The translations under genes and the position numbers were made by a program. From an uncultured Pelagibacteraceae bacterium (GTDB taxonomy: Bacteria > Pseudomonadota > Alphaproteobacteria > Pelagibacterales > AG-422-B15): a stretch of 64,000 nt of DNA. Positions within the stretch are counted from its first letter, which is position 1. Every line of letters begins with the position of its first letter. Positions 1 through 64,000 of the stretch are shown here, in pieces. The notes under the pieces were generated by a model, which saw only the letters and a program-made list of their open reading frames with translations, made no database searches and had not been told where the DNA came from. Location of the stretch: contig CACCCN010000001.1 in the NCBI GenBank assembly GCA_902544525.1, forward strand, positions 167,289 to 231,288. The letters are read 5' to 3'.

Positions 1-288
1 TCCTTCAGGAATTCCATAGCCTAAGTTGTATCCAATTAAATAAAAAACAATACAAACAATTGCAAATTTACCAATATTCTTTGCGGCAATAGTAGAAACA
101 CTTCTAGTTGTAACTAAACCAGATTCAAGCATACAGAATCCTGCAGCCATCCACATCACTAAAAATCCACAGACTAAAAATGAAAATGTATTAAAAATAT
201 ATGCTATCTCTGCATCTACTTCAGCAAAAGCAACTGGAACAAATAGCGATGAAAATAAAATTGTTAAAAAAATAATACGATTAAACAT
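1..288 (-). CDS. amt: ammonium transporter (Amt family), N-terminal part, cut by window edge
   Basis: The reading frame is open from an ATG at 288 down to the window edge and gives 96 residues. They begin with a hydrophobic signal-like segment ending VAFAEVDAEIAY. The following segments (GFLVMWMAAGFCMLESG, SVSTIAAKNIG, IGYNLGYGIPEG) match the start of the next gene at 461-1729 almost position by position, so this is a second Amt paralogue in tandem. A good Shine-Dalgarno (GGGGAG, 294-299) lies 5 nt before the ATG and fixes the start. The family moves ammonium across the inner membrane. The twin-histidine pore residues lie outside the window, so function cannot be confirmed here. Confidence 0.93.
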   Translation of the reverse strand, partial: MFNRIIFLTILFSSLFVPVAFAEVDAEIAYIFNTFSFLVCGFLVMWMAAGFCMLESGLVTTRSVSTIAAKNIGKFAIVCIVFYLIGYNLGYGIPEG

Positions 289-293
289 AAGAT

Positions 294-429
294 CTCCCCT
301 TAAGTAATTTTAAGAACTAAAATATAGATATAATTTGTAGTAAGATATAATTATCTATGACAAATTAAATTGTGTAACAAAAGTTGGGGATATCTTTTAC
401 TTAGCAGGCCCCAAATAAATTAAGGGGAG
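294..429 (-). promoter_or_regulatory. long-range complement to the amt Shine-Dalgarno (possible RNA switch)
   Basis: CTCCCCTTAA at 294-303 and TTAAGGGGAG at 420-429 form a perfect 10-bp inverted repeat about 116 nt apart. In RNA read leftward from the upstream amt gene, the 420-429 arm reads CUCCCCUUAA. It is complementary to the segment carrying the Shine-Dalgarno of the downstream amt gene. The same CUCCCC can instead pair with GGGG (409-412) inside the 403-443 hairpin, so the two pairings would exclude each other. This is inference from base pairing only, and chance is not excluded in AT-rich DNA. Confidence 0.3.
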
Positions 430-443
430 TATTGAGGCCTGCT
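403..443 (-). terminator. hairpin after the second amt gene (terminator-like, no U-tract)
   Basis: AGCAGGCC (403-410) and GGCCTGCT (436-443) are perfect complements placed 17 bp past the stop codon of the amt gene at 461. An inner CCCC/GGGG pairing (409-412 with 424-427) is also possible. No run of T follows on the minus strand, so this is not a canonical intrinsic terminator. It may be an mRNA 3' hairpin or part of a switch controlling read-through into the next amt gene. Confidence 0.4.
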
Positions 444-460
444 GTTTATTAACGGAAGGG

Positions 461-1729
461 TTAGTCTCTTATTGAGTAGGCAGTTACTCCTGTTTCAACA
501 ATATCTGTACCTTCTTTTTGAGCTTCATCACTTAGTCTTATACCTATAGTCATATTCATAATCGTCCATACGATATAAGATACTACAAAGACAAAGACAC
601 AAACTGATGCTGTACCCAAAAACTGTGCTCCAAAATTGGTATCACCATTGGATAGAGGCACAACTAATGTACCAAGTATGCCAGCAAACAAGTGAACTGG
701 CACTGCACCAACGACATCATCAATTTTTAAGTTATTTAACAACTCAGTTCCGAACACAACTACTACACCACCAGCTGCACCAATCATGATTGCAAGCCCT
801 GGTGTAGGTGCTAGTGGTTCAGCGGTAATGGCAACTAGACCTCCTAGTGCACCATTTAACATCATTACAACGTCTGTTTTACCTTTCCACAATCTTGTGA
901 TTACAGCAGCAGTAATAACACCACCTGCGGCAGCTAAGTTAGTATTGATATAGATAGTTCCAACGGCATTAACATCATCAAATGTTCCCATTGCAAGTTG
1001 TGATCCACCATTAAATCCAAACCATCCAAACCACAGTATAAATGTGCCGGCGGTTGCTAATGGAATTGAAGAACTTGCAAATGGTACTAATTTACCATTG
1101 TCATATCTACCAAGTCGTGGACCAAGAACAATAGCTCCAGCAAGAGCAGCAGCTCCGCCAGCGCCATGAACAAGAGTAGATCCAGCAAAGTCAGAAAAAC
1201 CGGCAGCAGATAACCATCCACCACCCCATTGCCAACCCATTTCGATTGGATAGATAATTCCAGTTAATATTGCTGCAAATAAAAAGAATGGCCAAATTTT
1301 GATTCTTTCAGCTAAGGTTCCAGAAACAATAGATGCAGTAGCGGCACAGAATACCATTTGGAAGAACCAGTCAGAGCTCGCAGAATATCCATCCGATAAT
1401 GCGGAACCATCAGACCACATTGTAAAGCTTCCTATATAGCCTCCTTCAGGAATACCATAAGCTAGGTTATAGCCAACCAGCATAAACATTATTCCTGATA
1501 TTGAGTACAAGCCAATATTTTTTGCTGCAATAGCAGAAACACTTTTTGAAGTAACCATCCCAGACTCAAGTAAACAAAAGCCAAGAGCCATTAACATCAC
1601 TAGGAAACCAGATACTAAGAATAGAAAACTATTTAAAATATAAGCAGTTTCTTCCTCAACTCCTGCAAAAGCAGATGAGAACGCTAGAGATGAAAAAAGA
1701 ATAGTTAAAGGTAAGATTTTTTTTAACAT
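461..1729 (-). CDS. amtB: ammonium transporter AmtB
   Basis: The 422-residue inner-membrane ammonium channel has a cleavable signal peptide (about residues 1-22, ending SSAFA) and the expected 11 membrane segments. The twin pore histidines are present at H188 (STLVHGAGG) and H346 (AVPVHLFAG), as are the conserved GFCLLESG and GWFGFNGGS stretches. The start was taken at 1729, where GGAG lies a few bases upstream and the signal peptide begins. An upstream in-frame ATG at 1816 would add 29 unrelated residues. It lies in tandem with a second, truncated amt gene and is divergent from a PII gene. PII (GlnK) normally plugs this channel when nitrogen is sufficient. No sigma-54 -24/-12 promoter was recognised upstream. 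Confidence 0.96.
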   Translation of the reverse strand: MLKKILPLTILFSSLAFSSAFAGVEEETAYILNSFLFLVSGFLVMLMALGFCLLESGMVTSKSVSAIAAKNIGLYSISGIMFMLVGYNLAYGIPEGGYIGSFTMWSDGSALSDGYSASSDWFFQMVFCAATASIVSGTLAERIKIWPFFLFAAILTGIIYPIEMGWQWGGGWLSAAGFSDFAGSTLVHGAGGAAALAGAIVLGPRLGRYDNGKLVPFASSSIPLATAGTFILWFGWFGFNGGSQLAMGTFDDVNAVGTIYINTNLAAAGGVITAAVITRLWKGKTDVVMMLNGALGGLVAITAEPLAPTPGLAIMIGAAGGVVVVFGTELLNNLKIDDVVGAVPVHLFAGILGTLVVPLSNGDTNFGAQFLGTASVCVFVFVVSYIVWTIMNMTIGIRLSDEAQKEGTDIVETGVTAYSIRD

Positions 1730-2058
1730 TATTTTCTCCGTTAAGTTAATTTTTGAAGTCTGATCATTTCTGTTTAAATGTATGTTCTCAATTGAGATTG
1801 CCTGCCAGCTTGTCATCTAAATTTCAATTTTTAGAACTAAACTTCCTCAGACTCATTAAAAAATCCATATTTTTCAATACTTGTTAGCGATTTGATAATT
1901 TACACAATTTGTCAATTTAGCTTTATTTACCCACAGGTTTATAAAATACTTTAACGAATTATTCGAAGCTATTTTTGCCAAGTTGTCATATGTATTTAAA
2001 ACAATTTATGATTTTTATTTGATAAACCATCATTAAATTACAAACTTTTGAGGTGCAA
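1730..2058. other. amtB-glnK divergent intergenic region
   Basis: This 329-bp AT-rich region between divergent amtB and glnK should hold the promoters of both. I see no canonical NtrC site (TGCACC-N5-GGTGCA) and no sigma-54 promoter. A sigma-70-like element for glnK is listed separately. TTGACA (minus strand, near 1914) is a perfect -35 hexamer facing amtB but has no clear -10 at the right distance. No ORF with coding character was found. Confidence 0.5.
1983..2012 (+). promoter_or_regulatory. candidate sigma-70 promoter of glnK
   Basis: TTGTCA (1983-1988) and TATGAT (2007-2012) are separated by 18 bp, and each matches five of six consensus bases. The predicted transcript would start near 2019, giving a 40-nt leader before the glnK ATG at 2059. 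Such matches are frequent in AT-rich DNA, so confidence is modest. Confidence 0.35.
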
Positions 2059-2409
2059 ATGAAAAAAATTACAGCATTTATTAAACCATTTAAATTATAT
2101 GACGTTAGGAAGGCATTGGAGTCAATTAATGTACAAGGTATGTCAGTTACTGAGTCTAGAGGATATGGAAGACAAAAAGGACAATCTGAAACTTATCGTG
2201 GAGAGGAATATGACATTGCATTTTTGACAAAACTTAAAATTGAAATTGCTACCACAAATGAGTTGTGTGATAAAATTGTAGAAACCATTATGAAAGCCGC
2301 AAGAACTGGGCAAATTGGCGACGGAAAAATATTAGTTTCTGATTTAGATAACGTTTATCGAATTAGAACTGGTGAAAATGGTATTGATGCAGTTGCAGAG
2401 TTTTTATAA
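2059..2409 (+). CDS. glnK: nitrogen regulatory protein PII (GlnK/GlnB)
   Basis: This 116-residue PII signalling protein keeps the T-loop GRQKGQSETYRGEEYD with the uridylylation tyrosine at position 51. It also has the C-terminal ATP-binding region (ARTGQIGDGKILV, VYRIRTGE). PII trimers sense 2-oxoglutarate, ATP/ADP and, through uridylylation, glutamine. The ATG at 2059 is preferred because GAGG lies 5 nt before it; a GTG at 2053 overlaps that Shine-Dalgarno. The two amt genes next door favour a GlnK role (blocking AmtB), but sequence alone does not separate GlnK from GlnB. It is divergent from amtB rather than in the usual glnK-amtB operon, and its stop is 8 bp from the convergent stop of the next gene. 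Confidence 0.95.
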   Translation: MKKITAFIKPFKLYDVRKALESINVQGMSVTESRGYGRQKGQSETYRGEEYDIAFLTKLKIEIATTNELCDKIVETIMKAARTGQIGDGKILVSDLDNVYRIRTGENGIDAVAEFL

Positions 2410-2417
2410 GTAATAGT

Positions 2418-4799
2418 TTATTTATACTCAATATATATTGGTGATGACCATGCCCTTGGTTCGTCAAGTGCGGAGCAAGCCTCAATATTCCTTGGTTTTC
2501 TCCAATCTTGTGTACATATATCAACACTAATACAATTTCCTTCAGAGTCATATTCGCATCGAACACCTTGCGTATTAATTTGCATAGATGGCTCTTCGAT
2601 TGCTCTTACGTAATAACTCATATCTATTTGAGATGAAGAGAATTCTTTATCTGTAAATGTAAGTTGGCATCCAATTTCATTATCTAGACAATTGTGCACT
2701 AACCAAGGATCTTGAATACGATCTTCGACAGGTTGATTCTCGTACTCTTGTGGCATTACTCTAATTACTTCTATTCTAGTTATAGATTTTCTTGTATCAC
2801 TTGGATTATAGCATTCATCATAACAAAGCTGCTCGACACGTTCTGCACCAAGAGCAGAATAAGCATCTTCTGGACAACCTTCTTTTTGTTCAAAAGAGCC
2901 CATAGCTTTTACTTCAAAAGTTGGATTATTATTTTGTTGAATTAACGAACCCATTGGAACTTTATTGGCTCCATTTAACATATTAAACCAAAGTAAAATT
3001 CTTGGACCACTTGTTGCATAAGTCTCTCGTCTTTTGAAGGCGTCCCAAATTTCGTCTCGTGATCTGCCCTCAGTATGTACTGCTGCCAGTCCTCCAGTTT
3101 GTAAAAATCCTCTTTGTCTCTCAAATTCTATAGTGTTAAATCCAAGTTTTATGTCTGAAGTTTCGTATGCTATTGGCACATCATCTGAAACATAGTTTTG
3201 TCTCACTGGGTCTCTATAGGTTGGATCATCAGTATCAAACGTAGGTCCATGAAGAAGCTTATCGACAAATTTTGAAGAGGGTCCTGAAAAATCTATATTG
3301 TTACCAAACAATTCCTTATATCCTGACCCGGGCGCAGCTTGATGATTGTCGCTTGATGAAATAAATCCATAGTTGAATCGATGTTTTGTTCCATCATCAT
3401 TAAACTTTGTTAGTGCCATACCATATTGAGCGCTACCACCAGGAACATAATTAAAAGCTGGGCTAAAACAATCTCTGCATTGACCAGCGTCTAATCGATC
3501 TAACAAACTAAAATGTGGTACAACCTTCCAACCATCTCGACCTCTGTCTACTACAGCTTGTTCAGTGAATTTTTTTCTTGTCTCGCATTCACTGGTTTCA
3601 ATGCCTTGCGCAATGCATCTCTCATAAATTACTTCTCCTGCTCGATAACATAAAGGGGTAAACTCTTTAGTGCCCTCTGGGCAAGTTTGTGTTCCGATAT
3701 CATAAACTCTACCGTCTTTAGCTGTAAATGTTCCGTTCTCCACATCAGCATAACCATCTTGTAAACCGAAAAATATATCTGTTATAAGCTCGCCCTCTCT
3801 AACAGGAGTAGAGGCTCTCCACGACCGGTACTCTTCAGAATTTCCATGACCAGAATGCATCTCTAGTAGATCAAATTGTTGTGGGTATTGTTTGGATAAC
3901 TCCAAACCTCTATCAAGCGTGTATGCTTTTGGGGTGTAGAATCCCCAAGTTTGACCATGAGGTATTATTAAATAATCTTTAGTATACTCCTCTACTTTAT
4001 TTGCAAGCGATAAAGGAGTAATGGCCTCCTCATGACAATCTAACGGCAAATCTTTTGATAAAACATCCTCTGGACATAACGGTACTTTTTTTGTCTCAGC
4101 AATGTATCTTCTAAAGTCATTATAATTTTTAAAGTTTTTTACATCTATTATTGGGAATAAAGAATTTGGATATTCTGGAGCATTATTTAATAATGCATCT
4201 CTTGCAACACTTTTAGATGCAATTGCCCTTGGTGGTAATTTATCGTCTTCTTCATCTTTTAGAACTACATTGTGGTGCCCCCAATGAGTATTTCTAGTTG
4301 CACCAACTTGAGTCCACTCCCAACCAAGAAAAGCGACACAGTCTGGATTATTTCTATCCTTAGATAGAGCATTACATTTTCTAATGGTCTCTTTAGTTTC
4401 TTGCCATCGTTTAGGAGTAGTGGCTTCCGCATGATCAGTAATTGCCCAGAAGTCAACAGCTGCGCAATGACGGGCAAAATCACAAGCATCGGCTACGGGG
4501 TGTATTCCTGTTCCACCAACTATTGGTAAATTCCCCTGATGTGCATCTGCAGAAAATGTTGAATGTACGTGCAAATCGCCAAATAAAATATGTTTTGTTG
4601 GCTCTACAGCCAAGATCTCAGCAGCATTATTTTGCCGGTCAATTCTATCTTGAATAAATTGTTCTGTATTAGATGTTCCTGTGATTTCTCCTGGCCCTAA
4701 GTCTTCACTAAAGATTGTATAATTAATAATTATTAAGGACGTTACACAAAATAAAATTAGTATTAATATAAAATAGAAAAAAATGCGTAATATTTTCAT
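2418..4799 (-). CDS. DUF3604 family membrane-anchored PHP-like protein
   Basis: A protein of about 793 residues with one N-terminal membrane anchor (residues 3-27) and a large domain that would face the periplasm. It matches the DUF3604 family. Metal-ligand-like PHP motifs are visible: GDLHVHSTFSADA (H77, H79), WAITDHAEA (D122, H123), EMHSGHGN, and FISSSDNHQAAPGSG further on. These suggest a metal-dependent phosphoesterase-like hydrolase, but the substrate is unknown. Many cysteines sit in the second half, consistent with disulfides outside the cytoplasm. The start at 4799 begins the membrane anchor; an ATG at 4838 would run across the divergent neighbour's start. Neither start shows a Shine-Dalgarno. 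Its neighbours on the other strand are an isomerase and a HupE-like protein. Confidence 0.85.
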   Translation of the reverse strand: MKILRIFFYFILILILFCVTSLIIINYTIFSEDLGPGEITGTSNTEQFIQDRIDRQNNAAEILAVEPTKHILFGDLHVHSTFSADAHQGNLPIVGGTGIHPVADACDFARHCAAVDFWAITDHAEATTPKRWQETKETIRKCNALSKDRNNPDCVAFLGWEWTQVGATRNTHWGHHNVVLKDEEDDKLPPRAIASKSVARDALLNNAPEYPNSLFPIIDVKNFKNYNDFRRYIAETKKVPLCPEDVLSKDLPLDCHEEAITPLSLANKVEEYTKDYLIIPHGQTWGFYTPKAYTLDRGLELSKQYPQQFDLLEMHSGHGNSEEYRSWRASTPVREGELITDIFFGLQDGYADVENGTFTAKDGRVYDIGTQTCPEGTKEFTPLCYRAGEVIYERCIAQGIETSECETRKKFTEQAVVDRGRDGWKVVPHFSLLDRLDAGQCRDCFSPAFNYVPGGSAQYGMALTKFNDDGTKHRFNYGFISSSDNHQAAPGSGYKELFGNNIDFSGPSSKFVDKLLHGPTFDTDDPTYRDPVRQNYVSDDVPIAYETSDIKLGFNTIEFERQRGFLQTGGLAAVHTEGRSRDEIWDAFKRRETYATSGPRILLWFNMLNGANKVPMGSLIQQNNNPTFEVKAMGSFEQKEGCPEDAYSALGAERVEQLCYDECYNPSDTRKSITRIEVIRVMPQEYENQPVEDRIQDPWLVHNCLDNEIGCQLTFTDKEFSSSQIDMSYYVRAIEEPSMQINTQGVRCEYDSEGNCISVDICTQDWRKPRNIEACSALDEPRAWSSPIYIEYK

Positions 4800-4811
4800 A
4801 ACTAATAAGTA

Positions 4812-4819
4812 ATTATAAA
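4812..4819. promoter_or_regulatory. possible shared bidirectional -10 element
   Basis: Only 25 bp separate the divergent start codons at 4799 and 4825. The minus strand has a perfect TATAAT at 4812-4817 and the plus strand a TATAAA at 4814-4819, overlapping each other. Transcripts would begin at or within a few bases of both ATGs, and neither gene has a Shine-Dalgarno, so both could be leaderless. The -35 regions are weak. This is inferred from sequence only. Confidence 0.35.
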
Positions 4820-4824
4820 TTAAA

Positions 4825-5721
4825 ATGCCAAAAAACAAAAACTTTTATCTATTTCTGCTCTCCTTGATATTGGGTTTAATTATCTTATTTTTTGAGATTT
4901 TCTATAACCAAAATTCAGCAAATTTTATCAATAATCGTGCGATTGCTAAGGTAAATGATCAATACATTAATGAAGACCAATTTCTTAAATATGCGATAAC
5001 TCTTGGTGCTGATTTTAAAGCAGAGGAAGATGAAGAGTTAATAGATCTCGTGCTTGAGAGAATGATTGAAGAAGAGCTCCTTGTACAAAGAGCAATTGAA
5101 TTAAAATTACACCAACAAGATATTCAAGTTCGAAAAGTTTTAATAGAGCAAATTATAGAGTTTATTTTGCAATTGGAGAATTTAAACCCATCTGACGAAC
5201 AATTAAAACAATATTTTATAAATAATATTGGAAAATACAGTTCTGACGTTGAATTAAAAATTGATAGTATTTTTTTAAAATCAAAAAGTGAGGGCTCCGC
5301 AATGTTAGGTAGTGAGTATGATTTTGAACTTCACCAGAATAAACTTGATAACGTAACAAGTTTTATTGAAACTTATGATTTTTCAGCAGCGAAACAAAAA
5401 TTTAATGAGCCTGGGTTTTTTATAATTCCTAATGGATTAATTAAATATAAAGATTGTATTCAATACTTAGGACCAACGATTTGTAATAACCTCAGGTCTC
5501 TTAATCCTGGAACTGTCACTGAACCTATTTTTTATAATAATGGTTTCTATTTTTTAAAATTAGTTGAAATCAAAAAATCGCTTGCCGAAGCTAAAGATTT
5601 TTCAAAGTTTAGAGAGCAGATAATTTTTGATTATCAAAATTATGAAGATGATCAGGCTTTCATAAAATATATAGAATTTTTGAAATCTAGGGCGTCAATA
5701 ACAAAATATGATTTAAAATGA
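4825..5721 (+). CDS. SurA/PpiC-like peptidyl-prolyl isomerase, membrane anchored
   Basis: The 298-residue protein has an N-terminal membrane anchor (about residues 7-26). A helical SurA-N-like segment follows (VNDQYINEDQF, LVLERMIEEELLVQRAIEL), then a C-terminal region resembling a PpiC/parvulin domain (EPGFFIIPNG to LNPGTVTEPIFYNNGFYFLKLVE). The parvulin core is poorly conserved, so it may act as a chaperone rather than an active isomerase. It overlaps the next gene by 4 bp (ATGA), so the two are likely co-translated. A role in folding or inserting the neighbouring secreted proteins is inference. There is no Shine-Dalgarno before the ATG. Confidence 0.75.
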   Translation: MPKNKNFYLFLLSLILGLIILFFEIFYNQNSANFINNRAIAKVNDQYINEDQFLKYAITLGADFKAEEDEELIDLVLERMIEEELLVQRAIELKLHQQDIQVRKVLIEQIIEFILQLENLNPSDEQLKQYFINNIGKYSSDVELKIDSIFLKSKSEGSAMLGSEYDFELHQNKLDNVTSFIETYDFSAAKQKFNEPGFFIIPNGLIKYKDCIQYLGPTICNNLRSLNPGTVTEPIFYNNGFYFLKLVEIKKSLAEAKDFSKFREQIIFDYQNYEDDQAFIKYIEFLKSRASITKYDLK

Positions 5722-6941
5722 AAAAAATACTGCTTTTTTCGTTAATTCTTATAATTATATCTAAATTTAGCTATGCTCATTACTTTAGTGAATCATATTC
5801 AAACTGGATTATTTCAGACAATAAAGTTTCGGCGACATTTACAATATTAAAATTAGAAGCAACACGTGTTCTTCAAATTGATAAATTTCAAGAAATTGGA
5901 CAAGAAAAGCAACTATCAGAAGGTGAGGTTTTTTTAGAGTATTTTAAGCCGAGAATATCAGTTTTAGAGGCTTCAAAAGAATGCCTATTAGATAAAGTAC
6001 CATCATTAATAAATGGTAAAGATGAGTATCATACAATTGAACTTAGTTACTTATGCGACTCTACTAATTCAATAAAAATAATTAATAATATTCTTTTTGA
6101 TATTGCTCAAAGTCACGTTCACTTAAGCCGTATAAGTATAAATGACCAAATTTTAGAAAAAGCTTTATTTTATAATGATCAAACAATTTTCATCAACGAT
6201 CTAAAGACTAATAAAGAGAAAAGTTTTGTTGATAGTTTAACTAACTTTATCAGCACTGGTATAAATCATATTTTAACTGGATTTGATCATCTAATTTTTT
6301 TAATGGGCTTGATAATACTTGTGAATAATTTTAAACATTTGTTAATTGTCATTACAGGATTCACTCTTGGGCATAGTGTTACACTGGCATTAGTTGCTCT
6401 TAATATTGTGGTACCTAATACATTGATGATCGAGGCTTTAATAGGATTTACAATTTTATTTATTGCAGCTGAATATATGATGAAAGACGAAAAGAACTTC
6501 ATTCCTATTATTGCTATTCTTTTATCCATTTTAACTCTTGCTGCTATAAGTTCTTTGTTTTTACAAATCTCAATGACACTTATTTCCTTTATAGCTCTGA
6601 TACTTATAACGATAGGATATTTTGGAATTCTAAGAAATCTGAAGAATAAAGGCTCTTTTCGAATTATAATTACAAGTTTATTTGGAATAATTCATGGATT
6701 TGGCTTTGGTACATTTTTATTTAATTCTGAGTTTGATCAAACCAATATAATAAGTGCGTTATTTGGTTTTAATTTAGGCGTAGAAATAGGACAAATCATT
6801 TTTTTAATGATTTTCATTTTATTAAATCTATCTTTAATAAAGCTACTAAAATCAAAAAATCATCAATACTTAATGCAAACTTTAATGATTATAGTTTCTA
6901 GTTTAGGATTTTATTGGTTTATACAAAGACTTTATTTCTAA
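5718..6941 (+). CDS. HupE/UreJ-like integral membrane protein
   Basis: The 407-residue protein has a signal peptide (residues 1-19, ending SYA) and a periplasmic domain of about 150 residues. A C-terminal block of about seven membrane helices follows, matching the HupE/UreJ family. Family-like motifs include NHILTGFDHLIFLMG, FTLGHSVTLAL, FGIIHGFGFGTFLF and GFNLGVEIGQI, whose His, Asp and Glu residues could bind metal. HupE proteins are linked to nickel or other metal uptake, but no hydrogenase or urease genes are visible here, so the substrate is unknown. The start overlaps the end of the isomerase gene, and the stop overlaps the convergent DUF3429 gene by 4 bp. Confidence 0.82.
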   Translation: MKKILLFSLILIIISKFSYAHYFSESYSNWIISDNKVSATFTILKLEATRVLQIDKFQEIGQEKQLSEGEVFLEYFKPRISVLEASKECLLDKVPSLINGKDEYHTIELSYLCDSTNSIKIINNILFDIAQSHVHLSRISINDQILEKALFYNDQTIFINDLKTNKEKSFVDSLTNFISTGINHILTGFDHLIFLMGLIILVNNFKHLLIVITGFTLGHSVTLALVALNIVVPNTLMIEALIGFTILFIAAEYMMKDEKNFIPIIAILLSILTLAAISSLFLQISMTLISFIALILITIGYFGILRNLKNKGSFRIIITSLFGIIHGFGFGTFLFNSEFDQTNIISALFGFNLGVEIGQIIFLMIFILLNLSLIKLLKSKNHQYLMQTLMIIVSSLGFYWFIQRLYF

Positions 6942-7387
6942 TTAAATTGCTGAGTAATTAGAATAAAAGTTAAAATTATCACTAAAAACGATAGTGGCAC
7001 TCTCATATTTAAAAACCAATATGGAGTTGCTTTTTTATTATATAAATAAAAATCAGTTAGTGTGGCAAATATGTAAGATGCAATAATAAGGCATAATGAC
7101 AGAACCAATGAGTGCAGCACTAGCAGAGCACCCCAGGCAATTAAAGCTGGTACAACAGATAATGTTAATGGAAATCCTATATTAAATAGTTGATCAGCTT
7201 TCGAAATAATCATGCCCCATTGAATGCCACCCAAAAATGACGCAATAATCGCTGAATATGCAATGAATGTATAAAGAAGAAGTTCATAGACATTATTTTC
7301 TGGTGGCGAAATAAAATATGCTGCAAAGATTAAAATAAATGGTATTAATCCTAGTATTCCTAAAATTAAAAATGATCTTTGTCCCAT
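6938..7387 (-). CDS. DUF3429 family membrane protein
   Basis: A 149-residue protein with about five hydrophobic helices and the family-like segment ASFLGGIQWGM after the second helix. It resembles DUF3429 inner-membrane proteins, whose function is unknown. It starts 4 bp after the stop of the upstream alkylsulfatase-like gene, so the two may be co-transcribed, though no functional link is known. Its stop overlaps the convergent HupE-like gene. Confidence 0.7.
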   Translation of the reverse strand: MGQRSFLILGILGLIPFILIFAAYFISPPENNVYELLLYTFIAYSAIIASFLGGIQWGMIISKADQLFNIGFPLTLSVVPALIAWGALLVLHSLVLSLCLIIASYIFATLTDFYLYNKKATPYWFLNMRVPLSFLVIILTFILITQQFN

Positions 7388-7391
7388 TAAC

Positions 7392-9107
7392 CTAATCTGT
7401 AAAATAACCTAAAGTTTGTAAAAATTTCAATTTTCCACCTTCTACTTTTATAGATCCATTAGTCAACGCTAATGAAATTTGTGCAATATTTTGTAATCCT
7501 GCCAAGATTTCTTTCAATTCGTGTTGGTTAGTTTCAACAATAAGATCTGCATTATCAATCTTATCATACCCTAGCTCAATAATACCGCGTCTAAAATTCA
7601 AGACAAAAACATCATTAATATCTTTAAATTTAAACATAACTTTTTCTTCAACATCAACAGTTTTAGCTGCATTTAAATTTACCGGTAAAGATTTGATAAT
7701 TGACTTCATTGGAATTGCTTCAAGTTGCTTAGATGAAATGGCTACATCTCTAAAGTATACACCATAATCACCGCGCAATTCTCCCGCGACAGTTTTATAG
7801 AAATAATAGTCGTTAGAAGCGGTTTGAGTTTGAGCAAATTTTTCAGCTGCATTTGCCTTAATATTTTTTGCTTTTTGATCATTATTATCAAGGGCTATTA
7901 GGGAGTCTGCTAGCTCCATAGACCATTGATACTCTCTATTTTTTAAAGCTGTCTCTGCTGCTGAATACAAGTCAGTTTGCTTTTGAGCTAAAGCAATCAT
8001 TTTTTTAGCTTTTTCTTCAGGAGAGAGTGGGTGTAAGGTTGTAATATTGCCATTAAACCAACCAATATATCCAGAAAAAATTGACCTGACATAGGAACTT
8101 ATAGAGCCGTAGAATTCTTGTAAGTAAGGCGATTCACTAAGATGTGATGGTAATTGAATTTTTGATACAATCTCATTTGGTAATAAGCCTTTATTTATAT
8201 GTCTTACAGTCTGATCATGAACAAATTGAATTGCATCTCTATAATCTGTAAGCGCCCTATAGACATTGTCTTTTCCAATAACTGGTCGACTATGGCTAGG
8301 AATTAAATATTTTGCATTTAATTTTCTAATTTTATCTAAACTATAAACCCATTCCATCGGACTTCTATATTTTGTTCCTCTAATTGCATATAAGTTTGCG
8401 AAAGATCTATAAAAATTATCACCTACCATAACGGCTTCTTGCTCTGGCAAATATACATAAAGATGATCGTCGGTTTCACCTGGTACGTGTGCTAATTCCA
8501 TTTGAATATTATCAATTTTAAGATTTAATATTTTATCAAAAGTTACATTAGGACGTATTAATCCAGATGTTGTATCTGCATTAATTTCTAAAAAGCCCCC
8601 AATACCTTGATGAACTATACTTTCTTTATTTAGCGGTATTCCAAATTGTCTTGCGGAACGCTCATAGATGATTGGGCGTATAATAGTTGAAATATTATCA
8701 ATGTTATAAAGTATATTCTCTTGACCATAAACTTTAACATTTGTATCACTGGCAAATATAGTCGCGCCTCCAATGTGATCTGGATGATTGTGCGTATAAA
8801 TAATGTTATTAATTGGATTTTTTGAAATTTTGTTTAAATCTTTTTTTATTTCAGTTGCAGATTCTTCACTGCCAGCAGTATCAATAATGATATTTTCATT
8901 GTCTCCAACTACCATAATAACATTTGCTAAGGCATACCCGATTGCAATATAAATGTTTTTTTCAATTTGAATTATATCTTTTCTAAATTCGTTTGCATGA
9001 TCAGTGCTGAGACCACCTTTTTGAGATATTGTACGTTCAGTAGTGGTTTGCTCGCTACAAGAAATCAATGAAAAGATAAGTGAAATTATCAATAACGATT
9101 TATACAT
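7392..9107 (-). CDS. alkylsulfatase-like metallo-beta-lactamase-fold lipoprotein
   Basis: The 571-residue protein has a lipoprotein signal (LISC, lipidated C17). Its metallo-beta-lactamase domain carries the zinc motif THNHPDH (H106, H108, D110, H111). The segment VGDNFYRSFANLYAIRG, the helical middle region and the SCP2-like C-terminus (about residue 440 onward) follow the architecture of SdsA1/BDS1-type alkylsulfatases, which cleave sulfate from alkyl sulfates. The usual GEN signature is GDN here. The closest match is this family, but the true substrate could be another sulfate or phosphate ester. A lipid anchor places it at the outer or inner membrane. Its gene is divergent from the EamA exporter. 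Confidence 0.85.
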   Translation of the reverse strand: MYKSLLIISLIFSLISCSEQTTTERTISQKGGLSTDHANEFRKDIIQIEKNIYIAIGYALANVIMVVGDNENIIIDTAGSEESATEIKKDLNKISKNPINNIIYTHNHPDHIGGATIFASDTNVKVYGQENILYNIDNISTIIRPIIYERSARQFGIPLNKESIVHQGIGGFLEINADTTSGLIRPNVTFDKILNLKIDNIQMELAHVPGETDDHLYVYLPEQEAVMVGDNFYRSFANLYAIRGTKYRSPMEWVYSLDKIRKLNAKYLIPSHSRPVIGKDNVYRALTDYRDAIQFVHDQTVRHINKGLLPNEIVSKIQLPSHLSESPYLQEFYGSISSYVRSIFSGYIGWFNGNITTLHPLSPEEKAKKMIALAQKQTDLYSAAETALKNREYQWSMELADSLIALDNNDQKAKNIKANAAEKFAQTQTASNDYYFYKTVAGELRGDYGVYFRDVAISSKQLEAIPMKSIIKSLPVNLNAAKTVDVEEKVMFKFKDINDVFVLNFRRGIIELGYDKIDNADLIVETNQHELKEILAGLQNIAQISLALTNGSIKVEGGKLKFLQTLGYFTD

Positions 9108-9177
9108 TTTAATTTTTATATTTATTTACTAGATCTAATTTTTAATAGATCTTTAAGCTACAACAATAGTTTTAGAA

Positions 9178-10047
9178 ATGAAATATAATAATGAAACACT
9201 TGGTGCAATTGCACTGATCTTTGCCGGAATATTTCTAAGTTTTGGTGGAGTGATTATAAAGTATATGGAGTCAGCCTCTGCATGGCAAGTGACTGGATAT
9301 CGATCTATCACTTTTAGCCTTGCAATACTTCTTTATATTTTTTTAAAGTATAAGAAAGATACTCCAAAAGTATTTCAGAAAATTGGTTACAACGGTATAT
9401 TGGTTGCAGTTATACTTGGATTTAGTAATACCTGTTTTGTATGGGGTATGAGTACAACCTCAGTTTCAAATGCTGTTTTTATTATGAGTACGGGTCCACT
9501 TTTTGCAGCTGTGTGCTCGTACTTTTTTTTAAAAAGAACTATAGGTAGAAAAACATTAATTGCAATTGGAGGGTCAATGATTGGTATATCTATTATGTTT
9601 TCCGGTGGCATTGAGTCTACTAATTATATTGGAAACATAATTATTTTAGGAGTTCCTATTGCATTTGCTTTTCAGTTAACAATATTAAACTTTAATTCAC
9701 ATATTGATTTTATGCCTGCAACTTTTTTGGGTGGTGTATTTTCTTCGCTGATTGGTTTTGTTTTCATGTCTAGTTTAGATATTTCAACTCACGATTTATT
9801 ACTTTGTTTGTTTATGGGTGCATTTCAAGTTGGTATAGGATTTATGCTAATAACTATTGGTTCTAGATATATACCTCCGCACAGAGCTGCTTTATTTTTA
9901 CTTATGGAACCTGTATTAGCGCCAATTTGGGCTTGGCTTGGTGTTGGCGAAATACCAGCGGCTGTAGAAATGTTAGGGGGTTTAGTTGTTTTATCTTTTG
10001 TCTCTTACAAAATAATTGATCAATTTAAAAACACTCAGAATGGTTAG
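9178..10047 (+). CDS. EamA/DMT family transporter
   Basis: A 289-residue protein with ten predicted membrane helices arranged as two EamA repeats. The second ends in the typical ALFLLMEPVLAPIWAWLGVGEIP signature. DMT transporters export amino acids or small metabolites, and the substrate cannot be read from sequence. It lies 70 bp before a TauD-like dioxygenase on the same strand and may share its transcript. Confidence 0.88.
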   Translation: MKYNNETLGAIALIFAGIFLSFGGVIIKYMESASAWQVTGYRSITFSLAILLYIFLKYKKDTPKVFQKIGYNGILVAVILGFSNTCFVWGMSTTSVSNAVFIMSTGPLFAAVCSYFFLKRTIGRKTLIAIGGSMIGISIMFSGGIESTNYIGNIIILGVPIAFAFQLTILNFNSHIDFMPATFLGGVFSSLIGFVFMSSLDISTHDLLLCLFMGAFQVGIGFMLITIGSRYIPPHRAALFLLMEPVLAPIWAWLGVGEIPAAVEMLGGLVVLSFVSYKIIDQFKNTQNG

Positions 10048-10117
10048 CTTTTTAAATTTTTCACTATGTTTATAAATTTTAAGTGACAAAATATTCTTTA
10101 ATATTTAGATTTCAAAT

Positions 10118-10948
10118 ATGAAAATTAATATTCTCTCTGGTGCGTTGGGTGCAGAAATTTTGAACTTTAGTTTAAATACAATCACCCATGACAATTTTAA
10201 GATTTTGAATGACTTACTTTTAGAACATAAAGTTATTTTTTTTAGAGATCAAAATATTGCTCCAGAAGAATTAATGTATCTCGGATCTTTATTCGGTACA
10301 GTTGAAGAGCATGCATATGTAAAAGGATTAGAAAATTTTCCACAAATTACTAGGATTGTTAAAGCCGCAAATGAAAAAAATCAATGGGGCGAGGGATGGC
10401 ATAGTGACGTGAGTTATGATTTAAAACCTTGCAAAACTATTATCCTCAGATCAATAAAAATTCCACCAGTAGGTGGAGATACTGTGTTTTCAAATATGGA
10501 ATTAGCTTGGGAAACTCTTGATGAAGGTATTAAAAATATAATTCATGACAAGAAAGCATTACATGAGTCAAATGGGTCAAAATTTTTTGTTGAAAACTAT
10601 TCACAGATGGAAAGCAATGGTCTTGTAGGTGAAAAATATTCAAATGAACATCCTATAGTAAGGACACATCCTGAGACAGGAAATAAAATTTTATTTGTCA
10701 ATCCAACCTATACAAAGAAAATTTTAGGAATACCAGAAAATGATAGTAATAAATTACTCGAAAAAATTTTTAGACATCAAGAAAGACTGGATCTTTCATG
10801 TCGATTTAAATGGACCGACAATGCAATAGCTATTTTAGATAATAGGTGCACGCAACATTATGCAATAGCTGATTTTTACCCAGGAAGAGGCTTGGGACAT
10901 GAACGAATTATGGATAGAATTGCAATAGTAGGCGATCAACCATTTTAA
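10118..10948 (+). CDS. TauD/TfdA family 2-oxoglutarate-dependent dioxygenase
   Basis: The 276-residue protein has the Fe(II) facial triad of the family: H95 and D97 (WHSDVSYD) and H247 (CTQHYAI). R263 (HERIMDR) would bind 2-oxoglutarate, and T122 sits in GGDTVFSN. The spacing matches TauD (H99, D101, H255, R270). These cytoplasmic enzymes hydroxylate taurine, alkyl sulfates, 2,4-D or related substrates, sometimes releasing sulfite or sulfate. With the sulfatase-like gene 1 kb away an organosulfur substrate is attractive, but it is inferred. The stop lies 4 bp from the convergent yciB stop. Confidence 0.9.
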   Translation: MKINILSGALGAEILNFSLNTITHDNFKILNDLLLEHKVIFFRDQNIAPEELMYLGSLFGTVEEHAYVKGLENFPQITRIVKAANEKNQWGEGWHSDVSYDLKPCKTIILRSIKIPPVGGDTVFSNMELAWETLDEGIKNIIHDKKALHESNGSKFFVENYSQMESNGLVGEKYSNEHPIVRTHPETGNKILFVNPTYTKKILGIPENDSNKLLEKIFRHQERLDLSCRFKWTDNAIAILDNRCTQHYAIADFYPGRGLGHERIMDRIAIVGDQPF

Positions 10949-10952
10949 TTTA

Positions 10953-11492
10953 CTATTCCTGCATATTTTTTTGAATAAACATTACTTGCGACAAAATAAA
11001 TAGTAATGACAATCCCATAATACCAAATAATTTGAAGTTAACCCAAACGGTGTCAGAAAAGTTTCTATAAACTATCTCATTACAAATCGCTAAAAATAAA
11101 AAAAATATTGCCCATCTGTATGTCAGCTTGAACCAGGCAGAGTCATTTAATTTTAATGAAGACCCCATTAAATTTTTAAGCAAAGGTTTTTTAAAATATA
11201 GGCCTATTAAAAGAATTGATGCAAAAATAAAGTTAACAAAAGTAACTTTAAATTTTATAAACCAAGGATCATCAAGAGCTACTGTTAGAAAACCAAAAAT
11301 TAATATCAAAATTGAGCTAAATAACAGCATTGGTGGAATTTTTTTTTCTACAATATAAGACAGTACCATAGCCACCACTGCAGCAAGCATTAATGGAACT
11401 ATTGCACCTTGAATTTCCCCTGTTTTAAAAAAGAAAATAAAAAAAACTACTATTGGACCATATTCAATAAATGGCTTAGCTATACTTTTCAC
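10953..11492 (-). CDS. yciB: YciB/IspZ septation-type inner membrane protein
   Basis: A 179-residue protein with about five membrane helices and the family segments EYGPIVVFFIFF, TVALDDPWFIKFKVTFVN, NDSAWFKLTYRWAIFF and NEIVYRNFSDTVWVNFKLFG. YciB is a conserved inner-membrane protein linked to envelope synthesis and intracellular septation. It begins 5 bp after hspQ, so the two probably form one transcript. Confidence 0.92.
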   Translation of the reverse strand: MKSIAKPFIEYGPIVVFFIFFFKTGEIQGAIVPLMLAAVVAMVLSYIVEKKIPPMLLFSSILILIFGFLTVALDDPWFIKFKVTFVNFIFASILLIGLYFKKPLLKNLMGSSLKLNDSAWFKLTYRWAIFFLFLAICNEIVYRNFSDTVWVNFKLFGIMGLSLLFILSQVMFIQKNMQE

Positions 11493-11497
11493 AATAA

Positions 11498-11821
11498 TTA
11501 ATTACTTTTTGCTCGAGAAATATACTTTCCACCCTTTAAACCACTAAAAATTTCCTCAACCAATGGATGAGCAACGGGTTCTGGTATCTCTTCTTCTAAT
11601 AAATTTTGTTGAGAAACATAAGCTATGTATGAAGGTTGATTCGGGGACTCAGCTAGTAAGTGATAAAAAGGTTGATCTTTTTTTGGTCTAACTTGAGCTG
11701 GGATCGACTGATACCATTCTTCTGTATTATCAAACTCAGGATCAACATCAAAAATGACACCTCTGAAATCGAAGTATCTATGTTTTACAATTTGTCCAAT
11801 TTCAAATTTTGCTTTATTCAT
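11498..11821 (-). CDS. hspQ: heat shock protein HspQ
   Basis: The 107-residue protein matches HspQ/YccV: FEIGQIVKHRYFDFRGVIFDVDPEF at the start, then EEWYQ, a KDQPFYHLLAE segment and IAYVSQQNL. HspQ is a hemimethylated-DNA-binding-type fold protein that in enterobacteria modulates Lon protease specificity. It is immediately upstream of yciB. Confidence 0.92.
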   Translation of the reverse strand: MNKAKFEIGQIVKHRYFDFRGVIFDVDPEFDNTEEWYQSIPAQVRPKKDQPFYHLLAESPNQPSYIAYVSQQNLLEEEIPEPVAHPLVEEIFSGLKGGKYISRAKSN

Positions 11822-11871
11822 AAGTCAAAGATAGTAATTATTCGCAGTTTTTTCAAGGTATGAGAAATGAT

Positions 11872-12477
11872 CTAACTTGCTGTTTTTGCACCATCTAATA
11901 ATTCAATAATTTTCTGCTCTTTAATATACCCTGGAATCATTGTGTTATTAATTATTGATGCAGGTGTGCCTCTTAAACCCAGGTCTTTTGCTAGTTTTTT
12001 ATTTAATTGAATAGTTTTATCATATGGTTGTGTTTCACTAAAATTGAATATTTTTTCACCTTCAAGATCAAGCTGATTAAGTAAATTAATTATATTTTGT
12101 TTATTCATAGAAGAACCCAATTCCATCAACCCGTTATGAATATCAAAATATAAATCTGGATTTTCATTCCAAATCTCTAATGCAACATTAGCTGCGGTTT
12201 CAGATATTCCACCAAAAATTGGAAATTCTAAGTAAATAATTTTAGTATCGTTTCTGGTTTTTAAAATATTTGCAAAATCATTTGCTTGTTTAGAACAGTA
12301 TCCGCAACGATAATCGAAAAACTCTACAATAGTATATTCGCCATCAATGTTTCCTGCCATGGGTGATTGATTTGTATCGTGATTACGAATAATAAAATTT
12401 GCTAAAGATGAGTCACTATATACTACTGTTGGTATTAAAATTAATACAACAGATAGAATATACTTTAAAAACTTCAT
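11872..12477 (-). CDS. DsbA-family periplasmic thiol:disulfide protein
   Basis: The 201-residue protein has a signal peptide (residues 1-21) and a thioredoxin-fold active site CGYC (C58, C61, in EFFDYRCGYCSKQ). The cis-proline loop is LRGTPASII. It belongs to the DsbA/Com1-like group of secreted disulfide oxidoreductases that form or repair disulfides in exported proteins. Its start overlaps the stop of murU by 4 bp, so the two are translationally coupled. In many alphaproteobacteria addB follows murU instead. Confidence 0.9.
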   Translation of the reverse strand: MKFLKYILSVVLILIPTVVYSDSSLANFIIRNHDTNQSPMAGNIDGEYTIVEFFDYRCGYCSKQANDFANILKTRNDTKIIYLEFPIFGGISETAANVALEIWNENPDLYFDIHNGLMELGSSMNKQNIINLLNQLDLEGEKIFNFSETQPYDKTIQLNKKLAKDLGLRGTPASIINNTMIPGYIKEQKIIELLDGAKTAS

Positions 12478-13178
12478 TTATTTAAGCCTATAACAGATTC
12501 TATTGTTCCTACATGATTAAATTTTTTATTAGTCATAAAAGTATAAAGTTTTTTATGCTTTATATTATTATCCCAAATTTTATTTGTAGAAAATACATTG
12601 CTATTATAATTATCAAATTGATTTCGTTTGACAATTTGTACACCACAATAAACTAAAGGTATTTTAGCTTTATTGTTTTCAAATCTTTCAATTTGATTTT
12701 TTTTATTTTTTATAAAATCCCCATTTCCTGAGTAACCAAAAGTATTTTTAATTTTGGTAGTCATTAAAAAGGAGTCCATAATTTTTCCATCGAATTTATT
12801 AATTAATCCTTTTAATGATTTGGAGGTGTATTGATCCCAAAAAACATCGCTATTCATAACTAAGATAGTTTTTGAATTAGTAAGTCTAAAAGCTTTTTTT
12901 ATTGCGCCACCAGTATCTAATATTTTTTTTGATTCATCTGAAATTTTAATACTACTATCTAGTTTCTTCACGTAGTCTACTATTTGCTGCGATTTATAAT
13001 GAACATTAATTATAATATTTTTTATTCCAGCTTTTTTTAAGTTATAAATACAATGCCAAATCAACGGTTTGTTTTGAACCTCAATAAGGGGCTTGGGCAT
13101 GTCTTTTGTTAAAGGAAGCATTCTTTTACCAAAGCCAGCAGCCAATATTAATCCAGTATTTACATTTTGTTTACTCAT
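12474..13178 (-). CDS. murU: N-acetylmuramate-1-phosphate uridylyltransferase-like nucleotidyltransferase
   Basis: The 234-residue sugar-1-phosphate nucleotidyltransferase has the N-terminal signature LILAAGFGKRMLPLT (residues 10-24) and the K of MPKPLIEV. An NSDVFWDQ metal site comes mid-protein. Next to an AmgK-like kinase it most likely makes UDP-MurNAc in the peptidoglycan-recycling route that bypasses MurA/MurB. The start overlaps amgK by 8 bp. A mannose- or glucose-1-phosphate substrate cannot be excluded by sequence alone; the assignment rests on gene context. Confidence 0.82.
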   Translation of the reverse strand: MSKQNVNTGLILAAGFGKRMLPLTKDMPKPLIEVQNKPLIWHCIYNLKKAGIKNIIINVHYKSQQIVDYVKKLDSSIKISDESKKILDTGGAIKKAFRLTNSKTILVMNSDVFWDQYTSKSLKGLINKFDGKIMDSFLMTTKIKNTFGYSGNGDFIKNKKNQIERFENNKAKIPLVYCGVQIVKRNQFDNYNSNVFSTNKIWDNNIKHKKLYTFMTNKKFNHVGTIESVIGLNK

Positions 13179-14139
13179 TGGGTAAATTTAATTTTAGCCA
13201 TTTATAAATATCAATCATTATAGGTTTTTTTAAATTATTATTAATAAATTGCCATGCATTATCATTAAATTTCATATACTGTGATTTTTGATCCCTAATA
13301 CTTAATCTGCAAAAAATACCCAAAATTTTTAAATTCCTTTGAACGGAATAGAAAGCCATTTCGTTATCTAACTGCATAGAATCGTATCCCGTTGCGTCTA
13401 TAAAGTACTTTATTAAAGATGTTTTAAGCTCTAATGAAATTGGTCTTCTTACATCCTCAATAAGAGAGATGAGATCATAACTTGACTGACCGAAAACAGC
13501 ATCTTGAAAATCTAAAAGCCCAACTTGACATAAACCAGATTTAGAATGCTGAAAGACTAAATTATCAACATGAAAATCCCTTAAAACTAGAGTATCGTAT
13601 TTGAGATTAAGAGAAGTAATTGTCTTAGAAAAAATTTCTTTAAATTCATTTATTTGATTTTCATTTATATTTATATTTAAATAACTTTTAATATACCATT
13701 CAATAAATAACTCAGTTTCACTAATCAACTTTTCATCTGAATAATTTTCGACTAAATTATTTTTACTAAACTGATTAATGTTCCTATTATGTAAATATAT
13801 TAAAATATCAATAGCTTTTTTATAAAGGCTCTCTTCGTTATTCGCATTTAATACTTTAGAAAATAAATTATCTCCTAAGTCTTCTAATAACAAAAATCCA
13901 TTTTCTTTATCAATTGAATAAATTTTGGGTGCATTTAAACTTATACTAATAAGTAAATTATCTATATTAATAAATGCATCTAAATCATCAACCAATGTTG
14001 GATCAGCATCCATTAAAATTTTATCTGCTACTCTAAAATATCTTCTAAATGAAGCGTCACTTGTAATGGCTTTAATTTTTTTTTCCTTAATCTGGTTGCT
14101 TTCTAGAAAAGCGTTTATCTGATCTAGTCTTGAGCCCAC
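13171..14139 (-). CDS. amgK: AmgK-like anomeric sugar kinase (APH fold)
   Basis: The 322-residue aminoglycoside-phosphotransferase-fold kinase has the catalytic segment LRDFHVDNL (D188, N193) and the metal DxD-type motif LLDFQDA (D210). It has the N-terminal SDASFRRYFRV loop typical of the AmgK group. AmgK phosphorylates N-acetylmuramate and N-acetylglucosamine at the anomeric position, feeding MurU. Overlaps with tsaE (16 bp) and murU (8 bp) show a tight operon. The sugar specificity is inferred from family and context. Confidence 0.85.
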   Translation of the reverse strand: MGSRLDQINAFLESNQIKEKKIKAITSDASFRRYFRVADKILMDADPTLVDDLDAFINIDNLLISISLNAPKIYSIDKENGFLLLEDLGDNLFSKVLNANNEESLYKKAIDILIYLHNRNINQFSKNNLVENYSDEKLISETELFIEWYIKSYLNININENQINEFKEIFSKTITSLNLKYDTLVLRDFHVDNLVFQHSKSGLCQVGLLDFQDAVFGQSSYDLISLIEDVRRPISLELKTSLIKYFIDATGYDSMQLDNEMAFYSVQRNLKILGIFCRLSIRDQKSQYMKFNDNAWQFINNNLKKPIMIDIYKWLKLNLPNE

Positions 14140-14582
14140 ATTAATTCTTTCTTTTTTGTATTCCCAATAAACTTAAATTTTATTGATCTTTTGTTATGAC
14201 TTATCAAATCAATATTAATTTCTATTCTATTTTTTGGGAGCGCATTTAGAAAATTGTTCGCCCATTCTATTATACAAATACCATTTGATACCGAGTTTGC
14301 ATAATCTAACTCAATTAATTCCTCTTCTTTTTCAAGTCGATAAAAGTCGTAATGATTAATAAGGACTTTTTTAAATTTATATGTTTGCAGCAATGAAAAG
14401 GTAGGGCTAGGAATTTCTCCAGAAACTGATTTATTTTTTATTAATGATTGAATCAAATATCTTGAAAATGTTGTTTTACCAGCCCCTAAGTCTCCGTTTA
14501 GACATATTACACAACTGCTTGGAATAGAATTAGCAAACTTTTCTGCTACTTTCTTTGTATCACTTTCTTTTTGAACAATCAT
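14124..14582 (-). CDS. tsaE: tRNA threonylcarbamoyladenosine biosynthesis ATPase TsaE
   Basis: The 152-residue P-loop protein has Walker A GDLGAGKTTFSR (residues 30-41) and the conserved SPTFSLLQTY and HYDFYRLE segments of TsaE (YjeE). It works with TsaB and TsaD to make the t6A37 base of ANN-decoding tRNAs. It lies between ahcY and amgK, an arrangement familiar from alphaproteobacteria. Confidence 0.95.
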   Translation of the reverse strand: MIVQKESDTKKVAEKFANSIPSSCVICLNGDLGAGKTTFSRYLIQSLIKNKSVSGEIPSPTFSLLQTYKFKKVLINHYDFYRLEKEEELIELDYANSVSNGICIIEWANNFLNALPKNRIEINIDLISHNKRSIKFKFIGNTKKKELMWAQD

Positions 14583-14609
14583 TTTAAGATTGTAACATAT
14601 ACATTAGAA

Positions 14610-15905
14610 CTAGTATCTATAAGCGTCTGGTTTAAATGGACCAGCCTGATCCACATTTATATAATCTGCCTGCTCTTGCGATAATTTAGTCAGTTTTGCA
14701 CCTAGTTTATCTAGGTGAAGAATTGCGACTTTTTCATCAAGGTGTTTTGGAAGTACATAAATATCATTCTTATATTGATCAGTATTTTCCCACAACTCAA
14801 TCTGAGCTAAAACCTGATTAGTAAACGAAGCACTCATAACAAAACTTGGATGACCTGTTGCACAACCAAGATTCACTAAACGACCTTCGGCTAAAACTAT
14901 TACTCTCTTACCATCTGGAAACTCAACTTCATCAACTTGAGGCTTAACATTATGCCACTTATGATTTTTTAGAGCATCAATTTGTATTTCTGAGTCAAAG
15001 TGACCAATGTTACATAAAATCGACCTATCCTTCATATCTCTAATATGATCAATTGTAACAATGTCTTTATTGCCAGTAGCTGTAACAACAATGTCTGCTT
15101 CTTTTATATTGTCTTCCATGTTAACTACTTGATAGCCTTCCATTGCAGCTTGTAACGCACATATTGGATCTACTTCAGTAACAAGAACTCTAGCGCCTTG
15201 GCCTCTCAATGCTGCTGCACTTCCTTTGCCAACATCACCAAATCCAGCAACAATACATGTTTTTCCTGCAAGCATTACATCAGTTGCTCTTTTTAGAGCA
15301 TCAATTAAACTTTCACGACATCCATATAAGTTATCAAATTTTGATTTAGTAACTGAGTCATTTACATTAATTGCAGGTATCATTAACTCACCCTTAGCAA
15401 CCATTTCTTTTAGTGATTTAACTCCTGTAGTTGTTTCCTCTGAAACACCTTTAATACCCTTCATCATTTCAGGATAGTTTTTGTGCATATATGCCGTTAG
15501 ATCTCCACCATCATCTAATAATAAATTTGGAACCCAACCTTCCTTACCAGTAATTGTTTTTTCAATACATTCCCAATACTCTTCTTCAGTTTCACCCTTC
15601 CAAGCAAAGACTGGAATACCTTTTCTTGCAATTGCCGCCGCGGCCTGATCTTGTGTTGAAAAAATATTGCATGAAGACCATCTCACATCTGCACCTAAAG
15701 CAACCAAAGTATCAATTAAAACAGCTGTTTGAATAGTCATGTGGAGACAGCCAATTATTCTTGCTCCACTCAGAGGTTTATCATTACCGTACGCACTTCT
15801 TAAGGCCATTAGTCCTGGCATTTCTGTTTCTGCTATCGCAATTTCTTTATCACCCCAATCAGCTAGTGATAGATCTGCCACTTTAAAGTCTTGGTTATCG
15901 GTCAT
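14610..15905 (-). CDS. ahcY: adenosylhomocysteinase
   Basis: The 431-residue S-adenosylhomocysteine hydrolase splits SAH into adenosine and homocysteine, supporting the methyl cycle with MetK. The NAD-binding site [12 protein letters not shown], catalytic-region [13 protein letters not shown] and C-terminal [13 protein letters not shown] are all present. It lacks the roughly 40-residue insertion common in longer bacterial enzymes (about 465 residues in many alphaproteobacteria), so it resembles the short form. AGGAG lies a few bases before the ATG. It follows chvG directly; the PTS genes usually found between them are absent. Confidence 0.97.
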
Positions 15906-15960
15906 TTTTAAACTCCTGAAAGATTAAGTTATATGTATTTAAATCGTGAGTAACATAAAT

Positions 15961-17517
15961 TCAATAGTTATTTATAGGTAAATTAATAATAAATTTAGCT
16001 CCCATTACTCGGCCCTCATTTATTTGATTTTCGGCTCTTATATTTCCCTTATGAGCTTCAATTATTTGTCTCGCAATATGCAATCCTAACCCTGAATGCG
16101 TAGAGAGAGTTTTTTCATTATTTTCTCTAAAGGTATAGAATCTATTAAAAATATTTTCTATATTTAATTCTTTTATACCTGGGCCATTATCTGCAACAGT
16201 TATTGTTAAATAACTTGATGCCAAGCTTAAATTTGTTTCTACTATCCCATCTGTTGTGGAAAAAGAAACTGCATTATCATATATATTATGAAGTGCTCTT
16301 TTTAGAAACTCTTCATGCCCATAAATAAAAATATTATCATTAAAATTATCACTACTAATTAATTTAAAATTTAAATTTTTATTTTTTATTCCATTATATT
16401 CTGAGATAACCTTTTTTAATAATATTTGAATATCAATTTGATCGTTTTTAAGATCCGACATCAAAGCTTCATCTTTCATCATAATCGAATAATCGGTTAT
16501 AATTGCCTCAATTCTTGCAATATCATTTTCAATAGCAGATATGAATTTAGTTTGAGTATTGTTTTCATTACTTTTCATAACTTCAGTTGCCATTTTTATA
16601 GAAGTCAAAGGATTCCTTATTTCATGCATTAAGTCTGCAGAATATTCTTCATTTTCTTGAATTTTATCTTTTAAACCTTCAACCTTCTCAGCAAGAATTT
16701 TCGATAAATCTCCAATCTCGTCTTTTCTTTTATTTAAATTTAAAATTGTTGAAGTTGATTTTGTTTTTGTTTGAATATTTTTTGCCGAGTCGGCAAGTTT
16801 TTTTATAGGAGAGATTACAACTGATGATAAGAAAATTGAAAAAAGGAGCAAGATTATCATTATTGGAATTGCCCCAATTAAAATACTTGTTCTATTTGCC
16901 CTAATTACTTTTTGTATATCCCTATTATCTTCGTAAGCAACGAGATAAATGTCTTGATTAAAGTTAGACAATAAGCTTATTGAGATTATTTCTATTTTGT
17001 TTTCCTGATAATTTTGATCATTAATATCTGATTTAATAATAAAATTTTGCTGATTATCATTTGAAGTAGACTTAAATTTTGATTTAAATAAAATACTATT
17101 TATAAAAGTCCTCCCTAGAATCTCTTCATTTACATATAAATCTTGATAATTTTCAAGTTCATTTTCAAGTGTCACAGCGCTTTTATTTTGAAATGCTTCC
17201 TCATTTAAATCATAGCCTTTAGAATCCAAAATAATGTTACGTTTTTTATCTAATATGATGATAGAAACATTTTTATTTTCTAGAATGGAATTAATTTCTT
17301 TTATTACTCTAAAATCAACTAACGACTCAATAATATTATCTTTAAAGCTAATTTTTTGAATATATTTTTGTACTAGTTCTGATTGATTTTTTATTTGCTG
17401 AATTCTTTTATCAACTAAGTTGTTTTGTGATAACTGCAGTGTTACCAATACAATAATGGCAATTAAGCCTAAGCCTAATATATTATAAAATAAGAATTTT
17501 CTAAAAAGTGTATTCAA
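15961..17517 (-). CDS. chvG: sensor histidine kinase ChvG (ExoS/BvrS type)
   Basis: The 518-residue membrane kinase has TM helices near residues 13-30 and 211-233 flanking a periplasmic sensor domain. HAMP-like ISPIKKLADSAKNIQ, the phospho-acceptor H298 (DLMHEIRNPLTS), and the N, G1 and G2 boxes (NAVSFS, DNGPGI, HSGLGLHIARQI) follow. ChvG senses acid or cell-envelope stress and phosphorylates ChvI. The gene follows chvI by 28 bp. The usual downstream hprK-EIIA-HPr genes are missing. Confidence 0.92.
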   Translation of the reverse strand: MNTLFRKFLFYNILGLGLIAIIVLVTLQLSQNNLVDKRIQQIKNQSELVQKYIQKISFKDNIIESLVDFRVIKEINSILENKNVSIIILDKKRNIILDSKGYDLNEEAFQNKSAVTLENELENYQDLYVNEEILGRTFINSILFKSKFKSTSNDNQQNFIIKSDINDQNYQENKIEIISISLLSNFNQDIYLVAYEDNRDIQKVIRANRTSILIGAIPIMIILLLFSIFLSSVVISPIKKLADSAKNIQTKTKSTSTILNLNKRKDEIGDLSKILAEKVEGLKDKIQENEEYSADLMHEIRNPLTSIKMATEVMKSNENNTQTKFISAIENDIARIEAIITDYSIMMKDEALMSDLKNDQIDIQILLKKVISEYNGIKNKNLNFKLISSDNFNDNIFIYGHEEFLKRALHNIYDNAVSFSTTDGIVETNLSLASSYLTITVADNGPGIKELNIENIFNRFYTFRENNEKTLSTHSGLGLHIARQIIEAHKGNIRAENQINEGRVMGAKFIINLPINNY

Positions 17518-17545
17518 GTAATCTTATTCTAATAAACATTTCAAA

Positions 17546-18256
17546 TTATTTCCATTGATAACCTGAGCCGTACAATGTGTGAATTGAATTGAATTCAGGG
17601 TCTAATTTCTTAAATTTCTTTCTAATTCTCTTAACATGACTGTCAATAGTTCTGTCATCTACATCAATTTCATCTTTATATGCTATATCCATCAACCTTT
17701 CTCTAGTTTTTACAATTCCAGGTCTTACAACTAGTTCATGAATGATTTTAAATTCAGTTGTGGTTAATGGATCTTGTAATAGCCTTTCTTTCCACTCACA
17801 TTCTTGCCTCTCTACATCAAGTCTTAAATCATCGTAGACTATTATTTGACTTTTCTCATTTTTATTAGAAATAGTTTGGATAGTCTTCAGTGTATTTTTA
17901 ATAGTTTCAATTAATATTTGAATTGTAAGATTGCCGCCTTTTGTAACATAACTATCTGCGCCGTGCATTAGACCTTTAAGCCGATCTACTTCTTTATCTT
18001 TAGATGTTAAAAAAATTACTGGTATTGACAACTTATTACGAATTTTTTTAAATAGCTCATAACCATCCATTCGAGGCATTTTAATATCTATAACTGCTAT
18101 ATCGGGCGGATGTTTAAAAAAACTATTTAATGCTGATTGTCCATCACTAAAAGTATGGATATTAAAATCTTCTTTTTTCAATAACTCCTCCATAGACATT
18201 AAAATATTTCGATCATCATCTACGAGAGCAATTAGTGGTTTTTTAATACTATTCAT
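17546..18256 (-). CDS. chvI: OmpR-family response regulator ChvI
   Basis: The 236-residue regulator has a receiver domain with phospho-acceptor D57 (AVIDIKMPRMDGYELF), T84/S85 and K105-region switch residues. A C-terminal winged-helix DNA-binding domain ends in DDRTIDSHVKRIRKKF and LYGSGYQW. ChvI controls envelope, surface and metabolic genes in alphaproteobacteria. Placement divergent from pckA with chvG downstream is the canonical arrangement, which supports the name over other OmpR-type regulators. Confidence 0.93.
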   Translation of the reverse strand: MNSIKKPLIALVDDDRNILMSMEELLKKEDFNIHTFSDGQSALNSFFKHPPDIAVIDIKMPRMDGYELFKKIRNKLSIPVIFLTSKDKEVDRLKGLMHGADSYVTKGGNLTIQILIETIKNTLKTIQTISNKNEKSQIIVYDDLRLDVERQECEWKERLLQDPLTTTEFKIIHELVVRPGIVKTRERLMDIAYKDEIDVDDRTIDSHVKRIRKKFKKLDPEFNSIHTLYGSGYQWK

Positions 18257-18412
18257 ATATTTTATATTATACTTAAAATTGTTTATTTTAAGGCGCTATA
18301 CATCCACAAATTGTTAAATTTTATTAATTATATTATACCCATAATTATTAATATTAGTCATATTTAACCTTAACAAAATATTCATAATGTGTTTTATTGA
18401 CCGTTCAAATTT

Positions 18413-19990
18413 ATGGAAAATCCTATAAATAATAAAATATTAGCGACGGCTGAGGTATTCAGAAACTTAAGTTCTGATCAATTATACCAGGCTGCTCTAG
18501 ATAATGGTGAGGGAAGGGCTTCTAAATACAAAGCTCTAGTTGTTACCACTGGCGATAAAACTGGTCGTTCAGCTAATGATAAATTCATTGTTAAAGAAAA
18601 AAACTCTCAAGATAAAATTCATTGGGGCGAAACTAATGTACCAATGAAAGAAGAAAATTTTAATAAGATTCTAAAAGCATTTGAAGCCTATGCGCAAGAA
18701 AAAAGGCTTTATGTTCACGATTTATTTGGTGGTGCAGATAGAGATTTTACACTTCCAGTTACCATAATAACAGAATTCGCTTGGCATGGATTATTTTCAA
18801 GACACATGCTGGTTAGACCTTCAGAAGAGGAATTAAAAAAATATTCTAGTGAATACACAATCATTAATTTTCCTAAACTAAAGCTAGATCCATCAACTTA
18901 TAGAACTAATAGTGAAACTGTAATTGCTATTAATTTAGATAAAAAAATTATATTAATATGTGGTACTGAATATGCTGGTGAAACAAAAAAATCAGTTTTT
19001 ACTCTACTAAACTATCTTTTGCCGGACATAAATACTATGCCTATGCATTGCTCAGTTAATACAGGTCAAGAGGGTGACTCAGCTATTTTCTTTGGTCTAT
19101 CTGGAACAGGAAAAACAACTTTAAGTGCTGATCCTAATAGATCTTTATTAGGAGATGATGAACATGGTTGGTCTGAAGATGGACTTTTTAACTTTGAGGG
19201 TGGCTGTTATGCCAAATTAATAAGGTTATCAGAAGAAGCAGAGCCTGAAATATTTGCCACAACTAAAATGAAAAATACGATTATTGAAAATGTAGTTATG
19301 AATGACAATGGTGAACTTGATCTTGATAACAATTCAATAACTGAAAATACTCGGGGAGCCTATCCGTTAGATTTTATACCTGGAGTAACGTTGGAAGGAA
19401 AAACCTCTCATCCTAAAAATATTATTATGTTAACAGCAGATGCTTTTGGGGTACTACCACCAATTGCAAAGCTGACTCCAGCTCAAGCTATGTATCATTT
19501 TTTATCGGGCTATACAGCAAAAGTTGCAGGAACAGAGATAGGTTTAAGCTCTGAGCCAACAGCAACTTTTTCTACTTGTTTTGGGGCTCCATTTATGCCG
19601 AGAAATCCAATTGAATATGGTAATTTATTAAAAAGAAAAATTTCAGAATTTAATGTTACCTGCTGGCTAGTTAATACAGGTTGGTCTGGTGGTGTCTATG
19701 GCGTTGGAAAAAGAATTTCAATAAAAGATACAAGACAACTTTTGAATGAAGCTCTCATAGGAAATTTATCAAATATCGAAATGAGAAAAGATGATAATTT
19801 TGGTTTTGAAATTCCAAAGTCTGTTAATGGTATAAACTCAAATATACTCAACCCCAGAAATTGCTGGTCAGACCCTGCCGCTTATGACTTACAGGCAATT
19901 AAGCTAGTTAATATGTTTATAGAAAATTTCAAAAAATTTGAAACTGATGTTGATGAAAATATTAAGTCTTCTGGACCAATTATTAATTAA
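18413..19990 (+). CDS. pckA: phosphoenolpyruvate carboxykinase (ATP)
   Basis: The 525-residue enzyme turns oxaloacetate and ATP into PEP for gluconeogenesis. Visible motifs are the kinase-1a P-loop [14 protein letters not shown], the metal site [13 protein letters not shown], and [11 protein letters not shown]. It is transcribed away from chvI, which regulates pckA in several alphaproteobacteria. Its last 8 bp overlap the end of the convergent MFS gene. Confidence 0.97.
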
Positions 19991-21254
19991 TATCTCTTTC
20001 CACATTTAGAAGATCTTCTCTATACCATATACCAGCTAAGTAATAACAAATCATAGCTAATATTCCAAAGCCTCCCATGACTATCATTGTTATAGTTAAT
20101 GGCTCATCAAAATTATTAAAAATATTATCCGCAAAAAAACCAGTTAAAAATGCGCCTAGTGCGATACCAAAAATATTAACACTTAAAACCCACAATCCTA
20201 TTACGGTACCTCTTATCTTTGTTGATGTTAAATTTTGGATTGTAGAAAATACTGCGCCATAAAAAAAGGATATATTAATAGATATAAAAAATAATGAAGT
20301 ATAAAACCAAATACTATCTGGTGATACAAACCTGTATAAAATAACTATCGGTGTCATTATTAAATAGGAGTAAAATAAAAAGTGCATTGGACCCCCTTTT
20401 AATTTATTTCCAAATAGATCTGACAAATAGCCCCCTACTATTGTACCAATGCCGCCACCAATTATAAAATATATCCCAAATAAACTATTATATCTTTCAG
20501 CAGTAAAACCTCTTTCCTGAACAGCCCATATAGAGTCAAAACTTCCCACTCCAATTGGAATGTTATTAAGCGTGCCAGCTAATATAACAAAAAATAAAGA
20601 CTTAGACGAAGTAATTGCCTTATAGGTATTTTTTAGACTATCTTTAATTGAAGTACTTTTTTCTTGATTCTGCCTTCCATCAATTTCACCTCTTATTGGT
20701 TCTGTCAAAAAGTAAATAAATATACTTATTAGAGCTCCTAATACACCAAGACCGATAAATATATTTCTCCATCCAAAAATTGGTCCTAAACTTGCTTGAA
20801 TTAAAAACCCTAGTCCAACTCCAAGTGGTATACCAAAATAATAAATGCCTCCTGCCATGCCACGCTTTTCTTTTGGGAATACATCACTTAGCATAGATAT
20901 TGAACTTGGAGTTAGAGAGGACTCACCCACACCAATAAATGCTCTAGATATAAATAGTAATACAACATTTTTGGCCAATCCTGTTAATGCAGTCATTGAA
21001 CTCCACAAAAATAACCCAAAAGCTATTATTTTAGTTCTACTTAGTCTGTCTCCAAGAGCCCCAATAAAAATACTACATGTTGCGTAAAAAAATAGGAATA
21101 CAATACCACTTACTAAGCCCCATTGTGTATTTGTCAGGTTAAAGTCTGCTTTAATTTCATTTCCAAATGCGAATAGAATATTCCTATCAATGAAATTAAG
21201 TACATTTAGGAATAAAAAAATAAGCAAATAAAAGTAAGGAGATTTTGTTTTCAT
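19983..21254 (-). CDS. MFS transporter (Spinster-like)
   Basis: The 423-residue protein has about 12 membrane helices. It has a [19 protein letters not shown] first helix end, the MFS signature [13 protein letters not shown] after helix 2, and [22 protein letters not shown] in helix 4-5. This pattern is common in the Spinster-like or glycerol-phosphate-like MFS group. The substrate is unknown. Its 3' end overlaps convergent pckA. Confidence 0.88.
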
Positions 21255-21320
21255 AGATCTTACAGACTATGCAGATTATATAAAAATTGCTATTAATTAT
21301 TATATAATAGTTACTTATGA

Positions 21321-22115
21321 TTAGTCTCTTCCATAATCATCATCATATCTAGTAATGTCATCTTCACCAAAATAAGAGCCTGTTTGAATTTCAATTATTT
21401 TTAAGATTTCATCACTTTTATTTTCTAAACGATGTTTAGCGCCCATACTAATATGTATTGTTTCATTTTTAGTTTTTGTAAATACATCTTCATCTATAAT
21501 AATTGTTGCTTCTCCCTCTAATATTATCCATGTCTCTTGTCTTTTTTTATGTGATTGAAAACTTAATCTTGACCCTGATTCGACTACAAGCTCTTTAATT
21601 TTATATTCCTTTTTTTCATCAAGAACTTTGAAATAGCCCCAAGGTCTTTTTTCCATAGGTGATTTCCATTCTTCTAGAATCCAACTAGATGAATTTTTTT
21701 TAAAATCACCACCAATACCAAAAGCAAACTCAATATTTGAGTCATTTTTAAATTTCTCCATTTCTAATATATTTCCTGAATTCCTATCGCCACCATTAGC
21801 AAATATAATTTTATGATTTGGATATAATTTAATAGTCTTGCTAATTGCATCAGATGCAGAGTTGTCTTGATCATTAAAGGTTACAATTCCATCGACGGCT
21901 GAAAGGGCCTCTATTATCGATGATCTTTCAGAAAGAGGCATAAAAAATTTACCTTTTTTTTTAATCAGCCAGTCATCAGAATTTATTCCTACAATCAACT
22001 TATCACCAAGTTTTTTTGCATCATCAAAATAAACCAAATGGCCAGAGTGAAGAGGATCAAAACCTCCAGTTACTAAAACAATTTTTTTTTCCACTATATT
22101 TCTAATGGGCCTCAT
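21321..22115 (-). CDS. nucleotidyltransferase-cupin fusion (cytidylyltransferase + PMI-type cupin)
   Basis: About 264 residues in two domains. The N-terminal half is an adenylyl/cytidylyltransferase of the RfaE2/TagD type (GGFDPLHSGHLVYF, HxGH motif, then GINSDDWL and FFMPLSERSSIIEAL). The C-terminal 100 residues are a cupin like the isomerase end of type II mannose-6-phosphate isomerase (KRPWGYFKVL, SRLSFQSHKKRQETWIILEG, GAKHRLEN). It may couple nucleotide activation with sugar isomerisation for surface polysaccharide, but no LPS genes are adjacent. The chosen start at 22115 overlaps the end of polA by 14 bp; an ATG at 22130 is also possible. Confidence 0.82.
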   Translation of the reverse strand: MRPIRNIVEKKIVLVTGGFDPLHSGHLVYFDDAKKLGDKLIVGINSDDWLIKKKGKFFMPLSERSSIIEALSAVDGIVTFNDQDNSASDAISKTIKLYPNHKIIFANGGDRNSGNILEMEKFKNDSNIEFAFGIGGDFKKNSSSWILEEWKSPMEKRPWGYFKVLDEKKEYKIKELVVESGSRLSFQSHKKRQETWIILEGEATIIIDEDVFTKTKNETIHISMGAKHRLENKSDEILKIIEIQTGSYFGEDDITRYDDDYGRD

Positions 22116-24906
22116 CCCAATTATCACCAAAACTTGATTCCACTAATAAAGGAACCTCTAAACTTATTAATGGATCTAAAGCATTTTCCATTTCCTGTCT
22201 AATCAATACCTGATATTTTTCTATTTTACTCTCTTGTACCTCAAAAATTAATTCATCATGAACTTGTAAAAGCATTTTACAATCAGAATTGTTTGAAATT
22301 TTTTTTTCATGAATTTTTATCATAGCTCGTTTGATTATATCAGCTGCAGTACCTTGAATAGGAGCATTAATAGCAGCTCTTTCCTGAAAAGATCTATAAG
22401 CAAAATTTTTATCTTTTATTTTTGGAAAAAAACATTTTCTTCCACATAATGTTTCTACGTAACCTTGTTCTCTACACAATGCTTTTGTTTCTTCCATATA
22501 TTTTTTTATTCCAGGGAACTTATCAAAATATTTTTTGATAAAGTTATTTGCCTCATGATTTGAGATTGATAATTGTTTTGCCAGACCAAACCCAGAAATT
22601 CCGTAAATAATTCCAAAATTAACAGCTTTAGCTCTTCTGCGTAAGTCTGAAGTAATTTTTTTAATATTTATACCAAATATTTCAGAGGCAGTTAATGCAT
22701 GTATATCTTCTCCATTTTTGAATGCCTCTATTAGTGGTTCAATTTGTGCAATATGTGCTAATATCCTTAATTCGACTTGGCTATAATCTGCAGATAAAAT
22801 CTTATTTCCTTTTTCAGATATGAATGCTTTTCTTATTAGTCTGCCTTCAGTTGAACGAATAGGAATATTTTGTAAATTTGGATCACTTGAAGAAAGACGA
22901 CCAGTATTAGTGGATGCCATTGCATAGGAGGTATGTGCCCTTTTTGTATTTAAATTTATATGGTTCTGTAGTGCCTCGGTGTAAGTATTTTTTAGTTTTG
23001 ATAATTGACGCCAACTTATAAGGTCTTCCGCTACTTTATTTCCTTCAAAGGCGAGATCTTCAAGAACCTCAATGCCAGTAGAATATTCTCCAGTTTTCGT
23101 TTTTTTAGGCGGTGTTAATTTAAGTTTTTCAAATAAAACTTCGCCCAACTGTTTAGGCGAACCAATGTTAAATTCGATACCACAGATTTTAAAAATTGAT
23201 TTTTCTAGAACATTAATTTTTTTTTCAAACTCTGATGAAAGTGACTTCAAATATTTAATGTTTAGTTTAATGCCATTCATTTCCATCTCTAAAATTGAAT
23301 TAACTAGTGATTTTTCTAGATAATGATAAGGACTAATATTTTTATCTTCTAAAAGTTTTTTCTTAAGAAATAGATATAATTTGTAGGTAATTTCAGCATC
23401 TTCTGCAGCATAATCAGTTGCTTTTGCAACTTCTACATAATCAAAAGTTATTTGTGATTTTCCAGTTCCAACAATATCTTTAAATTTAATAGTCTCGCGA
23501 TTAAAATGTACTTTTGCTAACTCATCCATATTATGGCGGTGATTACCAGCATCATTAACGTAAGACATTAACATTGTGTCATCAAAAGATATTACATTGA
23601 TATTATATTTTTTTAAAACAGCAATATCATATTTAATATTATGTCCTATTTTTAATAGTGAGCTATCGACTAAAATACTTTTTAAAAGTTTTAAGGCTTT
23701 CTCAAAATTAATTTGATCTTTAATAATTTCACCATCTAAATTTTTATGCTGTAATGGGATGTAGTATGATCTTCTTGTATTAAAACATATTGCTACACCT
23801 ACCAAATTTGCATCAATGACATTTAAAGAGTCTGTCTCTAAATCAATAACAAAGCGACCTTCCTGATATATGTCTTCAATCAAGAGCTCAAATGATTTTA
23901 AATTTGTTATAGGTATATATTTACTTTTTTCTGTAAAATTACTTTTTGGAATTTCTTTTTTAAATTTAATTTCTTTTTTTTCTTCAGGTTTTTTTTTGTT
24001 TAAAGGTATTTTTATTTTTTTTAGTTCAGGATTTTTTTTTGTTAACCTCTCTTTCAATTTAAATAATTCTAAATCATGTAAAAAAGGTATTAACGTATCG
24101 TAATTTATGCTCGTTAAATTGAGAGTTTCTAAAGGCTGAATATCATTAACATCATCCTTTAAAGTGACTAATTTCTTACTAATATTAATTAGGTCTTTAT
24201 TATTAATCAGGCTTTCTCTTCGTTTATTTTGTTTAATTTTTTCTGCAGAATTTAATAAATTTTCTAAATTACCATATTCGTTTATTAGCAATGCAGCAGT
24301 TTTTAATCCAATACCTGGTGCACCTGGAACATTATCTGAACTGTCACCGGCTAAAGCCTGAACGTCAATGACTCTATTTGGTTTGACACCAAACTTCTCT
24401 ATTACATCTTTGACACCAATGTATTTATTTTTCATGGTATCAACTAAATTAATATCATCCGTAACTACTTGCATTAAGTCTTTATCAGATGACACAATAG
24501 AGACCTTCCATTTTTTTTTAGCAGCTTGCTTAGCATATGTTGCAATTATATCATCTGCTTCGAACCCAGAGAGCTCAATAGATGGAATACCGAATGCTTT
24601 TACTGACTCTTTAATAATTTTAAATTGTGGTATTAGATCTTCTGGTGGTTCGCCTCTATTGGCTTTGTAACCATCATAAATATCGTTTCGGAAAGTTTTT
24701 CTAGCACTATCAAAAATAACAGCTAGATGACTAGCTTTTGTATTAGACTTGGTATCCTCTATAAGCTTAAACAGCATATTGCAAAATCCATTGACTGCAC
24801 CTGTAGGTAGTCCATCACTTTTTCTATAAAGGGGCGGTAGAGCATAATAAGCTCTAAAAATATATCCAGATCCATCAATTAAAAATAGGTGATTTTTATC
24901 CGACAC
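22102..24906 (-). CDS. polA: DNA polymerase I
   Basis: The 934-residue polymerase has all three domains. The N-terminal 5'-3' exonuclease carries FLIDGSGYIFRAYYA and SGFEADDIIATYA. The 3'-5' proofreading domain keeps its acidic residues (VIDLETDSLN, DTMLMSYV, YAAEDAEITYKL). The polymerase domain has motif A (SADYSQVELRI), motif B (RRRAKAVNFGIIYG) and motif C (LQVHDELIFEV). It fills gaps and removes RNA primers. The downstream gene overlaps its stop. Confidence 0.97.
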   Translation of the reverse strand: MSDKNHLFLIDGSGYIFRAYYALPPLYRKSDGLPTGAVNGFCNMLFKLIEDTKSNTKASHLAVIFDSARKTFRNDIYDGYKANRGEPPEDLIPQFKIIKESVKAFGIPSIELSGFEADDIIATYAKQAAKKKWKVSIVSSDKDLMQVVTDDINLVDTMKNKYIGVKDVIEKFGVKPNRVIDVQALAGDSSDNVPGAPGIGLKTAALLINEYGNLENLLNSAEKIKQNKRRESLINNKDLINISKKLVTLKDDVNDIQPLETLNLTSINYDTLIPFLHDLELFKLKERLTKKNPELKKIKIPLNKKKPEEKKEIKFKKEIPKSNFTEKSKYIPITNLKSFELLIEDIYQEGRFVIDLETDSLNVIDANLVGVAICFNTRRSYYIPLQHKNLDGEIIKDQINFEKALKLLKSILVDSSLLKIGHNIKYDIAVLKKYNINVISFDDTMLMSYVNDAGNHRHNMDELAKVHFNRETIKFKDIVGTGKSQITFDYVEVAKATDYAAEDAEITYKLYLFLKKKLLEDKNISPYHYLEKSLVNSILEMEMNGIKLNIKYLKSLSSEFEKKINVLEKSIFKICGIEFNIGSPKQLGEVLFEKLKLTPPKKTKTGEYSTGIEVLEDLAFEGNKVAEDLISWRQLSKLKNTYTEALQNHINLNTKRAHTSYAMASTNTGRLSSSDPNLQNIPIRSTEGRLIRKAFISEKGNKILSADYSQVELRILAHIAQIEPLIEAFKNGEDIHALTASEIFGINIKKITSDLRRRAKAVNFGIIYGISGFGLAKQLSISNHEANNFIKKYFDKFPGIKKYMEETKALCREQGYVETLCGRKCFFPKIKDKNFAYRSFQERAAINAPIQGTAADIIKRAMIKIHEKKISNNSDCKMLLQVHDELIFEVQESKIEKYQVLIRQEMENALDPLISLEVPLLVESSFGDNWDEAH

Positions 24907-24912
24907 TATGAG

Positions 24913-25092
24913 TCAACTTTTCTCAAAAATAAAAAGCTTGCTACAATAAGGACATCTAATTTCTTTCAAATCTCCCATATCTAAAAATATTTTTGGATGA
25001 CCCAAAGAACCACCAACTCCTGAACAGCTTATTTTTTTTGAATTTACAATTTCAGTATCAATATTAGTTTTATAATCAATGGAATTATTCAT
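24913..25092 (-). CDS. small zinc-finger (CHCC-type) protein
   Basis: The 59-residue ORF begins MNNSIDYKT and contains ISCSGVGGSLGHPKIFLDMG and IRCPYCSKLFIF. This gives the C23-H32-C47-C50 zinc ligands of the zf-CHCC family, related to mitochondrial complex I subunit NDUFS6. In alphaproteobacteria such proteins are small and widely conserved, and a link to respiratory complex I has been proposed from homology. The stop lies 6 bp before the polA start, so it is probably co-transcribed with polA. Identity is based on motif spacing and length. Confidence 0.88.
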   Translation of the reverse strand: MNNSIDYKTNIDTEIVNSKKISCSGVGGSLGHPKIFLDMGDLKEIRCPYCSKLFIFEKS

Positions 25093-25199
25093 GATTTATA
25101 TATTACTAGAACAGCGTTAAAAAAACTATAAGGTTATTCACCTGCTGTTATTAAACACTTAAATTTTGAAGGTTCAAAGTCAAATATCTATTATTTCAA

Positions 25200-27863
25200 C
25201 TATCTTTTTTTTCTTGGAAATAACTTATCCAATACTACAGCAAGCGCAGGTAAAGTAGTCATAGCACAAAGCATATTAACAATAAACATAAAGGTAAGGA
25301 GCATTCCCATATCTGCTTGAAATTTTAAGGCTGAAAAAGACCAAGTCGAAACACCTATGGCTAAGGTGAGTGCTGTAAAGATTACTGCGGCACCTGTATT
25401 TGCAAAAGTATTTTGAAAAGCTTGGGTAATATCCTGTCCTTCTTTTAAATAAGTCTGTAATCTATTATAAATATAAAACGCGTAATCAACACCAATACCA
25501 ACAGCTAATACCATAACAGGTAAAGTAGATATTTTTAATCCAATTTGCATTATATCCATAAAGGCATAACCAAGCATAGTGGCAAACGTCAAAGGAACAG
25601 TACAACATATTGTTGCCCTCCAATCCCTATATGTGATAAAGACTAAAAAAACAATTACTGCATAAACTAGGAGCATCATAGGAAGTTCAGACTCCTCTAT
25701 AACTTCATTGGTTGCATGCATTATACCAACAGTGCCACTTGCAAGCCTAAAATTTGTTTCATCAAACCTAATATTTAAAGCTTCAATATTTGGATTATTT
25801 ACAAAGTATTCACGGAGAGCTTCTCTAGAATTTCTAATGTCTCTCATGACTTTAGAGTCATATTCATCCAATTTCTGATCCTGAAATAGTGTAGCCAACC
25901 TAATAGATAATAAGCTTCTAGTATTAAAATTATTTTGATAACCATAATCTACCCATTCTTCCTTTGAAAATTCATGGAAATTTGTTATTCCTGCAGAAAT
26001 TGGATCAAATTCAGAACCATAATTACCGCCTAAAAGTCCAGGGTAAATATTTTCTCCTTCCGGTGGTAAGAATGTGTAATCTACTGCTATGGCTTGATCA
26101 AGTTGTTGATATTTTTTCTGATACTCTTTTGTCGCGTTAATAACATGCTCTATAGTTGTCGCTTTATGATCTTCAGTAAATATATAAACTGGTAAAATCG
26201 TACAATTTTCATTTAATAATCCAGTAGAGGGGTCGGCAATACTAGTTACAAACCCTAAAGCTCTATCATGTCGAGGGACATAATTCCATTTTGGATTACC
26301 TTCAGCATAGCCACTTGCTGCTTGTCTAGCTACACCAGATAATGAAATTACTTCCGTGACCCCTTCTACGTTTTCCATATACCAATGAAAATTATCTTGA
26401 ACGGACATTACATCATAAAGTCTACATGCAAGATCGGGGGTTTCCATGATCACAATAAGAACATCAGACGTTATATTAAAACGTGAAGTAATATCTTTCA
26501 TATCTTGATTATATACAGCATCAGGTCGTAATTCAGGCGCCCCAGCGTGAAGATCACCAATATGCCTATCAGAAGCTAGAATAGTAGCATAAATAAATAA
26601 AATACTACTTATGCCTAAAGTTATAAATGCTGTCCTTGGCTCAGCCATCTTCCCAAAAAACTTCATTGCGTTTCTTCTGCCGGTTATTGCTCGTTCGGCT
26701 CTAATAACAAATCCCTCGTTATACTTTGCGTATGATGCAGCGAGTGGGAGCATAACTAGATTAGTTACAATTTTCATTGCAACTCCAATTGAAGCTGTAA
26801 TACCAAGCTCTTGGATCATTCCAATTGGTAAAAATACTAATGTTCCAAAACCTACCAGATCAGTTACTAGTGCCATTGTTCCTGGAATTAATAATCTAGA
26901 AAAACTTGCTCGAGCAGCATAAATAGACGACTGTCCTTCAATAATTTCTTTTGTAATTTGATTTACTTGTTGAATTCCATGAGAAACACCAATTGCAAAT
27001 ACTAAAAATGGAACTAAAATTGCAAGTGGATCTAAGCCAAAACCTAATATTTCTAACATTCCAAATTGCCATATCAGTGATGTTAGCGAGCAAATTAATG
27101 GTAGGAATGTTAGTGTCCAAGATTTTGAATAGTAATAGACTGATAGTACAGTTAGTGCAAATGCCAAAAGAAAGAAAATAAAAACATTACCGGCTTGAGA
27201 CGCAATGTCTGAAATCATTTTCGCAAATCCAATTATATGAATTTGAAATTTTTCATCTTCAAATTGATTTCTCACCTCTATATCAAGTAATTTACCTAAT
27301 TCTATATAGTCAAGTGCCTCACCAGTTCTTGCGTCAAATTCTGTTAACTCAATTTTTATTAGTGCTGATGTAAAATCATTTGACACAATTTTTCCAACAT
27401 GCCCGCCAGTTAAAATACGCTCTTTTATCTTTTCAATTTCTATTTCATTTAAATCTTCTGGAATTATATTTCCTGGAATCACCGGAGAAGCTTCATACCC
27501 TTCTTCGGTAACACGCAATACTCTTACATTTGGAGTCCATAATGAAGTCAAAGAAGCTTGATTGGCTCCTGGTAAATATCTCACTGCTTCAGATACTTCT
27601 AAGAGTTTTGATAAGTAGTCCTTTTCAAAAATATCACCTTCAGTATTTCTCACAGCAATGATAAGGTTATTTGATCCAAATAATGCATCTTCGTACTGAT
27701 AAAATGTTTTTATAAAGCTATGGTTACTCGGAAGCTGCTTATAAAACCCAGCATCAAGTTTTAACTGTGACGCAAAGAATCCCATAACTATAGTCAATAA
27801 AACAAAGGCCGACAGGATTGAAAGTCTGTATTTAAAAAATAAATTCTCTATTTTTAAAACCAT
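25200..27863 (-). CDS. MMPL/RND family transporter
   Basis: The 887-residue protein has the two-fold MMPL architecture: a TM helix near residues 12-32, a large periplasmic loop, then five clustered helices, repeated in the second half. Signatures include PFLVFAIGVSHGIQQ and the second-half VLAVGIGVDYAFYIYNRL. These exporters move lipids or hydrophobic compounds. It is an orphan here, with no adaptor or outer-membrane partner, so no substrate can be named. Confidence 0.88.
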   Translation of the reverse strand: MVLKIENLFFKYRLSILSAFVLLTIVMGFFASQLKLDAGFYKQLPSNHSFIKTFYQYEDALFGSNNLIIAVRNTEGDIFEKDYLSKLLEVSEAVRYLPGANQASLTSLWTPNVRVLRVTEEGYEASPVIPGNIIPEDLNEIEIEKIKERILTGGHVGKIVSNDFTSALIKIELTEFDARTGEALDYIELGKLLDIEVRNQFEDEKFQIHIIGFAKMISDIASQAGNVFIFFLLAFALTVLSVYYYSKSWTLTFLPLICSLTSLIWQFGMLEILGFGLDPLAILVPFLVFAIGVSHGIQQVNQITKEIIEGQSSIYAARASFSRLLIPGTMALVTDLVGFGTLVFLPIGMIQELGITASIGVAMKIVTNLVMLPLAASYAKYNEGFVIRAERAITGRRNAMKFFGKMAEPRTAFITLGISSILFIYATILASDRHIGDLHAGAPELRPDAVYNQDMKDITSRFNITSDVLIVIMETPDLACRLYDVMSVQDNFHWYMENVEGVTEVISLSGVARQAASGYAEGNPKWNYVPRHDRALGFVTSIADPSTGLLNENCTILPVYIFTEDHKATTIEHVINATKEYQKKYQQLDQAIAVDYTFLPPEGENIYPGLLGGNYGSEFDPISAGITNFHEFSKEEWVDYGYQNNFNTRSLLSIRLATLFQDQKLDEYDSKVMRDIRNSREALREYFVNNPNIEALNIRFDETNFRLASGTVGIMHATNEVIEESELPMMLLVYAVIVFLVFITYRDWRATICCTVPLTFATMLGYAFMDIMQIGLKISTLPVMVLAVGIGVDYAFYIYNRLQTYLKEGQDITQAFQNTFANTGAAVIFTALTLAIGVSTWSFSALKFQADMGMLLTFMFIVNMLCAMTTLPALAVVLDKLFPRKKR

Positions 27864-28127
27864 TAGATTAATTGGAAATAATTATAAAATTTTACGAAAA
27901 GTATAAGAAAAAATTGCTTATGTACATTAATTATTGCCATATTTTCTAATTTTTGAATGACTTATGTGAATAGTGCCTTTATTTATAAATATTAAGTACA
28001 AATCTATTTATCTATAAAATTAAGTTACTGTATTGATGGGATAAATCAAATTTAATAGTTTCAATATATATCAATTTGATATAGAAATTATTTGAATAGT
28101 AAAAAATTTATATTATATTAACCCAAA
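27864..28127. other. AT-rich divergent intergenic region with two dyads
   Basis: This region lies between the divergent MMPL and ferritin-like genes and has no coding frame. It contains the perfect palindrome at 28067-28083 and the looser dyad TTGAT-N7-ATCAA at 28033-28049. TTGAAT (28092-28097) and TATATT (28114-28119), spaced by 16 bp, would start a transcript almost at the ATG. Confidence 0.5.
28067..28083. promoter_or_regulatory. palindromic candidate operator
   Basis: TATATCAA-T-TTGATATA is a perfect 8-1-8 inverted repeat ending 44 bp before the start codon of the ferritin-like gene. It overlaps a possible -35 hexamer (TTGATA). The half-site orientation is opposite to FNR/CRP-type TTGAT-N4-ATCAA sites, so it is not an FNR box. 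The regulator is unknown. Confidence 0.4.
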
Positions 28128-29327
28128 ATGCCTAGTACATCTGAAAAATTAAAATTTGCTAAAATTGTTGTAAAAGACAAGTTTTATAAAGTCAAAGAGA
28201 GTTGGCAAACATCGCAAAGTGGTAAAAATGCACTAACCAAAGATCCTGCCTATAACGCTGCCAATCCAAAGCACTTTATACCTATGATGGATGAAGATAG
28301 ATATACTGATAGATCAAGCGCATTTGATAAAATAATTAGTGCAACACATAAACATTTTTGGGATCCTTTAGACAAAAAATATATTGATTTTGATCAACCA
28401 TTTGATTTAGAAAACGAACACATTGTTAATCCAGAAGGTCCTTTTGGTCTTGAGCTTGAAGTTCCAAGTATTGCAGAAAAATTAACAGAAAAACAAAAAA
28501 TTAAATTAAACAATGAAAGTTTTCGTTTTGTTTTATCACAAATACTGCATGGGGAACAAGCGGCCTTATCTCTAAGCGCTAGCTTATGTCATGTATTAAA
28601 AGACCCTGGTGCTCAAGAGTATGCTGCAAATCAGACTCGTGAAGAGGCGCGTCATGTTACCGGTTTCACAAAATATATCGAATCAAGATGGGGCACTCCT
28701 TACAAAGTTGGGCCTACACTTGGAAGGGTTGCGGAGGATATTGTTTCATCAGATGTTGTTTATAAAAAAATAGTTGGAATGCAAATGATGATTGAAGGAT
28801 TAGCAATGGGAGCATTTGCCATGGCTCATGAAGATACAAATGATCCTGTTTTAAAAACTCTATTAAAATATACAATGAGTGACGAAGCCTTTCATCATAA
28901 ATTTGGTAAAATATGGGCTGATAGAACTGTGCCAAAATTATCTAAAAGTGAGCACAGAAAAGTAGAAGATTGGGCAGAAAAAATATTTATGGAATTACTG
29001 TTTAATCTAGTTAACCCATATGAAAAAAAAGAGATTTATGCTTCAGTTGGTCTTGACCATAAGTGGGTGCAACAAGAAGTAGAAAAATATATCGATCAGA
29101 GTGAAATCATTAAGCAAGAAATGAAGAATAATAATAATATTTTTAGGGTATTGGTAAAAACTTTATTAAAAGCTCATATTATAACAGATAGAACAAAAGC
29201 TACCTACGCAGAATTTGTAGATATGGAAGAGCTAAATGCAGAAGATGATACTGTAGCTGGTCAAGAGATTGCGGATGAAGGTATAGAAAAGCTATCTCAA
29301 ATTAATGCTAGTAAAAAAGTCGCCTAA
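28128..29327 (+). CDS. ferritin-like diiron protein (oxygenase/R2-like)
   Basis: The 399-residue protein has two equally spaced carboxylate-histidine sites: E143 then E173-A-R-H176, and E223 then E253-A-F-H256. This E-x29-E-x2-H pattern, repeated, is the diiron site of the ferritin-like superfamily and suits an O2-activating oxygenase or desaturase-like enzyme more than storage ferritin. Length and sequence recall AurF-type N-oxygenases or acyl-modifying enzymes, but the substrate is unknown. No Shine-Dalgarno is visible before the ATG. The neighbouring genes give no firm hint of its function. Confidence 0.78.
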   Translation: MPSTSEKLKFAKIVVKDKFYKVKESWQTSQSGKNALTKDPAYNAANPKHFIPMMDEDRYTDRSSAFDKIISATHKHFWDPLDKKYIDFDQPFDLENEHIVNPEGPFGLELEVPSIAEKLTEKQKIKLNNESFRFVLSQILHGEQAALSLSASLCHVLKDPGAQEYAANQTREEARHVTGFTKYIESRWGTPYKVGPTLGRVAEDIVSSDVVYKKIVGMQMMIEGLAMGAFAMAHEDTNDPVLKTLLKYTMSDEAFHHKFGKIWADRTVPKLSKSEHRKVEDWAEKIFMELLFNLVNPYEKKEIYASVGLDHKWVQQEVEKYIDQSEIIKQEMKNNNNIFRVLVKTLLKAHIITDRTKATYAEFVDMEELNAEDDTVAGQEIADEGIEKLSQINASKKVA

Positions 29328-29328
29328 A

Positions 29329-29871
29329 TTATTTTGGAGATCGTTTAGCTAAAATTCTTTGAAGTGTTCTTCTATGCATTTTAAGTCTTCTAGCAGTTTC
29401 TGAAACATTTCTATTACATAGTTCATATACTCTTAAAATATGCTCCCATTTAACTCGATCAGCAGACATAGGATCTTTTGGTGGTTCTGGTTTTTTAGAG
29501 TATGGGGCCTTTAAGGAAGCATCAATATCATCTGCATCAGCCGGTTTAGCCAAATAATCACAAGCTCCCTCTTTTACTGCTGCTACTGCTGTTGGTATAT
29601 TTCCGTACCCTGTGAGAATAACTATCTTACATTCAGGTTTTAGCTTTGATAAAACAGAAACAACCTGCAGCCCGTTGCCGTCTTCTAACCTAAGGTCAAT
29701 AACAGCATAATTAGGTGGAGTTTTTTCTATATACTGAATGGACTCTTTTACAGTTCCAAAACCTATTCCGAAATAGCCTTTTTTTTCCATTGCAGACAAG
29801 AGTCTTTTACGAAATATTTCATCGTCATCAACTATAATTAATGATGCTGTTTCTTTAGTTAAATCATCCAT
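29329..29871 (-). CDS. regA: redox response regulator RegA (PrrA/ActR)
   Basis: The 180-residue regulator has a receiver domain with D59 (AVIDLRLEDGNGL) and K109. A proline-rich linker follows, then a Fis-type helix-turn-helix (NVSETARRLKMHRRTLQRIL, about 155-174), the near-invariant end of the RegA/PrrA/ActR family. It receives phosphate from RegB and controls respiration, carbon and redox genes. It lies 7 bp after regB. Confidence 0.95.
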   Translation of the reverse strand: MDDLTKETASLIIVDDDEIFRKRLLSAMEKKGYFGIGFGTVKESIQYIEKTPPNYAVIDLRLEDGNGLQVVSVLSKLKPECKIVILTGYGNIPTAVAAVKEGACDYLAKPADADDIDASLKAPYSKKPEPPKDPMSADRVKWEHILRVYELCNRNVSETARRLKMHRRTLQRILAKRSPK

Positions 29872-29878
29872 AAAAACA

Positions 29879-31174
29879 TTATTGAGATAATATCAGATTA
29901 TCTTTTTTCCAGCTTATCCTTACGCAAGCACCCTTATTTACTAAATTAATAAACTCTATTTTTCCAAGACTTTTATTAATTAAATTTTTAGCAATAAATA
30001 GTCCTAATCCCATGCCGGAATGATCAATTTCATTCTTTTTAACATAAGGCTCTCCAAGAATAGGTAAGATATCTGCTGGAAATCCATTTCCGTTATCAAT
30101 GATTTCAAAAATGATATTTTCACCTGATAAAGACATTTTTATAGTAACCTCTGACTTTGCATGTTGGTAGGCATTTTCAATTATATTACTAAGACTATGT
30201 ACAATTTCAGGTTTTCTAGTAATTGTGAAATTTAAATCTTCAAATGATTTGTCAATATCTATATTTAATTTAATGCTTTCTCTTTCATAATCTTTGGTTA
30301 TTTCATTAATTAATCTTTGAAAATCTAATTGATTAATAAACTCACTATTATCATTACTAATATCGCCCTGACGAAGTCGATTTAAAATTTCACTACATCT
30401 TTTAATTTGAGATTGAATTAATAGAATGTCTTCATAATTTTTTTCATTAGGGTGTGCTTCATTAACTATTTCTTTAATTATTATAGAAATAGTTGATAAA
30501 GGTGTACCTAGCTCATGAACAGCCGCTGCAGTTAAACTCATCAGATCAGAAATTTTTTCTTCGTCTGAAAGCGCTAGCTGCGTTTCTTTTAAAGCAGTTT
30601 CAACTTTACGTGATTCATCTGCAATTCTGAAGCTGTAAACCCCAATAAAAATTAGGGAAACAATTAGTGCTGCCCATATACCAAAAATTTGAAAGATTGA
30701 GAAACTATAGCTATTAAACTCAACAACATTACTCAAAATGGGCTGATAATAAACAGCAAGAATAGAAATTGATAATATTGATACTATCCCAATAACTATA
30801 GTTCTAAATATATCCAAGTAAGTTGCTGATATTATAAATGGAGCAATAATTAAAACACAAAATGGATTAGTTAAACCTCCAGTAATATATAATAAAACAA
30901 CAAGCTGAATAGTATCAAAGATTAGATAAAACAGGGTTTCATTGGATGTTAGTGTTCTAATCGGCAAAAATTTAACACTAACAATAATATTTAATATAAT
31001 GCTTAGTAAGATGCATGCTAAAGCTAAATAAATATTAAAATTTATTTCTAGCCAAAAGTATGAGGTTACAACCGCTGAATATTGACCTAAAATCGCTATC
31101 CATCTAATTAAATTCAAGGTTCTTAATCTTAGGCCAGCTAAATTATTACTAGATAAATTTGTTATATTTGTCAC
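29879..31174 (-). CDS. regB: redox sensor kinase RegB (PrrB/ActS)
   Basis: The 431-residue kinase has about six N-terminal membrane helices carrying the quinone-sensing heptapeptide GGLTNPF (99-105). The phospho-acceptor H220 lies in AAAVHELGTPLST. A cysteine at C260 (QIKRCSEIL) sits exactly 40 residues after the histidine, as the redox-active C265 follows H225 in Rhodobacter capsulatus RegB. The ATPase boxes (NIIENAYQHA, DNGNGFP, SGMGLGLFIAK) are intact. Both known redox inputs therefore look preserved. Confidence 0.95.
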   Translation of the reverse strand: MTNITNLSSNNLAGLRLRTLNLIRWIAILGQYSAVVTSYFWLEINFNIYLALACILLSIILNIIVSVKFLPIRTLTSNETLFYLIFDTIQLVVLLYITGGLTNPFCVLIIAPFIISATYLDIFRTIVIGIVSILSISILAVYYQPILSNVVEFNSYSFSIFQIFGIWAALIVSLIFIGVYSFRIADESRKVETALKETQLALSDEEKISDLMSLTAAAVHELGTPLSTISIIIKEIVNEAHPNEKNYEDILLIQSQIKRCSEILNRLRQGDISNDNSEFINQLDFQRLINEITKDYERESIKLNIDIDKSFEDLNFTITRKPEIVHSLSNIIENAYQHAKSEVTIKMSLSGENIIFEIIDNGNGFPADILPILGEPYVKKNEIDHSGMGLGLFIAKNLINKSLGKIEFINLVNKGACVRISWKKDNLILSQ

Positions 31175-31192
31175 TTTATTGAATTATATTTA

Positions 31193-34356
<3,164 letters not shown>

Positions 34357-35463
34357 TTAGGATCTTTTTACTTCAAAAAAATCAGTATCTTTAGATAAAT
34401 GATCAAATATATTTTTAGTTACACCCGTGTACCACACTTGTGTATTAAGTTTTGATAATTCACTAACTAGGGCCTCTCTATGATTTTGATCAAGGTGAGC
34501 CATTGCCTCATCAATTAATATAATTGGAGAATTATCAAACTCAGAATTTTTTATTATCTGAGCAACTGAAAGTATAATTGATATTAATATTGATTTTTGT
34601 TCTCCGGTTGAGCAATATTTTGCCTCTATAGATTTATCATCTAATTTCCACATTTTTACTTCAACTTTATTGGGCCCCAAAACGGTTCTATTAAGCTCCT
34701 TATCAATAGCTCTGTTTCTTGATAAAACTTCTACGTAGTGAGATACAAATATTTCTTCATCTTCAAAAAGTTTTAAAGAATTGTCATAAATTAGCTCTAT
34801 TATGCATGAATTAAATGGTTTGCTAATAGTGGATAAATTTGAATTAATCATAGCAATTGTTTTTTTTCTAATCATAATAATATCAAACGCATATTTTGCT
34901 ATTTTTAACTCAATTTGCTCAAGCCAGTTTGTATCAACTTCATTAGTTTTTAATATATATAGCCTCTCTTTAGTAAATTTATTGAATCTAGAGAAGGATT
35001 TTAAATGATTTTTTTGAATATTAAAAATTAGTCTATCAAAAAAATTTCTTCTTTCAGAATTTGACTGAAGCATTATTTTTTCCATTACAGGGGTAATCCA
35101 AATTACTCTTAAATAATTTAATAAGTCTGAAGATTTAGCTTTTTCATCATCAATAAGTATCGATGATTTTAGAATGCTGTTTTTGTTATGTATTTTTTGA
35201 ATTTTTATTGAGCTATTATTAAAATTTATATTTGTAGTTAAAGCAAAATTTAATCCATTTTTTTTATTAATAATTTCTTCACTTTTTGCATTTCGTAAGC
35301 CTCTGCCTGGAGATAAAAGTGACACAGATTCTAGTATGTTTGTTTTACCAGCACCATTTTCTCCATATAAAACGATATTTTTACTATTTGTATTTATAGA
35401 AAAATTTTGATGTGATCGAAAATTATTAAGAATAATTTGAGAGATAAATATATTTGAACACAT
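34357..35463 (-). CDS. recF: DNA replication and repair protein RecF
   Basis: The 368-residue SMC-like ATPase has Walker A GENGAGKTNILE near the N-terminus, the STGEQKSILISI signature, and Walker B ILIDEAMAHLD near the C-terminus. RecF helps load RecA at single-strand gaps. It lies 2 bp after dnaN and 27 bp before gyrB. Confidence 0.95.
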   Translation of the reverse strand: MCSNIFISQIILNNFRSHQNFSINTNSKNIVLYGENGAGKTNILESVSLLSPGRGLRNAKSEEIINKKNGLNFALTTNINFNNSSIKIQKIHNKNSILKSSILIDDEKAKSSDLLNYLRVIWITPVMEKIMLQSNSERRNFFDRLIFNIQKNHLKSFSRFNKFTKERLYILKTNEVDTNWLEQIELKIAKYAFDIIMIRKKTIAMINSNLSTISKPFNSCIIELIYDNSLKLFEDEEIFVSHYVEVLSRNRAIDKELNRTVLGPNKVEVKMWKLDDKSIEAKYCSTGEQKSILISIILSVAQIIKNSEFDNSPIILIDEAMAHLDQNHREALVSELSKLNTQVWYTGVTKNIFDHLSKDTDFFEVKRS

Positions 35464-35465
35464 TT

Positions 35466-36593
35466 TTAAATGCGCATTGGCATTAAAACAAAAAATAGAT
35501 TGTCCTCAGCGTTATCAACTATAAGCACTGGTGCAGCTGGGTCTGAAAAATTTAAAGTTACTTCATTTCCATCAATTTCAGTTATAATATCTAGTAAATA
35601 TCTAGAGTTAAATCCTATTTCAAGTTTATCATGTATAAAATCAACATCGAGCTCTTCAATTGCAGAACCTTTGCTTGCACTATTGGCTAACAACTGTAAT
35701 TTATTATTTTCAATTACTAATTTTAATCCTCTTGACTTTGTTTCTTCACTTACTGCTATTGCTGAAACTCTCTCAATTGCTCCCTTCAATTCAGTAATGT
35801 TTGTTTTAAGCTTCTTATCATTATTTTCTGGAATGACTTTAGTATAATCAGGAAAAGTTCCATCTATAACTTTTGATACAAGTTCTATTTCGCTAAATAC
35901 AAATTTTACCTTACTTGAAGAAAGCTCAATTTGTACATCACCGTTAGCATCATCAAGTATTCTTCTTAGTTCTAAAGTTGTTTTTTTTGGAATTATAATA
36001 CCTGACATCTTCTCGGCACCATGTGGAAGTGGCATGTCATACTGAGCCAGCCTATGTCCATCTGTTGCTACAGAACGCAAAACATCTATTCCATTTTTAT
36101 GAGCTGAATGAAAGAAAATTCCATTCAGGTAATATCGTGATTCTTCGTTAGAAATAGCAAATTTGGTTTTATCAATCATAGTTTTTAGATCATCAACACT
36201 CATTACAAATTTAACTGACAGATCATCTTGAGAAATGTCAGGAAAATCATCGGTTGGTAATGTAGATAAATTAAATCTAGATCTGCCTGATTTTATATTT
36301 ATGCTATTACCATTTTCATCCATACTTATATCGATATCTGAACCTTGAGGTAATTTTTTTACAATTTCATGCAGTGTTATTGCTGGCACTGAAATTTCAC
36401 CATTTATATCTATGTTGGCTGAGATTTGTTCAGAACATAATATATCAAGATTGGTGGATGAGAGTTTTAGCTGAGTATCCTCTGCTTTAATTATTACATT
36501 TGATAAAATAGGTAGAGTATGCCTTAATTCTACTACTCCCTGTAAGTGTGACAATGCCTTTGAAAGATCAGAGCTATTAACTTTTAATTTCAT
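35466..36593 (-). CDS. dnaN: DNA polymerase III sliding clamp (beta)
   Basis: About 375 residues, with the usual three-domain clamp layout and typical segments such as LQGVVELRHTLPILSNV, EESRYYLNGIFFH, TDGHRLAQ and a C-terminal LPMRI. The ATG at 36593 (MKLKVNSSDL) is preferred to the one at 36602 because DnaN proteins normally begin there. Neither has a clear Shine-Dalgarno. Confidence 0.97.
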   Translation of the reverse strand: MKLKVNSSDLSKALSHLQGVVELRHTLPILSNVIIKAEDTQLKLSSTNLDILCSEQISANIDINGEISVPAITLHEIVKKLPQGSDIDISMDENGNSINIKSGRSRFNLSTLPTDDFPDISQDDLSVKFVMSVDDLKTMIDKTKFAISNEESRYYLNGIFFHSAHKNGIDVLRSVATDGHRLAQYDMPLPHGAEKMSGIIIPKKTTLELRRILDDANGDVQIELSSSKVKFVFSEIELVSKVIDGTFPDYTKVIPENNDKKLKTNITELKGAIERVSAIAVSEETKSRGLKLVIENNKLQLLANSASKGSAIEELDVDFIHDKLEIGFNSRYLLDIITEIDGNEVTLNFSDPAAPVLIVDNAEDNLFFVLMPMRI

Positions 36594-36662
36594 AATTCGC
36601 ATTATACATAATTTAGTAGGGACTTGTTAAAAAAATGAATAATATTTTTTTAAGCTAATGTT

Positions 36663-38075
36663 TTAAGAAGAAGTAATAATTTGAGTTAAAACATTAATAT
36701 CTTCATCAAATTTATTCGACTCAGACTTAAGTTGATCGACTTTTTTTACAGCGTGAATTACTGTAGTGTGGTCTCTGCCTCCAAATTTTCTTCCAATTTC
36801 TGGCAAAGACCTTGATGTAAGCTTTTTTGATAAATACATTGCTATTTGTCGAGGCCTTGCAAATGACCTAATTCTTTTAGAAGACATAATATCATCTACT
36901 TTAATATTAAAATAATTAGCAACTTTTAATTGAATTTCATCAATAGTAATTCTTCTATTGCTTGATCTTAACAAATCTTTAAGGACTGCTTGAGCTAATT
37001 CAACATCAACTTCTTTATGCATTAGATTGGCAAAGGTCACAACCTTATTTAAGGCACCTTCTAATTCTCTAACATTATTCGATATAGTTTTGGCTAAAAA
37101 GACAATAACATCCTCAGTAACCTGAATTTTATTTTCATATTTTAAACTAAGCTCATTAGCTTTCCTCTTTAAAATCTCATATCTTAAATCATAGCTAGCA
37201 GGTAAAATATCGGCCACAAGTCCCCAGGAAAGTCTAGACTTAATCCTATCATCAAAGCTGTCTAAGTCGCTAGGCGCTCTATCAGAGGAAATTATAACTT
37301 TTTTATTTAGATCTAATAGAGAATTAAATGTATGGAAGAATTCTTCTTGAGTTGAGGATTTACCCATCATGAATTGAATATCATCAATAATCAAAACATC
37401 AACTGATCTGAATTTTTGTTTAAACGACATTGTATCTTTTTGTCTCAAAGACTTAATAAATTGAAACATGAATCTTTCAGCTGAAAGATAAAGTACTTTT
37501 ACATTCTCATCATGATTTTTAATTTCCCAAGCAATAGAATGCATTAAGTGTGTTTTGCCGAGACCAACACCGCCATAGATGAATAGAGGATTAAAGTCAA
37601 ATTTTTCTGGCTGGGCCATACGTTTTGCTGAAGCAAATGCAAGTTCGTTAGGGTGTCCAACTACAAATTTTTCAAACTTAAAACGCTCATCTAAGGGCCA
37701 ATCATCAGACTGATGTGTATAAGAAATTTCCTTCGATTTTCTATTTTTTTCAACAAAAATCTCATTATTGCTACTTTCCTGGCTAGCAAATAGCATAGAA
37801 TCTACAATTATTTTTACTCTCTTAATTTCAGGGTTTTCTTCGCTTATATAAAATATGATTTTGTCCACGTAATGAGCAGTGATCCAATCTCTCACAAATT
37901 TTGATGGGACTGAAAAAACTAATGTTTCACTTTCTAGAGATTTAACATTAAGATTTTTTAGCCAACTATTATAAATCTCATTGCCATATTCTTTGTTGAG
38001 TTTTTTAAGAACTAAATACCATGTAGTTTTAATATCTGAGACAAGAGGCTGATGTGAATTTAAATCTTGTACCAT
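36663..38075 (-). CDS. dnaA: chromosomal replication initiator DnaA
   Basis: The 470-residue protein has the N-terminal DnaB/DiaA-interaction domain, the AAA+ domain (GGVGLGKTHLMH Walker A, VLIDDIQF Walker B, DDRIKSRLSWGL arginine-finger region) and the C-terminal DNA-binding domain with GGRDHTTVIHAVKKV. GAGAGG lies before the ATG. It heads the dnaA-dnaN-recF-gyrB block on the minus strand. Confidence 0.98.
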   Translation of the reverse strand: MVQDLNSHQPLVSDIKTTWYLVLKKLNKEYGNEIYNSWLKNLNVKSLESETLVFSVPSKFVRDWITAHYVDKIIFYISEENPEIKRVKIIVDSMLFASQESSNNEIFVEKNRKSKEISYTHQSDDWPLDERFKFEKFVVGHPNELAFASAKRMAQPEKFDFNPLFIYGGVGLGKTHLMHSIAWEIKNHDENVKVLYLSAERFMFQFIKSLRQKDTMSFKQKFRSVDVLIIDDIQFMMGKSSTQEEFFHTFNSLLDLNKKVIISSDRAPSDLDSFDDRIKSRLSWGLVADILPASYDLRYEILKRKANELSLKYENKIQVTEDVIVFLAKTISNNVRELEGALNKVVTFANLMHKEVDVELAQAVLKDLLRSSNRRITIDEIQLKVANYFNIKVDDIMSSKRIRSFARPRQIAMYLSKKLTSRSLPEIGRKFGGRDHTTVIHAVKKVDQLKSESNKFDEDINVLTQIITSS

Positions 38076-38417
38076 TAAAAGTTTGCCTCTCTGATTGAAA
38101 AAAATTGTAACTAATTTTTTTTGAAATTAACACAATTGTTTTTATTTTTTTTAAAAAACCAAACTAACCATATTTAAAAAAATACTTTTTTAAACAAAAC
38201 TTGTTTTAAATTTTTTGAAAAATTAATAAAATGATTATTATTAATTTGGATTAACTTAGCGTTAATAATTTTGAATCGCAATGAGAAAAATAAAATAATT
38301 AGGAGCTAACTTTTATTAATATAATTAACTTCCATTTCACAAATCTATGGGCTTAAGATGAAATGTTTTGATAGCAGATTGAATAATACTTTTAAGTATC
38401 AGAAAAATATTGATTTA
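38076..38417. other. dnaA-rpsT intergenic region, AT-rich, possible origin neighbourhood
   Basis: This 342-bp gap is the largest in the window and extremely AT-rich, with runs of A and T. Origins often lie beside dnaA, but I find no 9-mer matching TTATNCACA or its complement here. Small dyads occur: ATACTTTTAAGTAT within 38380-38400 and ATTTCA...TGAAAT near 38340-38365. It must carry the dnaA promoter. No ORF is supported. Confidence 0.4.
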
Positions 38418-38681
38418 TTAATTTAATGCTTTTACTTTTTTTACAAGCCTAGAGACTTTTCTTGCAGCTGTATTTTTGTGCAGAATTCCTTTTGATACTG
38501 CACTCATTATTTCAGCTTCCGCAACCTTTACTGATGTTTGCGCCTGAGATTTCAAACCTTTATCAATATCTTGTTCTGTTTTTTTAACATAGGTACGATA
38601 TCTGTTTCTCACAGCTTTGTTTATTGCAGTTTTTCTCTCGATAACTCTAACTTTAGTTTTAGCAGATTTGGTATTGGCCAT
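38418..38681 (-). CDS. rpsT: 30S ribosomal protein S20
   Basis: The 87-residue basic protein begins MANTKSAKTKVRVIERKTAIN and has the family segments NRYRTYVKK and KGILHKNTAARKVSRL. It binds 16S rRNA early in 30S assembly. It lies between mutM and dnaA, as in many alphaproteobacteria. Confidence 0.97.
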   Translation of the reverse strand: MANTKSAKTKVRVIERKTAINKAVRNRYRTYVKKTEQDIDKGLKSQAQTSVKVAEAEIMSAVSKGILHKNTAARKVSRLVKKVKALN

Positions 38682-38715
38682 TTTTTTTAAAATTCTATTT
38701 ATTATTTATTCGCAG

Positions 38716-39549
38716 TTACTTCTGACATTTATTGCAGTAGAAACTTGAACGTTGGCCTATCATTATTCTCAATATCCTAGATTTACAAGTTTTTTTTCTA
38801 CAAAATTTACCGTCTCTTCCATATACTTCAAACTCTCTCTGAAAGAAGCCAAGGTTGCCATCAACTAAAGAGTAATCATTAATAGACGACCCACCTAATT
38901 TAATTGAGCGTTTAAGGACTTTTTTAATCGATTTCACTAATCTATCACACTCTTTTGAGGTAAGAGACTTAGCAATTCTGTTTGGCTTTATTTTTGCTTT
39001 ATATAATGATTCTGAGGCATAAATATTGCCAACCCCAACAACGACTAATTGGTTCATAATTATTGACTTAATATTAGTTTTTCTAAATTTTATAGAATTC
39101 AAAAGGTAATTTTTACAAAACTCAGGGCTAAGTGGTTCGGGAGCTAAATTTTTTAATAATTTGTGCTTATATAAGTTATTCGTCTGACAAATTAAAATCG
39201 AGCCAAATCTTCTAGGATCTATAAATTTAAGTTTTTTCTTATTAGAAGTTATAAATTCTAAATGCGTGTGCTTAAAAATTCTTTCATTATTATTCAGATT
39301 CTCTATTGCAATTCTTCCTGACATCCCAAGATGGATAATTAAAGTTATATTATTATCTAGTTGGATTAAAATATACTTTGCTCTTCTACTAACTTTATTG
39401 ATTTTAGTACCTATAACCTTCTTTTCAAACTTAGGATCCATGCTAAATCTTAAATCTCTTCGATAAACTAATACCTGTTTAATCTTTTTGTTTATTAGTT
39501 CGGTCCTAATTCCTTGAGTAACTGTCTCAACTTCTGGCAATTCTGGCAT
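38716..39549 (-). CDS. mutM: formamidopyrimidine-DNA glycosylase
   Basis: The 277-residue Fpg has the catalytic N-terminus MPELPEVETV (P2 nucleophile, E3). K58-region RRAKYILIQLD follows, then the helix-two-turn-helix VVGVGNIYASESLYKAKI. The C-terminal zinc finger ends YCNKCQK; its first cysteine pair is spaced CRKKTC, wider than the usual CxxC. It removes 8-oxoguanine and other oxidised purines. It is divergent from ubiE with 64 bp between them. Confidence 0.95.
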   Translation of the reverse strand: MPELPEVETVTQGIRTELINKKIKQVLVYRRDLRFSMDPKFEKKVIGTKINKVSRRAKYILIQLDNNITLIIHLGMSGRIAIENLNNNERIFKHTHLEFITSNKKKLKFIDPRRFGSILICQTNNLYKHKLLKNLAPEPLSPEFCKNYLLNSIKFRKTNIKSIIMNQLVVVGVGNIYASESLYKAKIKPNRIAKSLTSKECDRLVKSIKKVLKRSIKLGGSSINDYSLVDGNLGFFQREFEVYGRDGKFCRKKTCKSRILRIMIGQRSSFYCNKCQK

Positions 39550-39613
39550 CGGATAAGTATATATTTAAAATCTTATCAGAAGGTAGTAAAAGTATTCTTA
39601 ATTTAATAGATGT

Positions 39614-40294
39614 ATGGAAACAAAACAGGTTTTTGATAAAGTCGCAAATAAATATGATTTGATGAATGATATAATGTCATTTGGAACTCATAGGTATTGG
39701 AAGGAATGTCTAATTGATTGGCTACAACCTAAGCCCGGAATGAGTATAGTTGATGTTGCAGGAGGTACCGGTGACATTTCGAAACGATTTTTAAAAAGAG
39801 TTAAGGGAATAGGAAAAGCTAATATTTGTGACCCAAATGTAAATATGCTTGAAAATGGCTCTAAAAATATTCATATTTATGAAAATTGTATATCTAGAAC
39901 ATGCGCACCAGCTGAAAATTTACCTTTTAATAATAAAACTTTTGATGCCTACATTGTTAGCTTTGGTATTAGAAACTTTAATGACATTAACAAGGGTCTA
40001 GAAGAAGCTTTAAGAGTTTTAAAGCCCGGTGGAAGATTTATGTGCTTAGAATTTTCAAAATTAGAAAATTCAAATTTAGCCAAAATATATGAGAAATATT
40101 CTCAAATGATTCCTAAAGTGGGAAAACTAGTGGTAGGTGATGAAGAGCCCTATCAATACTTAGTCGACACTATAGAAAAATTTCCCTCACAACAAGAATT
40201 TAAAGAAATCATAAAAAATAATGGGTTCATAGATGTAGAGTATAGAAATATATTTAATGGCGTAGTTGCTATTCATTCAGCTTGGAAAAAATAA
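39614..40294 (+). CDS. ubiE: ubiquinone/menaquinone C-methyltransferase UbiE
   Basis: The 226-residue SAM-dependent methyltransferase begins at the conserved KQVFDKVANKYDLMNDIMSFG. It has motif I VDVAGGTGDISKRF, IVSFGIRNFNDINKGLEEALRVLKPGG and the C-terminal NGVVAIHSAWK. It lacks about 20-25 N-terminal residues found in longer homologues. It performs the C-methylation step of ubiquinone synthesis. ubiB follows 4 bp after its stop. Confidence 0.96.
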   Translation: METKQVFDKVANKYDLMNDIMSFGTHRYWKECLIDWLQPKPGMSIVDVAGGTGDISKRFLKRVKGIGKANICDPNVNMLENGSKNIHIYENCISRTCAPAENLPFNNKTFDAYIVSFGIRNFNDINKGLEEALRVLKPGGRFMCLEFSKLENSNLAKIYEKYSQMIPKVGKLVVGDEEPYQYLVDTIEKFPSQQEFKEIIKNNGFIDVEYRNIFNGVVAIHSAWKK

Positions 40295-40298
40295 TTAT

Positions 40299-41840
40299 AT
40301 GATTGCTAACTTTATATTCTTTCTAAAAATAGTTCGTGTATTCAAGCGATATAATATTCTTATACTCATTGAGAAAAATATTAGATTCAAATTACTTTTT
40401 AGAATTTTTACTTTTTTATTAGCCCCTTTTACTTTTGTCCAAGCAAAAGGACAAGATTCTGATGGTATTAGAATTTCTTCTGCTCTTAATGAATTAGGGC
40501 CCTCTTTTATTAAGCTTGGCCAACTCATTTCTACCCGACCAGACATTATAGGCAATGAAATAGCTGAAGACATGGCCATGCTTCGAGACAATCTACCTCC
40601 ATTTCCAAAAAATGAGGCTATCAAGATAATTGAAGATCAATTTGGCAGAAAAATAGACGACATATTTATGAATTTTAGCGAACCAGTAGCAGCCGCATCT
40701 ATTGCACAAGTTCATTTTGCCGAAATCAATGATAACGGAAAAATCACACCAGTAGCAGTGAAAATATTAAGACCTAAAATAATAGAGACAATTGATGAGG
40801 AAATGAGTCGTCTAGATTGGCTTACAGGATTTCTTGAGAATTTTAGTGAACTTGAAAGATTACAATTAAATTCTGTTATCAAAAAGGCAAAGGAGATTAT
40901 TAGGTTTGAATTAGATTTAAGATATGAAGCTGCAGCAGCATCAGAACTAAAAGAAAATACAAAAAATGATCATAGCTTTTATGTTCCTAAAATATATTGG
41001 GAAAATGTGACTAAAAAGGTTCTTACAATTGAAAGAATCAGCGGTACACCCGCGGATAAAATTGAGTTGCTAAGAACAAATAATATTAACTTGAGAAAGA
41101 TTGCAGACCAATTAATTATAAATTTCTTGAGACAGGCAATCAGAGATGGCTACTTTCACGCTGATTTACATCAGGGTAATCTATTTATAGATGAAAATAG
41201 TAATTTGATTGCTGTTGATTTTGGTATCATGGGTAGACTTGATAAAAAAAATAGGAGATTTCTAGCTGAAATAATTTTTGGTTTTATAAATCAAGACTAT
41301 TTAAAAATAGCAAAAATTCATAAGGAAGCTGGTTTAATTGATAGCGATCAGTCAGTTGATGATTTTTCTCAAGCGCTTCGCTCAATAGGTGAGCCAATTA
41401 TTAATCAAAAAGCAAAAGATATATCAATGGGAAGAGTATTGGTGCAATTATTTGATATCACGAAACAATTTAATATGTCATTGCAACCTCAATTACTTTT
41501 ACTCCAAAAAACTATGATAATTGTTGAGGGTGTTGCAAGAAAGTTTAATCCTGAAATCAATTTTTGGGAAATCTCCAAACCAGAAATAGAGCTGTGGCTT
41601 AAAGATGAACTTGGACCTTTAACCAAACTAAAAGAGACAAGCGAAGTTTTACAATCTTTAGCTCGCAAAGTTCCTGATATTCCTGATTTTCTCGATAGAG
41701 CTGAAAATGCATTTGATATTATTATGGAAAATAAAAAAACTATAAACACCCATCAATACAAGAAAAAAAGTTTTAAAACACTTATTGGATTTACCTCTGG
41801 AATTGCAGTTATTTTTATTGCGACTATGTTATTGATATAA
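40299..41840 (+). CDS. ubiB: ubiquinone biosynthesis kinase-like protein UbiB
   Basis: About 513 residues of the ABC1/ADCK/UbiB atypical kinase family. It has the KxGQ-type motif GPSFIKLGQLISTRPDIIG, the Ala-rich nucleotide loop PVAAASIAQVHFA, an invariant lysine in VAVKILRP, HADLHQGNLF and DFGIMGRL. A hydrophobic helix ends the protein. It supports ubiquinone synthesis, probably through an ATPase activity on lipids or the Ubi complex. The ATG at 40299 follows the ubiE stop; an upstream in-frame ATG at 40266 would overlap ubiE. Confidence 0.95.
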   Translation: MIANFIFFLKIVRVFKRYNILILIEKNIRFKLLFRIFTFLLAPFTFVQAKGQDSDGIRISSALNELGPSFIKLGQLISTRPDIIGNEIAEDMAMLRDNLPPFPKNEAIKIIEDQFGRKIDDIFMNFSEPVAAASIAQVHFAEINDNGKITPVAVKILRPKIIETIDEEMSRLDWLTGFLENFSELERLQLNSVIKKAKEIIRFELDLRYEAAAASELKENTKNDHSFYVPKIYWENVTKKVLTIERISGTPADKIELLRTNNINLRKIADQLIINFLRQAIRDGYFHADLHQGNLFIDENSNLIAVDFGIMGRLDKKNRRFLAEIIFGFINQDYLKIAKIHKEAGLIDSDQSVDDFSQALRSIGEPIINQKAKDISMGRVLVQLFDITKQFNMSLQPQLLLLQKTMIIVEGVARKFNPEINFWEISKPEIELWLKDELGPLTKLKETSEVLQSLARKVPDIPDFLDRAENAFDIIMENKKTINTHQYKKKSFKTLIGFTSGIAVIFIATMLLI

Positions 41841-41903
41841 ATCAATTTTTTTAGTGCTTTATTGTTTTACATATCTTAATCTTAACGTTAAATACGTGCT
41901 GCA

Positions 41904-43103
41904 ATGAAAATGATTAAAAGTATTCTGCTAATTATAACAGGTGGTATTGCTGCCTATAAATCACTAGAACTAATTCGCAAATTAAAAGAACGAAATATTG
42001 ATGTTACTTGTGTGCTGACAAAATCAGGGAGTGAGTTTGTCACACCTTTATCCGTAGCAAGTCTTTCAGGCAATCATGTTTTTTCTGAATTATTTAATCT
42101 TACCGATGAAAATAAAATGGGTCACATTGAATTATCAAGAAGTACCGACTTAGTTTTAGTTGCACCTGCCACTACCAACATTATATCTAAAATGGCTTAT
42201 GGATCTTGTGACGACTTAGCTTCAACTATATTAATGGCAACTAACAAGCCTGTAATGGTCGTACCGGCTATGAATGTAAGAATGTGGCATAATGCTGCTA
42301 CTCAAAGAAATATACAAACTCTAATTGATGATGGCATAAAATTTATTGGTCCCAATAAAGGTGATATGGCGTGTGGTGAATATGGTCTAGGTAGAATGTC
42401 GGAGCCTCAAGAAATTATAAATTCAATTATTGAATATGATAATTCGCTAATACATCAACCATTAAAGAATTTTTCTGCATTTGTTACAGCTGGACCAACT
42501 AGAGAGAAGATAGATCCAGTTAGATTCATAAGTAATGAGTCATCAGGTAAACAAGGATATGCAATAGCTCAGAGCTTATTTAATATGGGAGCTAAAACAA
42601 CCTTAATAACTGGACCAACAAATATTCCGTTGCCAGAAGGACCATCAATTATAAAAGTTAATACAGCAGAGGAAATGTTAGACGCTTGCGAACAACAGTT
42701 ACCTGCTGATATAGCTATATGTTCTGCTGCTGTAAGTGACTATAGGGTAAATAATAAAAAAAACTCTAAAATAAAGAAAACTGGCGAGAATATCTCTTTA
42801 GATTTATCTGAAAACCCTGACATATTAAATAGGATTAGTAAAAGAAATGCTAATAGGCCAAGTCTCGTAATTGGTTTTGCTGCTGAAACAGGTGAGGTAG
42901 AAAAAAATGCTAAATTAAAACTTTATTCAAAAGGTTGTGACTGGATTCTTGCTAATGACGTTTCTGATGGTAAAGTTTTTAATCAGGATATAAATAAAAT
43001 TACATTTATCACTGATAGTATAACTGAAAAATGGAATGAAATGAGTAAAGATGATGTGGCTAGTAAACTATCTACTAACATTATAAACCACTTTTCAGCT
43101 TAA
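41904..43103 (+). CDS. coaBC: bifunctional phosphopantothenoylcysteine decarboxylase/synthase
   Basis: The 399-residue fusion enzyme has an N-terminal flavin decarboxylase (ITGGIAAYKSLELIRKL, GHIELSRSTD, PAMNVRMWHN, GDMACGEYGLGRM). The C-terminal synthase domain has TAGPTREKIDPVRFISN-type and SAAVSDYRV segments. It makes 4'-phosphopantetheine for coenzyme A. A second ATG two codons in is possible. dut starts 1 bp after its stop. Confidence 0.97.
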   Translation: MKMIKSILLIITGGIAAYKSLELIRKLKERNIDVTCVLTKSGSEFVTPLSVASLSGNHVFSELFNLTDENKMGHIELSRSTDLVLVAPATTNIISKMAYGSCDDLASTILMATNKPVMVVPAMNVRMWHNAATQRNIQTLIDDGIKFIGPNKGDMACGEYGLGRMSEPQEIINSIIEYDNSLIHQPLKNFSAFVTAGPTREKIDPVRFISNESSGKQGYAIAQSLFNMGAKTTLITGPTNIPLPEGPSIIKVNTAEEMLDACEQQLPADIAICSAAVSDYRVNNKKNSKIKKTGENISLDLSENPDILNRISKRNANRPSLVIGFAAETGEVEKNAKLKLYSKGCDWILANDVSDGKVFNQDINKITFITDSITEKWNEMSKDDVASKLSTNIINHFSA

Positions 43104-43104
43104 A

Positions 43105-43554
43105 ATGGAGACTAGAAGAATCCTCATAAAAAAAGTATCTACAAATCCATTATTTAAATTGCCCAAGTATGAGTCAAATGGTGCTGCTGGAATGGATCTT
43201 TCGGCTGATATTGATGCCGAAGTTGAATTGAAACCACTTGAAAGGTTCCTTTTTCCAACAGGTATAGCTATAAGTTTACCTAAAGACCTTGAAGCTCAAA
43301 TAAGACCACGGTCAGGATTGGCAATTAAAAATGGTATCACTCTTTTAAATACACCTGGAACAGTTGATTCTGATTATAGAGGTGAAATTAAAGTTATATT
43401 AGTTAATATTAGCAATGATAAATATACAATTAAGCCAGGAGATAGAATAGCTCAAATGGTCTTATCACAATTTGTACAGGGTCAATTTGAGTTAGTTGAA
43501 AATTTAGACGAAACTGATAGAGGATCTTCTGGATTTGGCTCTACTGGAAAGTAA
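43105..43554 (+). CDS. dut: dUTP diphosphatase
   Basis: The 149-residue trimeric dUTPase shows all five motifs: AGMDLSADI, RPRSGLAIKNGI, NTPGTVDSDYRGEI, GDRIAQMVL and RGSSGFGSTG. It converts dUTP to dUMP and limits uracil in DNA. It follows coaBC directly, the usual coaBC-dut pairing. Confidence 0.98.
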   Translation: METRRILIKKVSTNPLFKLPKYESNGAAGMDLSADIDAEVELKPLERFLFPTGIAISLPKDLEAQIRPRSGLAIKNGITLLNTPGTVDSDYRGEIKVILVNISNDKYTIKPGDRIAQMVLSQFVQGQFELVENLDETDRGSSGFGSTGK

Positions 43555-43568
43555 TAAATTTCGCAAAA

Positions 43569-45059
43569 ATGTCAAAAGAAGCTTTTATTGTTCTAGGTAA
43601 TCAATTATTTCCACTCAATCATATTGAAGATTTTAAATCATGCCATTTCTTTATGGCTGAAGATTATGATTTATGTACTTATTTTAAATTTCACAAGCAC
43701 AAATTAATTTTTTACTTATCAGCAATGCGTGAATACAAAGACGCACTAATAAAAAATAAATATAAATGTACATATTGTAAATTAGATGGGCAAAAAATAA
43801 ATCATAAATATGAAGATAAATTAGAATTATTTATTAACAAAAATAAAATTAAGAAATTGAAAATTTTTGAGATACCAGATTCTTTTTTTCGGAATAGAAT
43901 CGTTAATTTCTGTAAGAAAAAAAATATAGATCTTGAAATTATTCAAAGTCCAATGTTTATGTCTGATAGAGCTCTATTGAAAGAATATTTTGAAAAAAAT
44001 AAAAAGCCGTTTTTAAATAATTTCTATAAACTTCAAAGAATTAATCAAAATATTCTAATTAAAAATAATCTACCTACAGGTGGCAAATGGTCATTTGATG
44101 AAGATAATCGAAAGAAACTTCCAAAAAATATACAAATTCCACCTATCAAATTACCCTCAGAAAATAAAAATATAAAAGATGTTAAAATTTTAATTGATGA
44201 GAAATTTAAAAAACATCCAGGAAATATTAGTGGTTTTTTAATACCAACCAATAGGGAAACAGCATCGAATTGGTTACAGAGTTTTTTTAAGGACAGATTT
44301 AAAAATTTTGGGGATTATGAAGACGCATTGACTACGGAGTCAAATCTAGTTTTTCATAGTCTCCTTAGTCCATTACTAAATATTGGCTTACTTGTTCCAA
44401 GTGAGGTCATTCAAGAAGCATTGAAATATCATAAAAAAAATAAAATCCCTCTAAATAGCTTTGAGGGATTCATTAGACAAATACTTGGTTGGAGAGAGTT
44501 TATAAAAGGAACTTATGATAAATACGAAAATCAGATGGTTAAAGGAAATTTTTGGAATCATAAGCGAAAGCTTACTTCCTCATGGTACACTGGAACAACA
44601 GGCATTGACCCTCTAGATCATTTTATTAAGGAAGTTAATGCGTCTGGATATACTCATCATATACCAAGATTAATGGTGATCAGTAACATAATGAACTTAG
44701 CGGGTATACATCCAAAAGAAATTTATCGTTGGTTTATGGAAATGTTTGTTGACTCTAGTGATTGGGTGATGGTTCCAAATGTATTCAGTATGGGAACTTT
44801 TAGTGATGGAGGAATATTTGCAACCAAACCTTATATATGTGGTTCAAACTATATTTTAAAAATGAGTAACTTTAAAAAAGGTGAGTGGTGTGACATTGTT
44901 GATGGTCTTTATTGGAGTTTTATAGAACGCAATATGAGTGAAATAAAAAAAAATTATAGAATGTCAATGATGGCAAATGCTTATAAGAAAATATCAGAAG
45001 AGAGAAAAAAAACTATCTTTACAAAAGCTAATAAATTTATAAAAAATAATTCTAACTAG
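43569..45059 (+). CDS. photolyase/cryptochrome-related protein (PhrB/FeS-BCP type) lacking the usual Fe-S cysteines
   Basis: The 496-residue protein has the N-terminal deoxyribodipyrimidine-photolyase-related Rossmann domain and the FAD-binding half. The latter carries GFIRQILGWREFIKGTY, GYTHHIPRLMV, WVMVPNVFSMGTFSDGGIFATKPY and GLYWSFIERN. Fe-S relatives such as Agrobacterium PhrB use four cysteines, three of them just after the KPY segment. Here that stretch reads KPYICGSNYILKMSNFKKGEWC, with only C424 and C441 and no CxxC, and no cysteine precedes GYTHH. It may be a cluster-free branch. Repair of DNA or light sensing cannot be told from sequence. Confidence 0.88.
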   Translation: MSKEAFIVLGNQLFPLNHIEDFKSCHFFMAEDYDLCTYFKFHKHKLIFYLSAMREYKDALIKNKYKCTYCKLDGQKINHKYEDKLELFINKNKIKKLKIFEIPDSFFRNRIVNFCKKKNIDLEIIQSPMFMSDRALLKEYFEKNKKPFLNNFYKLQRINQNILIKNNLPTGGKWSFDEDNRKKLPKNIQIPPIKLPSENKNIKDVKILIDEKFKKHPGNISGFLIPTNRETASNWLQSFFKDRFKNFGDYEDALTTESNLVFHSLLSPLLNIGLLVPSEVIQEALKYHKKNKIPLNSFEGFIRQILGWREFIKGTYDKYENQMVKGNFWNHKRKLTSSWYTGTTGIDPLDHFIKEVNASGYTHHIPRLMVISNIMNLAGIHPKEIYRWFMEMFVDSSDWVMVPNVFSMGTFSDGGIFATKPYICGSNYILKMSNFKKGEWCDIVDGLYWSFIERNMSEIKKNYRMSMMANAYKKISEERKKTIFTKANKFIKNNSN

Positions 45060-45105
45060 AACTATTGTTTTCTTTTATATAAAAAAAGAAATTTCTATTT
45101 TGATC

Positions 45106-45501
45106 TTAGTCTTCTAAATGAATAATAAGCTCTACTTTTTTAATTTTTTTTCCTTTGGGCGGACGTGGCATAGAACTGATGATAACATCATTACTTTTAA
45201 TATCTGAAATCATTTTTTCTTTATCTGAAAAGAAGTGATGATGAGAATTTGTGTTAGTATCAAAATAAACTTTGTCTGTGTCTATAATAATTTTATTTAA
45301 TAACTCCTTTTTACAAAACTCATGAAGCGTATTATATACAGTAGCCAATGAAACACCGTTACTTTCATTAGAGAGTTGTTTAAACAAGCTTTCAGCTGTG
45401 ACATGTTTATCAATGCCATCAAATAGAAAATTTCCAATCAAAACTCGTTGTTTTGTTGGTCTTAATTGGTTTGCTCTTAAAATTTCTTTTGTTTTATGCA
45501 T
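45106..45501 (-). CDS. irr: Fur-family iron response regulator Irr
   Basis: The 131-residue Fur-family protein has the winged helix ending VSLATVYNTLHEF and a histidine run HHH (87-89) in place of the usual Fur metal site, the heme-interacting region of Irr. It lacks the N-terminal Cys-Pro heme-regulatory motif of Bradyrhizobium Irr. Divergent placement from fabA-fabB-fabI is typical for alphaproteobacterial irr and supports the name. Irr represses or activates iron genes according to heme status. Confidence 0.88.
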   Translation of the reverse strand: MHKTKEILRANQLRPTKQRVLIGNFLFDGIDKHVTAESLFKQLSNESNGVSLATVYNTLHEFCKKELLNKIIIDTDKVYFDTNTNSHHHFFSDKEKMISDIKSNDVIISSMPRPPKGKKIKKVELIIHLED

Positions 45502-45594
45502 ATTGATAATATTTAATAAAATTTAATGTATTTTACAATCTAAATACTCTAATGTGATTAAAATCTAAGTAAAACAAACAGATAGTAGATAAAT

Positions 45595-46095
45595 ATGATA
45601 CAAAAACCAAATTATACCAAGGAGGAATTACTCGATTGTGGGCATGGCAATATGTTTGGAATAGGCAATGCAAGACTGCCCCTTCCACCAATGCTCATGT
45701 TTGACAGAATCACAAAAATTAATTCTGATGGTGGTGAATTTGGAAAGGGTGAAATCATTGCTGAATTTGATATCGATCCGTCACTATGGTTTTTTGAATG
45801 TCATTTTGAAAAAGATCCTGTTATGCCTGGTTGTTTAGGCCTTGATGCAATGTGGCAGCTTGTTGGATTTTACCTTGGCTGGATTGGTGAACCAGGAAGG
45901 GGTAGAGCCTTAGGAGCTGCGTCTGTGAAGTTTGCTGGAGAAATTTTACAAGATACTAAAAAAGTTGAGTATATTATAAGTATGAAAAAAGTAATTAAGC
46001 GTGGTGTTGTTGTGGGTGTTGGTAATGGAATAGTTAAGGCTGATGAAAAAACTATTTATCATGCTGAAGGACTAAAAGTTGGTTTAATAAAATAA
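45595..46095 (+). CDS. fabA: 3-hydroxydecanoyl-ACP dehydratase/isomerase
   Basis: The 166-residue enzyme has the catalytic pair H70 (FFECHFEKDPVMPG) and D84 (GLDAMWQL), numbered as in E. coli FabA. It introduces the cis double bond for unsaturated fatty acids. fabB starts directly after its stop. Confidence 0.97.
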   Translation: MIQKPNYTKEELLDCGHGNMFGIGNARLPLPPMLMFDRITKINSDGGEFGKGEIIAEFDIDPSLWFFECHFEKDPVMPGCLGLDAMWQLVGFYLGWIGEPGRGRALGAASVKFAGEILQDTKKVEYIISMKKVIKRGVVVGVGNGIVKADEKTIYHAEGLKVGLIK

Positions 46096-47307
46096 ATGAG
46101 GAGAGTGGTTGTAACAGGAATAGGCATTGTGTCACCTATCGGTAATAATACTGCAGAAGTAACAGAATCTTTAAAAGAAGCAAAATCAGGAATTAATTTT
46201 GATCAATCTCATAAAGAAATGGGCTTTAGAAGTCATGTAAGTGGCCAAATTAAAATTAATTTACAGGACTTAATTGATCGAAAGTTTTTAAGATTTATGG
46301 GTGATGGTGCCAGTTATAATTACTTAGCAATGCTAGAGGCTCTTAAAGATTCAGGCCTAGAAGAGAATGAAATCTCAAATCCTATGACGGGTTTAATAAT
46401 GGGTTCAGGTGGTCCATCCACTAAAAATTTATTACGAGCCTTTGATATTACTAGGGACTCTGGTCCAAAGAAAATTGGTCCAACTAGCGTGCCAAAAGTT
46501 ATGTGCAGCACGAATTCTGCTACCTTATCTACTTTTTTTAAAATAAGAGGTATGAACTATTCTATTACCTCCGCTTGCTCAACTAGTGCTCATTGTATAG
46601 GTCATGGTGCTGAGCTAATACAAATGGGTAAGCAAGATATTGTATTTACTGGTGGCGGTGAAGAGTTAGATTGGTCACTTTCAGCACTCTTTGATGCTAT
46701 GACTGCCTTGTCATCTAAATACAATGATTCACCTGAAAGTGCATCTAGAGCATTTGATGAGTCTAGAGATGGTTTTGTCATCGCTGGTGGTGGTGGCGTT
46801 TTAATATTAGAAGAATTAGAGCACGCAAAAGCAAGAGGTGCCACTATCTATGCTGAGCTTGTTGGGTATGGTGCAACTTCTGACGGTCATGATATGGTAC
46901 AACCATCTGGTGAAGGTGCTCAACGTTGTATGGAAATGGCTATGAAAACAACTAATGATAAAATTGAATATATTAATGCTCATGGTACTTCTACTCCAGT
47001 AGGGGATACGGCAGAACTTAGCGCTGTAAAGAATGTGTTTGGTGATAGTTTACCATTTATTAGCTCTACTAAATCTTTAACTGGACATTCTCTTGGAGCT
47101 GCTGGGGTTCACGAAGCCATTTATACATTGCTTATGATGAAAAATAATTTTATGTGCAAATCCGCACACATTACAAAACTTGATGCTGCTGCAAAAGATA
47201 TGAATGTTTTAATTGAAAAAAAAGAAGGCTCATTTGATTTAGCTATGAGTAATAGTTTTGGCTTTGGTGGCACTAATGCTTCTTTAGTTTTTAAAAGGTA
47301 TAATTAA
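46096..47307 (+). CDS. fabB: 3-oxoacyl-ACP synthase I
   Basis: The 403-residue condensing enzyme has the nucleophile C161 ([10 protein letters not shown]) and the two histidines in [11 protein letters not shown] and [12 protein letters not shown]. The end [15 protein letters not shown] is typical. It elongates unsaturated intermediates from FabA. Confidence 0.97.
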
Positions 47308-47309
47308 AT

Positions 47310-48086
47310 ATGTATTTGAAAGGAAAAAAAGGAGTAATAATGGGCCTTGCAAATGATCATTCAATTGCCTGGGGGATAGCAAAAAAATTATCTGAAGAGG
47401 GTGCAGAGCTTAGCTTTATGTACGCTGGCGAGTCTTTGCTTCGCCGTGTTAAACCATTGGCTGAATCCGTAAACTCAAATTTCTTAATTGAATGTAATGT
47501 ATTAGATTCTGGATCGATTGAGACCGCGTTTGATCAAGTTAAAAGCAAATGGGATTCCATAGATTTTGTGCTTCACTCAATTGCTTTTTCAGATAAAAAT
47601 GAATTAAAAGGAAAATATTTAGACACATCCAGAGACAATTTTACAGATACAATGCTTATATCCTGCTTTTCTTTTACTGAAACTGCAAAAGCAGCAAGTA
47701 AATTAATGTCAAATGGTGGGGCAATTGTCACTTTAAGTTATGATGGCTCTCAAAGAGTTGTCCCAAACTATAATGTTATGGGAGTAGCTAAAGCCGCACT
47801 TGAATCCAGTGTTCGATATCTTGCGGCTGACCTTGGTGGACAAAATATAAGAGTAAATTCACTTTCAGCAGGACCAATGAAAACGTTAGCAATGGCCGGT
47901 ATTTCTGGTGGTAAAGGAATGTTAAAATGGTCTGATAAGAACTCTCTAATGCAAAGAAATATTAACTTAGAGGATGTAGGTAAATCTGGTCTATATCTTT
48001 TAAGCGATCTGTCATCTGGTGTTACTGGAGAAAATCACTATGTTGATTGTGGCTACAATAAAGTAGGAGTTCCAAGAGAAATTTAA
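47310..48086 (+). CDS. fabI: enoyl-ACP reductase (NADH) FabI
   Basis: The 258-residue short-chain-dehydrogenase-like enzyme has the N-terminal MGLANDHSIAWGIAKKL dinucleotide loop, VLHSIAFSDK, and the catalytic Y-x6-K in NYNVMGVAKAALE. It performs the last reduction in each elongation cycle. Its stop overlaps the convergent purF stop by 4 bp. Confidence 0.96.
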   Translation: MYLKGKKGVIMGLANDHSIAWGIAKKLSEEGAELSFMYAGESLLRRVKPLAESVNSNFLIECNVLDSGSIETAFDQVKSKWDSIDFVLHSIAFSDKNELKGKYLDTSRDNFTDTMLISCFSFTETAKAASKLMSNGGAIVTLSYDGSQRVVPNYNVMGVAKAALESSVRYLAADLGGQNIRVNSLSAGPMKTLAMAGISGGKGMLKWSDKNSLMQRNINLEDVGKSGLYLLSDLSSGVTGENHYVDCGYNKVGVPREI

Positions 48087-49534
48087 TTTTTTTCAGTAAG
48101 CAATGAATACTGTTTGCTCACTGTTCCCTGATCATGATCTAATAGTGGGGTTGGATAATCTCCTGTAAAACAATGATCTGTAAATTGAGGTTTGTTATTA
48201 TCTCTTTTATCATGTCCCATTGCTTTATAGGTTCCATCTAAGGATAGGAAAAATAACGAAGTTGCTCCAATTGACTCCTTCATCTCTTTGATAGTATTTT
48301 TTGATGCTATAAGTTCATCATAATCGGGAGTATCTATTCCATAAAAATCAGGATGAGTTATAGGTGGACATGAAATTCCAAAATGTACTTCGGCGGCGCC
48401 AGCATCATAAATCATCTTAACAATTTTTCTAGCAGTAGTTCCTCTTACGATAGAGTCATCTATTAAAACCACTTTTTTATTTTCAATATATGACCTATTA
48501 GCGCTGTGTTTTAACTTAACTCCAAACTGTCTAATGTTTTGAGTTGGCTCAATAAAGGTTCTCCCTACATAATGATTTCTGATTATACCTAACTCAAAAG
48601 GAATATTTGATTTTTGGGCAAATCCTAATGCCGCTGGCACTCCAGAATCAGGAACTGGTATCACAACATCAGCATGAACTTTATTTTCTATTGCGAGTTG
48701 TTCTCCCAAGTTTTTTCTGTAAACGTAAACTGTTTTTCCATCAATCATACTATCTGGTCTTGCAAAGTAGATTCTCTCAAAAATACATGGACGCTCTTCC
48801 ACGACAGGAAAAGGCTTAATGCTCTCGATTCCTGATTCAGATATCACAACAATTTCACCATTTTCAACATCACGTACATACTTAGCACCTATAATATCTA
48901 AAGCACAAGTTTCAGATGCTAAAACTGGTGCACCATTTAAATCTCCAAGCACTAGTGGACGAATACCATGAGGATCTCTTACTCCAATCAGTTTTTTATT
49001 AGTTAGTATTACTAATGAATATGCGCCCTGCACTTGAAACAAAGCGTCTATTACCTTGTCAACCATTGGGCCTCTTTTTGAACGCGCAACTAACTGTAAA
49101 ATAGTTTCTGTATCAGATGTCGTTTGAAATATAGAACCGTCAGCAACTAGTTTTTGTCTTAACATAGAGGCGTTAGTCAAATTACCATTATGAGCACATG
49201 CAAAACCGCCGACTGATAAATCTGCAAATAGTGGCTGTATATTTTTTAAAATAGAGTCACCAGTTGTGGAGTATCTTACATGTCCGATAGCATTTCTTCC
49301 TGGGAGTCGTGAGATTATTTCAGGCTTATTAAAGTTATCTCCTACTAAACCTGGTCTTCTAACTCCATTGAATTTATTGCCATCAAAGGTAACAATTCCT
49401 GCACCTTCCTGACCACGATGTTGTAGAGCATGTAAACCTAAGGTCGTCAAAGTAGAAGCATCAGGGCTTCCAAAAATTCCAAAGACACCACATTCTTCGT
49501 GCAGCTTGTCATCTTTAAAATTTTTATGATTCAT
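48083..49534 (-). CDS. purF: amidophosphoribosyltransferase
   Basis: The 483-residue enzyme has a short propeptide before the N-terminal nucleophile cysteine (HEECGVFGIF, C15), which must be exposed by processing. The glutaminase region (HALQHRGQEGAG, RYSTTGDS, HNGNLTN) follows, then the PRPP-binding loop VVLIDDSIVRGTT. It makes phosphoribosylamine in the first purine step. It is placed between fabI and pnp. Confidence 0.97.
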   Translation of the reverse strand: MNHKNFKDDKLHEECGVFGIFGSPDASTLTTLGLHALQHRGQEGAGIVTFDGNKFNGVRRPGLVGDNFNKPEIISRLPGRNAIGHVRYSTTGDSILKNIQPLFADLSVGGFACAHNGNLTNASMLRQKLVADGSIFQTTSDTETILQLVARSKRGPMVDKVIDALFQVQGAYSLVILTNKKLIGVRDPHGIRPLVLGDLNGAPVLASETCALDIIGAKYVRDVENGEIVVISESGIESIKPFPVVEERPCIFERIYFARPDSMIDGKTVYVYRKNLGEQLAIENKVHADVVIPVPDSGVPAALGFAQKSNIPFELGIIRNHYVGRTFIEPTQNIRQFGVKLKHSANRSYIENKKVVLIDDSIVRGTTARKIVKMIYDAGAAEVHFGISCPPITHPDFYGIDTPDYDELIASKNTIKEMKESIGATSLFFLSLDGTYKAMGHDKRDNNKPQFTDHCFTGDYPTPLLDHDQGTVSKQYSLLTEKN

Positions 49535-49548
49535 GTCTAATAAATTTT

Positions 49549-51618
49549 TTAAGCGTCAATATCCTTCATTGATAATTTAACTTTACCTTTATCAAATCCT
49601 ATAACCTTAACTTTGACTGTATCACCTTCATTAACTACGTCAGTAACTTTTTCAACTCTTTCTTCAGCTAATTGAGATATATGCACCAAACCATCTTTTT
49701 TACCCATAAAGTTAACAAAAGCACCGAATTCCATAATCTTCACAACCTTACCTTCAAATATATCTCCAACTTCTGGCTCCTGAATAATGCCATTAATCAT
49801 ATCGATTGCCGATTGGATCATTTCCTTGTTGGTTCCAGAGATTTTAACAGTACCGTTGTCACTTATATCAACTTTAGCTCCAGACTCGGCAATTATGTCC
49901 TTAATTACCGCTCCTCCTTTACCAATTACAGCACCAATATTATCTCTTTGAATCTTAATCATTTCGCTTCTAGGAGTATAAGGTCCTAGCTCGGTTCTAG
50001 GAGCATCAATGGTCTTATTCATTTCAGACAATATATGCATTCTACCAGCGTGTGCTTGGTTTAAAGCTTTTTCCATAATTTCAGTTGTTATTCCTGTAAT
50101 TTTTATATCCATCTGTAATGAGGTAATGCCGTCTTTTGTGCCAGCTACTTTAAAATCCATGTCTCCTAAATGATCTTCATCACCCAATATATCTGAAAGT
50201 ACTGCAAAATCATCACCCTCTTTTATAAGCCCCATAGCAATTCCAGATACAGCATTCTTAATTGGAACACCTGCATCCATTAATGCTAAAGAAGATCCGC
50301 AGACGGTTGCCATAGAGGACGATCCATTAGATTCGGTGATTTCAGAGACTAATCTGATAGTGTAATCGAATTCCTCAGAGTCAGGAAGTACTGCTTTAAT
50401 TGCACGCCATGCAAGTTTACCATGACCCACTTCCCTTCTGCTGGTAAATCCTGTTCTACCAACCTCTCCAACCGAATAAGGTGGAAAATTATAATGTAAC
50501 ATAAACTTCTCTTTGTAAGATCCTTGCAAAGCTTCTATTCGCTGCTCGTCATCTCCAAAACCAAGTGTTGCGACTACTATTGCTTGTGTCTCACCTCTTG
50601 TAAATAGCGCTGAACCATGAGTCCTTGGAAGCCAAGATACTTCGTTGTTGATATTTCTTATTTCATCAAGTTTTCTTCCATCAATTCTAGATTTATTATT
50701 GATGATTTGACCTCTAACAATATCTTTCTCAATTTTCTTAAAGTATGACATTAGTTCGTTTGAATTAATATCTTCATTACTTTCATGTGCTGCTAAAAGT
50801 TTATCTTTAGACTCAGTCAGAGCAGCGTGTCTTTCCATTTTATCAGTTAAAACATAAGCTTTTGCTATATCTTCTGAACACTCTGATTTAACAATTTCCT
50901 TTAATTCGTTATTTTCTATATATTCAAATTCCCAAGGTTCTTTTGCACACTCTTCTGCAAGATCGATAATCATTTCAATTACTGGCTTCATTGCTTCATG
51001 ACCAAAGGTCACAGCACCAAGCATAACTTCTTCTGAAAGTTGATTGGCTTCAGATTCAACCATAAGAACAGCTGAATTGGTTCCTGCAACTACTAGATCT
51101 AAATCTGATTCCTCATTCATTTTTGGATTAAGCAAATATTCACCATCTTTATAGCCAACTCTACATCCTGAGATTGGACCCATAAAAGGTATACCTGATA
51201 TAGTTAATGCACTAGAAGCTGCTACCATTGCAACTATGTCTGCATTAGTTTCAGTATCATGTGAAAGTACAGTTAATATAACTTGTGTTTCATTTTTAAA
51301 ACCTTCAGGGAATAATGGTCGAATTGGTCTATCAATTAACCTTGATACCAATGTTTCAGCTTCTGTTGGCCTTGCTTCTCTTTTAAAAAACCCTCCTGGT
51401 ATTTTTCCTGCTGCATAATATTTTTCTTGATAATTTACAGTAAGTGGGAAAAAATCAATATCTGGCTTTGCCTGCTTAGCCGCTGTAACATTACACATAA
51501 CGACTGTGTCTCCACATCTTACAATTGTTGAAGCAGTTGCTTGTTTAGCAACTTTGCCTGTTTCAATTACTAATTTATCTTTTCCCCACTGGATTTCTCT
51601 TGAGATTAACTCACTCAT
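49549..51618 (-). CDS. pnp: polyribonucleotide nucleotidyltransferase (PNPase)
   Basis: The 689-residue exoribonuclease has two RNase PH cores. The second is catalytic, with [18 protein letters not shown] and [18 protein letters not shown]. It ends in KH ([15 protein letters not shown]) and S1 ([19 protein letters not shown]) RNA-binding domains. It degrades RNA phosphorolytically from the 3' end. It follows rpsO, the usual rpsO-pnp order. Confidence 0.97.
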
Positions 51619-51648
51619 TTTTTATTCCTCTATCAATTAAATTTATTA

Positions 51649-51918
51649 TTATTTTCTTAAACCAAGCTTATCAATCAAAGCATCATACGAAGATGTATTG
51701 GTTTTTTTAAGATAAGTAAGAAGGGTTTTTCTTTGATTAATTAATCTCATTAAACCTGTTCTTGAATGATTATCTTTTTTGTGTGTTTGAAAATGACCAG
51801 TCAAATTGGAAATTCTCTCTGTTAATATAGCTATTTGCACCTCTGGTGATCCTGTATCTGATGCACCTCTCGAGAAATTATTTATAATCTCTGATTTCTT
51901 TTCTTTATTAATCGACAT
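51649..51918 (-). CDS. rpsO: 30S ribosomal protein S15
   Basis: The 89-residue protein has the family pattern [44 protein letters not shown]. It binds the central domain of 16S rRNA. It sits between truB and pnp. Confidence 0.98.
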
Positions 51919-51936
51919 CTCAATTCCTTTTTTTTA

Positions 51937-52821
51937 TTATATATTAAACATCCTAATTGGTACCAATGTACCTTCTTCAACTTTACCAATACCAACCGCT
52001 TCTTTGTCTAACACTAGCAATTTATTTATTTTACTAGATGACTCAAAAATATTTAGCATCTGACCATTTCTAAATTTTTTAGTATCTTCCTTATTGAGAT
52101 ATACTGCCGGGATGTCGTCCAGTACACTTTCAATAGGTTGTACCATTTCAAAATGATTGCCAATATGTACTAATTCGATCAAATTATCTAGAGAAATAAT
52201 ATTTTTCTCACTTATTTTTGATATTCTAGTTCTCCTCAAAAATGAGATATAGCCTAAAGAATTTAATTTAATTGCGATATCTCTTCCCATGGACCTTATA
52301 TAGGTACCAGATGAACATATAGTTTTAAATTTATGAGTATGTTCGTTAAGTTGCTTTATGTGAACTAAATCATGAATGACAACCTTTCTTTTTTTGATCT
52401 CAAAATTGAAACCCTTTCTCGCCAAGTTATATGAGCGAATACCATTCATTTTTATCGCAGAGTGTTTTGGAGGATCCTGCTCAATAACACCCAAAAAGTT
52501 TTTAAGGGTCGCAATTATCTCTTTTTTATTAGGTATTGATCTAGTTGAGTCTAGTGTTTCTCCTTCAAGATCTTCTGTCGTTTTAGACTCTCCAAAAGTA
52601 ATATTAAACTCATACTCTTTTTTATTATTTAAATAGTCAATAGATTTTGTTGCTTCCCCAATTGCTATTCCTAATACACCACTTGCTAGAGGGTCTAAAG
52701 TACCTGAGTGACCAATTTTTTTAATATCTAAAAAATTTCTTATTTTTTTTATAATATAGAAAGATGATACACCTATTGGTTTATCAATGAATAACCAACC
52801 ATTGATATTGTTTTTTTTCAT
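51937..52821 (-). CDS. truB: tRNA pseudouridine-55 synthase
   Basis: The 294-residue enzyme has the catalytic aspartate D43 in GHSGTLDPLASGVL, plus GESKTTEDLEG, PPKHSAIKMNG and SSGTYIRSMGRD. It makes pseudouridine 55 in the T-loop of tRNAs. It follows rbfA by 9 bp. Confidence 0.97.
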   Translation of the reverse strand: MKKNNINGWLFIDKPIGVSSFYIIKKIRNFLDIKKIGHSGTLDPLASGVLGIAIGEATKSIDYLNNKKEYEFNITFGESKTTEDLEGETLDSTRSIPNKKEIIATLKNFLGVIEQDPPKHSAIKMNGIRSYNLARKGFNFEIKKRKVVIHDLVHIKQLNEHTHKFKTICSSGTYIRSMGRDIAIKLNSLGYISFLRRTRISKISEKNIISLDNLIELVHIGNHFEMVQPIESVLDDIPAVYLNKEDTKKFRNGQMLNIFESSSKINKLLVLDKEAVGIGKVEEGTLVPIRMFNI

Positions 52822-52830
52822 TTATCTGTT

Positions 52831-53211
52831 TTATAAATCTTGCTGAACTTTTGCACTATTTAAAATTTGAGAAATTTTCTCGTAATTTTCAGAAGTTGCG
52901 TCGATTCTAAAAATCAATTTAGGTAAAAACTTCATACTTATAATTTTACTCATTTCTTTAGTGATATAATAAGTAGATTCCTTTAGTCTGTTGAGAACGA
53001 CCTGGTCATCCAACTCATCATGACTACTTACATAAACATAAGCAGTTCTTATATCTTCGCTCATTTTTACTTCAATTACAGTAAGTGGAAAATTAAAGCT
53101 TGGATCTACAGGTAACTGATTCTTAAGAAGTATTTCACTTATAGATTTTTTTATGTTCTCAGTAACTTTAAAATGGCGATTTGACTGATTAAATTTCTTT
53201 TTTAAAATCAC
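52831..53211 (-). CDS. rbfA: ribosome-binding factor A
   Basis: The 126-residue KH-like protein shows RHFKVTENIKKSISEIL, LTVIEVKMSEDIRTAYVYVS and MKFLPKLIFRID. It assists 30S maturation. It overlaps infB by 4 bp (ATGA), so it is translationally coupled. Confidence 0.95.
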   Translation of the reverse strand: MILKKKFNQSNRHFKVTENIKKSISEILLKNQLPVDPSFNFPLTVIEVKMSEDIRTAYVYVSSHDELDDQVVLNRLKESTYYITKEMSKIISMKFLPKLIFRIDATSENYEKISQILNSAKVQQDL

Positions 53212-55607
53212 AAACTTTGCGATATTTCTTCAACATTGAATACTTCTATTATATCGCCCTCTTTATATTCATTAAATTCTTTTAGTCCTATGCCACATTC
53301 AGTTCCTGCATTTACCTCTTTTGCCTCATTTTTTTCACGCATTAATGTAATTATTGAGCCTTCGTAAATGGAGCTACCGTCTCTTTTAATTCTTGCATTA
53401 GCACCTTTTTCTACTACCCCATCAGAGACAGTGCAGCCAGCAACAGCACCGATTTTTGATACTTTGAATACTTTTAGTATCTCTGCCTTGCCTAAATAGT
53501 TTTCTTTAATTTCAGGTTTAAGTTGTCCAGTAGCATAATCAGTTACGTAAGTAATGAGTTCGTATATAATTGAAAAGTTTTCAATTTTTGTTTTACTTGT
53601 CTTTGCTTTAATTTTTGCTTCCTTGGTAGCAGATGTATTAAATGATACTAATAATGCATTCGAAGCTGCTGCAAGCGCTACATCACTTTCATTTATAAGC
53701 CCAACACCAGAGTGGATAATGCTTATATTAACTTTTTCTGATACTATCTTATTTATCTGACCAATTATTGCTTCTGTTGATCCACGGGTATCAGACTTAA
53801 GAACAATCTCGACAAGTTCTTTATTTTGATTTTCAAAATTGAAAGCCATTTCATTGTCAAACGACTTTATACTTTTTGGTTGCGATTTTGTCTTAAATCT
53901 TTGTTTTCTAATTTCTATTAGTTCTATAGCTTTCTTTTCACTATCAACAATAACAAAACTATCACCCGCAAGTGGTGCACTTCCAAGCCCTAGCATCTGT
54001 ATTGGTGTTGAGGGCAAAGCCTCTTTTAAATTTTTTCCTTGATCATCAATTATTGCTCTCACACGCCCATACTCTGATCCTGCAACAGCAATATCACCAA
54101 CTTTTAGACAGCCATTTGTTATTATTACATTAGAAATTACTCCTCTACCTTTATCAATATTAGCCTCAATAACACTACCTTCGGCATAAGTCTTATTATT
54201 TGCTTTCAAGTCAGCAAGTTCGCTTTGCAAATTAATTGACTCAAGTAGTTTATCAAAATTCATCCCAGTTTCAGCTGAGATTTCAACACATTGAACGTCT
54301 CCAGAAAATTCTTCAATAATAATTTCCTCAGAAAGTAATTGTTCTTTAATTTTTTTTGGATCTGCCTCTGGTTTATCACACTTATTAATTGCAACAATTA
54401 TAGGAACATTAGCTGATTTAGCATGTGATATAGCTTCTTGTGTTTGCGGCATTACGCCATCATCAGCTGCGACTATTAATATTATTATATCAGTAACATT
54501 TGCACCTCTTGCACGCATTTCAGTGAATGCGGCATGTCCTGGAGTATCAATGAATGTAATTTTTTTACCTTCATGATTAATTTGATAGGCGCCAATATGC
54601 TGAGTGATGCCACCGCTTTCACCTGAAACAATATTTGAGTTTCTTAATTTATCTAATAATGATGTTTTGCCATGATCAACATGTCCCATTATTGTGACAA
54701 TTGGAGGTCTTTCAGAATCTTTTATCGCTTCATCATTATGTGAAATTAAATCTTTTTCTAATTCTTCTACATTTTCTCGTTTGAACTTATGTCCAAACTC
54801 TGTAACGATTAGTTCGGCGGTATCAGCATCAAGAGTTTCATTTATTGTTGCCATCATTCCCATCTTCATAAGAGATTTGATTACATCACCAGATTTTTCA
54901 GCCATTTTAATAGCCAGCTCTTTCACGGTAACGTGCTCAGGAATATTTACCTCCCTAATAATTTTTTGCTGTGGCTCGGTATTGAGATTATTTTTTTTTG
55001 TTTTCTGCTTTGATCTTTTATAGGCTGCTAGGCTTCTTGTCCGTTCATCCATGCCTGATAAGGCCGTGACAATAGTGACTTTTCTCTCTCTAAGATTTTT
55101 TCTACCAAAATTTCCTGCAGGTTTTTTCTTTTCTACAATGTCTTCATTAGTTTCTTTTTCAGGAGTGAATGACTTTGGTCTAGCCTTGGATTTTTCTTCC
55201 AACGATTCTTCACCTGTATCAGTAATTTTAACTTCTTCAGCTTTGATTTCTTCTATTTGGGAGTTTACTACACCACCTATTTCTTTAAGTAAATCTTCTT
55301 TGTCTGCAGCATTTTTTGCTTCTTTTAATTTTTTTTGCTCTTCTTTTGAAAGTCTCTTTAGAATTTTTCCAGACTTTTTAACTTCTTTTATATTTTCTTC
55401 TTTTTTTACTTCTTTGACTGTCTGGTTTAGTTTTATTTCAGGCTTATTTTTTTCGATAGGTAGGGTAATATTTTTTCTAGCGCGCTTACGCTCAACTATG
55501 ACTGTAGACCCTCCATCTAAGCTTTTGGCTGGACTAGATTTTATTGAAGAACCAAGTTTTAGGCTTAGTGTTTTTTTCTTGGTGGTTTTTTTGTTATCTT
55601 CTACCAT
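53208..55607 (-). CDS. infB: translation initiation factor IF-2
   Basis: The 799-residue factor has a long charged lysine- and glutamate-rich N-terminal region (about 1-215) and the IF2-N helical domain. The G domain follows with GHVDHGKTSLLD (G1), DTPGHAAF (G3) and AINKCDKPEAD (G4), then the C-terminal fMet-tRNA-binding domains. It follows nusA by 18 bp, leaving no room for the ylxR gene found there in many alphaproteobacteria. Confidence 0.97.
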   Translation of the reverse strand: MVEDNKKTTKKKTLSLKLGSSIKSSPAKSLDGGSTVIVERKRARKNITLPIEKNKPEIKLNQTVKEVKKEENIKEVKKSGKILKRLSKEEQKKLKEAKNAADKEDLLKEIGGVVNSQIEEIKAEEVKITDTGEESLEEKSKARPKSFTPEKETNEDIVEKKKPAGNFGRKNLRERKVTIVTALSGMDERTRSLAAYKRSKQKTKKNNLNTEPQQKIIREVNIPEHVTVKELAIKMAEKSGDVIKSLMKMGMMATINETLDADTAELIVTEFGHKFKRENVEELEKDLISHNDEAIKDSERPPIVTIMGHVDHGKTSLLDKLRNSNIVSGESGGITQHIGAYQINHEGKKITFIDTPGHAAFTEMRARGANVTDIIILIVAADDGVMPQTQEAISHAKSANVPIIVAINKCDKPEADPKKIKEQLLSEEIIIEEFSGDVQCVEISAETGMNFDKLLESINLQSELADLKANNKTYAEGSVIEANIDKGRGVISNVIITNGCLKVGDIAVAGSEYGRVRAIIDDQGKNLKEALPSTPIQMLGLGSAPLAGDSFVIVDSEKKAIELIEIRKQRFKTKSQPKSIKSFDNEMAFNFENQNKELVEIVLKSDTRGSTEAIIGQINKIVSEKVNISIIHSGVGLINESDVALAAASNALLVSFNTSATKEAKIKAKTSKTKIENFSIIYELITYVTDYATGQLKPEIKENYLGKAEILKVFKVSKIGAVAGCTVSDGVVEKGANARIKRDGSSIYEGSIITLMREKNEAKEVNAGTECGIGLKEFNEYKEGDIIEVFNVEEISQSL

Positions 55608-55625
55608 TTTAATTTTTTATAGCTT

Positions 55626-57161
55626 TTAATTAAGCCATATTTTCCTTGCTTCTAATATTAATTCGTCGACCTCGTCTCTTGTTAAGTTATAACCATCTAA
55701 AATTCCACTTACTCTGGAATTTTTATCATGTTTATCTTCATAATAACCTAGCAAGTCATCAGTGGTTAATCCTGCAAAATCATCGAGTGTAATGACCTTA
55801 TTTTTAGCAAGGGTTACTAGCATAGATGAACTTAGTTGCCAAAATTCAATCAGTTGATCTTCAACTTTTAGTTCACTTAAAATCTTTTGATTTTCTTGTT
55901 CGGTTTTTTCTAAGTATGAGTTTGATCTATTGATAAGTTCATCAGTAATTTCTTCATCAAAACCCTCAATGCTCAAGAATTCTGATTTATCCGTACCTAC
56001 AATTTCTTCAATGGATGTGAACCCTTCACTCACTAATAATTGAGCTAATGTTTCGTCAACATCGATAGCTTCAACAATCATGTTGGTTTTTTCTACAAAA
56101 TCTGCTTGTCGTTTTGAAGACTCCTCAGCTTCTGTAAGAATATCAATTTCAAAACCAGTTAACTCAGATGCCAGTTTAACATTTTGCCCTCTTCTCCCAA
56201 TTGCTAAGCTTAGATGGGACTCATCGACTACAACCTCTATTTTGTTTTGCTCTTCATCTAATACGACTTTTAATACTTCAGCTGGAGCTAGAGAAGCAAT
56301 TGCTAAATTAGGTAAATTTTCTGACCAATTAATTATATCTATTTTCTCTCCTTGCAGCTCGTTAACAACTGCTTGTACTCTACTTCCCCTCATTCCTACA
56401 CAGGCTCCTACTGGATCAATTGATCCATCACTAGTTGATACAGCAATTTTCGCTCTGCTCCCTGGGTCTCTAGCAACTTTTTTAATTTCTATTATTCCAT
56501 CATAAATTTCTGGAACCTCTTGAGTAAATAGCATTGCCATAAATTGAGGATGTGCACGAGATAAAAATATTTGAGGGCCTTTAGTTTCTGATTTTACTTC
56601 ATAAATGTAAGCTTTGACTCTATCTCCATTTCTTAAACTTTCTCTAGGGATACCCTGGTCTCTTTTAATAATACCTTCAGCTTTTCCAAGATCTAAAATA
56701 ATATTTCCAAACTCTGTTCTTTTAACGATACCATTAACTATTTGACCAATTCTATCCTTGAATTCCTCATACTGTCTTGCTCGCTCAGCATCTCTCACTT
56801 TTGAGGTGATTACTTGCTTTGCTGCTTGAGCGGCAACTCTTCCAAAATCCAAAGGAGGCAATGGGTCTAAAAGTTCATCACCTGTTTCAGCTGCTGAGTT
56901 TATTGCTTTAGCATCTTTTAGTGAAATTTCAGAAAATTTATTTTGTACATTGTCTACTACTAACATTTTTCTTGATAATGAAATTTGACCCGTTTCAGTA
57001 TCAATTTCTGCAAAAACGTCGTTTTCTTCTCCATAATTATTTTTGGCTGCTTTAACCATTGCTTCTTCTAATGCTGAAATTACGATTTCTTTATCAATCA
57101 TTTTTTCTTGAGCGACTGCTTCAGCAATTCTTAAAATTTCAATTTTATTTGCACTTACCAT
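55626..57161 (-). CDS. nusA: transcription termination/antitermination factor NusA
   Basis: The 511-residue protein has the N-terminal RNA polymerase-binding domain, the S1 domain (IGQIVNGIVKRTEFGNIILDLG), two KH domains (GACVGMRGSRVQAVVNELQGEK, LAIGRRGQNVKLASEL) and C-terminal acidic helix-hairpin-helix repeats. rimP, normally just upstream, is missing. An intrinsic terminator and a promoter lie in the 135 bp before its start, suggesting leader control. Confidence 0.97.
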   Translation of the reverse strand: MVSANKIEILRIAEAVAQEKMIDKEIVISALEEAMVKAAKNNYGEENDVFAEIDTETGQISLSRKMLVVDNVQNKFSEISLKDAKAINSAAETGDELLDPLPPLDFGRVAAQAAKQVITSKVRDAERARQYEEFKDRIGQIVNGIVKRTEFGNIILDLGKAEGIIKRDQGIPRESLRNGDRVKAYIYEVKSETKGPQIFLSRAHPQFMAMLFTQEVPEIYDGIIEIKKVARDPGSRAKIAVSTSDGSIDPVGACVGMRGSRVQAVVNELQGEKIDIINWSENLPNLAIASLAPAEVLKVVLDEEQNKIEVVVDESHLSLAIGRRGQNVKLASELTGFEIDILTEAEESSKRQADFVEKTNMIVEAIDVDETLAQLLVSEGFTSIEEIVGTDKSEFLSIEGFDEEITDELINRSNSYLEKTEQENQKILSELKVEDQLIEFWQLSSSMLVTLAKNKVITLDDFAGLTTDDLLGYYEDKHDKNSRVSGILDGYNLTRDEVDELILEARKIWLN

Positions 57162-57185
57162 TATTAATTTGCCTTGCTTTAATCT

Positions 57186-57214
57186 AAAAAAAAAGTGGGC
57201 TTAACCCACTTTTG
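57186..57214 (-). terminator. intrinsic terminator in the nusA leader / after trmB
   Basis: On the minus strand AAGTGGG (57211-57205 read leftward) pairs with CCCACTT (57199-57193) across a five-base loop, followed by an uninterrupted T tract (57194-57186). This is a textbook Rho-independent terminator. It lies 25 bp before the nusA ATG and downstream of a good promoter at 57255-57283. It could end trmB transcripts, attenuate nusA-infB transcription, or both. Confidence 0.8.
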
Positions 57215-57254
57215 TAGTTTTCTAAAATGTTTAATGACTTATACACAGTCATAT

Positions 57255-57283
57255 TTTATAAATCAAGAATATAAAAAATTCAA
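57255..57283 (-). promoter_or_regulatory. candidate promoter of the nusA-infB operon
   Basis: On the minus strand TTGAAT (57283-57278) and TATAAA (57260-57255) are 17 bp apart, the optimal spacing, directly after the trmB stop. Transcription would start near 57248, giving a leader of about 85 nt that contains the terminator at 57186-57214. A six-base-pair dyad, ATGACT/AGTCAT (57234-57252), sits at the predicted start site. Confidence 0.5.
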
Positions 57284-57296
57284 TTATTACAATAAC

Positions 57297-58010
57297 TTAA
57301 ATTTTTTTTAGCTCCACAAGATGTATTTTTCTACCTTTCTCAATACCTTTTTTTTGATATTTTGAAATATCATAAAGTTTATCACCTTTATCTAAGATTT
57401 TTTGAATACTATCCTCAAAATCAATTTCTTCATTTTTAATAGTTTCTAAAATAGATAAAAAGTAAGAAGATGAATCTGTAGTTATAATAACTTTTCCACC
57501 ATTTTTTATTTTTTTATACATTAAAGCAATGAACTCTTTATTTATCAACCTTCTTTTAAAATGTCTTTTTTTTTCCCATGGATCTGGATTTATTATAAAT
57601 ATTTTATCAATAGATGAGTCTTTAATATTTTCTAAAAGATATAAACAATTTAGGCCACAGAGAGAGATATTTGTTAAATTATTATCAACAATTTTTTTAA
57701 GTACTTTTCCTAAGCCGTTTATAAAAACTTCACATCCTATGAAATGTATGTCTTTATTTGCCTGGGCTAGTTCAAATAAATGTTTTCCATCACCAAATCC
57801 AATCTCTATTATATTTTTTTTAAATTTTGAATTTAAATTTAAACTTTGATTTTGATCACCGTTGAGATTCTCAAGGATTTCTCTATCTAGTGAAAAATTT
57901 TTATAATTCTTTATAAAAATGTCGTTAATCGATGGCGATAATCTTTTGGCAATACGCCTACCATAGTATCTATAATAATCTGGAAATGTTTTTTTAAGCT
58001 CAAATAACAA
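57297..58010 (-). CDS. trmB: tRNA (guanine-46-N7)-methyltransferase
   Basis: The 237-residue SAM-dependent enzyme has the SAM site IEIGFGDGKHLFELA, HFIGCEVFINGLGKVL and the family-specific FIINPDPWEKKRHFKRRLIN. It makes m7G46 in the variable loop of tRNAs. It follows metK by 2 bp. Confidence 0.97.
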   Translation of the reverse strand: MLFELKKTFPDYYRYYGRRIAKRLSPSINDIFIKNYKNFSLDREILENLNGDQNQSLNLNSKFKKNIIEIGFGDGKHLFELAQANKDIHFIGCEVFINGLGKVLKKIVDNNLTNISLCGLNCLYLLENIKDSSIDKIFIINPDPWEKKRHFKRRLINKEFIALMYKKIKNGGKVIITTDSSSYFLSILETIKNEEIDFEDSIQKILDKGDKLYDISKYQKKGIEKGRKIHLVELKKI

Positions 58011-58012
58011 AA

Positions 58013-59176
58013 TTAAATATTCTTTAAATCACTAACTATATCTAATTTTTCCCAAGAAAACCCACCATCAGATTCAGGTTCTCTCCCAAAGTGTCCATAA
58101 GCAGCTGATCTTTTATAAATTGGCTGATTCAGTTTTAAATGATCTCTTATTCCTCTTGGAGATAAATCGACAATTTCTCTTATAGACTTAATAAGCTTGA
58201 CTTCATCAATATTACAGGTTCCATAAGTATTTAAATAAATAGATAAAGGTTCAGCAACTCCAATAGCATAAGCAATCTGCAATAGACATTTATCTGCAAT
58301 CCCTGATGAAACAATATTTTTTGCTAAATATCTGGTTATATATGCTGCAGATCTATCTACTTTCGTTGGATCTTTGCCCGAGAAAGCGCCACCTCCATGT
58401 GGAGCTGCACCTCCATAAGTATCAACAATGATTTTTCTTCCCGTCAATCCAGTATCGCCATCTGGACCACCTATAACAAATTTACCTGTTGGATTAATAT
58501 GATATTGTGTTTCACTTGAAAGCCATTCACTTGGGATAGATTTTTGAATAAATGGCATTACAATTGATTTAACATCTTCAGCTGAAATTTTCTCATCGTG
58601 TTGTGTTGAGACGACTACTGAAGTACATGCAACGGGTTTGCCATCAAGGTATTTCAAAGTTACTTGACTTTTAGAGTCAGGTTGAATCCCATTGATAGTT
58701 TTTTCTTTCCTAGCTTTAGCAAGGTCCTCTAAAATTAAATGAGAATAATAAATTGGAGCCGGCATAAGGCTGGGTGTTTCCTTGCACGCGTACCCAAACA
58801 TTATACCTTGATCTCCAGCACCTTGATCTTTACCTGCAGACGAGTCGACCCCTTGAGCTATATCTGCTGACTGACTGTGAACATAAGACTCAAAAGATAA
58901 ATTTTTCCAATGAAAGCCGCTCTGCTCATATCCTATATCTCTAATTGCATTTCTTGCTAATTCTTCATATTGACAATCGTAACCGTCTGGCCCCCGTACT
59001 TCCCCTGCAACAACAACTTTATTAGTAGTAACCAAAGTTTCAACTGCCACTCTCGAATTTTCTGGATTAGGCTGACTTAGAAAGTCGTCAACAATAGCAT
59101 CAGAAACAATATCAGATACTTTATCAGGATGTCCTTCAGAAACTGATTCACTGGTAAATAAAAATTCTTCGCTCAT
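58013..59176 (-). CDS. metK: S-adenosylmethionine synthetase
   Basis: The 387-residue enzyme has [33 protein letters not shown], the loop [21 protein letters not shown] and [19 protein letters not shown]. It makes SAM from methionine and ATP, pairing with ahcY in the methyl cycle. It follows lnt by 5 bp, leaving no space for a SAM riboswitch. Confidence 0.98.
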
Positions 59177-59181
59177 GATAT

Positions 59182-60621
59182 TTATAATTTATTTTTTTTA
59201 AAAGATATTTGAGTAACGTACCCAATTATTAATAAAATCGCTATCAAAAAATATACAATCTTGTATCTATATTTTGAATAAAATGTATCTATTCCCTCTA
59301 AGATTTTTATTTCAATAAATGAATTTGTCTCAGGCTCAACTGCTTTAACAACTTTTCCAAATGGATCTATCATTCCAGAAAATCCCATGTTACTTGAACG
59401 GGCAAGTGGAAGCCCTTCTTCAACTGCTCTAAATCTTATATGTGTAAAATGTTGTCTAGGGCCTGTTTTTTTTCCGAACCATGAATCATTTGTTATATTC
59501 ACTATTAGCTTTGCGCCATTTTTTCTATTTTTAGCAACAATATTAGGAAATATTCCTTCATAACAAATCAAAGGAATAATATTTGTTGGAAAGTATTTAT
59601 CTTCACCTGGCATTAATGATGATGTATTTATAAACTTAGATAGAATGGTATTATCAACTACACTTTTAAATGGCACATACTCACCAAATGGTACGAGATG
59701 TTTTTTATCATAAATATGACCCTGAAAAGCTATAGAATTAAAATAATTACTTCCTTCTTTTCTCAAATACCCTTGCAGCACATTTTCATTTCTAAAAGGA
59801 TTGATTCCTGCCATAGTTTCCGGAATTATAGTAGTTTTAGTTTCTGATATTAGATCTTTAATTAACAGCTTCGTACTCTTTGACCACTTGTCTTTTTGTT
59901 CTATGTGGGTGCCTACTATTCTAATTTCTTCATTACTTATGCTAGCTAAATCGTAACTCAAAATTCTTTGATTACCATAAATAAATAGAATAATTAATAT
60001 TAAGAAACCTATGCTACAAAATATCATTCCTTCAAGTTTTAATTTCACAGAAAAAATTGTAGAAGAAATAAGTACTGATATTAAGCCTAAGCCAAAAGGT
60101 CCAACTATAGACAAAATTTGTATAAAATTTACTGACCATGACCAACTGTAAGATATTAAATTCCATGGAAGACCTGTAAATAAGTAAGACCTCAAAATTT
60201 CAAATATTGTCCACGATGCTGCAAAGTAAAATATTTTTGCATTGGACTTATCCCATAAAAAACAATTTAATATTTGCATAGCTCCATAAAATAAACTCAA
60301 GACTAGTGGTAAGGCAATAATCGTTAATGGAAGAAAATATGAAATTATTCCTCCGTAAACAATTAAGGCATTAGAAATCCAATATGTGCTAGAAATAAAA
60401 AAACCAAAACCAAAAGCTAACCCTATTGAAAAAAAGTCCTTATATGATTTTTGATTAATTAGATAAAATTTATCATTTAGTTTAAAAAAAAGACCAACAA
60501 TTACTAAGGATATAAATGGAACGTTAAATGGGTCAAAGCCAAGTGATAAAAATATACCTAATATAAATGCTATGAAAAAAAAAGATCCTTTGGACTGAAG
60601 CTTAAGCAATTGAAGCAACAT
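59182..60621 (-). CDS. lnt: apolipoprotein N-acyltransferase
   Basis: The 479-residue inner-membrane enzyme has about seven N-terminal membrane helices, a periplasmic nitrilase-like domain and a final C-terminal helix. The E-K-C triad regions are visible: [19 protein letters not shown] and [10 protein letters not shown], plus [15 protein letters not shown]. It adds the third acyl chain to lipoproteins, consistent with the lipoprotein encoded at 7392-9107. corC ends directly upstream. Confidence 0.96.
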
Positions 60622-61449
60622 CTATTTAGGAAGTGATATTTTTATTGTTTTAATTCTACGGGGATCGGCATCGATAATCGTAAATACCATTCCGGACTCA
60701 TGTTTAATAATTTCTCCTCTTTGAGGAACCCTTCCAGCTATTGAAGCTACTAACCCTCCTATTGTATCTGTATCATCACCTTCATTTAAAAGTTTAATTT
60801 GTGATATTTTTTCAAGTTCTTCAATGGGAAGTCTTGCATTAGTTTCGAAAGTATTTGAACTCAATTTTATGAACATTGGTATATCTTTATCGTCATGTTC
60901 ATCTTCAATTTCACCAGTAATTTCCTCAATTACATCTTCAATTGTTATAAGTCCATCTACACCGCCATACTCATCTATTACCACACCCATATGAAGCCTC
61001 GTTAGTTGCATCTTTATTAGTAAATCTAAAACTGGCATTGATGGCGGTATGTGTAAAATATCCTTTTTTATATTATCAATAAATTTTTCTTTATTCTGAT
61101 TTTCAGTCTGAAACTTTACAAGATCTTTAATATGTAGCATTCCAGTTATATTATCTAATTGTTCTCTATAAATAGGTATCCTCGAATGCGCTCCATCAAC
61201 AAATATTTTTATTGCTTCTTCAAATGAAATATTTTCGTCAACTGCAATAATTTCAGCTCTTGGTATCATAATATCTCTTGCGAGAATTTTATCTATTTTA
61301 AGAATATTCATCAGCATAATTCTCTCCTGCTTTGATATTCCATCTATATTATTTGATTTATTATCTAAAACTGTCTCAAGATCTTCTTTGATATTCTTTT
61401 TATCTTTTTGAGCTTTCAACAAAAAATTATTTAAAAAATTTTTAATCAT
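60622..61449 (-). CDS. corC: CorC/HlyC-family CBS-domain protein
   Basis: The 275-residue soluble protein has two CBS domains (IMIPRAEIIAVDENISFEEAI, GVVIDEYGGVDGLITIEDVIEEITG) and the C-terminal CorC_HlyC domain (DTIGGLVASIAGRVPQRGE). It lacks the membrane domain of larger homologues. The family is linked to Mg/Co efflux. It overlaps ybeY by 4 bp. Confidence 0.93.
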   Translation of the reverse strand: MIKNFLNNFLLKAQKDKKNIKEDLETVLDNKSNNIDGISKQERIMLMNILKIDKILARDIMIPRAEIIAVDENISFEEAIKIFVDGAHSRIPIYREQLDNITGMLHIKDLVKFQTENQNKEKFIDNIKKDILHIPPSMPVLDLLIKMQLTRLHMGVVIDEYGGVDGLITIEDVIEEITGEIEDEHDDKDIPMFIKLSSNTFETNARLPIEELEKISQIKLLNEGDDTDTIGGLVASIAGRVPQRGEIIKHESGMVFTIIDADPRRIKTIKISLPK

Positions 61450-61901
61450 AATATTTTATTTATAATTTTTTCTTCTAACTTATTCATTTTATTATAATCT
61501 TTATCTTTAATGTGATCGTAACCTAAAAGGTGAAGTGTGCCATGAATTGATATTTTTGATAGATATTTATACACTTCAATATTCTCTTCCTTTGACTCAC
61601 TTAATATTTTTTCAATTGATATTACGATATCACCTAATATATTTTCATGATCATGAGAGTCGTGATTAATCATTGGAAAAGATAATACATTGGTTGCTTT
61701 ATCTTTTGACCTATAATTAAAATTTAGTTCTTTAATATACTTATTATTAGACAATAAAATGCTGATTTCATAATTTTTATTTTTAAACTGCTTTAATTCA
61801 TCAAATACTTGTTCAATAGCATTAATGATTACTTTTTTATGATCTGGTAGTAAGTTCTTCCAATTATTATCTATGATAGAAAAATCTAAATTAACGGTCA
61901 T
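61446..61901 (-). CDS. ybeY: endoribonuclease YbeY
   Basis: The 151-residue protein has the zinc motif HGTLHLLGYDH and the segment NFNYRSKDKATNVLSFP. YbeY matures 16S rRNA 3' ends and takes part in ribosome quality control. It overlaps the phoH-like gene by 11 bp and corC by 4 bp. Confidence 0.96.
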   Translation of the reverse strand: MTVNLDFSIIDNNWKNLLPDHKKVIINAIEQVFDELKQFKNKNYEISILLSNNKYIKELNFNYRSKDKATNVLSFPMINHDSHDHENILGDIVISIEKILSESKEENIEVYKYLSKISIHGTLHLLGYDHIKDKDYNKMNKLEEKIINKIL

Positions 61902-62913
61902 AGGGGCTTATTAGCTCAGATTTAAAATTATTATGCTTATCGTAAGCATCTATTATTTTTGATACTATTTCATCCCTAACAATATCTTTTTTTGAAAATT
62001 TAGTAATTTCTACTTCAGGTAATTGCTCTAATGCATGAATTGAGTCAATGAGACCAGAACCAATGTGTTTTGGAAGGTCAATTTGAGATGGGTCACCATT
62101 AACAACCATTCTTGAATTTTTTCCACACCTAGTTAAAAACATTTTAATTTGTGTACTTGTTGCATTTTGCGCCTCATCTAAAATTACGAAAGCATTACTA
62201 AGAGTTCTTCCTCGCATAAAGGCTAATGGAGCAATTTCTATCATTGATGATTGAATTTTTCTCATTGCTTCATCCATTGGAAGTAGTTCATAAATTGCGT
62301 CATAAAAAGGTCGAAGGTATGGATCTACTTTTTCTTTTATGTCGCCAGGCAAAAATCCAAGTTTTTCACCAGCCTCAACTGCAGGCCTTGACAAAATTAT
62401 TCTATCATATTTTCCTTCTAATAATTGTGCTACCGCTGCAGCGACTGCGAGGTATGTTTTACCTGTACCTGCTGGTCCAATTCCAAAAACAATTTGTTTA
62501 TTGTAAAGTGCTTCTAAGTATTCATTTTGTTTTATTGTTTTTGCAGTTACAGAAGATTTAGTTGTTTTAGCAATAGTAAAACTTTTTATATTTTTATTAT
62601 CTAAATCATTATTTATCTGCATGTTTAATATCTCCTTAAATGTATTTTGATTTTTTTTTATTGGGTCTTTTAATTCTCTTGATAATTGAATTATAGAATT
62701 TCTTACTATGTATCTTTCTTTTTTATTGCCAGTTATGATAACTATATTTCCTTTTTGTAGGACTTTAACTTTCAGTTTTTTTTCACAAAAATCTAAATTC
62801 TCATTGTTAACGCCAAGTATTTCTACAATAAGGGAGTTTTCAAGGTTTACAACTGTTGAGCTGTTGTCTCCTATGAGAGCTTTTTCACTTTTTTTCTCTA
62901 GAAAGTGGTTCAA
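61891..62913 (-). CDS. phoH: PhoH-like ATPase (YbeZ)
   Basis: The 340-residue protein has Walker A GIGPAGTGKTYLA, RPAVEAGEKLGFLPGD, and Walker B AFVILDEAQNATSTQIKMFLTR with NGDPSQIDLP. YbeZ-type PhoH proteins work with YbeY, and the gene pair supports this. miaB ends 14 bp upstream. Confidence 0.95.
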   Translation of the reverse strand: MNHFLEKKSEKALIGDNSSTVVNLENSLIVEILGVNNENLDFCEKKLKVKVLQKGNIVIITGNKKERYIVRNSIIQLSRELKDPIKKNQNTFKEILNMQINNDLDNKNIKSFTIAKTTKSSVTAKTIKQNEYLEALYNKQIVFGIGPAGTGKTYLAVAAAVAQLLEGKYDRIILSRPAVEAGEKLGFLPGDIKEKVDPYLRPFYDAIYELLPMDEAMRKIQSSMIEIAPLAFMRGRTLSNAFVILDEAQNATSTQIKMFLTRCGKNSRMVVNGDPSQIDLPKHIGSGLIDSIHALEQLPEVEITKFSKKDIVRDEIVSKIIDAYDKHNNFKSELISPYDR

Positions 62914-62927
62914 TTCTTAATATTCAT

Positions 62928-64000
62928 TTAATGAAATATAGTACCATATAAGCTCTTGTGGTTGCAAGTTTCAATTGAAATTGGAATGACATCTCCTATA
63001 GATACCCTCTTTGCCCTAACATATACTGGCTGTGAGTATATGCTTCTTCCAAAAAAATATTCTGGATTACTTTGGCTTTGATTTTCAATTAGCACATTTG
63101 TTATATTTTTATTACAAAATGATTTATTAAATTCAAGCTGAATATCTTCTAGTTTTTTTTGTAAAACATTTAAGCGTAATTTTTTTTCATCTTTTGGTGT
63201 ATGATCAGATATTTTTGCTGCCTTTGTTCCTGGTCGCTCACTATAAATAAACGAATATGATTGTTTAAATTTAACGTATTCAACTAAATCTAAAGTGGAC
63301 TCAAAGTCGTTATTTGTTTCTCCTGGAAAACCTACTATAAAATCTGATGAAATCTCAATATTAGGTTTATAGAATTTTAATTGATCAGTAATTTTCTTAT
63401 ATTCATCTACATTATACTTTCTATTCATTTTTTTTAGTATTTCATTCGATCCAGATTGAACAGGTAAATGTAAGAAAGGCATTAATTTTTCATTTGAACC
63501 ATGCAACTTGATTAACTCTAAATCCATATTATTCGGATGTGAAGTTGTATATCTTATTCTTTTAATATTATCTAGCTTACTCACCTCATCAATAAGTTTG
63601 GAAATATTATAAACTATATTTTTCTCATCTTTATAATTGTACGCATTTACATTTTGACCAAGTAATACTATTTCCTTGCTACCTCGATCTATTAAAGACT
63701 TTGACTCATCAATAATACTTTTAATTGATCTTGAATATTCTGGTCCTCTTGTAAATGGTACAACGCAAAAAGCGCAGAACTTATCGCATCCTTCTTGAAT
63801 TGTAACATATGAAGAAACTCCTTTTGGGCTTTTATCTTCATGAACAAAATCAAATTTTTCATTAATAATAAATTCTGTATTAATTTTTTTTTCTTTGTTT
63901 TTTTTATAAACATCAATCATCTTGGGTAATAAGTGATAGCTTTGTGGTCCTAATACAATATCTACATTTTTATTTTTTCTAAAAATTTCATCATTTTCAG
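62928..64000 (-). CDS. miaB: tRNA-2-methylthio-N6-dimethylallyladenosine synthase MiaB, 5' end beyond window
   Basis: The reading frame is open to the window edge. Upstream of the first internal ATG (63920) it continues in frame with IVLGPQSYHLLPKM, a MiaB core segment, so the true start is outside. The radical-SAM cluster site is CDKFCAFCVVPFTRG, followed by LLGQNVNAY and a C-terminal TRAM domain. The N-terminal half with the auxiliary Fe-S cluster ligands is not in the window. MiaB adds the methylthio group to i6A37 in tRNAs. Confidence 0.96.
   Translation of the reverse strand, partial: ENDEIFRKNKNVDIVLGPQSYHLLPKMIDVYKKNKEKKINTEFIINEKFDFVHEDKSPKGVSSYVTIQEGCDKFCAFCVVPFTRGPEYSRSIKSIIDESKSLIDRGSKEIVLLGQNVNAYNYKDEKNIVYNISKLIDEVSKLDNIKRIRYTTSHPNNMDLELIKLHGSNEKLMPFLHLPVQSGSNEILKKMNRKYNVDEYKKITDQLKFYKPNIEISSDFIVGFPGETNNDFESTLDLVEYVKFKQSYSFIYSERPGTKAAKISDHTPKDEKKLRLNVLQKKLEDIQLEFNKSFCNKNITNVLIENQSQSNPEYFFGRSIYSQPVYVRAKRVSIGDVIPISIETCNHKSLYGTIFH

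Follow-up and report, generated by a model that had tools for sequence, protein, structure and literature searches.

Elements of the nusA locus

The window analysed here, a stretch of 64,000 nucleotides from an uncultured Pelagibacteraceae bacterium, carries on its minus strand the genes metK, trmB, nusA, infB, and rbfA, in this order, with a gap of 135 nt (57162–57296) between trmB and nusA. Both infB and rbfA are presumed to be cotranscribed with nusA. The genome belongs to Pelagibacterales; by NusA, the closest named records are L104 (92%, 'Candidatus Pelagibacterales bacterium') and L106 (89%, 'Pelagibacteraceae bacterium AG-422-B15'). The genes flanking the gap and the elements located in it, including two that were proposed in the first-pass annotation, are listed in the direction of transcription.

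57297–58010, minus strand: trmB (Pfam Methyltransf_4, PF02390), upstream neighbour of the gap
57255–57283, minus strand: promoter TTGAAT-N17-TATAAA of the first-pass annotation, not conserved (present in 2 of 132 loci, the window among them)
57261–57266, minus strand: −35 element TTGATT of the conserved promoter, kept in 38 of the 39 family loci
57238–57243, minus strand: −10 element TATAAG of the conserved promoter, N17 after the −35
57234–57252, no strand assigned: dyad ATGACT-N7-AGTCAT of the first-pass annotation, at chance level (1 of 39 family loci)
57214–57231, minus strand: short leader RNA of about 18 nt before the hairpin, with no conserved ORF and no strong alternative fold
57191–57213, minus strand: terminator hairpin AAAAGTGGG-TTAAG-CCCACTTTT, assigned from folding and GGG/CCC conservation
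57186–57194, minus strand: T9 tract, nearly constant in length
55626–57161, minus strand: nusA (Pfam NusA_N, PF08529; KH_5; S1), first gene past the terminator
53208–55607, minus strand: infB (Pfam IF-2, IF2_N, GTP_EFTU), presumed co-operonic with nusA
52831–53211, minus strand: rbfA (Pfam RBFA), presumed co-operonic with nusA

The strong intrinsic terminator that the first-pass annotation had placed before nusA is indeed found there, as AAAAGTGGGTTAAGCCCACTTTT and the U-tract at 57213–57191. The T9 tract stops 24 nt short of the ATG, and its first four T double as pairing partners of the stem's A-tract. The segment 57252–57159, which begins slightly before the predicted transcription start, folds at −19.5 kcal/mol (z −2.2), a value equalled by 6 of 200 shuffles. 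A strict scan for perfect stems over 283 kb of the same genome (the window and another 219 kb, L214–L224) returned four terminators, the one of nusA included, and none in one Markov shuffle; 180 kb of another genome contain three strong terminators, again including that of the nusA leader, with none in the Markov controls. Among the 16 hairpins with at least six T, the one of nusA is fourth by energy, and the signature of a GGG...CCC stem followed by T6 occurs just once in the 283 kb. The few other strong terminators that were placed (L224:7847, L221:3960, and L229:3159) are located behind genes that, judged by eye, are porin-like or periplasmic-binding-protein-like. The pattern suggests that the remaining genes lack strong intrinsic terminators at their ends.

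A consensus scan of the AT-rich DNA of the window found 19 promoter-like sites against 17.6 expected and, as this is no excess, the choice of a promoter must rest on conservation. In the window's family, 38 of 39 loci (all but L009) have the pair TTGATT-N17-TATA(A/G) ahead of nusA, and the spacing from its −10 predicts a transcription start at about 57231. Thus, a promoter does appear to lie between trmB and the terminator, as had been proposed, but it is probably not the one named in the first-pass annotation. The latter pair is positioned 17 nt further upstream, is absent from three congeneric loci (L002–L004), and, with spacers of 16–18 nt, is present among 132 Pelagibacterales loci in the window and in one distant locus only. 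The dyad, for which a role as an operator had been suggested, overlaps the spacer and the −10 of the conserved promoter. Its exact copy occurs in the window alone among the 39 family loci, and a perfect 6-bp dyad turns up in 52% of shuffled versions of the first 80 nt, so the operator proposal finds no support here.

Conservation of the leader across Pelagibacterales

Loci for comparison were drawn from two nusA searches, one of 53 genomes (44 with a match) and one of 398 (367 with a match), as well as from 30 chosen genomes and from named records; the 137 loci taken form a non-random set, picked for match rank, genus, and the quality of the genome. Three duplicates (L104–L106) and two unassessable loci (L005 and L213) were left out of the remaining 132, of which 130 are distinct. 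All 132 share one layout, with the promoter followed by ~20 nt, the terminator, another 8–26 nt, and nusA, so that the order of promoter and terminator proposed for the window is kept throughout. In the DNA examined of the two unassessable loci no hairpin was found. The contig of L005 begins inside nusA, and in L213 the nusA match starts only at residue 53 and lacks an in-frame ATG; an assembly break is the likely cause, and the hairpin may be truly absent from the genome of L213.

The best promoter pair has a TTG-type −35 in 132 of 132 loci, a count that is not independent because the scorer favours TTG, with a spacing of 16–18 nt and with 24–34 nt between the end of the −10 and the GGG of the hairpin. 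Including this TTG bonus, the promoter score averages 9.98, whereas shuffles average 8.76 (sd 0.90). In the more distant family, the −10 varies more.

The three G-C pairs (GGG/CCC) forming the core of the stem are unchanged in all 76 distinct hairpins. For the pair counts, hairpins were anchored on GGG and CCC, as MAFFT offset the 3′ arm by one column between two loop lengths. Above the core, the pair is C-G in 57 hairpins, T-G in 13, T-A in three, and A-T in one, and is unpaired in two. The pair directly below it is T-A (67) or T-G (5), with four unpaired, and the next one is A-T (51), G-C (20), or G-T (3), with two unpaired. Judging from the hairpins compared, pairing in the stem is maintained through base changes outside the core. 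The form TGGGCNNNNGCCCAT9 (f2) is present as a single copy in 69 of 82 genomes, none having two, and the reversed pattern has no match in any of the 82. The 13 genomes without it comprise five of the window's family, six with other spellings (G078 and five g8 genomes), the genome that is the source of L213 (G074), and one with no nusA match (G107). A viral source of the hairpin was considered and rejected: the f2 form is present in none of the contigs of viral_contigs and the f1 form in two, neither of which has a nusA, trmB, or metK match in the DNA examined.

The T-run consists of nine T in 128 loci and of ten in the other four. Because T-run counts in the Pelagibacterales genomes examined fall steadily with length, a number so nearly fixed at the nusA leader seems unusual; this argument is suggestive only and rests on the general T-run spectrum, since an orthologous control via a porin-like gene matched in only 4 of 58 genomes, too few for comparison. 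Counted on either strand, 283 kb of the window's genome contain 173 runs of T8 and 47 of T9, and none of T10 or more, a ceiling that may reflect a homopolymer cap or an effect of assembly. Unlike the window's genome, 180 kb of genome G054 contain 35 runs of T10–T12.

An ATG lies within 21 nt before the GGG in only 10 of 132 loci, and no antiterminator is apparent, the leader and 5′ arm together folding with a mean ΔG of −1.5 (best −4.1; −2 or below in 54 of 132 loci) versus a mean of −11.7 for the hairpin. No Rfam family matches the window at the gathering score, and a weak match to sraA (33.4 bits against a cut-off of 56, E 0.001) was attributed to chance, the DNA being AT-rich. The gammaproteobacterial form of rimP (RF01770; gathering 47 bits) was found neither in the window nor, at E ≤ 10, in 57100–57350, and a search of 11 relatives gave one match of 22.3 bits (E 3.4), listed on the strand opposite to the locus. 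A leader-peptide attenuator and a riboswitch were rejected on these grounds. With about 20 nt before the hairpin and no aptamer, peptide, or antiterminator visible in them, a regulator should act directly on the polymerase or on the hairpin.

The leader sequence differs among genera and is partly conserved within them. In genus g6, the presumed first bases of the transcript (roughly ACATTATTGAA), about 22 nt before the GGG, are better conserved than those immediately upstream of them, and they are a possible site for a factor. Such partial conservation is not needed by a bare terminator and counts against a plain attenuator, as does the missing RF01770 match.

Upstream genes and the apparent loss of rimP

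Of 135 loci, 57 have trmB and 78 have metK as the closest gene upstream (54 and 78 of the 132 without duplicates). In genera g6, g9, g10, and g11 (78 loci) there is no trmB between metK and nusA, and metK is the nearest gene. The leader is kept behind either gene and is thus not merely the terminator of trmB; its retention in the 78 loci behind metK disfavours the objection, already raised in the first-pass annotation, that the terminator might act only on read-through from trmB.

The gene rimP is widespread in other bacteria. It precedes nusA in other Alphaproteobacteria (RimP_N in 5 of 5 tested), and among Pelagibacterales neither RimP_N (PF02576; 0 of 40 genomes) nor the RimP C-terminal domain (PF17384; 0 of 58) was detected by searches that each match 10 of 14 control genomes. 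A RimP protein query (0 of 30), which had no positive control, was kept out of the count. A very diverged RimP may be present elsewhere in the Pelagibacterales genome. With rimP undetected, the leader now stands directly ahead of nusA.

Stems such as GTGGG...CCCGC or ACGGGC...GCCCGT, followed by T, are located before rimP in 38 of 76 named alphaproteobacterial loci, a count that is only descriptive because the patterns were written after the loci had been viewed, with variants (e.g., L107, L121, L143, and L176) falling outside it. Ten of these 38 loci also have TTGCAA-N17-TATA 30–31 nt ahead of the stem. The other 38, many of them titled Sphingomonas or Sphingomonadales, have no such stem with the patterns used; L112 and L144 have too little upstream DNA. 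The simplest history would be one in which rimP was lost and its leader was left before nusA. Retention of the leader after this apparent loss argues for NusA, rather than RimP, as the factor that is sensed.

Proposed attenuation by NusA and its relation to known systems

We regard it as probable that the element is a promoter-proximal attenuator of the nusA-infB-rbfA operon, descended from an alphaproteobacterial rimP-leader, by which NusA feeds back to lower its own synthesis. The architecture, its conservation, its independence of the upstream gene, its retention without a detectable rimP, and the lack of any sign of an antiterminator or a conserved leader ORF are all seen in the sequence comparison. 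The expectation that transcripts must pass the terminator to reach nusA finds support in the order-wide layout (132/132), the match to the rimP-leader motif, and the precedent in Bacillus subtilis. That precedent makes NusA the best candidate for the regulator, as does its place as the first product past the terminator now that rimP has apparently been lost; by analogy with B. subtilis, it probably represses itself by stimulating intrinsic termination.

In such a mechanism, RNA polymerase would start near 57231 and, after about 45 nt, meet the GGG...CCC hairpin and U9, where a fraction of the polymerases would presumably stop. Those reading through would yield nusA mRNA with a 5′ UTR of ~70 nt. 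Polymerase-bound NusA should promote both the folding of the hairpin and release, and a high level of NusA would lower, and a low level raise, its own synthesis. A more specific version, in which the hairpin and the near-fixed U9, ~45 nt from the start, act as a minimal NusA sensor, termination reads how soon NusA replaces sigma after promoter exit, and the constant T9 (128 of 132 loci) is the tuned part, seems to us rather unlikely.

SAR11 bacteria rank with the most abundant cells of the ocean and possess few regulators. The presence of the leader in every assessable locus, with its near-fixed U-tract, suggests that attenuation of the NusA operon belongs to the core circuits of even streamlined genomes, and the minimal layout of the leader should make direct tests easy.

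In every assessed locus the element comes immediately after trmB or metK, a position that would also fit an end-of-operon signal of these genes, with nusA fed by read-through or by another promoter. We consider this quite unlikely, as all 132 loci have a promoter-like pair after the upstream gene and ahead of the terminator, and the 8–26 nt from the T-run to the ATG are too short to make a promoter plausible whose start would precede the ATG. Moreover, other strong terminators are scarce in the genome, and the stem is that of a leader motif which Naville & Gautheret (PMC2965389) did not detect in other terminators.

The promoter and the terminator also make a complete small transcription unit, and the partial conservation of the leader within genera could be read as that of a small RNA of ~45 nt acting in trans, with nusA merely adjoining. 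However, it is the position before nusA that is constant, whereas the leader sequence varies between genera, and no Rfam family matches at the gathering score, making this reading very improbable. If the element is an attenuator, it might still sense another factor, such as NusG, the concentration of UTP, or the moment at which sigma is released, acting on a U9 placed just after promoter escape; NusG does act on intrinsic termination in B. subtilis (PMC8060035, PMC12288461). We find this improbable, since published feedback on the NusA operon points to NusA (PMC2965389, PMC12288461, PMC4448216), and no precedent was found for UTP sensing at such a site.

In the proposed attenuation by NusA, the SAR11 leader resembles several described systems. 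The rimP-leader is the most ubiquitous attenuator in the list of Naville & Gautheret (2010, PMC2965389), who describe a stem, GGGc(...)gCCC, with no antiterminator, and propose NusA as the factor while also mentioning RimP, leaving open which of the two provides the feedback. The main text of that paper names no Alphaproteobacteria outside a reference. The Pelagibacterales leader shares the GGG/CCC core (76 of 76 hairpins), the adjoining c-g pair (C-G in 57 hairpins and another standard pair in 17, with two left unpaired), a T-stretch directly after the stem, a distance to the gene (8–26 nt) within the published rule of 4–130 nt, and the lack of a visible antiterminator. It differs in that nusA is the first gene, with rimP undetected, that the window has U-G in place of the c-g pair, and that the T-run is nearly fixed at nine. 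Because its first gene is nusA and not rimP, we call it a rimP-leader-like descendant rather than a strict rimP-leader. Its persistence despite the apparent loss of rimP constitutes a natural experiment on the choice between RimP and NusA, and favours NusA.

In B. subtilis, NusA controls its own synthesis by stimulating termination in the leader (reviewed in PMC12288461). Both leaders place an intrinsic terminator ahead of the operon encoding NusA and have no dedicated ligand; the response to NusA has been shown in B. subtilis and is only inferred in SAR11, and the B. subtilis leader is about 180 nt long (quoted in PMC2965389), compared with a SAR11 leader whose T-run ends after ~46 nt. The rimP-nusA leader of Streptococcus agalactiae also has a promoter-proximal intrinsic terminator, with short and long transcripts and with termination 31 nt after the start (PMC4448216), but there rimP is present and the measurements were made by RNA-seq. 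In Escherichia coli, terminators t1 and t2 lie upstream of rimP in metY-rimP-nusA-infB, and NusA acts on its own operon (PMC6511841); the terminators upstream of the NusA cistron are a shared trait, while the tRNA gene and the several promoters and terminators ahead of rimP set that operon apart.

The main texts of the papers on structured RNAs of Pelagibacter ubique (PMC2704228) and on SAR11 start mapping (PMC5069720) do not contain nusA, and the open-licence literature searched gave no report of a nusA leader in SAR11. Thus, while this kind of attenuator leader has been known since 2010 and is reported to be under NusA control in B. subtilis, its presence throughout Pelagibacterales, the corrected promoter, its independence of the upstream gene, and its retention after the apparent loss of rimP are, as far as we have searched, new.
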